35,272 bases of DNA from an uncultured Bacteroidales bacterium (lineage in GTDB: Bacteria; Bacteroidota; Bacteroidia; Bacteroidales; UBA932): contig ONQC01000018.1 of the NCBI GenBank assembly GCA_900319855.1, forward strand, positions 13,085 to 48,356, in the 5' to 3' direction. The translations under genes and the position numbers were made by a program. Shown in pieces: positions 1-35,272 of the stretch; the first letter of the stretch is position 1; each line of letters opens with the position of its first letter. Below the pieces are notes generated by a model. The model saw only the letters and a list, made by a program, of their open reading frames with translations. It was not told the DNA's origin and searched no databases.

Positions 1-108
1 GGAAAAGACTGCAAATACTGCGCCTTCCCCGGGACAATTCAGCGGAGGCATTCTCCCGAAAGATGCCTTTTATTGTCGGAATGGATTACCAGCCAAGGAT
101 TTTCTTGA
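1..108 (+). CDS. Possible C-terminal end of an unidentified protein (partial)
   Basis: A reading frame is open from the first base and stops at TGA 106-108. It begins GKDCKYCAFPGT. A Cys-x2-Cys near the C-terminus recalls the end of PD-(D/E)XK nuclease domains of the AddB/Cas4 type, which carry a terminal cysteine cluster. However, the expected last cysteine is missing at the usual spacing, and about 25 further residues follow. It would run convergent to the phosphofructokinase gene and overlap its 3' end by 23 bp. The fragment is too short for a firm call and may be chance. Confidence 0.22.
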   Translation, partial: GKDCKYCAFPGTIQRRHSPERCLLLSEWITSQGFS

Positions 109-1315
109 AGTCGTAATCTTCCGGATTCGCGACATACTTCTTCGCCGCTTCATAATCGGCCGGCGTGACGAAATGGCAGATGTGGTTGTAGTAGTTCTGC
201 GACGTGCCGCCTTCGATGTTGACGCGGCGCGGCGGAATCTTGCCGTCCGGACCCTGGAGATCCTTCAGGTACAACGGATGGGCTTCGCCGAAGGAGTCGA
301 CATAGACCATGCAACCGGTCTCGCCCTTGGTGAAGAGCTCGTAGGCGCCCATGGCCAGTTCGGAGCAATAGGTCAGGTCGAAAGCGATCGGATCCTGGCA
401 ACGCACGTCGTAGCCGATTTCGACCGGACGGGTCTTGACCTTGAGGCCGAGCTTCTTGAATTCTTTCTCGAGGATGTCGTTGAAAAGAACGGCCTTGCTG
501 ATCTTGCCGAGTTCGGGATGTCCGTGCTCGTCATAGGTCATGCTGACGCCGGCGTTCTTGATTTCCTGGGGATCCAGGTCGTGGAAGACGCCTTCTGCAA
601 CGACGACGGTGCCGTACGGAATGCCGAGGATGTCGCGCTTAATGATGGCGGAGAGAGCCAGGCGGACGATCTTGTCGAGGGTGATGGCGGTCTTGTTGAA
701 CATCTCGGGGATGATGGTCATCGGGCAGTGGGTGGCTTCGCCGATGCCGAGGGCAAGGTGACCGGCGCTACGGCCCATGGCGCTGATGATAAGCCAGTTT
801 CCGCTGGTACGTGCATCTTCATAGACGGTGCGGGCCAGATGGGCGCCTTCATCCTTGGCGGAGTTGAAACCGAAGGTCGGCGTGTTGTTCGGAAGCGGAA
901 GATCGTTGTCGATCGTCTTCGGAACATGGATGTTGTGGATCGGATACTGCTTGGCCTCGAGGAACTTGGCGATGCGGTTGGCGGTGGAAGCGGTGTCGTC
1001 GCCACCGACGGTAACCAGCAGTTTGATGTTGTTCTCCTGGAAGAGACCAAGGTTGAAGTTTTCCTCAAAGTCCTTGTCGGTCGGCTTGAAACGGCTCATC
1101 TGAAGGTAGGAACCTCCACGGTTGAAGTAAGCGTCCGCTTTGAAGAAGTCGATGTCCTCGATGCGCGGATTCTTGTTGAAGAGACCGGAATAGCCACCAT
1201 GGAGACCGATGACACGGTACCCATTGGAAAGGAAAGTCTTGGCTACGGAACATACCACGGTGTTCATGCCCGGGGCGGGACCGCCGCCGCAAAGGATAAT
1301 GATGGAATCTTTCAT
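86..1315 (-). CDS. pfp: PPi-dependent 6-phosphofructokinase
   Basis: Phosphorylates fructose 6-phosphate to fructose 1,6-bisphosphate in cytoplasmic glycolysis. The 409-residue protein has the N-terminal nucleotide/PPi loop GGGPAPG (residues 10-16), the GGDDT motif (104-108) and PKTIDND (132-138, catalytic Asp136 and Asp138). Asp107 after GGD and Lys133 before TIDND are the residues known to mark pyrophosphate users. ATP-dependent enzymes normally have Gly at both places. I therefore infer that the phosphoryl donor is PPi and that the reaction is reversible. The start MKDSIIILCGG is the natural family start. It is a single gene divergent from ligA, and an exact TAnnTTTG element lies 43 bp upstream. 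Donor preference is inferred from residues only. Confidence 0.92.
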   Translation of the reverse strand: MKDSIIILCGGGPAPGMNTVVCSVAKTFLSNGYRVIGLHGGYSGLFNKNPRIEDIDFFKADAYFNRGGSYLQMSRFKPTDKDFEENFNLGLFQENNIKLLVTVGGDDTASTANRIAKFLEAKQYPIHNIHVPKTIDNDLPLPNNTPTFGFNSAKDEGAHLARTVYEDARTSGNWLIISAMGRSAGHLALGIGEATHCPMTIIPEMFNKTAITLDKIVRLALSAIIKRDILGIPYGTVVVAEGVFHDLDPQEIKNAGVSMTYDEHGHPELGKISKAVLFNDILEKEFKKLGLKVKTRPVEIGYDVRCQDPIAFDLTYCSELAMGAYELFTKGETGCMVYVDSFGEAHPLYLKDLQGPDGKIPPRRVNIEGGTSQNYYNHICHFVTPADYEAAKKYVANPEDYDFKKILGW

Positions 1316-1358
1316 AATGTGTGTATAAAGTTGAATTTGTTCTCGATCATTGCGTCCA

Positions 1359-1366
1359 CAAAAATA
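1359..1366 (-). promoter_or_regulatory. Putative -7 element for the phosphofructokinase gene
   Basis: On the minus strand this reads TATTTTTG, an exact match to the Bacteroidota -7 consensus TAnnTTTG, about 43 bp before the start codon. I find no TTTG or TTG at the expected 19-20 bp upstream, so the promoter is only half supported. Confidence 0.35.
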
Positions 1367-1458
1367 AGAAATAACGGCGAAATTTTCTATAAATGTCGGA
1401 ACTATAACGTTTTAGATTCTATCTTTCCGTTCTCTATACCTGTCCCTGGAAGATTCCA

Positions 1459-1489
1459 TTGGAGTTTCGGGCAAAAAACGCTATATTTG
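1459..1489 (+). promoter_or_regulatory. Putative promoter of the ligA-ispG operon
   Basis: TTGG at 1459-1462 (TTG core 1459-1461) is followed, 20 bp after the core, by TATATTTG at 1482-1489, matching the Bacteroidota pattern TTTG-N19/20-TAnnTTTG. Transcription should begin near 1496, giving a leader of about 25 nt before the ligA ATG. No strong Shine-Dalgarno precedes the gene, which is usual for the phylum. Confidence 0.6.
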
Positions 1490-1521
1490 TCAATTCGCGT
1501 ATACATGCGCGCACGTAGAGA

Positions 1522-3597
1522 ATGGGCCGATCGGAAGCACAACAACGGATTGAAGAACTCAAGGCTGTCCTTTGGGAGAACAGCCGGCGCTATTATGTCG
1601 ACAATGCGCCGACCATGTCGGATTATGAATATGATCAGCTGATGCATGAGTTGGAAGCGTTGGAGGCGGCATATCCGGAATATGCGACCGAGGATTCCCC
1701 CACCCGCCGGGTCGGCAGCGACCTGGGACGCCGGGAGTTCGTGCAATATCCGCATCAGTATCCGATGCTGTCGCTGGGTAACACCTATAACATCGGCGAG
1801 ATTGAGGAGTTTGCGGAACGGGCTTCCAAGACCCTGGAGACCGGCTTTACCTATAGTTGTGAACTGAAGTTCGACGGAACGGCCATTTGCCTGACCTATC
1901 GGGACGGGCGTCTGTTCCGGGCGCTGACCCGCGGCGACGGCGTCGTGGGCGATGACGTGACGGAGAATGTCCGGCATATCGCCAATATCCCGCAGCAGCT
2001 GCATGGCGATTTTCCTCCGGAGTTTGAAATCCGGGGTGAAATCCTGATGCCATATGCCTCCTTTGACCGCCTGAATGAGCAGCGGGCGCGGGATGAAGAA
2101 CCGTTGTTCGCCAATCCGCGCAACGCGGCGAGCGGGTCGCTCAAATTATTGGATCCGAAAGAAGTCGGCCGGCGCGGCCTGTTGTGCACGCTGTATCATA
2201 TCCCGGCGCAAAGCCTGACTTTCGCGACCCATTCGCAGGCGCTTGACGCCGCGGCCCGTTGGGGCTTGCCGGTTTCGGAGGAACGCCGGATCTGCCGGGA
2301 TATATCGGAAATCGAAGCTTATATCAATCATTGGGATACGGCCCGTCATTCCCTCCCCTACGCTACGGACGGTATCGTGATCAAGATCAACGAAACGGCC
2401 TGCCAGGTCCAGCTGGGCTATACGTCCAAGTTCCCACGCTGGGCGGTCGCCTATAAATTCAAGGCGGAAGAAGCGTTGACACCGGTCCTTTCCATTGATT
2501 ACCAGGTCGGAAGGACGGGAGCCGTGACACCGGTCGCGAATCTGGAACCGGTATTGCTGTCCGGCACCATGGTCAAGCGTGCGACGTTGAACAACGCCGC
2601 GCAGATGGCTTTGCTGGACATCCGGATCGGCGACAGCGTCTATGTGGAAAAAGGCGGGGAAATCATTCCGAAGATTACCCGGGTAGAACTCTCCCGGCGT
2701 CCTGCCGGAACCGTCCGTCCGGTTTTCCCGACCGTCTGCCCGGATTGCGGGACTCCGCTGGTCAAGGAAGAAGGTGAAGCCAAGTTCTTCTGCCCCAATA
2801 CGGATGGCTGTCCGACCCAGGCCAAGGGACGCCTCGTTCATTTCCTGAGCCGCAAGGCCATGAATGTCATTGCTGGCGACGCCACCGTCGAGCAGCTCTA
2901 CAACCGGGGCTTCGTCCGTACGCCTGCGGATTTCTATGACTTGACCGCGGACCTGCTGGTCTCGCTGGACGGCTGGAAAGAGCGGGCGGCGAAACGTTTC
3001 CTGGACAGTCTGTCGGAATCCCGTAAAGTCCCGTTTGACCGGGTCCTGTTTGCGCTGGGAATCCGGTATGTCGGGGAAACGACGGCCAAGGAGATTGCCG
3101 CCCATTTCGGCGACATCGATGCGGTCGCTTCGGCTACCCTGGAAGATTTGCTGGCGGTCCCGGATGTGGGCGAAGTGATTGCCCGCAGCGTCCGTGCTTA
3201 TTTTGATGATCCGCGTCATGGCATTGAAATCGAACGTCTCAAGGCCGCCGGCCTTCAGTTCTCCATGGTACGGAAAGAGGCGGTTTCAACGGCGCTGGCT
3301 GGCAAGACGATCGTGATTTCCGGCAGTTTCAGCGTCTCCCGCGATGAGATGAAAGCGCTGATCCAGGCACATGGCGGCAAGAACAGCACCTCCGTCAGCA
3401 GCAAGACCTCCTGGCTTCTGGCCGGGACGAAACCTGGTCCGGAAAAGGTAAAGAAAGCCGCGGAATTGGGTGTGCCCCAGATTGACGAGGCCACGTTCCG
3501 GGCGATGATCGACGGCGGTGAACCGGCATCCGCGGAACCCGCTCGGGAAGATCCTGCATCCGAGGGGGAAATGAATCTTTTCAGCGGTCTGCTATAG
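1522..3597 (+). CDS. ligA: NAD-dependent DNA ligase
   Basis: Seals nicks in duplex DNA during replication and repair, using NAD+ to adenylate itself. The 691-residue length is normal for LigA. In order: the NMN-binding Ia domain with RRYYVDNAPTMSDYEYD (about residues 22-38); the adenylation domain with ELKFDG and the AMP-accepting Lys116; the OB fold; a four-cysteine zinc finger (CPDCGTPL...FFCPNTDGC); helix-hairpin-helix repeats (around GIRYVGETTAKEIAAHFG and VPDVGEVIA); and a C-terminal BRCT domain beginning at GKTIVISGSF. An acidic tail follows BRCT. It is the first gene of a six-gene run, and the next start codon lies 1 bp past its stop. Confidence 0.98.
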   Translation: MGRSEAQQRIEELKAVLWENSRRYYVDNAPTMSDYEYDQLMHELEALEAAYPEYATEDSPTRRVGSDLGRREFVQYPHQYPMLSLGNTYNIGEIEEFAERASKTLETGFTYSCELKFDGTAICLTYRDGRLFRALTRGDGVVGDDVTENVRHIANIPQQLHGDFPPEFEIRGEILMPYASFDRLNEQRARDEEPLFANPRNAASGSLKLLDPKEVGRRGLLCTLYHIPAQSLTFATHSQALDAAARWGLPVSEERRICRDISEIEAYINHWDTARHSLPYATDGIVIKINETACQVQLGYTSKFPRWAVAYKFKAEEALTPVLSIDYQVGRTGAVTPVANLEPVLLSGTMVKRATLNNAAQMALLDIRIGDSVYVEKGGEIIPKITRVELSRRPAGTVRPVFPTVCPDCGTPLVKEEGEAKFFCPNTDGCPTQAKGRLVHFLSRKAMNVIAGDATVEQLYNRGFVRTPADFYDLTADLLVSLDGWKERAAKRFLDSLSESRKVPFDRVLFALGIRYVGETTAKEIAAHFGDIDAVASATLEDLLAVPDVGEVIARSVRAYFDDPRHGIEIERLKAAGLQFSMVRKEAVSTALAGKTIVISGSFSVSRDEMKALIQAHGGKNSTSVSSKTSWLLAGTKPGPEKVKKAAELGVPQIDEATFRAMIDGGEPASAEPAREDPASEGEMNLFSGLL

Positions 3598-3598
3598 G

Positions 3599-4555
3599 AT
3601 GAAATTGAAAGAGACCATAGCCGGGATCAAGAAGTTCCTGATCGACGACCTCTGGACCTTGAACATGGAGGGACTCTCCAAAACCAAGGCCCGGCTGGTT
3701 CAGGATGCCCGTGTCGTGGTTGATGCCGTGCAACAGATCGGCGACAACAGCGTGGGGATGCTCTCCGCATCGCTCTGTTATTTTTGTGCCATGGCCGTGG
3801 TCCCCTTCCTCGCCGTGTGCTTCGCCCTGACGGGAGGGCTCGGTTTATCCGAGAAACTGAAAGAGATCATGTTCAGTAACTTTGGCTCTGATAATGCCTT
3901 TATCAACATGATCCTGGACGCCGCTGACAATATCCTGGCAACCGCCCAGTCCGGCGGCTTCGGACTGATCAGTGCCTTGATGTTCATTTGGCTCATCATC
4001 TGGATGATGGACCGGGTAGAGAAAGTGTTCAATGTGGTCTGGGGGGTCAAGCGGATGCCGCGCAAACGCTATTTCAGCTACAGCGTAGACCTGGCGATCG
4101 TTTTCCTGGCGCCCTTTGTCATCCTGATTTTCTTTACCGGTTCGATCGTCTATTCGAATATCCTCGACTATGTACTGCCGAAGGGCATCGGTTTCTCCGA
4201 CAGCATCAAATCCCTCCTGGGATGGGCCATTTTCGGTGCAACCATCGTCCTGGTCTTTTCAGCGATGTACAAGTTCATCCCGTCGGCCGAGGTGAAATAT
4301 CGCTATGCCCTGAAAGCGGCATTGTGGGCTGGAATCGCGTTCACGGGCTTGCAGTACATGTATCTGGAGACCCAGTTGCTGGTAACGCGGATCAATGCCG
4401 TCTATGGTACGGTTGCCGCCATTCCCCTCTTCCTGCTGTGGCTCCGGTTCGGATGGATGATCATTGTTTTCGGGGTGCAGTTTTCCCACTCTTTCCAAAC
4501 CATCGGCGAACAGTCCTCATCGCCGGAAATCCAACCTGTAAACGACAAGCTATGA
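3599..4555 (+). CDS. YihY/BrkB-family inner-membrane protein
   Basis: A 318-residue polytopic membrane protein with about six hydrophobic segments. The family marker is the stretch ASLCYFCAMAVVPFLAV (around residues 60-75), the counterpart of the conserved A-x-x-Y-x-x-x-S/A-x-x-P motif of YihY proteins. Proteins of this family were once called ribonuclease BN, but that assignment was later given to a different gene. The biochemical function is unknown, and I do not call it a nuclease. Its ATG lies 1 bp after the ligA stop, and its own stop overlaps the next start in ATGA, so translation is probably coupled on both sides. The N-terminal 50 residues are hydrophilic. Confidence 0.9.
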   Translation: MKLKETIAGIKKFLIDDLWTLNMEGLSKTKARLVQDARVVVDAVQQIGDNSVGMLSASLCYFCAMAVVPFLAVCFALTGGLGLSEKLKEIMFSNFGSDNAFINMILDAADNILATAQSGGFGLISALMFIWLIIWMMDRVEKVFNVVWGVKRMPRKRYFSYSVDLAIVFLAPFVILIFFTGSIVYSNILDYVLPKGIGFSDSIKSLLGWAIFGATIVLVFSAMYKFIPSAEVKYRYALKAALWAGIAFTGLQYMYLETQLLVTRINAVYGTVAAIPLFLLWLRFGWMIIVFGVQFSHSFQTIGEQSSSPEIQPVNDKL

Positions 4556-6762
4556 GTTTCTCCGAGTTTACATCCAAAGACTATGAAGTCATCGCGCGCG
4601 AATATGCCGAATTGAAGGAGATGGCGCGGAAGCGTTGTTCCGGACCTTCGGAACTGGCTGCGATCCAGCGCGCCTTTGATTTTGCCAACCAGGCGCATAA
4701 GAACGTACGCCGCCGTTCCGGAGAGCCGTACATCCTGCATCCGATCGCCGTGGCCAAGATCGTGGTCGGCAGCATTGGATTGGGATGCAAGTCGATTTCC
4801 GCCGCCCTGCTGCACGACGTGGTCGAGGATACGGATTATACCGTAGAGGATATCGCCCGGCTCTGCGGCCGGAAAGTCGCCTCCCTGGTCGATGGCCTGA
4901 CAAAGATCAAGACGGTCTTGGACAACCAGGACAAAAACAGTGAATCCGAAGAATACACCCGCAGCCTGCAGGCCGAGAATTTCAAGCGGATCCTTCTTAC
5001 GCTGAACGACGATGTCCGCGTCGTCCTGATCAAGCTGGCCGACCGGCTGCACAACTGCCGGACGATCGAATTCATGCCGGAATACAAGCGGGATAAGATC
5101 CTGAGCGAGACGATGTTCATCTTTATTCCGCTCGCCCACCGCCTGGGTCTGTATGAGGTCAAGTCCGAGATGGAGAACATCTGGCTCCGCTATAAGGAGC
5201 CGGAAGCCTACAATGATATTTCCGCCAGGATCAACCGGTCCATGTCGGATCATTCCATGGAGATCGACGAGTTCATCCGGCCCATCGATGAAGCCCTGAA
5301 GGAGAAAGGCTTTGACTTGCAGGTAAAGCGCAGGGTCAAGACGCCGTATTCGATCTGGCGGAAGATGAAGACCAAGGATATTCCGTTCGAACAGGTTTAT
5401 GACCTGTATGCCATCCGGATCATCTTCACCCCTGAGAAGAACAGCCTGGAGACGGAACGCGACCAGTGTTACCATATCTTCTCGATCATTACCGGGCTGT
5501 ACAGCTACAAGCCGGACCGCGTACGGGATTGGGTCAAGCATCCGAAAAACAACGGCTATGAGGCGCTTCATTGTACGTTGCAAAGCAATACCGGCATGTG
5601 GGTGGAAGTGCAGATCCGCTCCAAGCGCATGGATGATATCGCCGAGAAGGGCATCGCCGCCCATTGGGCCTACAAGCGGGAAGGTTATGTCGGAGAAAAT
5701 GACAGCGAGATGGATAAGTGGCTCGCCAAGATCAAGGAGATCCTGGTCAGTCCGGACATCAATGCGCTCGAGTTGCTGGACATTATCCATAACGACTTGA
5801 CGAATACCGACATAACGGTATTTACGCCGAAGGGAGAACAGCGCTCGATCCCAAAAGGCTCCACCGCGCTGGATTTCGCCTACCTGATCCATACCGAAAT
5901 CGGAGAGCGTGCCATCGCCGCCAAGGTCAACATGCGGCTGGTCCCGCTGTCTACCATTCTGCGGAGCGGCGACATGGTGGAAATCATCGCGGCGGAGGGC
6001 GGCCGTCCGAAGCAGGAATGGCTGGGTTTCCTGCAGACCCGCCATGCCCGCAATAAGGTCATGGACTATTTCCGGGAGGATTTTGACAATGTCGCAGAAA
6101 AGGGTCGCGCGGAGTTGGAACGGGCGTTGGCGGAACGGGAGATTGAACTGGATCCGCGTACGGCCAGCCGGATGGCGGTCGCCAACGGTTTCAACCATGC
6201 GGAAGAACTCTTCTTCCGTTGCGGGCTCGGGCTGGTGGATACGGCCATGATCGCCAACCAGGTTTCCGGTGGCACCATTTCCCGGAAAACGGGCAAGTTC
6301 GACCGGACGGCGTTCGAGATCGGTTCCCCTACGGACGGCTATCGCTATGTGATCGCTTCTTGCTGTCACCCCATCGCCGGTGATCCGGTGATCGGTTTCC
6401 TGGATCCTGACGGAAAGACCGTCACCGTCCACAAGAAAGCCTGCCCCGTGGCGGAGAACCTGGCTTCCAAGCATGGGGATTGGATTGTCATGCCCTATTG
6501 GAACAATACGCGCAGCCAGAGTTTCCTGGTCCGGATTGCCTTGAAAGGCCTGGACCGTATGGGACTGGTCAACGAGATTACTCGCTATATCTCCCATGTC
6601 ATGGTCGTAAATATCAAGAAATTGAGTATCGGAAGCGACCAGGGGATCTTCGAAGGTTATATCGATCTGTTCGTTCATGACCGGGATGTACTGGAAGAAT
6701 TGATCAAGCGTCTGCGCGGGATCAAGGGTATCCAGAGTGTACAAAGAATTGAAATGCAATGA
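4552..6762 (+). CDS. rel: RelA/SpoT-family (p)ppGpp synthetase/hydrolase
   Basis: Makes and/or degrades the stringent-response alarmone (p)ppGpp. The 736-residue protein has the full long-Rel order: HD hydrolase domain with His63 and the metal pair HD at 88-89; synthetase domain (about 255-365) with YSIWRKMK, DLYAIRI, GYEALH and VEVQIRS; TGS domain (about 420-480, ITVFTPKGE to SGDMVEII); a middle region with a CCHP motif; and a C-terminal ACT domain ending at IQSVQRIE. The intact HD residues suggest hydrolase activity is retained, so it may be bifunctional. The frame stays open upstream into the yihY gene, but the ATG at 4552, overlapping the yihY stop in ATGA, gives the normal N-terminus. 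It overlaps the next gene the same way. Confidence 0.97.
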   Translation: MSFSEFTSKDYEVIAREYAELKEMARKRCSGPSELAAIQRAFDFANQAHKNVRRRSGEPYILHPIAVAKIVVGSIGLGCKSISAALLHDVVEDTDYTVEDIARLCGRKVASLVDGLTKIKTVLDNQDKNSESEEYTRSLQAENFKRILLTLNDDVRVVLIKLADRLHNCRTIEFMPEYKRDKILSETMFIFIPLAHRLGLYEVKSEMENIWLRYKEPEAYNDISARINRSMSDHSMEIDEFIRPIDEALKEKGFDLQVKRRVKTPYSIWRKMKTKDIPFEQVYDLYAIRIIFTPEKNSLETERDQCYHIFSIITGLYSYKPDRVRDWVKHPKNNGYEALHCTLQSNTGMWVEVQIRSKRMDDIAEKGIAAHWAYKREGYVGENDSEMDKWLAKIKEILVSPDINALELLDIIHNDLTNTDITVFTPKGEQRSIPKGSTALDFAYLIHTEIGERAIAAKVNMRLVPLSTILRSGDMVEIIAAEGGRPKQEWLGFLQTRHARNKVMDYFREDFDNVAEKGRAELERALAEREIELDPRTASRMAVANGFNHAEELFFRCGLGLVDTAMIANQVSGGTISRKTGKFDRTAFEIGSPTDGYRYVIASCCHPIAGDPVIGFLDPDGKTVTVHKKACPVAENLASKHGDWIVMPYWNNTRSQSFLVRIALKGLDRMGLVNEITRYISHVMVVNIKKLSIGSDQGIFEGYIDLFVHDRDVLEELIKRLRGIKGIQSVQRIEMQ

Positions 6763-8567
6763 GAAAGAAAAGATTATCGACCGGACTGTGGATACCTGCC
6801 ATCCCTGTGGTACTGGTATTGGGAGCCATGTTCTTCTCCCCCTCCTGTGCAAATACGACGCAGGCCCCTTCCGGCGGCAAGAAAGATACCATCCCCCCTG
6901 TCATCGTAGGAATCAAACCGCTGCCGGGAGCGACCGGCGTACCGGTGCACAATGCCCGCATTTCCTTTACGTTCAATGAATATGTGACCGTCAAGGAGCC
7001 GAAGAATATCTATCTGTCCCCTCCGTTGGAACGTGCGCCGAAATACAAGATGCGCGGGAAAACCCTGACCGTCTGGTTCGAGTCGGACCTGCAGGAGAAT
7101 ACGACCTATACGCTGGACCTCACCGGCGCCATTGCCGACAACAATGAAGGAAACATGTATCCCGGCTATACGATGTCCTTCTCCACCGGCGATCGGCTCG
7201 ATTCGATGGCAGTCACTGGGACCGTGCTGGATTGTAATACATTACAACCCGTCAAAGGCGCCACGGTCCTGCTGTATCGCGACCTGGCGGATTCGGCCGT
7301 GTTCTCGCACCGGCCGGATGCGTCCGTCAAGACCGATGACTGGGGTTTCTTCGCCCTGCGGAATGTGCCGGATGCCGAATTCCGGCTGTATGCCATCCAG
7401 GACGAGGCCGGGAACAACATCTACGATGCCGACAACGATAAGCTGGCGTTTATCGATACCGTCCTGCGTCCGACGCTGGTGGTCAGCGACACCCTGCCGG
7501 AACTGCTGAAATATGACATGAAGGATACCCTTCACTGCCAGGCAAGGCGGGCTGAGCATGAGTTGTACATGTTCCGGGACCAGACCTCCAAGCAGATGAT
7601 CCTGAACAAGGAACGCACTTCGGACCGGACCGCTTATGTAACCTTCATGGCTCCGGACGCCAAAATCGATTCCCTCTGGATCCGGGGTATTCCCAGCCGG
7701 AACCTGGTGCTCCAGTTCAACGACCAGCGGGATTCCCTGGAAATCTGGATCAATGACCGCCGCCGGATGCCGGATACCCTGCATGTCTTCGTCGATTACC
7801 TGAAGACGGACACGCTGGGCCAGCTCTCCCCCTTTACGGACCATCTCCGGCTTCCCCGTGCTGGTGGAAAGACCAATGCAAGGACGGCGCGCCGCACGCT
7901 CAAACATGAAGACACGCTGTGTGTCCTGACGGCCAAGGCGGAGCCGGAGACGGTTGAGCAGAAAGGCTTTGTGCTGGAATTCGCACAGCCGCTGATCAAT
8001 GCCGCCTTTGATTCGCTGATCCTGCGGTCCGTCAATCCCCGCCAGCAGGAATCCATAATGAAATACCGTGTCGAAAAGGACACGGCCAATCTGCGTGTCT
8101 TCCGGGTGCATCCCGAAGAGGCTCTGCAGGCCGGGTACGAATACTTCCTGAAAATCCCGCATCGCCGGTTCCGTGACATAAACGGGTTCTGGAATGACAG
8201 TACCGAGGTCAGGGTCTCCCTTCCGAATGATGACAAACTCTCCAGCCTGCACCTGGACCTGAGCGGCGTCAGCAACAAATATATCGTCGATCTGCTGGGC
8301 GAGAAGCGGGACCAGGTCCTTCGTTCCTTCGTGGTCGAATCCGACCAGGTCCTGGTGTTCCCTTACCTCAAAACCGGGAAATATTCCATCCGGCTGACGG
8401 AAGACCTGAACCGGAACGGCCGGGTCGATACCGGGAACTATTCCGAGCGCCGGCAGCCGGAAAAGGTCAAGTTCTATAAGTTGCGGGACGGCACCTACAT
8501 CATCAATATTCCGGAATCAACGGAAATGGAGCAAAAGATCGATGTGGCTAAATTGTTTGGAAACTGA
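6759..8567 (+). CDS. Ig-like (SbsA/Big_5) domain lipoprotein
   Basis: A 602-residue predicted lipoprotein. A basic, then hydrophobic leader ends at Cys30 (SPSC), followed by a Gly/Lys-rich tether and the DTIPPVIV start of an Ig-like domain of the kind seen in S-layer protein SbsA (about residues 45-145). A second beta-sandwich (about 150-240, from VTGTVLDCNTLQPVKGATVLLYRD) resembles the carboxypeptidase-regulatory/CNA-B fold. The remainder is beta-rich with no motif I recognise. Location is probably the outer membrane. Function is unknown; such proteins are common in Bacteroidales. Its ATG overlaps the rel stop (ATGA), and the following barrel gene overlaps by one base, so the two envelope proteins may act together. 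Confidence 0.85.
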   Translation: MRKKRLSTGLWIPAIPVVLVLGAMFFSPSCANTTQAPSGGKKDTIPPVIVGIKPLPGATGVPVHNARISFTFNEYVTVKEPKNIYLSPPLERAPKYKMRGKTLTVWFESDLQENTTYTLDLTGAIADNNEGNMYPGYTMSFSTGDRLDSMAVTGTVLDCNTLQPVKGATVLLYRDLADSAVFSHRPDASVKTDDWGFFALRNVPDAEFRLYAIQDEAGNNIYDADNDKLAFIDTVLRPTLVVSDTLPELLKYDMKDTLHCQARRAEHELYMFRDQTSKQMILNKERTSDRTAYVTFMAPDAKIDSLWIRGIPSRNLVLQFNDQRDSLEIWINDRRRMPDTLHVFVDYLKTDTLGQLSPFTDHLRLPRAGGKTNARTARRTLKHEDTLCVLTAKAEPETVEQKGFVLEFAQPLINAAFDSLILRSVNPRQQESIMKYRVEKDTANLRVFRVHPEEALQAGYEYFLKIPHRRFRDINGFWNDSTEVRVSLPNDDKLSSLHLDLSGVSNKYIVDLLGEKRDQVLRSFVVESDQVLVFPYLKTGKYSIRLTEDLNRNGRVDTGNYSERRQPEKVKFYKLRDGTYIINIPESTEMEQKIDVAKLFGN

Positions 8568-9406
8568 TGAAAAGAGTATTGACGATCCTTCTCTGCCTGC
8601 TTGCGGGCTTTCCTTCGCTTATGGGCCAGGAACGGGATACCCTCCTGACGGTCGATGCGGAATTAACCGATGCCTACCTGGATACGGTCAATGTCCGTAA
8701 ACGGCTGGACCTGAACAATTATTCCACCTTCGGCATCCAATATGGCTACGGCTTGAACCAGACCGCGTTCAATCCGACGAAACGGCAGGGACTCTTGTAT
8801 ACGCCGATGAACGTGGGCATTGTCTTCACGCATTACGAGAAGCTGTTCGGCTATCTCCCCTATTTCGGGCTCCAGGTCGGTTTCTTCAAGGGCCAGGACG
8901 GCTACAAGTTCAAGCAAGATGATGAGGGAGAGTGGCAAGGGAATGTCGACGGCGCCACGCAGTGCACGTTCGATTATGTGGAAATCCCGGCCATGGCATT
9001 GGGCCATCTCGACATGTGGCATTTCAAACTGATGGCCGGAGGCGGATTTTACGGCGCCTACCGCTATAAGATCCAGCGTACCGGTGAACCGTCCCTGGGT
9101 TTTGACGAGGCCTTCGCTACGTCCTTCAAGGATTATGAACACAAACTGGACTATGGATGGACGGTTACCGCCGGCCTGGGCCTGGTGTTCGATCCGATTG
9201 AGTTCCATGTGACCGGCCGTCTTCGTTACGGCCTGGGTTCCCTGTATGATCCTGACTATTACAGCGAATACTATTACCGCTTTGCCGGGACGATGGATAT
9301 CATCATCTCGGCCGGCATCCATATCCAATTGACGAAACGCTCCGGAAAAACGACCGGACAACTCCGCCGGCAGGCGCGGGAAATGATCTATAACCCCCAA
9401 CCATGA
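8567..9406 (+). CDS. Predicted outer-membrane beta-barrel protein
   Basis: A 279-residue protein with a type I signal peptide (MKRVLTILLCLLAGFPSLMG, cleavage likely before QERD) and then alternating aromatic/hydrophobic strands typical of a small outer-membrane barrel (for example FGIQYGYGLNQ, YFGLQVGFFKG, FHVTGRLRYGLGSLY). The general look is that of PorT-like barrels in Bacteroidota. I recognise no catalytic motif, and no specific function can be assigned. It ends with a basic tail after the last strand, which is unusual because barrels normally end with an aromatic residue. TGATG links it to the preceding lipoprotein gene and ATGA to ispG. Confidence 0.75.
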   Translation: MKRVLTILLCLLAGFPSLMGQERDTLLTVDAELTDAYLDTVNVRKRLDLNNYSTFGIQYGYGLNQTAFNPTKRQGLLYTPMNVGIVFTHYEKLFGYLPYFGLQVGFFKGQDGYKFKQDDEGEWQGNVDGATQCTFDYVEIPAMALGHLDMWHFKLMAGGGFYGAYRYKIQRTGEPSLGFDEAFATSFKDYEHKLDYGWTVTAGLGLVFDPIEFHVTGRLRYGLGSLYDPDYYSEYYYRFAGTMDIIISAGIHIQLTKRSGKTTGQLRRQAREMIYNPQP

Positions 9407-10740
9407 AAACTTTGACAGCGATGGTCGGCACGGTGCCGATCGGCAGCGGACATCCGATTGTTCCGCAGACCATGTGCAATACCCATACGAATGACATCGA
9501 AGCGACGGTGGCCCAGTGTATCCGCATGCGCGATGCCGGCGCCGCCCTGATCCGGATCACCTGTCCGGGACTGACCGATGTCCCGCACATGGCGGAAATC
9601 CGTCGTCGCCTGCACGAAGCCGGCGTCGAGACGCCGTTGGTTGCAGATATCCATTTCTCATCGGCTACGGCCATCGCCGTGGCGCCCTATGTGGAAAAAG
9701 TCCGGATCAATCCGGGTAACTTCCACAAAGACCACGCGGAGGCCTGCCGTCAGTTCGCCCAACTCGTCCAGGTCTGCAAGAAAAACGGTACGGCCATCCG
9801 GATCGGCTTGAATCATGGCTCTCTGGGACAACGGATTACCGACCTGTATGGCAATACGCCGGAAGCGATGGCAAAGGCGGCCATGGAGTGGCTGGAGCTG
9901 TGTATCCAGAATGATTTTTACAATGTGGTCGTGTCCCTGAAATCCAGCAATACGATCGTCATGGTGCAGGCCTACCGCCTCCTGGCAGCCGCCATGCAGG
10001 AGCGGGGTGTCGTATTCCCTCTCCACGTAGGGGTGACCGAGGCCGGGAACGGGGATTCGGGCCGCATCAAGTCCTGTGTGGGCATTTCCTCCCTACTCTC
10101 GGAAGGGATCGGCAATACCATCCGTGTCTCCCTGACGGAAGATCCGGTTGCCGAGATTCCCGTCGCCCGCTACCTGGCGGACCGCTATGACGGACGGATT
10201 GGCTCTTCGCTGGTCCAGGTCCGGGTCGAAGGGAAAAAAGTCCAAGCCGTCTATGAGGCGCCTTCTCGGGAACGATTGCTGCTGGATGCGTCCTGTGATT
10301 TCGGAAAACGCCTGCTGGATCGGGAAATTGATGAAGTCTCCTTCACGGGAACGTACCTTGATCCGGACGGAAACCCTATCCCTGTCGAAAAGGATGGATT
10401 CGGGGAATACCTGGCCGACGAGTTGTTGCAGGCTGCCCGCCGGCGTTTCTACAAACCGGAATACATCGCCTGTCCGGGTTGCGGGCGCACCATGTACAAC
10501 CTTCAGGAGACTTTCGAACAGGTCAAGGCCCGCACGGCGCATCTGAAAGATGTCGTCATTGCGGTGATGGGTTGCATCGTCAACGGTCCCGGTGAAATGG
10601 CGGATGCCGACTGGGGGTATGTCGGCGAAGGCAACCACAAGGTTTCCATCTATAAAGGCAAGGAACCGGTACTCCGCCACGTCCCGGATACGGAGGCGGT
10701 GGACACGCTGGTGCGTCTGATCGAAGAGGACCGCGCCTAG
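9403..10740 (+). CDS. ispG: 4-hydroxy-3-methylbut-2-enyl diphosphate synthase (IspG/GcpE)
   Basis: Converts the cyclic diphosphate MEcPP to HMBPP in the non-mevalonate (MEP) isoprenoid pathway, using a [4Fe-4S] cluster. A TIM barrel occupies about residues 1-255 (HTNDIEATVAQ, ADIHF, KVRINPGN). The C-terminal Fe-S domain carries Cys357 and Cys360 (ACPGCGR), Cys391 and Glu398 (MGCIVNGPGE), the known cluster ligands. Between them lies an insertion of roughly 85 residues. At 445 residues the enzyme is longer than the two-domain E. coli form (about 370) but much shorter than the three-domain forms of about 600 that I recall from Bacteroides and Chlamydia. Last gene of the operon; ATGA start. A hairpin covers its stop. 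Confidence 0.95.
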   Translation: MKTLTAMVGTVPIGSGHPIVPQTMCNTHTNDIEATVAQCIRMRDAGAALIRITCPGLTDVPHMAEIRRRLHEAGVETPLVADIHFSSATAIAVAPYVEKVRINPGNFHKDHAEACRQFAQLVQVCKKNGTAIRIGLNHGSLGQRITDLYGNTPEAMAKAAMEWLELCIQNDFYNVVVSLKSSNTIVMVQAYRLLAAAMQERGVVFPLHVGVTEAGNGDSGRIKSCVGISSLLSEGIGNTIRVSLTEDPVAEIPVARYLADRYDGRIGSSLVQVRVEGKKVQAVYEAPSRERLLLDASCDFGKRLLDREIDEVSFTGTYLDPDGNPIPVEKDGFGEYLADELLQAARRRFYKPEYIACPGCGRTMYNLQETFEQVKARTAHLKDVVIAVMGCIVNGPGEMADADWGYVGEGNHKVSIYKGKEPVLRHVPDTEAVDTLVRLIEEDRA

Positions 10741-10746
10741 CGGTCC
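10728..10746. terminator. Hairpin over the two convergent stop codons (candidate bidirectional terminator)
   Basis: GGACCGC (10728-10734), loop GCCTA, then GCGGTCC (10740-10746): a perfect 7-bp GC-rich stem. The ispG stop (TAG 10738-10740) and the CotH-gene stop (complement of 10737-10739) share the palindrome CTAG in its loop region. Only short T runs follow on either side, so intrinsic termination may be weak or helped by Rho. Confidence 0.45.
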
Positions 10747-12428
10747 GTTTCGATGTCGCTGGAGGCTTTGAGGGCTTTGATCCTTCCGTCCAGCCAGGAA
10801 ATCCGCTGGGTATAGAAAGACTTGAGTTCCGAGACGCTGGCGCGCCAGTCGGTGGTGCGGCTTGTGCTGACTTTCCCGCTCTTGTAGTTGTGGTCGAAAG
10901 CCAACTGGTTGTATTCCACCATTTTGTCGATAAATTGCGGAATCATGTCCAGCCTCGGCTTGACGACGGTCCAGCGGTCCTTCAAGGCCTGGACGAATTC
11001 CGGATCCTCGAACATGTACTGGTAATACGAGCGCTTGCGCCCGTAGTCCCCTTCGTACGGATAGCCGCCGCGGATCTTGACAAACCAGCCGGTCGGCCCG
11101 TTCGTGGTCAGGTCGAAGTCGTTTTTCAGATAGGAGGCATTCCCGAAAGCCAGGTCGAAATCCCAGCAGAACGGCATGAACAGTTTGGTGTCTTTGTCCT
11201 TGGCAAAATAGGAGGAGAGCCGCATGTTCCCATCCACGTTCTTGCTGATCTCCTGGACCAGATACTGATTGATGAAGGTGTCCAGTTCGACGAGTTCCTT
11301 GTAGCTGCCGCTGCCGGAGAACTTCTTGGCTTTCAAGCGGGTTTCTACATTGTTGATATAGGACTCGATGAAGGTACGCTGGGCCTGTGTCGGACTCTCC
11401 GGGTCTTTGTATTTGATCTGTTTCCCGAAGGTGGCAGTCCGGAAATACTGGTCTTCGTCGCTTTTGTCGTCGATCTCCAGATAGTAACCGCCGTCGGTTT
11501 CCGTCGTCACAGGGGTAACCGGCACTTTGTTCTCCGGATCGGCTTCCTTGGCCTCATACAGCCAGTAACAGCCTTGATAGGCCCCGTTGATGTAGAGTTC
11601 GACACAGCGAAACTTCGGTGTCCATGGCATGGATACCAGGCGGGAAATCCGCTGGGCCACGGCGTTGCGCAACAAGGTAGGATCCTGGAGGTCGGCCATC
11701 AGGTACCAATCCTTATCCTTTTTCATCCCAAAGATCTTGCTGCCTGCGTCCAGTTTGAATTTATACGGATTCTTATATCGTCCCCAGCCCAGGTCGCCAT
11801 TATTCCAGGTGGTATTCCCCCGTCCTTTGATTTTCATGGTGAGCGTACCCAGGTCTTTCACATCGGAATACATGCCTTCCGGATCCTTAAAGCTGATTTT
11901 CCCGGTTTTATAGACCGTCTTGCTGCTTACCGGCTGGCCGTCGTCCGTGGTAATGTCGATGCGCGGGAAATATTCCAGGCTGGATACTTTGTTGTACGAG
12001 GGATAGGCCGGAACATCCTTGCCGGTATCGGCAAAGCGGCTGGTCGGAGTGACCGGGGGCTGTTCAGGGCTGGTCTCCCCTTTCGCTTGCATCACGGAAA
12101 CCGATTGGGTAAGGGTGCCATCCGACAGCCGGATCGTTACGATGGTAGACCGGTCCTTGCCCGTCGTATTCTCTGAAACCGAAACGATGTTCTGGTTGAC
12201 GGTGCACCAGAGATCTTCGCTTCGTGCGATATAACTGCCGGAGGCTTCGACGGTGAGTTCCTGGGAATCAGCAGAGGGTTTGAAAGTCAGGGTCTTCGGA
12301 CTGACGGTCAGGTAGGCTTCTTCCTTTTTTTCGAAAGACGGATTCTTCGTGCAGGCGGAAAGGAATAGAAGAATGGCGAGACTTGCCATCCCGCCAAACC
12401 ATTTATAAGACTTGAAGTTATTCATCAT
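10737..12428 (-). CDS. BACON-domain CotH-family lipoprotein
   Basis: A 563-residue predicted lipoprotein: hydrophobic leader with lipobox LSAC and Cys26, then a BACON domain (about 39-115, LTVSPKTLTFKPSADSQ, with SEDLWCTV), a Pro/Thr linker, and a CotH domain (about 150-545). CotH signatures include KIKGRGNTTW followed by KNPYKFKL, DLQDPTLLRNAVA and FCWDFDLAFGN. CotH of Bacillus spores is an atypical protein kinase, and many Bacteroidota secreted homologues exist. Activity here is an inference. BACON domains are often linked to glycan binding. It starts directly after the psd stop (TAA-ATG-ATG, so the first or second Met may be used), making it the last gene of a phospholipid-synthesis operon. 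It converges on ispG. Confidence 0.88.
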   Translation of the reverse strand: MMNNFKSYKWFGGMASLAILLFLSACTKNPSFEKKEEAYLTVSPKTLTFKPSADSQELTVEASGSYIARSEDLWCTVNQNIVSVSENTTGKDRSTIVTIRLSDGTLTQSVSVMQAKGETSPEQPPVTPTSRFADTGKDVPAYPSYNKVSSLEYFPRIDITTDDGQPVSSKTVYKTGKISFKDPEGMYSDVKDLGTLTMKIKGRGNTTWNNGDLGWGRYKNPYKFKLDAGSKIFGMKKDKDWYLMADLQDPTLLRNAVAQRISRLVSMPWTPKFRCVELYINGAYQGCYWLYEAKEADPENKVPVTPVTTETDGGYYLEIDDKSDEDQYFRTATFGKQIKYKDPESPTQAQRTFIESYINNVETRLKAKKFSGSGSYKELVELDTFINQYLVQEISKNVDGNMRLSSYFAKDKDTKLFMPFCWDFDLAFGNASYLKNDFDLTTNGPTGWFVKIRGGYPYEGDYGRKRSYYQYMFEDPEFVQALKDRWTVVKPRLDMIPQFIDKMVEYNQLAFDHNYKSGKVSTSRTTDWRASVSELKSFYTQRISWLDGRIKALKASSDIETDR

Positions 12429-13082
12429 TTATTTCAGGACGGCGATCACCGTTTCGCAAGCCCGGGTCAAGTCGCCGACTTTTACTTTGATATCCGCATC
12501 CAGCGGAAGGAACATATCGATGCGGGATCCGAATTTGATGATGCCGCACTGTTCTCCGGCCGTTTCATGCGCCCCCGGTTTGGAATAGCAGACGATACGA
12601 CGGGCAAATGTCCCGGCGATCTGCTTGAAGAAAATCTCTCCGTGCGCGTTGCGCAAGGCCGTGGAGGAATGCTCGTTCAATTCGGAGGCTTTGGGATGGA
12701 AAGCCAGGAAGTAATGCCCGGGATGGTACTTGTAATAGCTCACCTCGCCGGTCATCGGCCAGAAATTGGCATGCACATCGAAGAAATTCATGTAAATGGA
12801 GACCTGCATGCATTCCCGCTTCAGGTACTCTTTCTCATAGGCCTTCTCCACAATGACGACCTTACCGTCCGCGACGGAGGATATCACGGTCTCGCTTCCG
12901 ACCTTTTTCCGAACGGGAATCCGGTGGAACCAGGTGACGAATCCCATGAAACCGACCAGAAAACCGCAAATGATCCAGGCCAGCGGTCGGATGGGAACAA
13001 GCCAAAAGTCCAGGGCCATCAGCAACAAGGCTGCGAGCCAGGCTCCGGCTATGGTAGAATAGCAATCTTTATCGATGCGCAT
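12429..13082 (-). CDS. psd: Phosphatidylserine decarboxylase (short, pyruvoyl-dependent)
   Basis: Decarboxylates phosphatidylserine to phosphatidylethanolamine at the inner membrane. The 217-residue protein has two N-terminal membrane segments (about residues 11-50), WFHRIPVRK, a VHANFWPM motif around the conserved His, and the processing site FGSRIDMFLP with Gly185-Ser186, where self-cleavage would create the pyruvoyl group. This is the short PSD type common in Bacteroidota. The frame extends upstream to an ATG at 13124 that overlaps the cdsA stop (TAATG) and would add 14 residues. I prefer 13082 because a perfect-looking promoter lies at 13102-13133, and MRIDKD matches where homologues start. 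The cotH gene follows with no gap. Confidence 0.93.
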   Translation of the reverse strand: MRIDKDCYSTIAGAWLAALLLMALDFWLVPIRPLAWIICGFLVGFMGFVTWFHRIPVRKKVGSETVISSVADGKVVIVEKAYEKEYLKRECMQVSIYMNFFDVHANFWPMTGEVSYYKYHPGHYFLAFHPKASELNEHSSTALRNAHGEIFFKQIAGTFARRIVCYSKPGAHETAGEQCGIIKFGSRIDMFLPLDADIKVKVGDLTRACETVIAVLK

Positions 13083-13101
13083 ATCAGTATCTGAGTAACG
13101 A

Positions 13102-13133
13102 CAAATATACGGAAAAAACCGCATTACAGCAAA
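13102..13133 (-). promoter_or_regulatory. Putative internal promoter for psd-cotH
   Basis: On the minus strand TTTG (13133-13130), 20 bp, then TATATTTG (13109-13102): an exact fit to TTTG-N20-TAnnTTTG. The -33 part lies in the last codons of cdsA and the -7 part lies after its stop. Transcription would start near 13095, about a dozen bases before the psd ATG at 13082. Confidence 0.6.
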
Positions 13134-13951
13134 CCGGCCAGGACCAGATAGACGGCCCCTGCCGGGAACGCCATCAGGGTGCTGTCGAAGCGGTCCAGGA
13201 ACCCGCCGTGGCCCGGGATGCTGTTGCCGGAATCCTTGACATCGTAGCAGCGTTTCCACTGGGATTCGAACAAATCGCCATATACGCCGGCTACATCCAT
13301 GATGAGGGCCAGGATGATGCAGTGGATCATCGGGAAACCGATCATTCCAGTCCGTTGCAGGATGACGGCTGCCAGGATGGCGGAAATGCCGCCTCCGATC
13401 GCACCGATCCAGGATTTCTTCGGGGAAATCTCCGGAAAGAGTTTCTTGCCGAATCGCTGTCCCAGGCTCATGCCGAACACATAGGCGCCTACATCGGATG
13501 CCCAGATGATGATGAAGAACGACAGCAGCAACGTGCCGTCGAAACTCCCGCCATGGAAGGCGATCAGGTTGGAAAGGGCCAGCGGAATCGCGATGTAGAG
13601 CAGTCCTGTGTACACATTGGAGAACAGGCCGAAATCCGCTTTATCCTTGACATACAGGGAGGTTGCCATGACAAGCAGGATCGGGATGATCCCGACGCTG
13701 ATATATTTGTACGGAAGTCCGAAACCGCAGACGGCGAAAACCAGCAGGAAAAGGATGATGCCGGCTGCGATGGCCAGCAACCGGGTATGTAGGAACTCCG
13801 TCCCCATGGTGATCCTGTAAAACTCCCACAACATCATTCCCGTCATGATGACGAACAGCAACGCGAACAGCCAGGGGCTGAAAAGCAGTCCGGCCAGCAT
13901 CGCGCCGATAAAGATGATCCCGGACAAGGATCGGGTGACGGTACTATTCAT
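13124..13951 (-). CDS. cdsA: Phosphatidate cytidylyltransferase (CDP-diglyceride synthase)
   Basis: Makes CDP-diacylglycerol from phosphatidic acid and CTP in the inner membrane, the branch point for phospholipids. The 275-residue protein has about seven to eight membrane segments and near its C-terminus the full family signature SQWKRCYDVKDSGNSIPGHG, then GFLDRFDS. It supplies the precursor from which phosphatidylserine and then, by the adjacent psd product, phosphatidylethanolamine are made; no phosphatidylserine synthase is seen here. The start ATG at 13951 overlaps the ftsH stop by 8 bp (ATGAATAG). The frame is open further upstream, but that stretch is Arg/Pro-rich antisense noise within ftsH. 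Confidence 0.96.
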   Translation of the reverse strand: MNSTVTRSLSGIIFIGAMLAGLLFSPWLFALLFVIMTGMMLWEFYRITMGTEFLHTRLLAIAAGIILFLLVFAVCGFGLPYKYISVGIIPILLVMATSLYVKDKADFGLFSNVYTGLLYIAIPLALSNLIAFHGGSFDGTLLLSFFIIIWASDVGAYVFGMSLGQRFGKKLFPEISPKKSWIGAIGGGISAILAAVILQRTGMIGFPMIHCIILALIMDVAGVYGDLFESQWKRCYDVKDSGNSIPGHGGFLDRFDSTLMAFPAGAVYLVLAGLL

Positions 13952-15923
13952 GGGCAGCCTCCTCGGTTTTCTCTTCCTGGGCGGCCTGCATCTGCATCCG
14001 GTCCGCCGATTTGACCTTCGGGCCCAGGATGCGCTCCAGGTCATCAGCCATGATAACCTCTTTCTCAAGCAAGAGTTCCGCTACTTCCCGGAAAGCTTTG
14101 TCGTTGTCACGCAGGATCTTGTCCGTACGGGTCTGGACCTCGTCCACGATGGTACGGACCTCCTGGTCCATCAACTCGGCCGTTTTTTCGCTGTAAGGCT
14201 TAACGAGTTCATAGCCCCGCGCGCCTGTTGAATCATAGAAGGACATCGGCCCGATCTTTTCGCTCATGCCGTAATACTGGACCATGGAATAGGCCATGTT
14301 GGTCAGCCGCTCAAAGTCACTCAACGCTCCGGTCGAAGGTTCGCCGTTGATGATCATTTCAGCTGCCCGTCCACCCATCAGGCTGCACATTTCATCCATC
14401 ATATAGGATTTGGACCAATTCTTCCGCTCTTCCGGCAGATTCCAGGTGACGCCCAAGGCCTTGCCGCGCGGTATGATGCTGACTTTCAGCACAGGATCCG
14501 CTTCCGGGAGCAGCCAGCCCACGACAGCGTGGCCGGCTTCGTGGTAGGCGGTCGTACGTTTTTCCGCCTGGGACATGATGGTGTTTTCCTTCCGCTCCAG
14601 ACCGCCGATGATGCGGTCGACCGCGTCCATGAAATCCTGGGTGTCGATCTCTTTCTTGTTCTTGCGTGCGGCCGTCAAGGCCGCCTCGTTGCAGACATTC
14701 GCGATATCGGCACCGGAGAATCCCGGCGTATGCTTTGCCATCAACTTGATATCAAAGTCTTTGGAGACCTTGAGCCCGCGCAGGTGCACCTTGAAGATCT
14801 CTTCACGCTCGTTGACTTCCGGAAGCTCCACATAGATCTGCCGGTCGAAACGGCCGGCCCGCATGAGGGCCTTGTCCAGGATGTCGGCCCGGTTGGTGGC
14901 CGCCAGGATGATGACGCCGCTGTTGGTCCCGAAACCGTCCATCTCGGTCAGGAGCTGGTTCAGGGTGTTCTCCCGCTCGTCATTGCCGGAGAAACCGGCA
15001 TTCTTGCCACGGGCCCGTCCGACGGCATCGATCTCATCGATGAAGACGATGCAGGGAGCCTTTTCCTTGGCCTGACGGAACAGATCCCGCACGCGGGATG
15101 CGCCTACGCCGACGAACATCTCTACGAAGTCCGAACCGGAAATCGAGAAGAACGGAACGTCTGCCTCCCCCGCCACGGCCTTGGCCAGCAGGGTCTTGCC
15201 CGTTCCTGGAGGGCCGACGAGAAGGGCACCTTTCGGGATCTTGGCACCGAGGGCGGTATACTTGGACGGGTTCTTGAGGAAGTCGACGATTTCCATGACC
15301 TCTTCCTTGGCCCCGTACAGGCCGGCCACGTCCTTGAAGGTCACCTTGACCTGGTTCTTGTCCGCCAGTTTGCCCTGGGCCTTGCCGACATTGAACACGC
15401 CGCCGGCTCCGGGGCCTCCGACACCGCCGTTCTTGCCCATGCCGCGGAACATGAAGACCCACATCAGGATCAGCAGGACCGGGAACAGGAGGATCTCGAT
15501 CAGCTGGCTCCAGATCTTGCTGTCGTTCTCCATGATGATCTTGACCTGGCTGTCCGCAGGCAGGTTCTCGTTCAGCGCCCCGAAGACTTGCTCGGGGTCG
15601 AACTTGCTGGATGTCATGAAGATGAAGTGCGGGGAGCGCGCCGGAACCTGACCGCCGAACTTGTCGGCATATTTGGCCAGCCGTTCCGGCCGGACAGTCA
15701 CTTTCCCTTGATAATCGTTGCGGATGAAATTGATTTCTTTGACGTCTCCGGCTTCGATCATCGCCTCGACTTCCGCCCATTCGATCTTTTGCGGATTGGC
15801 TCCGCGCTGGCCGAACAGCATGAACCCGATACCGAGGATCAGGACCAGGTAAAACCAGGTAAAGCCGAAGTTCATCTTCGGCATCCGGTTCCGCGGGGGC
15901 ATTTTAGGGGTATTATCTGCCAT
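13944..15923 (-). CDS. ftsH: ATP-dependent zinc metalloprotease FtsH
   Basis: Membrane-anchored AAA+ protease that degrades misfolded membrane proteins and short-lived regulators. The 659-residue protein has a first membrane segment at about 21-37, a periplasmic domain, a second membrane segment at about 141-158, and a Gly-rich linker. The AAA module follows, with Walker A GPPGTGKT (237-244), Walker B VFIDEIDA (293-300) and the second region of homology ending MRAGRFDRQ. The peptidase domain has the zinc site HEAGH (461-465). The N-terminus is Pro/Met/Arg-rich, and the C-terminal tail is Gln/Glu-rich. It starts 2 bp after rsfS and overlaps cdsA by 8 bp, so quality control, ribosome silencing and phospholipid synthesis share a transcript. 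Confidence 0.98.
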
Positions 15924-15925
15924 TT

Positions 15926-16387
15926 CTAATAGTCTTCTCCGTTACGTTTGGCAACTTTCTTGGCTGCGGCACGGACCTTGGTGGCCGCTTTCGGCTTGAT
16001 CCGTTTCCCGTCTTCAGCTGCCGGTTTGACGGCCTTGGGCTCGTCTTTGTGCACTTTGCGCTTGGCATCGGCCCAAAGGTCTTCCAGGCGATAGAAGTCA
16101 CGGTATTCACTCAGGAAAATATGGACGACGACGTCACCGTAATCAAGGATGATCCAGAAATCGTTTTCCAGTCCCTGCATACGGAGGACCTTGGCGCCGA
16201 GACGCTCCTCCATCTTGACGAGGACGTTGTCCGCGATGGCTGCTACCTGGGTGGTAGAGTCGGCATTGCAGATGACGAAATGGTCACAGATGGAACTCTC
16301 TATGGTGCGGAGGTCGAGGGAAACGACGTTTTGGGCTTTCTTTTCAAGCATCGCGTTTGCGATGACGGTAACCGGTGAAATTCTCAT
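15926..16387 (-). CDS. rsfS: Ribosomal silencing factor RsfS
   Basis: Binds ribosomal protein uL14 on the 50S subunit and blocks joining with 30S during slow growth. The first 110 residues are the RsfS fold (KAQNVVSLDLR, CDHFVICNADSTTQVAAIADNV, WIILDYGDVVVHIF, YRLEDLWADA). The family usually ends about there; this 153-residue protein adds about 40 residues rich in Lys and Ala (KPKAATKVRAAAKKVAKR), which may bind RNA, an inference from charge only. The start at 16387 (MRISPVTVIANAML) gives a normal N-terminal helix; Met13 is a less likely alternative. First gene of the rsfS-ftsH-cdsA-psd-cotH run. Confidence 0.92.
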   Translation of the reverse strand: MRISPVTVIANAMLEKKAQNVVSLDLRTIESSICDHFVICNADSTTQVAAIADNVLVKMEERLGAKVLRMQGLENDFWIILDYGDVVVHIFLSEYRDFYRLEDLWADAKRKVHKDEPKAVKPAAEDGKRIKPKAATKVRAAAKKVAKRNGEDY

Positions 16388-16397
16388 GTTTTTATCG

Positions 16398-16405
16398 TAA
16401 TTTTG
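16398..16405 (+). promoter_or_regulatory. Putative -7 element for birA
   Basis: TAATTTTG matches TAnnTTTG exactly, 54 bp before the birA ATG. No good -33 element is visible at the expected distance. It lies between rsfS and birA, interleaved with the opposite-facing rsfS element. Confidence 0.4.
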
Positions 16406-16434
16406 TCGCGGAAATGCTATAGTGCAAATTCATA

Positions 16435-16442
16435 CAAAGATA
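16435..16442 (-). promoter_or_regulatory. Putative -7 element for the rsfS operon
   Basis: On the minus strand this reads TATCTTTG, an exact TAnnTTTG match about 48 bp before the rsfS start. No convincing -33 element is seen; a TTGG lies only about 14 bp upstream. The two divergent elements are close enough for the polymerases to compete. Confidence 0.4.
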
Positions 16443-16459
16443 CGACAAAAAGTGCACCA

Positions 16460-17203
16460 ATGAAACAGGACATGACAATAAAATGGCTGGAGACCGTAGA
16501 TTCGACGCAAGATGAGATCCGTCGGCAGTTGAAAGTGCTTGCCAATTTGTCAGTTGTCGCTGCCTTGAACCAGACGGCGGGCCGGGGACAACGCGGTAAC
16601 CGGTGGGAAACCCGCCCCGGGGAAAACCTGACTTTTTCCCTTCTGCTGCGTCCGGGACAAGACGGGATCCGACCGGTGCCGGCTGCCGACCAGTTCCTCC
16701 TCAGCGAGATAGCGACCCTTGCCCTGTTCCGGACCCTTTCCGATTATGGGATCCCCTCCAGGATCAAATGGCCCAACGATATCTATTCCGGCGACCGGAA
16801 AATCTGCGGGATGCTGATTGAAAACAGCCTGCTGCAAGAAAACGTCTCCTACAGCATCATCGGCATCGGGCTGAACGTAAATCAGGTCCAGTTCAATCCT
16901 GCGCTCATGAATCCGGTGTCCATGTCGAAAATCACCGGCGAAACCTACGATATCCGTGAGGTCCTGGACCGGTTCCTGGGACATTTTTCCGAAGAACTGG
17001 ACAGCGAACGTCCCTTGATCCGGCAGCGGTACCTTTCCCACCTGTATCGTCTCGGTGAACTTCATTCCTACACGGATTGCAAGAGCGGAGAAGTCTTTGA
17101 AGGAACGATTACGGGCATCTCGAAACGCGGGTTGCTGCGCGTCGGGATGCCCGATGGAACAATCAAAGAATTCGGCTTTAAGGAAATTAGTTACATTATC
17201 TGA
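16460..17203 (+). CDS. birA: Biotin--[acetyl-CoA-carboxylase] ligase
   Basis: Activates biotin with ATP and attaches it to the biotin carboxyl carrier protein of carboxylases. The 247-residue protein contains the biotin/AMP loop GRGQRGNRW (41-49), KWPNDIY (103-109), the substrate-binding Lys114 in RKICG, and IIGIGLNVNQ. A small C-terminal SH3-like domain follows (EVFEGTITGISKRGLL). There is no N-terminal helix-turn-helix, so unlike E. coli BirA it should not act as a repressor. I chose the ATG at 16460 (MKQDMTIKW); an in-frame ATG at 16403 overlaps the predicted -7 element, so it is unlikely, and Met at 16472 is possible. Its 3' end overlaps rpe convergently by 13 bp. Confidence 0.95.
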   Translation: MKQDMTIKWLETVDSTQDEIRRQLKVLANLSVVAALNQTAGRGQRGNRWETRPGENLTFSLLLRPGQDGIRPVPAADQFLLSEIATLALFRTLSDYGIPSRIKWPNDIYSGDRKICGMLIENSLLQENVSYSIIGIGLNVNQVQFNPALMNPVSMSKITGETYDIREVLDRFLGHFSEELDSERPLIRQRYLSHLYRLGELHSYTDCKSGEVFEGTITGISKRGLLRVGMPDGTIKEFGFKEISYII

Positions 17204-17871
17204 TTTAAAGCGTTGCTTCTGATTCGTCGAATGGCCTCCGCAGGGTCTTCGGCCTTGAAAACGGAACTCCCTGCGACCAGGATATCCGCACCCGCTGCAG
17301 CCAGCCGACCCGCATTGGCGGCACTGACGCCGCCGTCCACTTCAATCCGGACGTTCAATCCCCTTTTTTGGATTTCGTCCCGGACTGCTGCGATCCGCTT
17401 ATAAGAAGCTTCGATGAAGGATTGACCGCCGAAACCCGCAAAGACACTCATGATCAGTACGAAATCCGCCTCTTCCAAATAAGGGAAGAGTTTTTCAACG
17501 GGTACATCCGGGTCGATGGCCAGTCCGGCCTGGATTCCGCGGGAACGGATCATGCGGAGGATTTCAACAGGATCGTTCCCGTCGTCTTCCGCCGCTTCCA
17601 GATGGAAACTGATCATGGCGGCACCGGTATCGGCGAAGCGGGGAATGTACTTTTCCGGATGGACGATCATCAGGTGGACATCCATCGGCCGCGTTGCTTT
17701 GCGCGCGATGGCCTGGACGACGGGAAATCCGTACGAAAGGTTCGGAACAAAGGTTCCGTCCATAATGTCAAGGTGGAAGATATCCCCTTCCGCATTGACC
17801 AATTCCACGTCTTTCTCCAAATGGAGGAAATCCGCGGACAACATGGAAGGCGCGACCAGTTTTTCCATCAT
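17191..17871 (-). CDS. rpe: Ribulose-phosphate 3-epimerase
   Basis: Interconverts ribulose 5-phosphate and xylulose 5-phosphate in the pentose phosphate pathway. The 226-residue TIM barrel shows APSMLSADF (start of the barrel), FHLDIMDG with metal ligands His33 and Asp35, DVHLM with His66, and IEVDGGV with Asp179. The phosphate-side loop reads MSVFAGFGGQ (141-150), where most homologues have an Asn-Pro pair before Gly-Phe-Gly-Gly-Gln. Two adjacent Met codons (17871 and 17868) overlap the pepD stop (ATGATG against TGA), so the start is uncertain by one codon and translation is probably coupled to pepD. Confidence 0.96.
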   Translation of the reverse strand: MMEKLVAPSMLSADFLHLEKDVELVNAEGDIFHLDIMDGTFVPNLSYGFPVVQAIARKATRPMDVHLMIVHPEKYIPRFADTGAAMISFHLEAAEDDGNDPVEILRMIRSRGIQAGLAIDPDVPVEKLFPYLEEADFVLIMSVFAGFGGQSFIEASYKRIAAVRDEIQKRGLNVRIEVDGGVSAANAGRLAAAGADILVAGSSVFKAEDPAEAIRRIRSNALNQIM

Positions 17872-19295
17872 TCGAAATGGGTTACGACATCGACCAGGTG
17901 TTTGACGAACTTCTCGTTGGAAGCCAGGTCCAGTTTCTCGCCCGGTGCATGGACCCCGCGCAGGGTCGGTCCGAAGGAGATCATGTCCAGACCCGGGAAT
18001 TTCTCCAGGAACAGGCCGCATTCCAGTCCGGCGTGGATGGCCTTGACTTCGGGCTCCACACCGAACAGGCGCTTGTAGCTCTCGACGCTGACCTGCAGGA
18101 TGTGGGATTTCATATCCGGTTTCCAGCCCGGATACGGATCGCTGCGGCGGACCTGGGCTCCGGCCAGGCGGAAGCAGGCTTCGATCTTGTCTGCCATGAA
18201 ATGCTTGGCCGACTCCACGCTGCTGCGCTGGCTGGTGCAGATTTCGATCCGGCCGGGATCGATCATTCGCACGGAAGCCAGGTTGCTCGAGGTCTCGACG
18301 AGTCCCTGGATATCCTGGCTCATGGCCAGGACGCCGTGGTGGACGGCGACCAACGAGGAAATCAGTCGGAAAGCGGTATCGGTATCAATCGCTTTCTCAT
18401 TGGTAAAGAACCGCTTCTCTTCGACGGTGACACCCGGGTCGCTGACGGCGAATTCGGCGGAAAGGGCCTTTCCGAATTGGGAGAAATGCTCCAGGAAGGC
18501 ATCCTGGCATTCGGCGGGGATGGCGACGACCGCTTCTGCCTCGCGGGCGATGGCATTGTGTTTTCCGCCGCCTTTGAAAAGGATCAGCTGATAAGCGCCC
18601 CACTCGTGGAACAGGAAACGGGCCATCTGCTGGACGGCATTGCAGCGCTCTTTGTTGATGTCGTCGCCGCTGTGGCCGCCCATCGCACCGAATACATGCA
18701 GCCGTACGATCTGGCTGCCGGGTTTGACAGGTTCCCGGTCATAGTTAAACGTAACCATGGTGTTCACGCCGCCGGCACATCCGACGAAAAGCTGTCCTTC
18801 ATCTTCCGAATCCAGGTTGATCAGGGTCTTCCCCGTGAAGAATCCCGGCTCCAGGGCCATGGCACCGTCCATGCCGGTCTCTTCCGAGATGGTGAACAGG
18901 CATTCCAGCTTCCCGGTCGGCAGGTCGCTCTCCAGCAAAGCCAGGCAAGCCGCTACGCCGATGCCGTCGTCGGCACCGAGGGTCGTATCTTTGGCGATCA
19001 TCCACCCGTCTTCGATGACATACGGGATCGGATCCTTGGCAAAATCGTGCGGGCAGCCGGCGTTCTTCTCGCAGACCATGTCCTGATGGCCCTGCAGGAC
19101 CAGCGTCGGGACGTGCTCCTTGCCAGGGGACGCTTCTTTGGTAATCAATACATTACCGGTAGTGTCGGTCTTGCAGGCCAGGCCGTGGCGGGCGGCGAAA
19201 TCCTGGAGGAAGGCGGTCATCTTTTCTTCATGACCGGATTCACGCGGAATCTTGGTGATCTCGCGGAAAATGTTCAGTACATCGTTGGAATTCAT
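17868..19295 (-). CDS. pepD: Aminoacyl-histidine dipeptidase (cytosolic M20C dipeptidase)
   Basis: A cytosolic two-zinc peptidase that splits dipeptides of broad specificity, including Xaa-His. The 475-residue length fits PepD. Visible motifs: LQGHQDMVCEKN with zinc ligand His70 and Asp72, TLGADDGIGVA (bridging Asp at 109/110), and FTISEETGMDGA with the catalytic Glu pair 138-139. The lid domain and a C-terminal HAGLECGLF, carrying a late zinc-binding His, are present. It is followed directly by rpe with overlapping stop and start, giving a two-gene operon that joins peptide use and the pentose phosphate pathway. The promoter lies just downstream of the dnaA terminator. Confidence 0.96.
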   Translation of the reverse strand: MNSNDVLNIFREITKIPRESGHEEKMTAFLQDFAARHGLACKTDTTGNVLITKEASPGKEHVPTLVLQGHQDMVCEKNAGCPHDFAKDPIPYVIEDGWMIAKDTTLGADDGIGVAACLALLESDLPTGKLECLFTISEETGMDGAMALEPGFFTGKTLINLDSEDEGQLFVGCAGGVNTMVTFNYDREPVKPGSQIVRLHVFGAMGGHSGDDINKERCNAVQQMARFLFHEWGAYQLILFKGGGKHNAIAREAEAVVAIPAECQDAFLEHFSQFGKALSAEFAVSDPGVTVEEKRFFTNEKAIDTDTAFRLISSLVAVHHGVLAMSQDIQGLVETSSNLASVRMIDPGRIEICTSQRSSVESAKHFMADKIEACFRLAGAQVRRSDPYPGWKPDMKSHILQVSVESYKRLFGVEPEVKAIHAGLECGLFLEKFPGLDMISFGPTLRGVHAPGEKLDLASNEKFVKHLVDVVTHFE

Positions 19296-19338
19296 ATCGA
19301 AGGAATGTGTTTTCGTGACGTCTGCTTATGCAGATATA

Positions 19339-19346
19339 CAAAAATA
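19339..19346 (-). promoter_or_regulatory. Putative -7 element for pepD-rpe
   Basis: On the minus strand TATTTTTG, an exact TAnnTTTG match about 44 bp before the pepD ATG. It abuts the U-tract of the dnaA terminator. No -33 TTTG is seen at the right distance. A small inverted repeat (TCTGC-TTAT-GCAGA, 19321-19334) lies in the expected leader. Confidence 0.4.
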
Positions 19347-19368
19347 AAAAAAAACGCCGAAAAGGCGT
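19346..19368 (-). terminator. Intrinsic terminator of dnaA
   Basis: On the minus strand, five bases after the dnaA stop: ACGCC, loop TTTTC, GGCGT, then an unbroken run of eight further T residues. Stem plus U-tract is the classic Rho-independent form. On the plus strand a T-rich run also follows, so it may stop antisense transcripts too. Confidence 0.8.
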
Positions 19369-19372
19369 CTTT

Positions 19373-20791
19373 TTATTTTACCGGGACCAGCATATTTTCG
19401 ATATCCGTAACGTATTGCCGGAAGGTCCGGTCCGTGGACATGAGGTCCGTAACGGTCGAGCAGGCATGCAGCACGGTCGCATGGTCCTTTCCGCCCGACT
19501 CCGCTCCAATCGTCGCCAGCGAACAGCCGACGAGATTGCGGCACATGTACATGGCGATCTGGCGGGCCTGCACGATCTGGCGCTTGCGGGACTTGGACAA
19601 AAGCGTATCGCGGGTGATGTTGAAATACTCGCAGACCGTCTTCTGGACCTTGTCGATCGTCATGTCGTTCTTCTGCTCGCCGACAATCTTCCCCGTGACC
19701 TGGCCGGCCAGATCCACGGTAATCTCCTTATGGGCAAGCGTCGCATGGGCGATCAGGGAGATCAGCGCACCTTCCAGCTCGCGGAAGTTGGTCTTGATCC
19801 GGGATGCCAGGTAGACCAGCACCTCGTCATCGATGCGCACGCCTTCGCGGAAACAGCGGGAACGCAGCATTTCAAGCCGGGTCTGATAGGAGGGCGCCTG
19901 CAGTTCGACGGACAAACCCCACTTCAGGCGGGACAGCATCCGTTCCTCGAAATTCTGCAAGTCTGCCGGAGCCCGGTCGGAGGTGAAGATCAACTGTTTG
20001 CCATTCTCATGCAGATGGTTGAAAATGTTGAACAAGGCGTTCTGCGATCCCGGACCGAGCAGGTCCTGGATGTCATCGATGATCAACACTTCGATCTTCA
20101 TGTAGAAAGCCAGGAAGTCCACCAGCTTGTTGCGGACGCTGACGGCATCCATATACTGGGTCTTGAACTCGTTGCCGGTCACATAGAGGACGACCTTGTC
20201 CGGATCTTTCTCCTTGATGGCGATTCCGATGGCCTGGGCGAGGTGCGTCTTGCCGAGTCCGGGACCGCCGAAAATGAACAGCGGATTGAACGGGGTTCCG
20301 CCCGGGGCATCCGAAATGCTGATGCCGGCCGTGACGCCCATACGGTTGCACTCCCCTTCCACCATGTTGGCAAAGCAGTAGACCGGATTGAGCCGGGGAT
20401 TGATCTGGATCTTCTTCAAGCCCGGGAATACGAACGGGCCCGGGTTGCCTTCCGTCGGATACGTGTTGACCGTAACGGGCTTGTTGACCGGTACGTTTCC
20501 GTGGGAAGCCGGGTATTCCATCGCCGGCTGGACTTTTACGGGCCGTACCTTGTACACCAGACGGGCATCCGCGCCGATGACGCGACGCAGGGTCTTCTTG
20601 AGTACGTCCAGGTAAAGGTCTTCCAGATATTCGCGGAAGAAATCAGTCGGGACCTCGAGGGTCAGGGTCGAATCTTTCAGGGAGACGGGCTTGAGTGGTT
20701 TGAACCACATATCGAACTTCTTCGGCTCAATGATTTGCTCAATGATCCGGAGACAGTTGTTCCAAACGTCGATATGCTGGTTGTTGTCCAT
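19373..20791 (-). CDS. dnaA: Chromosomal replication initiator DnaA
   Basis: Binds DnaA boxes and opens the replication origin. The 472-residue protein has an N-terminal interaction domain (about 1-75, with FDMWFKPL), a linker (85-125), the AAA+ core with Walker A GGPGLGKT (175-182) and Walker B IIDD (237-240) followed by IQDLLG, the box VII-type SRLKWGL segment, and a C-terminal DNA-binding domain with the signature GGKDHATVLHACSTV. All key parts are intact. It is a single gene with its own terminator and a long AT-rich upstream region. Neither dnaN nor recF is next to it, as is common in Bacteroidota. Confidence 0.98.
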   Translation of the reverse strand: MDNNQHIDVWNNCLRIIEQIIEPKKFDMWFKPLKPVSLKDSTLTLEVPTDFFREYLEDLYLDVLKKTLRRVIGADARLVYKVRPVKVQPAMEYPASHGNVPVNKPVTVNTYPTEGNPGPFVFPGLKKIQINPRLNPVYCFANMVEGECNRMGVTAGISISDAPGGTPFNPLFIFGGPGLGKTHLAQAIGIAIKEKDPDKVVLYVTGNEFKTQYMDAVSVRNKLVDFLAFYMKIEVLIIDDIQDLLGPGSQNALFNIFNHLHENGKQLIFTSDRAPADLQNFEERMLSRLKWGLSVELQAPSYQTRLEMLRSRCFREGVRIDDEVLVYLASRIKTNFRELEGALISLIAHATLAHKEITVDLAGQVTGKIVGEQKNDMTIDKVQKTVCEYFNITRDTLLSKSRKRQIVQARQIAMYMCRNLVGCSLATIGAESGGKDHATVLHACSTVTDLMSTDRTFRQYVTDIENMLVPVK

Positions 20792-20988
20792 TCAGTATTC
20801 CGTGTGGTCTAAGGCAAAAAAAGCATCGGTACGATTCCTCTTGCGAGTTCTCCTCCGATGGCAATGCAAATATGGGGTAAAAATATTTTATAAAAAAATT
20901 TTAATGCTATTGTTTTTTCCGTTTTATTTTCATAAATCAGTTACGGGTTTTCTCAAACGGCTCTTTCTATAAATAAATGGATTTCAAA

Positions 20989-21000
20989 TAATTGCAATTA
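20989..21000. repeat. Perfect 12-bp palindrome
   Basis: TAATTGCAATTA, self-complementary, in the AT-rich region upstream of dnaA. It could be a protein-binding site; nothing ties it to a known regulator. Confidence 0.4.
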
Positions 21001-21041
21001 CTTAAATAGCTCTAAGTACTCAATAATTCGATTGATTAACA

Positions 21042-21060
21042 ATTTAGAATAATTCTAAAT
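21042..21060. repeat. Inverted repeat, 9-bp arms with 1-bp centre
   Basis: ATTTAGAAT, A, ATTCTAAAT: perfect arms. The one-base centre means it is better read as a dimeric protein-binding site than as an RNA hairpin. A further palindrome TACTTAAGTA lies at 21066-21075. AT-rich sequence makes chance palindromes more likely. Confidence 0.4.
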
Positions 21061-21107
21061 AAATATACTTAAGTAGAAAGACTGTCCAGGATCGTGTAGG
21101 GCCGTTT

Positions 21108-22250
21108 TCAGGGAATTCTGACCGTATTGTCCGCCTCGATCCTGACCAGGAATGCATCCGGGAAAAATTTCTTGATTTTTTTTGCTTCCTCGCGGGCTTC
21201 TTTTTCCGTAGGTTTGACGCCGATGACGTATTTGTACAATTTTCCGGTCCAAACGGCGACAGCCTCGTAGCCTTTGAAAAATGAATCGTTCGCTTTCATC
21301 TTCCGGCCGCTGGCCAGCACCTGCATGCCGAATTGACCAGCCGTCTCTTCCTTCGCCGTGTCCGCAGCCTTCTCTTCAGGCTCGCTTTCTTTGGTAAAGG
21401 TTTTTTCCGTTTCCGTCTTCGCTACGGCCTCTCCCCCGATGCTGGAATCATATTTCTTTTTAAAAGAGGTAAAGGCATTGTACAGCTGGTGCGCAATCTT
21501 TTTCTGGTTTTCCTCGGTCTTCATGTTCGCCAGGTCGGAGGCATTGCTCATGAACCCGCATTCAACCAGGACAGCCGGCATGGCCGTCCGCCACAGCACC
21601 AGGAAAGGATCCTGTGAAATACCCCGGTTCTTGCGGACCGGACCGTTTTTCAAGGCGGTGGCGACATCGTCGGCAAACAGAAGACTCTGCTCCAGGTGGG
21701 CGTTCTGCATCAGGTTGAAAAAGATGAACGATTCCGGGTCGTTGGGATCGAAACCCTGGTATTTGCTGGAATAATCCTCCTCTAGCAAGATCACGGAGTT
21801 TTCCCGCTTGACGATTTCCATGTTGTTGGAAAACAGGTCTCGGCCCTTGACGGAAGACTGTCCAAGGCAATGGACCGAAAAGCCGCTGGCGCTTTTGTTG
21901 GCCGCTGCGTTGATATGGATGGAAATGAACAGGTCCGCATTGGCCTTGTTGGCGATATCGGCCCGGCCGTTCAAGGTTACATATGTGTCTGAATTCCGTG
22001 TCATGACCACTTTTACCCCTGGGTGACCCTTGCGGATCTCTGCGGCGAGTTTCTGGGCGATGGACAGCGTCAGGTCCTTTTCCCGGGTTTTCCGGTCCGC
22101 ACTGATACACCCCGGATCATGTCCGCCGTGGCCGGCATCGATACAGACGGTTTTCAGTCCGTCTTTGCCATCCGCCGAAGAGCGCAGGGGGTTGCAAAAC
22201 AAGAGCAGAAGGGCCAGGAAAAGTATTTTTATTTGTGAAATTCGTCGCAT
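21108..22250 (-). CDS. N-acetylmuramoyl-L-alanine amidase (Amidase_3) with C-terminal SPOR-like region
   Basis: A secreted zinc amidase that cuts the peptide stem from peptidoglycan, as in daughter-cell separation. The 380-residue protein has a signal peptide (about 1-26). The Amidase_3 domain (about 32-270) carries zinc ligands His41 (DAGHGG), Glu57 (TREKDL) and His112 (ISIHINA) and catalytic Glu230 (VLVECGF). A charged Glu/Lys/Thr linker follows (about 275-310), then a last 70 residues beginning GQFGMQVLASGRKM that read like a SPOR peptidoglycan-binding fold. The insertion between His112 and Glu230 is long, as in AmiC-type enzymes that use a regulatory helix. It is a single gene, divergent from the lptD-like gene with overlapping control sequences. 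Confidence 0.93.
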   Translation of the reverse strand: MRRISQIKILFLALLLLFCNPLRSSADGKDGLKTVCIDAGHGGHDPGCISADRKTREKDLTLSIAQKLAAEIRKGHPGVKVVMTRNSDTYVTLNGRADIANKANADLFISIHINAAANKSASGFSVHCLGQSSVKGRDLFSNNMEIVKRENSVILLEEDYSSKYQGFDPNDPESFIFFNLMQNAHLEQSLLFADDVATALKNGPVRKNRGISQDPFLVLWRTAMPAVLVECGFMSNASDLANMKTEENQKKIAHQLYNAFTSFKKKYDSSIGGEAVAKTETEKTFTKESEPEEKAADTAKEETAGQFGMQVLASGRKMKANDSFFKGYEAVAVWTGKLYKYVIGVKPTEKEAREEAKKIKKFFPDAFLVRIEADNTVRIP

Positions 22251-22263
22251 GGTCTTATCTTTG
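22232..22263 (+). promoter_or_regulatory. Putative promoter of the lptD-like gene
   Basis: TTTG (22232-22235), 20 bp, TATCTTTG (22256-22263): exact consensus with ideal spacing. The -33 part lies within the first codons of the opposite-strand amidase gene. A second -7-like element, TACGTTTG at 22274-22281, has no matching -33. The leader would be about 50 nt. Confidence 0.6.
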
Positions 22264-22280
22264 TAAGATATTTTACGTTT

Positions 22281-22300
22281 GCAAATTTAACAAAATTTGC
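22281..22300. repeat. Perfect inverted repeat between the amidase and lptD-like genes
   Basis: GCAAATTT, AACA, AAATTTGC: 8-bp perfect arms. On the minus strand it includes TAAATTTG (22289-22282), a -7 match for the amidase gene about 32 bp before its start. A dimer binding here would cover the amidase promoter and sit just downstream of the lptD-side promoter. Confidence 0.45.
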
Positions 22301-22319
22301 GACATAAACACGACTTTTG

Positions 22320-25100
22320 ATGACATTGCATACCATCCGGACTTCTTTCCGGCGACTGGCCCGCCCGCTGGTCGTCATAGGAATGGTTGCCATGTTGTCA
22401 ACCGTTTTTTCCCCCGCACAGGCGCAGAGCCGGCGGGAGCGCCGCGCCAGGACGACGTTCTCCCAAGCGGTCGAATTCCATCCTGACAGCATCGTCGTTT
22501 CGGATTCGGTCAAAGCGCTTCGGGACTCCCTGCACCGGGTGGATTCCTTGTTCAAGATCGACTCCGCCGCCCTGCAGAAGCAGAGTTCGCTCGAAGCCCC
22601 GGCTTTTTCTACGGCAAAGGATTCCGTCGTGGAAGTATTCTCCGACGGCCAGCGCAAAATTTTCTATTATGGGGATGTTTCCGTCACCTATGGAAACATG
22701 AAACTGACCGCGGACTACATGGAGTATGACATGAAGACGGGGACGGTTTTTGCCCGCGGTACGTATGACTCCCTTTCCGGAGAATGGAAAGGACAGCCGG
22801 AAATGTCCGAAGGCGGCACCTCGTATAAAATGGAGGAACTCCGGTACAATTTCAATACGCGTAAGGCCAGGATTACCAATATGTTCACCCAACAGGACGA
22901 AGGTCTTCTCCACGGGCAGAACATCAAGATGATGGCCGATAAGTCCATCAATATCGAGAATGGCCGCTACCAGGTCTGCGATCTGGAAGATCCGCATTAT
23001 TACCTGCACCTGACCCTGGCGAAAGTCATTACGAAACCTTCCCAGAAAACGGTTTTCGGCCCCGCTTGGGCGGTGATCGAGGATGTCCCGCTGCCGGTCC
23101 CGATTCCCTTCGGCTTCGTTCCGAAGCGTCCGAGCCGTGCCACCGGCCTGCTGATGCCGACCTTCGGCGAAGAAAATGCCCGCGGTTTCTATCTCCGGGA
23201 TTTGGGCATGTATTTCGTTTTCGGCGATCATTTCGACCTCTCCGTCACGGGAGACTGGTATACGCTGGGATCCTGGGCGCTGGACATCAACTCGCGCTAC
23301 AAGGTCAACTACAAGTTCAACGGCAACTTCTCCATGACCTACTCCAATGACCAGACCGGAGAAAGGGGAAGTACGGATTTCTTCCAGACACGGAACTTCG
23401 CCGTTCGCTGGTCCCATTCCCAGGACCCGAAATTCATGCCCGGGACGACCTTCAGCGCTTCCGTCAATTTCTCGAGTCCGTCCAATAGCCGGTACAATTC
23501 CCGGTCTTTGAACGAGGCTTTGCAGAACCAGGCATCTTCTTCCATTTCGTTCGCAAAGAATTGGAACGGACGCGTCAACTTGTCCATCAACGCCCTTCAC
23601 AGCCAGAACTCGCGGGATAGTTCCTATGCCTTCACGTTGCCGAACCTGACGCTTTCCGTCTCGCGTTTCTATCCGTTCAAGGTGAAAAACCGCGTCGGCA
23701 AGGAACGGATCTACGAGAAAATCTCGTTCGCATACAATACTTCTTTCCAGAACAAGATCAATTTCAAAGCCTCCGAGTTCATGCAGGACGGTTTTACCGA
23801 CCGCTTCCAGAACGGCATGACCCATGCTTTCCAGATCGGCCTGCCGAACTTTACCCTCCTGAAGTACCTGCAGGTGACGCCTTCCGTCTCCTATGGCATG
23901 AATATGTACTTCCGGAAATCCGAGTACGTCTACAATGAAGAGACCGGCAAGGTGGAACAGATCATGGGCAAACAGTTCGGGACCATCGGCATGACGCACA
24001 ACTATTCCGGCGGCGTTTCGATGAGCACCCGCCTGTACGGTATGTTCAATTTCGGGAAAGCACATAAGCTCCAGGCAATCCGTCACGTCATCTCGCCTTC
24101 CCTGTCGCTCAGCCTGAGTCCGGACAAGGCGACGCATTTCAACGGTTGGCGGACCCTGACCTACACGGACGCCTCCGGCAACCTGAAGGAATACGATTAT
24201 AACATCTATGCCGGTCAGCTGAATTCCCCTCCGGGCAAAGGCAAGACGGCCGCGATGTCCATTTCCATCGGCAACAACCTGGAAGCCAAGGTCCGGGATC
24301 TTCGCGATACCACCGGAAAGGGTGTGAAAAAGATCAAACTCATCGACCAGCTGGGTATAAACACGGGGTATAATTTCCTGGCGGATTCCATGCGCATGAG
24401 CAATATCAGCGTCAGTTTGTCGACGTCTGTGTTCGGAAAACTCGGTCTGAGCGGCAGCGCCGGTTTTGACCCGTATGCCATGGACGAAAAAGGACGCCGC
24501 TATAACCAGTTCAACTTCGTCAAAGAAGGTATCGGCAAGGCCCTGCGCCTGACCGGCGCCAGTTTCTCCCTCTCTTATTCCTTGTCAGGGAAAGGGACCT
24601 ATAACGGGAATGACGGATCCAAGGACGGAGGCGGAGACGGAAGCGGCGGGACCAGCCAGAATACGGCGGACTATTACCGACGGATTTACTATCACCCGGT
24701 TACCGGCGAGTACATCCCCGGCGGATGGGTCTATTATACCAATCCGAATGTTCCCTGGTCCGTTAACCTGAATTACAGTTTCTCCTATACGCCGTCCTAT
24801 CAGTATACGAACGGGCAGCTGATCAAGAAAAAGACGTTCCAGCAGACGCTGGGAGCGTCCGGCAACGTCAAGCTCTCACCGAAGATGTCGATGAATGCGA
24901 CCACCGGTTTTGACTTCGTGGCGATGAAGATGACCTCTACGCAGCTCAGTTTCACGTACGACCTGCACTGTTTCAACATCTCGGTATCGTATATCCCGTC
25001 CGGAAAATGGCAGAACTGGAGCTTCCGCATTGCAGCCAATGCCTCGGCGCTGGCGGACCTGCTGCGCTACAAGAAGAGTACGAGCTACTGGGATCGGTAA
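22320..25100 (+). CDS. lptD: Putative LPS-assembly outer-membrane protein (LptD-like)
   Basis: Likely receives lipopolysaccharide or lipooligosaccharide from the periplasmic bridge and inserts it into the outer membrane. The 926-residue protein has a signal peptide ending near AQA-QSRRERR (residue 35). An OstA/LptA-like jellyroll segment follows (IFYYGDVSVTYGNMKLTADY, MEYDMKTGTVFARG). After it comes a large C-terminal barrel with PIPFGFVPKRPSRATGLLMP and many strands alternating aromatic and polar residues. A Gly-rich loop near residues 765-785 (DGSKDGGGDGSGG) is probably extracellular. The start is ATG 22320; a TTG one codon upstream is less likely. It has its own promoter and is followed by rho with a separate promoter. 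Confidence 0.88.
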   Translation: MTLHTIRTSFRRLARPLVVIGMVAMLSTVFSPAQAQSRRERRARTTFSQAVEFHPDSIVVSDSVKALRDSLHRVDSLFKIDSAALQKQSSLEAPAFSTAKDSVVEVFSDGQRKIFYYGDVSVTYGNMKLTADYMEYDMKTGTVFARGTYDSLSGEWKGQPEMSEGGTSYKMEELRYNFNTRKARITNMFTQQDEGLLHGQNIKMMADKSINIENGRYQVCDLEDPHYYLHLTLAKVITKPSQKTVFGPAWAVIEDVPLPVPIPFGFVPKRPSRATGLLMPTFGEENARGFYLRDLGMYFVFGDHFDLSVTGDWYTLGSWALDINSRYKVNYKFNGNFSMTYSNDQTGERGSTDFFQTRNFAVRWSHSQDPKFMPGTTFSASVNFSSPSNSRYNSRSLNEALQNQASSSISFAKNWNGRVNLSINALHSQNSRDSSYAFTLPNLTLSVSRFYPFKVKNRVGKERIYEKISFAYNTSFQNKINFKASEFMQDGFTDRFQNGMTHAFQIGLPNFTLLKYLQVTPSVSYGMNMYFRKSEYVYNEETGKVEQIMGKQFGTIGMTHNYSGGVSMSTRLYGMFNFGKAHKLQAIRHVISPSLSLSLSPDKATHFNGWRTLTYTDASGNLKEYDYNIYAGQLNSPPGKGKTAAMSISIGNNLEAKVRDLRDTTGKGVKKIKLIDQLGINTGYNFLADSMRMSNISVSLSTSVFGKLGLSGSAGFDPYAMDEKGRRYNQFNFVKEGIGKALRLTGASFSLSYSLSGKGTYNGNDGSKDGGGDGSGGTSQNTADYYRRIYYHPVTGEYIPGGWVYYTNPNVPWSVNLNYSFSYTPSYQYTNGQLIKKKTFQQTLGASGNVKLSPKMSMNATTGFDFVAMKMTSTQLSFTYDLHCFNISVSYIPSGKWQNWSFRIAANASALADLLRYKKSTSYWDR

Positions 25101-25107
25101 TAGCCGG

Positions 25108-25139
25108 TTTGGCATCTTCGTTTTTTTTGCGTACCTTTG
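25108..25139 (+). promoter_or_regulatory. Putative promoter of rho
   Basis: TTTG (25108-25111), 20 bp, TACCTTTG (25132-25139): exact consensus and spacing, starting 8 bp after the lptD stop. Transcription should start near 25146, leaving a leader of about 80 nt. Confidence 0.65.
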
Positions 25140-25151
25140 TACAACTTTATC

Positions 25152-25189
25152 GGCTCCGGGTTGTTTCTTAGTTCCCATTCGCCGGAGTC
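25152..25189 (+). promoter_or_regulatory. Stem in the rho 5' leader
   Basis: GGCTCCGG (25152-25159) can pair with CCGGAGTC (25182-25189), 8 bp with one G-U, around a 22-nt loop that is pyrimidine-rich. rho genes often control their own transcription through the leader, so this may take part, but there is no direct evidence. Confidence 0.35.
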
Positions 25190-25226
25190 TCCCATATTAA
25201 TCTGTAAATAACAGTTTTTTTCACAT

Positions 25227-27104
25227 ATGTCACACAGTCTTTTTGAGCTGAATGCCATGACTGAAGATCAGCTCCGTACATTGGCAGACGAACTCGGGAT
25301 CAAAGGCACCAAGAGAATGAATGCCGAAAACCTGGGTTATGCCATCCTGGATAAGGAGGCTTCCATCGCATCCAAGCAGCCCGAACCGCAGCCTGAGAAA
25401 CGCAAGCGCGGTCGCCCGAAAAAGGCGGCGGAGACCCCTGCGTCGCAACCGGCGACTGCCCAACCGGAGGAAAAGAAACCGGAGTCCAAGAAGGAAAAAC
25501 AGGCCCGGAAAGAGGCCAAGCCCGAACAGTCCCCTGCCAAGAAACAGCCTGCTGAAAAGAAGGAGAAAGCCCCCAAGGAAGAAAAACCGGCAGTTGCTCC
25601 CGCCAAACCGGCGGAACAGGCCCCTGTAAATACCGAAGCGCCTGCCGCCCCTGCGGCGGAGGCCCCAGCCACCAAGAAGCGCGGCCGCAAACCCAAGCAG
25701 CAGGCCGCCCCTGCCGCCGATACTCCGGCCCAGGAGCAGGCGGCTCCGAAAGCGGAAAAACAGCAGGCCGAGGCTCCGGCCCCGGCTCCCGCACCGGAAG
25801 AGATGCCCAAACCTGAAACGCCCAAACCGGCTGAGGTCCAGCAGAACCAGCAGCCTTCCCAGAACCCGCAGCAGAACCGCCGGGATAAAGGGAAGAACCG
25901 CCAGGGCGGGGACCAGTCCCAGCAGCCTCAGCAGCAACAGCGTCCGCAGTTCCAGCCCCGTATCGAGTTCGAAGGCACGGTCGAGGCGACGGGCGTGCTG
26001 GAAATCATGCCGGACGGCTATGGTTTCCTCCGCTCATCCGACTATAATTATCTGAACTCGCCGGACGATATCTATGTCTCCCAGCAGCAGATCAAGATCA
26101 ACGCCCTCAAGACCGGAGACACCGTGACGGGCGAGATCCGTCCGCCGCGCGACGGGGATAAGTATTTCCCGCTGGTCAGCATCAAATATATCAACGGCCG
26201 TACGCCGGAGTTCATCCGCGACCGTGTTCCGTTCGACTTCCTTACTCCCCTCTTCCCGGACGAGAAATTCAACCTGCTTGGACACGGACATGAAAAAGAC
26301 CTGTCCTGCCGGATCGTGGACATGTTCACCCCGATCGGAAAGGGCCAGCGCGGTCTGATCGTCGCCCAGCCGAAGACCGGTAAGACCATGCTCCTCAAGT
26401 CCATCGCCAACGCCATCGCCGACAACCATCCGGAAGTTTACGAGATCGTCCTTCTGATCGACGAGCGTCCGGAAGAAGTGACGGACATGAGCCGCAGCGT
26501 CAAGGCCGAGGTCGTAGCGTCTACTTTTGATGAACCGGCGGAACGTCACGTCAAGGTGGCCAACATGGTCTTGGAGAAAGCGCGCCGCCTGGTGGAATGC
26601 GGTCACGATGTCGTCATCCTGCTGGACTCCATCACCCGTCTGGCCCGTGCGTACAACACCGTCCAGCCGGCTTCCGGCAAGGTCCTGACCGGCGGTGTGG
26701 ACGCCAATGCCCTCCAGAAACCCAAACGTTTCTTCGGTGCCGCCCGCAATATCGAAGGCGGCGGATCCCTGACGATCCTGGCCACCGCACTTACTGAAAC
26801 CGGTTCCAAGATGGACGATGTCATTTTCGAGGAATTCAAGGGTACCGGCAACATGGAACTCCAGCTGGACCGCAGCCTCTCCAACCGCCGTATCTTCCCT
26901 TCCGTCAACCTGATCCTCTCCAGTACGCGTCGTGACGACCTTCTCTACGATGCTTATACACTGAACCGGATCTGGATCCTCCGTAAACTGCTGGCCGATA
27001 TGAATCCGGTCGAAGCGATGAACTGGATCCAGCAGCACATGGACGAGTTCAAGACGAACAAAGACCTGATCGACAACATGTCCAAGTTCGGACGGTACGA
27101 ATAA
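25227..27104 (+). CDS. rho: Transcription termination factor Rho with long disordered insertion
   Basis: A hexameric RNA helicase that ends transcription of untranslated RNA. The Rho N-terminal helical domain ([21 protein letters not shown]) covers about residues 4-45. Residues of about 46-240 are then almost entirely Ala, Pro, Lys, Glu and Gln, and must be disordered. After that come the RNA-binding cold-shock domain ([15 protein letters not shown], from about 261), the ATPase with Walker A AQPKTGKT (about 380-387) and Walker B VILLDS (about 463-468), and the Q and R loops. It has 625 residues against about 420 in E. coli. Such an insertion is known in Bacteroidota, where it has been linked to condensate formation. 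Strong terminator just after the stop. Confidence 0.98.
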
Positions 27105-27136
27105 AAGAAAAACTCCGGGATTCCGGAGTTTTTCTT
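27105..27136. terminator. Strong bidirectional terminator between rho and carB
   Basis: GAAAAACTCCGG (27107-27118), loop GATT, CCGGAGTTTTTC (27123-27134): a perfect 12-bp stem flanked by A and T runs that extend it, so it reads as stem plus U-tract on both strands. It begins one base past the rho stop and ends within two bases of the carB stop. Confidence 0.9.
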
Positions 27137-27137
27137 T

Positions 27138-30100
27138 TTAGTATTCATCCCAGGATTTGATCTGGATCTCTTCGAGCGGCAGACTGCTGAAGGCCCGGAT
27201 GAAAGCCGTCGCCAGCCGGGCGTTCGTGAGCAGCGGGATGTTGAAGTCAATCGCGGCCCGGCGAATCTTGTAACCGTTCTCCAGCTCGATATCCGTAAAG
27301 TTCTCCGGGATGTTGATGACCATGTCAACCTCCTTGTTCTGGATCAGGTCCAGCGCCGGACGGTAGCGGCGGTAGTTGGGGTTGTCGCATTCACTCGGCC
27401 AGAGGACTTTCTCGCAGCGGATGCTGTTCTCCACGAAATACTTATGGGTCGCACCCAGGGCGAACAGTTCATACCCGTTCTCGGCCAGCAGCTTGCAGGC
27501 CTGGAGCATGTCGGCACGCTGGCGGGCGTCACCAGTAGAAATCAGGATCTTTTTACCCGGGATTTCCATGCCGACGGAAAGGACGGATTTGAGCAGGGCT
27601 TCGTTCAGGTCATCACCCAGGCAGCCGACTTCTCCCGTCGAGGACATATCGACTCCCAGCATCGGATCGGCCTCTTCGAGGCGGGCAAACGAGAACTGGG
27701 AAGACTTGACTCCTACATAGTCCAGGTCGAAGGCACTCTTCTGCGGGGCAGCCGGATGCAGGCCCAGCATGACCTTGGTTGCCAGTTCGATGAAATCGAT
27801 TTTCAGGACCTTGGAGACGAACGGGAAACTCCGCGACGCCCGCAGGTTGCATTCGATGACCTTGATCTCATTGTCCTTGGCCAGGAACTGGATGTTGAAC
27901 GGACCGCTAATACTCAATGCATTGGCGATCTTCCGTGCGATCTTCTTGATCCGCCGGACGGTCTCGACATACAGCTTCTGAGGCGGGAACTGGATGGTCG
28001 CATCGCCGGAGTGGACACCGGCATATTCGATATGCTCAGAGATGGCATAAGCCAGGATTTCTCCTTCATCGGCGACGGCGTCGAACTCGATTTCCTTGCA
28101 TCGCTGCATGAACTGGCTAATGACAACCGGGTGTTCCTGAGATACTTCTGCTGCCAATGAGAGGAAATGGCGGAGCTTCTGTTCATCATAACAGACATTC
28201 ATCGCTGCACCGGACAGCACGTAGGACGGACGGACCAGGACCGGGAATCCGACTTCTTTGATGAACTGGTCGACATCTTCCAGGGTCGTCAATTCCTTCC
28301 AGCGCGGCTGGTCGACTTCCAACTGGTCGACAATGCTGGAGAATTTGTGACGGTCTTCCGCTTTGTCGATATCTTCCGCGCGGGTGCCCAGGATCGGGAC
28401 GCCGCTGTTGGACAGCCTCAGCGCCAGGTTGTTCGGGATCTGGCCGCCGACAGAGACCACGACGCCGTGCGGATTTTCCATCTCCACGATGTCCATGACC
28501 CGTTCGTAGGTCAGTTCGTCGAAATACAGGCGGTCGCACATGTCGTAGTCCGTCGATACCGTTTCGGGGTTGTAATTGATCATGACGCCCCGGTAACCCT
28601 GTTTCTGGATGGTCTGCAAACACGTGACCGAGCACCAGTCAAACTCGACGGAGCTGCCGATACGGTAGGCTCCGGATCCGATCACGACGACGGAACGCCC
28701 GTCGTTCTCATAATGGATATCGTTATAAGAACCGTTGTAAGTCAGGTACAGGTAATTTGTCACGGCCGGGAACTCAGCCGCCAGGGTGTCGATCTGCTTG
28801 ACCACCGGAACGATGCCGAGGGATTTCCGGAAGCGCCGGACTTCCTCCTGATGCACCGTGGAATGGCCGGTATCCTTGTAGATGGCCCGCTGGATCTGGA
28901 AATCCGAAAAGCCTTGCTGTTTGGCAAGCCGGAGCAGGTCGGCCGGCAGGTCCATGACCTGGTCATACTCCCGCATCTTCTCGAACGTGTTGACGATGTC
29001 GGCAAGCTTGTCGAGGAACCAGCGGTCGATCTTGGTCAGCGCGTGGATCTGATCCACCGTATAACCGGCGCGCATGGCTTTGGAAATGACGAAGATACGA
29101 CGGTCTGTCGGCTCACGCAGCGCCAGGTCCACATCCGCGACCTGAAGCTCTTTGTTCCCGACGAAGCCGTGTGCGCCCTGGCCGATCATGCGGAGACCTT
29201 TCTGGATGGCTTCCTCGAAGGTACGGCCGATGGCCATGACCTCTCCGACGCTCTTCATGCTCGAGCCGATCTTGCGGGAAACGCCGTGGAATTTGCTCAG
29301 GTCCCAGCGCGGGATCTTGCAGACGATGTAGTCCAGGGCCGGTTCGAAGAAGGCGGGGGTCGTCTTCGTCACGGAATTCTTCAGGTCAAACAAGCCGTAG
29401 CCCAGGCCAAGTTTGGCGGCAACAAAGGCCAGCGGATAGCCGGTGGCCTTGGAAGCCAGTGCAGAGGACCGGCTGAGCCGGGCATTCACCTCGATGACGC
29501 GGTAGTCCATGGAATCAGGGTCGTAGGCGTACTGGACGTTGCATTCGCCAACGATGCCGAGATGGCGGACGATCTTGATGGACAGTTCGCGCAGGAAGTA
29601 ATAGTCCCGGTTGCTGAGGGTCTGGGAAGGCGCGACGACGATACTCTCGCCCGTATGGATGCCCAGCGGGTCGAAATTCTCCATGTTACAGACCGTGATG
29701 CAATTGTCATAACGGTCCCTTACTACCTCATATTCAATCTCTTTCCAACCTTTCAGAGATTTCTCGACCAGCACTTGCGGCGAGAAAGAGAAGGCTTTGT
29801 CGCAGAGTTCCTCCAGCTCCTGGTCGTTGTCGCAGAATCCGGAGCCGAGTCCGCCAAGGGCGTAGGCCGCGCGGACGATCAGCGGATAACCCAGTTCGTG
29901 TGCCGCCTTGCGGGCTTCCTCCATGTTGGCCGCGGGATGGGATTTGATGGTCTTTACCTGGATCTCATCCAGTTTGCGGACGAACAAGTCGCGGTCTTCG
30001 GTATCCATGATCGCCTGGACCGGCGTACCGAGAACATGTACATTGTATTTGTCGAGAATCCCCTTCTGGAACAGTTCGACGCCGCAGTTCAGCGCCGTCT

Positions 30101-30374
30101 GGCCGCCGAAGGAAAGCAGGATTCCCTGCGGATGTTCCTTCTTGATGACCCTTTCAACGAACCAGGGCGTCACCGGAAGGAAATAGATCTTGTCTGCTAC
30201 GCCTTCCGAGGTCTGGACCGTCGCAATGTTCGGATTGATCAGGACGGTTTCAATCCCCTCTTCCCGGAGGGCTTTCAACGCCTGGCTTCCGGAATAGTCA
30301 AACTCGCCGGCCTGGCCGATTTTCAAGGCTCCGGAGCCGAGGATCAGTACTTTACGGATGGTTTTATCGATCAT
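27138..30374 (-). CDS. carB: Carbamoyl-phosphate synthase large subunit
   Basis: Makes carbamoyl phosphate from bicarbonate, ammonia delivered by CarA, and two ATP, for pyrimidine and arginine synthesis. At 1078 residues it is full length. Two homologous ATP-grasp halves begin at VLILGSGALKIGQAGEFDYS and at VVVIGSGAYRIGSSVEFDW. Motifs include RAAYALGGLGSGF, RPSYVLSGAAMNV and VIEVNARLSRSSALASKATG. The C-terminal domain from about residue 930 (GKKILISTGDARQ) is the MGS-like allosteric domain that binds regulators such as UMP or IMP in other CarB proteins. Its ATG overlaps the carA stop (ATGA), favouring equal production of both subunits. Expression should follow the attenuator upstream of carA. 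Confidence 0.98.
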   Translation of the reverse strand: MIDKTIRKVLILGSGALKIGQAGEFDYSGSQALKALREEGIETVLINPNIATVQTSEGVADKIYFLPVTPWFVERVIKKEHPQGILLSFGGQTALNCGVELFQKGILDKYNVHVLGTPVQAIMDTEDRDLFVRKLDEIQVKTIKSHPAANMEEARKAAHELGYPLIVRAAYALGGLGSGFCDNDQELEELCDKAFSFSPQVLVEKSLKGWKEIEYEVVRDRYDNCITVCNMENFDPLGIHTGESIVVAPSQTLSNRDYYFLRELSIKIVRHLGIVGECNVQYAYDPDSMDYRVIEVNARLSRSSALASKATGYPLAFVAAKLGLGYGLFDLKNSVTKTTPAFFEPALDYIVCKIPRWDLSKFHGVSRKIGSSMKSVGEVMAIGRTFEEAIQKGLRMIGQGAHGFVGNKELQVADVDLALREPTDRRIFVISKAMRAGYTVDQIHALTKIDRWFLDKLADIVNTFEKMREYDQVMDLPADLLRLAKQQGFSDFQIQRAIYKDTGHSTVHQEEVRRFRKSLGIVPVVKQIDTLAAEFPAVTNYLYLTYNGSYNDIHYENDGRSVVVIGSGAYRIGSSVEFDWCSVTCLQTIQKQGYRGVMINYNPETVSTDYDMCDRLYFDELTYERVMDIVEMENPHGVVVSVGGQIPNNLALRLSNSGVPILGTRAEDIDKAEDRHKFSSIVDQLEVDQPRWKELTTLEDVDQFIKEVGFPVLVRPSYVLSGAAMNVCYDEQKLRHFLSLAAEVSQEHPVVISQFMQRCKEIEFDAVADEGEILAYAISEHIEYAGVHSGDATIQFPPQKLYVETVRRIKKIARKIANALSISGPFNIQFLAKDNEIKVIECNLRASRSFPFVSKVLKIDFIELATKVMLGLHPAAPQKSAFDLDYVGVKSSQFSFARLEEADPMLGVDMSSTGEVGCLGDDLNEALLKSVLSVGMEIPGKKILISTGDARQRADMLQACKLLAENGYELFALGATHKYFVENSIRCEKVLWPSECDNPNYRRYRPALDLIQNKEVDMVINIPENFTDIELENGYKIRRAAIDFNIPLLTNARLATAFIRAFSSLPLEEIQIKSWDEY

Positions 30375-31447
30375 AATTTACTGATGAATTCGTCAAACAA
30401 GAATTGGGTGTCCGTCGGGCCGCTGGAGGCCTCCGGATGGAACTGGACCGACCAGAAAGGCTTGCTCTTGTGCCGGATCCCTTCATTGGTCCCGTCGTTC
30501 ATATTGATGAACCAGGGCTCCCAGTCACTGCCCAGGGTGTTGTTGTCGACGGCAAAGCCGTGGTTCTGGGAGGTGATGAAACAGCGGTTGGTCCCGACCA
30601 TGCGCACCGGTTGATTGTGGCTGCGATGGCCGTATTTCAATTTATAGGTAGATGCGCCACCGGCCCGGGCCAGCAGCTGGTTGCCCATGCAGATGCCGAA
30701 GATCGGCTTATTACCTTGCATGGCGGTCCGCAGGTGTTCGACGGTCTTGACGCAGAACTCGGGGTTGCCGGGTCCGTTGGAAATGAACAGGCCATCGTAC
30801 TCCAGCTGGTTGAAATCGTAATCCCATGGTACGCGGATCAGCTCGACGCCCCGCTCGACGAAACAGCGCAGGATATTGTGCTTGACGCCGCAGTCCACCA
30901 TGACGACTTTCTTCTCTCCACTGCCGTACCGGATGACATCCTTGCAACTGACAAGGGCGATCTGGTTGTCGAGGTTGGGGTCCGCGACCGGGAAATCCCG
31001 TTGCTGACCTTCCGGGACGATGATACCGAGCATGGAACCCTGTTCACGCAGGATCTTGGTCAGTTCGCGCGTGTCTATGCCATAGATGCCGGGGATCTTC
31101 TGTTCCCGCAGCCATTGGTCCAGGCTCTTGACGGCCTCCCAGTGGCTGTAGTGCTCCGAGTAATCGGAGATGACGAGTGCCCGTACCCAGATCTTTTCGG
31201 ATTCGAAATTCTTCGAAATCCCATATTCATCCGTTCCTTCATCCGGAACGCCGTAATTACCTATCAACGGATAAGTTACGCAGAGTATCTGCCCTGAATA
31301 GGAAGGGTCGGTCAAGCTTTCCGGGTAGCCGACCATGGCCGTGGAAAAAACCACTTCGCCGTCAGTGGGGCCTTCATAGCCGAAAGACCAACCTTCGAAG
31401 GTCTTCCCATTGCTGAGTTTAAGAGTCGCTCGAATTCTCTTCTCCAT
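30371..31447 (-). CDS. carA: Carbamoyl-phosphate synthase small (glutaminase) subunit
   Basis: Splits glutamine and channels ammonia to CarB. The 358-residue protein has the N-terminal CPSase small-chain domain (LSNGKTFEGWSFGYEG, GYPESLTDPSYSGQI, GIDTRELTK). A class I glutamine amidotransferase domain follows, with the nucleophile Cys253 in FGICMGNQ and His337/Glu339 in QFHPEA. The triad is complete; in the nucleophile motif Asn stands where many homologues have His, a position outside the triad. The start at 31447 (MEKRIRATLKL) is 12 bases past the U-tract of an intrinsic terminator, so the gene is expressed only when that terminator is passed. Confidence 0.97.
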   Translation of the reverse strand: MEKRIRATLKLSNGKTFEGWSFGYEGPTDGEVVFSTAMVGYPESLTDPSYSGQILCVTYPLIGNYGVPDEGTDEYGISKNFESEKIWVRALVISDYSEHYSHWEAVKSLDQWLREQKIPGIYGIDTRELTKILREQGSMLGIIVPEGQQRDFPVADPNLDNQIALVSCKDVIRYGSGEKKVVMVDCGVKHNILRCFVERGVELIRVPWDYDFNQLEYDGLFISNGPGNPEFCVKTVEHLRTAMQGNKPIFGICMGNQLLARAGGASTYKLKYGHRSHNQPVRMVGTNRCFITSQNHGFAVDNNTLGSDWEPWFINMNDGTNEGIRHKSKPFWSVQFHPEASSGPTDTQFLFDEFISKL

Positions 31448-31458
31448 GTTTCGGTTAT

Positions 31459-31493
31459 AAAAAAAAGACCATCCGTCCGGAGACGAAATGGTC
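31459..31493 (-). terminator. Intrinsic terminator in the carAB leader (attenuator)
   Basis: On the minus strand GACCAT (31493-31488), TT, CGTC (31485-31482), loop TCCG, GACG (31477-31474), G, ATGGTC (31472-31467), then eight T residues (31466-31459). This gives ten paired positions with one small internal loop and a full U-tract. There is no minus-strand gene upstream whose transcript it could end: mnmE points the other way. It must therefore act on the carAB leader transcript itself. Confidence 0.8.
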
Positions 31494-31569
31494 AGTCGTT
31501 GTCATTGAAAAAAGGGGCTTGGCCAGTCTTTGCACTGGTATCCGGGGATATGTTCCGAAGTCCGATCAT
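31492..31569 (-). CDS. Candidate carAB leader peptide (25 aa)
   Basis: ATG at 31569-31567 opens a 25-codon frame starting MIGLRN and ending PFFNDND, with TGA at 31494-31492. The last two bases of the stop are the first two of the terminator 5' arm, so a ribosome finishing the peptide would cover that arm. A purine-rich AAGGACAAGG just precedes the ATG. Within the ORF, CCAGT (31538-31534) and ACTGG (31527-31523) form a small hairpin, followed nine bases later by six T residues (31513-31508) encoding part of Phe-Phe. Hairpin plus U-run resembles an RNA polymerase pause site. That it is translated is inference. Confidence 0.5.
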   Translation of the reverse strand: MIGLRNISPDTSAKTGQAPFFNDND

Positions 31570-31589
31570 GGCCTTGTCCTTAATTCGTG

Positions 31590-31621
31590 CAAAATTAAGC
31601 AAAAGGATTGGACTGCGCAAA
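31590..31621 (-). promoter_or_regulatory. Putative promoter of carAB
   Basis: On the minus strand TTTG (31621-31618), 20 bp, TAATTTTG (31597-31590): exact consensus and spacing. Transcription would start near 31583, giving a leader of about 135 nt ending in the attenuator and carA. It lies inside the short gap that also must hold the mnmE promoter, facing the other way. Confidence 0.65.
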
Positions 31622-31665
31622 TAAAAATGCTTCCCGATTTGCCAAATATATCGTATCTTCGCGAC

Positions 31666-33078
31666 ATGAAATTCCGTTCTTCCGATACGATCGCCGCACC
31701 GGCCACTGTCCCTGGATCAGGGGCCATCTCCATCGTCCGTATCAGTGGTCCGGACACCTTTCCCGTGTTGGACCGGCTGATACGCTTTAAAGAAAGTAAC
31801 GCTTCAAGTTCAGGAGGATATCGTATTAAATATGGGGAGATTATAGATTCTTCCAGCGTTCTGGATGAAGTGCTTGTCAGTCTATTCCGGGCGCCTCATT
31901 CCTATACGGGAGAAGATATGGCGGAAATCTGCACGCACGCGTCCGGCTTTATTGTCAGCCGTCTGTTGGAGCTGCTCCTGCAGTCCGGTGTCCGGTCCGC
32001 AGAGCCCGGCGAGTTCACCCGGCGCGCCTTCATGAACGGCCGGATGGACCTGGCCCAGGCCGAGGCCGTCGCCGATGTGATCGCGGCGGAAAGCGAAGCT
32101 GCGCACCGGGTCGCTATGAACCAGATGCGCGGCGGGTTTTCATCCGAACTGATGCAGATGCGCTCCGAGTTGCTGGAGATGACGTCGCTGATGGAACTGG
32201 AACTGGATTTCAGCGAAGAGGATGTCGAGTTTGCCGACCGGTCCCGGTTGCGGAACCTGCTGGCGCATCTGGACGGACATCTCGAGCGGCTGATCGCCTC
32301 GTTCCGGCTCGGCAATGCGATCCGCAATGGTGTCCCTGTGGCCATCGTCGGTCCGGTAAACGCCGGCAAGAGCACGTTGCTGAATGCCCTGCTCGAAGAC
32401 GACCGTGCCATCGTTTCCGACATCGCCGGAACGACACGGGATACGATTGAAGAGACTTTGAACATCGACGGTGTCCTCTTCCGCTTCATCGATACCGCAG
32501 GCCTCCGTGAAACCTCCGAGAGTATTGAAAAATCCGGTATTGAAAGGAGCCTTCGGAAGCTGTCTGAGGCCTCCGTCGTGCTGGTTGTCCTGGATGCTTC
32601 GAGTCCTTCAGATGGTCTCGAAACCGAGCTCAATCAGATTGTCAAAAAAATCAATCCTCCTGCGCAACAGGTCCTGGTTTTATTGAATAAATCCGACAAA
32701 TCAGGCTGGAACAAAAATGTTATCGATATAAACAACTATGTTTCTCGGATTGGTTTAGATGCAGTTGTGCTCAAAATATCTGCAAAAGATAAAATCGGCA
32801 TCGATGCATTGAAAAAAGAGCTGGTTTCGAACTGGAAAGTCAATAATAAAAGTTCCGACCAGACCTTGGTCACCAACATCCGCCACCTGGAAGCCCTCCG
32901 GAATGCCCGCACTTCCCTGCTCCGCATCCGCGAAGGCCTCGATCAGCAGCGCCCCTCCGACCTCATCGCCCAGGACCTCCGCGACGCCATCGAATCCCTC
33001 GGTTCCATCCTCGGCCAATCCATCACCCCCGACGAGGTCCTCGGCAATATTTTCAAGCATTTCTGCATCGGGAAGTAA
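31666..33078 (+). CDS. mnmE: tRNA uridine-5-carboxymethylaminomethyl modification GTPase
   Basis: With MnmG it modifies U34 in the wobble position of certain tRNAs. The 470-residue protein has the N-terminal folate-binding domain (TIAAPATVPGSGAISIVRISG), helical domain, and a G domain with P-loop GPVNAGKS (229-236), DTAGLRE, and NKSD near 341. It ends in the invariant FCIGK, whose Cys is needed for activity. The start MKFRSSDT at 31666 fits the family; an upstream in-frame TTG would run through the carA promoter. Only a weak -7 (TATCTTCG, 31654-31661) is seen. Composition is uneven: AT-rich at about 32640-32860, then almost only C-ending codons from 32880 to the end. A probable integration site forms its last 18 bp. 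Confidence 0.97.
   Translation: MKFRSSDTIAAPATVPGSGAISIVRISGPDTFPVLDRLIRFKESNASSSGGYRIKYGEIIDSSSVLDEVLVSLFRAPHSYTGEDMAEICTHASGFIVSRLLELLLQSGVRSAEPGEFTRRAFMNGRMDLAQAEAVADVIAAESEAAHRVAMNQMRGGFSSELMQMRSELLEMTSLMELELDFSEEDVEFADRSRLRNLLAHLDGHLERLIASFRLGNAIRNGVPVAIVGPVNAGKSTLLNALLEDDRAIVSDIAGTTRDTIEETLNIDGVLFRFIDTAGLRETSESIEKSGIERSLRKLSEASVVLVVLDASSPSDGLETELNQIVKKINPPAQQVLVLLNKSDKSGWNKNVIDINNYVSRIGLDAVVLKISAKDKIGIDALKKELVSNWKVNNKSSDQTLVTNIRHLEALRNARTSLLRIREGLDQQRPSDLIAQDLRDAIESLGSILGQSITPDEVLGNIFKHFCIGK
33061..33078 (+). other. Candidate attachment site at the 3' end of mnmE
   Basis: TTCTGCATCGGGAAGTAA encodes the invariant Cys-Ile-Gly-Lys-stop end. From memory, SGI1-type islands of enterobacteria integrate into this same end of trmE/mnmE, with a core differing at two of 18 positions (TTCTGTATTGGGAAGTAA). 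An integrase gene begins about 470 bp downstream and points away, as at the left end of such islands. The matching right-hand copy would lie outside the window. Confidence 0.5.
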
Positions 33079-33097
33079 GTGCTTGATAATCAATTAG

Positions 33098-33126
33098 TTG
33101 CAAGTTCTGCAAAACTGTTATTTTTG
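33098..33126 (+). promoter_or_regulatory. Putative promoter just inside the element
   Basis: TTG (33098-33100), 18 bp, TATTTTTG (33119-33126). The -7 part is exact and spacing is one to two bases short. Transcription would begin near 33133, at the very base of the hairpin that follows. Confidence 0.35.
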
Positions 33127-33131
33127 TGCCA

Positions 33132-33185
33132 AAACTAGCTGAAAATGAACTCTTCAAAGAGTCATTTCGGCTAGTTTCGCTTTTT
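33132..33185 (+). terminator. Long hairpin with T run after mnmE
   Basis: AAACTAGCTG... (33132-33153) pairs with ...GGCTAGTTT (33158-33177): about 20 pairs, including one G-U, interrupted by two bulged A residues. CGC and five T residues follow (to 33185). It would serve as the intrinsic terminator of mnmE, insulating it from the element. It might also be a short structured RNA made from the promoter at 33098. Confidence 0.65.
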
Positions 33186-33222
33186 GGGCGTTTAATCTGT
33201 TTTCCGGTCATTTAAGAGCGTT

Positions 33223-33274
33223 TTGTCACAAGGTTTGTCACAAAATCACCTTTTGTGACAGAGTTTTGTCACAA
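33223..33274. repeat. Four iterated TTGTCACAA-type motifs
   Basis: Direct copies of TTGTCACAA lie at 33223-33231, 33235-33243 and 33266-33274, and an inverted copy TTGTGACAG (one mismatch) at 33253-33261. Iterated motifs beside an attachment site and upstream of an integrase gene are typical of arm-type integrase sites or excision-factor/repressor sites. Which of these applies cannot be read from sequence. Confidence 0.65.
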
Positions 33275-33339
33275 ATTTCTGAAAAAGTTACCAAACCCCG
33301 TGTTTTATGAAATGTTTTTGGAAAATTCACACGAATAAG

Positions 33340-33359
33340 TATCGGTTTTAAAACCGATA
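33340..33359. repeat. Perfect 20-bp palindrome
   Basis: TATCGGTTTTAAAACCGATA, fully self-complementary without a spacer, about 125 bp upstream of the predicted integrase promoter. The lack of a loop favours a dimer-binding operator over an RNA hairpin. A regulator of the element is a reasonable guess. Confidence 0.6.
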
Positions 33360-33399
33360 TAAAAGCGACTTAACATAAACTCAATTACTTTGCTTAATT

Positions 33400-33455
33400 A
33401 GTTGAATATAAACTAGTTTATTGTTCAACTATATTTATTCAAAATTTGTTTGAAT
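33400..33455. repeat. Two further inverted repeats upstream of the integrase promoter
   Basis: 33400-33430: AGTTGAA...TTCAACT-type arms around the centre AAACTAGTTT, imperfect by one mismatch and one extra base. 33437-33455: ATTCAAA, five bases, TTTGAAT, perfect 7-bp arms. The half-site GTTGAA/TTCAAC recurs, suggesting one protein binds several times just before the integrase promoter. Confidence 0.45.
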
Positions 33456-33459
33456 TTCT

Positions 33460-33490
33460 TTTGCAATTTCACCTTAAGCTATTATATTTG
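33460..33490 (+). promoter_or_regulatory. Putative integrase promoter
   Basis: TTTG (33460-33463), 19 bp, TATATTTG (33483-33490): exact consensus. Transcription would start near 33497, about 50 nt before the integrase ATG. This argues against the in-frame TTG at 33450 as start. Confidence 0.65.
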
Positions 33491-33545
33491 CGGTGGATTT
33501 GTCACGTGGCGCATTTGGAAAGTACGGATTTCCGGCGGCACATTA

Positions 33546-34733
33546 ATGTTGAACACTTTTAAGTATAAGGCCATGAGTAGTAGCGCTGTAGCATCTAAGA
33601 CAGACCTCGTGAAGTTACGTTCGAGGTCCAGTTCCAACGGTCGGTTGACCCTGTACCTTGATTATGTCCAGTTCGGAGAACGCGTGCGTGAGAGTATAGG
33701 TCTTTCTTTGATACCGGGCAAGTCCCCCGAAGTAAAGGAGAAGAACCGCAAGACCATGGCCAAAGCCGAGGCCATGAGGCTCGAAAAGGAGAATAATCTT
33801 CTTTCCGATGCCCCAGTCAGGGATAACAATGGCGCCAAGACGCCGTTCCTCGCCTACTACAGGACCATGATGGAGGACAGGAAGCAGAGTGACGGCAACT
33901 ACGGAAACTGGAAGAGTTGCTATAAGTACCTTCGGGTCTATTGTACCGAGAGCACGACATTCGGCGAAATAACGCCCCGTTGGGTCCAGGGATTCAAGAG
34001 CTATCTCGAGACGGTTGAGAAGGACACGACGAAAATGAACCGGAGACCACATGAGGGTTTCAACGGGCTTTCCCAGAACTCGAAGTGTTCATACTTCAAC
34101 AAGCTCCGCGCTTGCCTGAACCAGGCGTACAAGGAAGGCATCATCGCCTCGAATCCTGCCGATCCAGTCAAGGGATTCAAGGCCGACGAGGCGGAGCGCC
34201 AGTATCTTACTATCGATGAGGTCAAGAAGATGGCCGACACCTACTGCAAGTACCCTCATCTGAAGAGAGCGTTCCTCTTCGGTTGCTTCACAGGACTCAG
34301 GAAAAGCGACATTGAGAAGCTAACCTGGGGCGAAGTCCAGCGGTTTGGAGATTACACGAGGCTTGTCTTCAAGCAGAAGAAGACTGGTGGTCAGGAATAC
34401 CTCGACATTCCCAAGGTCGCCGAGCCGTATCTCGGAAAACAAGGGGACAAGACATCTGAGGATCTCGTCTTCCCCCTGTTCAAGTATTCCTCTGAGACCT
34501 CTCTCGAACTCCGGAGATGGGCCTTGGCGGCGGGAATCACGAAGGATTTCACCTTCCACTGCAGCCGTCACACCTTCGCGGTGATGCTCCTGAACTCAGG
34601 AACGGATATCTACACTGTTTCCAAACTGCTTGGTCACAGGGAGATAGCCACAACCCAGATCTATGCACATCTGGTAGATTCCAGGAAACAGGAGGCGGTC
34701 GATAAGATTTCCGACATATTCAATGACCTGTAA
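33546..34733 (+). CDS. Tyrosine recombinase/integrase (Bacteroidota type)
   Basis: Site-specific recombinase expected to integrate and excise the element. The 395-residue protein has an N-terminal arm-binding region (LRSRSSSNGRLTLYLDYVQFGERVRESIGL), a SAM-like core-binding domain (about 105-205, ending before LTIDEVKKM) and the catalytic domain. The catalytic set is complete: Arg252 (TGLRKSD), a Lys in the KQKKTGG turn, His338 and Arg341 (HCSRH), His364 (LGHRE) and the nucleophile Tyr373 (QIYAH). I chose the ATG at 33546 (MLNTFKYKAM); Met at 33573 is possible. AGG/AGA arginine codons are frequent, unlike the chromosomal genes. The next gene follows 19 bp later. Confidence 0.93.
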   Translation: MLNTFKYKAMSSSAVASKTDLVKLRSRSSSNGRLTLYLDYVQFGERVRESIGLSLIPGKSPEVKEKNRKTMAKAEAMRLEKENNLLSDAPVRDNNGAKTPFLAYYRTMMEDRKQSDGNYGNWKSCYKYLRVYCTESTTFGEITPRWVQGFKSYLETVEKDTTKMNRRPHEGFNGLSQNSKCSYFNKLRACLNQAYKEGIIASNPADPVKGFKADEAERQYLTIDEVKKMADTYCKYPHLKRAFLFGCFTGLRKSDIEKLTWGEVQRFGDYTRLVFKQKKTGGQEYLDIPKVAEPYLGKQGDKTSEDLVFPLFKYSSETSLELRRWALAAGITKDFTFHCSRHTFAVMLLNSGTDIYTVSKLLGHREIATTQIYAHLVDSRKQEAVDKISDIFNDL

Positions 34734-34752
34734 TCAATAAAAACCGCCGCGT

Positions 34753-35272
34753 ATGGAACTCACAAGACAGGATGCCGCATTTGGTATCGCGGTCATCAAC
34801 AGGACCTCAAAACTCCTCGCTTCCGCCGTGAGACTCGGAAAGGAAGGCGTCATCAGGGAGGCCCTGGATGAGGAGATCAGCTATTCCCAGCTGGCGAACT
34901 CCATTATCGCCTATGTCGAGGAGGATCCTGATCCCCTACTCTTCGAACAGCTGATGATGCTGGCCAATACCGAGCCCATAAGAGATTATCTGTCCGTTCA
35001 TCGCACCGGCTTGCTGGCTGCGAGGATACGTGAGGTGGCGGATGCTACGGATAAGTTGGTCGCCTTCGGCAATGAGATGTTCCGCAAAGGTTCGGGAGAA
35101 TATGGCAATCTGGTCCCGTTCTTCGCCAACCCCCAGGCAAAGGAACTTTTTGATCGTGCCGTGAATGCCGGGTTGCTGAAGAAGGACTACCAGCCGGCCC
35201 CGGGTGTTGCCAGATTCCAGCTGAAACTGATTGCTATCGCGATCCACACCATCCTGGATTACAGCTACCGTG
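34753..35272 (+). CDS. Unknown protein next to the integrase (partial, runs off the window)
   Basis: ATG at 34753, 19 bp after the integrase stop, opens a frame still open at the window end (173 residues read). The start is MELTRQDAAFGIAVINRTSK; the body is strongly helical and acidic-basic, with no signal peptide or membrane segment. The stretch AKELFDRAVNAGLLKKDYQP followed by QLKLIAIAIHTILDY resembles a conserved segment I associate with unassigned accessory proteins of Bacteroidales mobile elements. I do not know its function. Codon use (AGA/AGG) matches the integrase rather than the chromosome, so it is most likely element cargo and possibly co-transcribed with the integrase. Confidence 0.7.
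   Translation, partial: MELTRQDAAFGIAVINRTSKLLASAVRLGKEGVIREALDEEISYSQLANSIIAYVEEDPDPLLFEQLMMLANTEPIRDYLSVHRTGLLAARIREVADATDKLVAFGNEMFRKGSGEYGNLVPFFANPQAKELFDRAVNAGLLKKDYQPAPGVARFQLKLIAIAIHTILDYSYR

Follow-up and report, generated by a model that had tools for sequence, protein, structure and literature searches.

The carAB operon of an uncultured Bacteroidales bacterium, which we assign to the large genus Cryptobacteroides (named relatives include Candidatus Cryptobacteroides species), is preceded by a leader that probably acts as a transcription attenuator in the manner of Escherichia coli pyrBI, in that low UTP would bring a translating ribosome to mask an intrinsic terminator; the probability of this reading is put at about 0.55. 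In the window (the whole stretch of 35,272 nucleotides that was analyzed), a promoter, a short leader open reading frame (ORF) holding a small hairpin and a U-rich stretch, and a terminator stand in this order ahead of carA, and the same parts in the same order are conserved in relatives. The features, from the promoter into the operon, are as follows.

31590..31621, minus strand: Bacteroidetes-type promoter, an exact consensus match (TTTG at 31621-31618, N20, TAATTTTG at 31597-31590)
31492..31569, minus strand: leader ORF of 25 codons, MIGLRNISPDTSAKTGQAPFFNDND*, whose stop codon shares two bases with the beginning of the terminator stem
31523..31538, minus strand: small hairpin, the proposed pause hairpin, CCAGUGCAAAGACUGG; -5.8 kcal/mol alone, doubtful in the window sequence
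31508..31513, minus strand: six-U run, the proposed UTP-sensitive pause zone, beginning 10 nt past the hairpin
31459..31493, minus strand: intrinsic terminator (attenuator), stem 31493-31467 and U8 31466-31459; -14.4 kcal/mol
30371..31447, minus strand: carA, carbamoyl-phosphate synthase small subunit, the regulated gene (NCBIfam TIGR01368, 451 bits)
27138..30374, minus strand: carB, large subunit (NCBIfam TIGR01369, 1534 bits), with a 4-nt overlap with carA

Promoter, leader ORF, hairpin sequence, six-U run, and terminator with its U8 all lie where a first-pass annotation, made from the letters of the window, had placed them. NCBIfam matches confirm carA, carB, and, on the other side of the leader, a divergent mnmE, so that the position of the terminator is within the carA 5' leader; carB and carA presumably form one operon. 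Since mnmE is read outwards, the terminator is not needed by any upstream gene, as the annotation had also maintained. The leader upstream of carA on the minus strand would be about 140 nt long, counted from a putative transcription start site placed from the promoter. The promoter pattern TTTG-N19..21-TAnnTTTG occurs five times in the window, against 0.08 occurrences expected from shuffles. The gene for transcription termination factor Rho, whose N-terminal region is long and charged, converges on carB (window 25227-27104, plus strand).

The attenuator would work as follows. RNA polymerase would initiate at the promoter and a ribosome would start on the leader ORF. When UTP is plentiful, the polymerase would outrun the ribosome, and the terminator would form and end transcription 11 nt short of carA. 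At low UTP, the polymerase would be slowed in the U-rich stretch, perhaps with help from the small hairpin; the ribosome could then close up and, while finishing the leader, cover the 5' arm of the terminator, which would block the terminator and allow carAB to be transcribed. UTP as the signal and a close step between ribosome and polymerase are thus predicted from the layout of the leader.

The terminator is clearly beyond chance in the single window sequence: none of 200 shuffles matched its stem energy. Its last U is separated by 11 nt from the carA ATG (31447), and it would be expected to end transcripts in vivo. Relatives carry similar GRCC...GGTC-U terminators ahead of carA, and it is the conservation of the parts in relatives, described below, that lifts the whole device above chance.

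Relatives were collected by a CarA search of 400 genomes of the genus, in which 224 had a match with an E value no higher than 1e-100. The other 176, including 44 of the 150 genomes with completeness of 90% or more and contamination of no more than 5%, had no CarA match at this threshold, so carAB seems to be patchy in the genus. Upstream regions were taken from 137 genomes, namely those with the best CarA matches and those of clade C2, whose CarA is about half identical to that of the window; since these genomes were picked by CarA similarity and not at random, the fractions that follow do not stand for the genus. A long leader with a terminator was found in 57 of the 137 (48 directly and nine through identical named loci, with eight loci classed by eye) and a short leader with a terminator in 13. 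The remaining 67 were placed by script in neither class; among these, one locus (L181) belongs by eye to the long class and is kept outside the 57, one (L166) is truncated where its contig ends, and in two (L209 and L191, the latter identical to L098) the terminator stands bare. Many of the terminator-less carA genes sit directly behind another gene. The script that called terminators missed some; L017, L084, L085, L241, L243, L245, L246, and L248 were recognized by eye and enter the genome count only.

At 80% identity, 53 long leaders collapsed into 34 clusters, on which the tests below were made. Left out of these tests were the window found again (L002), a leader at a contig edge (L087), the 13 short leaders (treated apart), loci whose hairpins were judged to be chance or foreign to a carA leader (L003, L026, L046, L047, L049, L104, L106, L118, L156, L216, and L220), L098 and L209 (a terminator without a leader), and L140-L160 (outside the genus, not carA, or terminator-less).

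An ATG-initiated leader ORF of at least 18 codons, with its stop in the interval from 7 nt ahead of the stem to 24 nt into the terminator, is present in 33 of the 34 clusters, against 5.6 expected from dinucleotide shuffles of the same leaders (P 5e-28, although P values of this kind overstate the case because the clusters are related). The single miss, L219, has an ORF that passes through the terminator and whose stop overlaps the carA ATG; adding L098 and L209, which have a terminator and no leader ORF, brings the count to 33 of 36. Hand-picked representatives gave the same picture, with an ORF to the terminator in 16 of 16 (2.4 expected), and among nine loci classed by eye eight have an ORF that reaches the terminator or passes through it. 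In six of these nine the end of the ORF falls in the range from 5 nt ahead of the stem to 18 nt into it; in L245 the stop comes 12 nt ahead of the stem, L181 reads past the terminator, and L017 has both an ORF ending at the terminator and a longer one reading past it. Across the clusters the ORF is 23-40 codons long. In the 33 clusters with an ORF the first leader ATG lies 9-28 nt past the -7 box, except in eight C2 clusters, where the distance is 45-60 nt; in the window it is 20 nt. The leader ORF is predicted to be translated.

The stretch between hairpin and terminator is rich in uridine, with a fraction of 0.45 as compared with 0.24 upstream of the hairpin (Wilcoxon 8e-9 over the 34 clusters; p 1.4e-4 for the same contrast in 18 hand-picked representatives). 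Counted behind the hairpin, U reaches 0.73-0.76 at offsets 12-14 in the 34 clusters, and is also high at offsets 8 (0.74) and 25 (0.73). At offsets 12-14, which were selected post hoc with the profile already seen, the fraction is 0.75 against 0.455 in shuffled segments, and 0.57 against 0.44 in the 18 representatives (p 0.013). The longest U run is 1-3 in seven of the 34 clusters. By analogy with pyrBI, the U-rich stretch may be a polymerase pause zone, and such a zone would give the ribosome a reason to catch up at low UTP.

These counts bear on one alternative, in which a mere terminator reduces carAB expression to a constant degree and the ORF ahead of it is there by accident. L209 and L098, in which the terminator comes directly past the promoter with no leader ORF, agree with it, as does the classing of 67 of the 137 genomes as without a leader terminator; however, the presence of the ORF, the position of its stop, and the U content are all far from chance, and this explanation is quite improbable.

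Constraint on the codons of the leader is weak. Before the hairpin, pN/pS is 0.68 in C2 (17 sequences), 0.78 in C1d (10 sequences), and 0.35 in C1b (six sequences), and values as low were obtained in 63, 97, and 30 of 300 column shuffles, respectively; strong selection at the level of the peptide was rejected, since this test was not significant. Weakly held residues are what would be expected of a leader that merely carries a ribosome, and they are also what the first-pass annotation had named as a warning sign; a leader of the pyrBI type needs an open frame alone.

The short leaders mostly lack the pause zone. Twelve of the 13 sequences have no run of five U, the exception being L113 with a U6. 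In one class (L015, L016, L021, L023, L194, L200, and L210) an MQKIQQII*-like ORF of 8-9 codons ends 6-15 nt before an GACGACCG...GGTCGTT terminator, again with no run of five U. Short leaders and bare terminators together lessen confidence in UTP as the sole signal. An attenuator that depends on translation might instead read general translation capacity, or be set by a nascent arrest peptide, with UTP playing no part. Most short leaders, consisting of an ORF and a terminator with no pause zone, would fit this, and so would the conserved wording of the C2 peptide (MCKR..GTYLxVNALPDNAQ, 17 aligned sequences), which is echoed in clade C1b (GSYSPLSALSDNA). Against it are the weak purifying selection on the codons, the frame-shifted endings of the leaders in L244 and L245, which change the peptide, and the enrichment in U, which it leaves without explanation; overall it is unlikely. 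A pyrBI-like attenuator, the central proposal of the first-pass annotation, is supported in part, by an order of ORF, U-rich zone, and terminator that recurs in many dissimilar relatives and by a translating ribosome as the one antiterminator in sight, and is weakened by the short leaders, by the weak codon constraint, and by the hairpin.

The hairpin is the doubtful part. It can be drawn at the place at which the annotation put it, and has a z score of -3.2 when excised exactly, but a search along the leader for its strongest hairpin gives p 0.17, and folding of the full window leader disfavors the element, which is absent from the best structure and has a mean pair probability of 0.09; part of it pairs there with the start-codon region instead. 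The whole-leader fold of the window is itself unremarkable (z -1.2), and in the nearest relative, L080, the pair probability of the hairpin in such a fold is 0.00. One may argue that a ribosome on the 5' part of the leader would clear the pairings that compete with the hairpin. Among the relatives, all 34 clusters allow a hairpin of at least five perfect pairs to be drawn, which in 27 of them lies 22-40 nt upstream of the terminator; it is part of the minimum-energy whole-leader fold in 17 of 34. The hairpins are weak singly (median p 0.13; L168, L186, and L198 have practically none), and their sequence differs between clades: GCAUUA/UAAUGC, GCAUUG/CAAUGC, GUGCC/GGUGC, GUGUACC/GGUGCAC, and CCAG/CUGG.

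Consensus folds were made with RNAalifold for sub-families C2 (17 sequences) and C1d (14 sequences), with the window's own clade outside them. Hairpin and terminator are the only elements, 33 nt apart in both, and no antiterminator is present in the folds of the two sub-families (A1 and A2); in C1d one hairpin pair changes from G-C to A-U in 4 of the 14 sequences. Since neither consensus fold has an antiterminator and the ORF ends at the terminator, the ribosome is the obvious candidate for that role.

Searches for known RNA and protein regulators were negative. No Rfam model matched window positions 30900-32100 (E up to 5) or any of 11 loci (E up to 0.1); a riboswitch was rejected on this result and on the lack of an alternative pairing in the two consensus folds. 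PyrR was found in none of 20 genomes (E up to 1e-5), in a search that matched 7 of 14 control genomes, and a PyrR attenuator was rejected. A more general form of the idea, in which some protein or small molecule on the leader RNA controls the terminator and translation has no part, would account for a hairpin that is kept with some covariation and for the competing 5' fold of the window leader. It sits poorly with these searches, with hairpin sequences that are wholly different between clades, and with the two consensus folds, which lack a competing antiterminator (the window's clade lying outside them), and it would make the open frame in 33 of 34 clusters superfluous; it is improbable.

Sensing of an amino acid through stalled ribosomes was weighed in the same leaders. 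The window peptide terminates in NDND, from which the first-pass annotation had drawn supply of Asp and Asn as a second possible signal; moreover, the product of CarAB serves arginine as well as pyrimidines, and 18 of the 20 genomes have a second carbamoyltransferase match. Codon counts for Arg, Asp, Asn, Gln, and Glu in 33 leader peptides revealed no conserved run, and the folds made contain no antiterminator. Arg is absent altogether from 11 of the 33 peptides, Asp from nine, Asn from seven, and Gln from eight; within the last 14 residues at least two Asp occur in two of the 33 and at least two Asn in four, which lends the second signal no support, and two Arg or two Gln in none. Asp/Asn, Arg, or Gln sensing was rejected on these counts, and an attenuator of this kind is very unlikely. 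Two genomes, G050 (96% complete) and G127 (90%), keep the leader with the second carbamoyltransferase not found, which is a hint against arginine as the signal.

A leader of the same kind ahead of pyrB was looked for and rejected: in the loci read, pyrB trails another gene, which we take to be yigZ, and no leader stands directly ahead of it (27 pyrB loci, in several of which the script chose the wrong frame).

In the genomes searched, the leader of the C2 type stands at carA alone. Covariance model R1, built from C2, matched in 20 of 300 genomes of the genus, at one place each and always directly upstream of carA; 13 of the 20 are its source sequences and seven are new. The seven new matches are in genomes with the other CarA type, which makes the leader types related across that split. 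R1 has no match in the window's own genome, so this specificity for carA is that of forms related to the one in the window.

The complete device was not seen in 40 carA leaders of other Bacteroidales, three of them from the same family, which argues for an origin separate from that of enterobacterial pyrL; the device is probably of independent origin. The script flagged a terminator in seven of these 40 leaders: in L271, L278, and L280 it spans the promoter and looks spurious, in L292, L295, and L297 it is of a type seen in Dysgonomonas, and L281 (as L275 by eye) has a terminator-like hairpin ahead of carA with no hairpin-U zone.

Other arrangements were observed in the carA leaders of these bacteria. 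In nine of the 40 (L271, L278, L280, L288, L289, L293, L296, L301, and L305) CTATCGT lies at most 4 nt before the carA ATG. By eye, transcripts of these leaders start GGTTT(T)...AC(G)ATAG...AAACC-like, which may form a 5' hairpin with a loop complementary to CTATCGT; a scripted pattern for this hairpin had no match in the 40 leaders, and Rfam none in L271, L288, L301, and L305. Pairing of the hairpin with CTATCGT could mask the carA start codon. In four leaders (L272, L275, L277, and L281) GGAAACC (or GGAACC) comes after a GGTTTTTCA-type start, giving a 5' hairpin with a U-run in the initially transcribed region, and such starts might allow UTP-dependent slippage like that at E. coli carAB P1. 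Dysgonomonas-type leaders (L146, L147, L149, L150, L153, L154, L155, L157, and L159, together with L292, L295, and L297) show by eye a 5' repeat, CAGATATTCA...GTATTTGA, followed by a GGAAC...GTTCC-U terminator, which stands about 50-65 nt upstream of carA in the L146-L159 set.

Literature searches on attenuation of pyrBI and carAB and on UTP-sensitive and Bacteroidetes leaders gave no description of the device, as judged by title and start of abstract among the matches listed. Pyrimidine control in Cryptobacteroides was likewise undescribed, and no paper on transcription-translation coupling in Bacteroidota stood out, in the literature searched, to which subscription papers are mostly external. 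Functional coupling is still an open question for most phyla; B. subtilis is reported to be uncoupled, as cited in the accessible text of PMC7819879. The fuller proposal, that Cryptobacteroides independently evolved a UTP-sensing carAB attenuator dependent on a close step between ribosome and polymerase, has in our judgment an even chance of being right. If it is, gene control in Bacteroidota would make use of functional transcription-translation coupling, and carAB would have a UTP sensor that acts after initiation. An open frame with its stop at the terminator, kept through wide change of sequence and accompanied by no antiterminator in either consensus fold, makes coupling testable in this phylum.

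With pyrBI (pyrL) of E. coli and Salmonella the present leader has in common an ORF that runs to an intrinsic terminator, a U-rich zone inside the ORF (here a putative pause zone), a pyrimidine-pathway operon downstream, and, as proposed here, the ribosome as antiterminator, which is its role at the pyrBI leader terminator. It differs in controlling carAB, in phylum and promoter type, and in the length of the leader, 23-40 codons as compared with 44 in E. coli pyrBI. The pyr attenuators of Bacillus and relatives, which are controlled by PyrR, likewise attenuate pyrimidine genes; they need PyrR and an antiterminator, of which the former was found in none of the 20 genomes and the latter in neither of the two consensus folds. 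In E. coli a short distance from stop codon to terminator nearly abolishes termination, steeply so in pyrBI, according to the portion of PMC4824070 available. For the pyrL pause in vitro, the available part of PMC9291695 describes no stabilization by NusA and compensatory hairpin mutants that failed to restore the pause; these data, as far as that text goes, count against a role of the hairpin and not against the U-run, and since the pause is not stabilized by NusA, the comparison with pyrBI can stand even with a hairpin in doubt.

Candidate leader-peptide attenuators have been reported in Bacteroidetes (Flavobacterium and Bacteroides; PMC9723704, PMC7366714, both available in part). From what these texts give, they likewise have a short leader ORF but concern amino acid operons or unassigned ORFs, whereas in the leaders described here no codon run was found. 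The E. coli carAB operon is the same operon and is also read out by UTP; its control comprises ArgR, other factors, and UTP-dependent reiterative initiation. In the accessible part of PMC6245113 this control is placed at two promoters, P1 and P2, and involves slippage at GUUU, and attenuation is reported not to act at carAB P2 or at the arginine genes. In contrast to E. coli carAB, the signal in Cryptobacteroides would be read after initiation.
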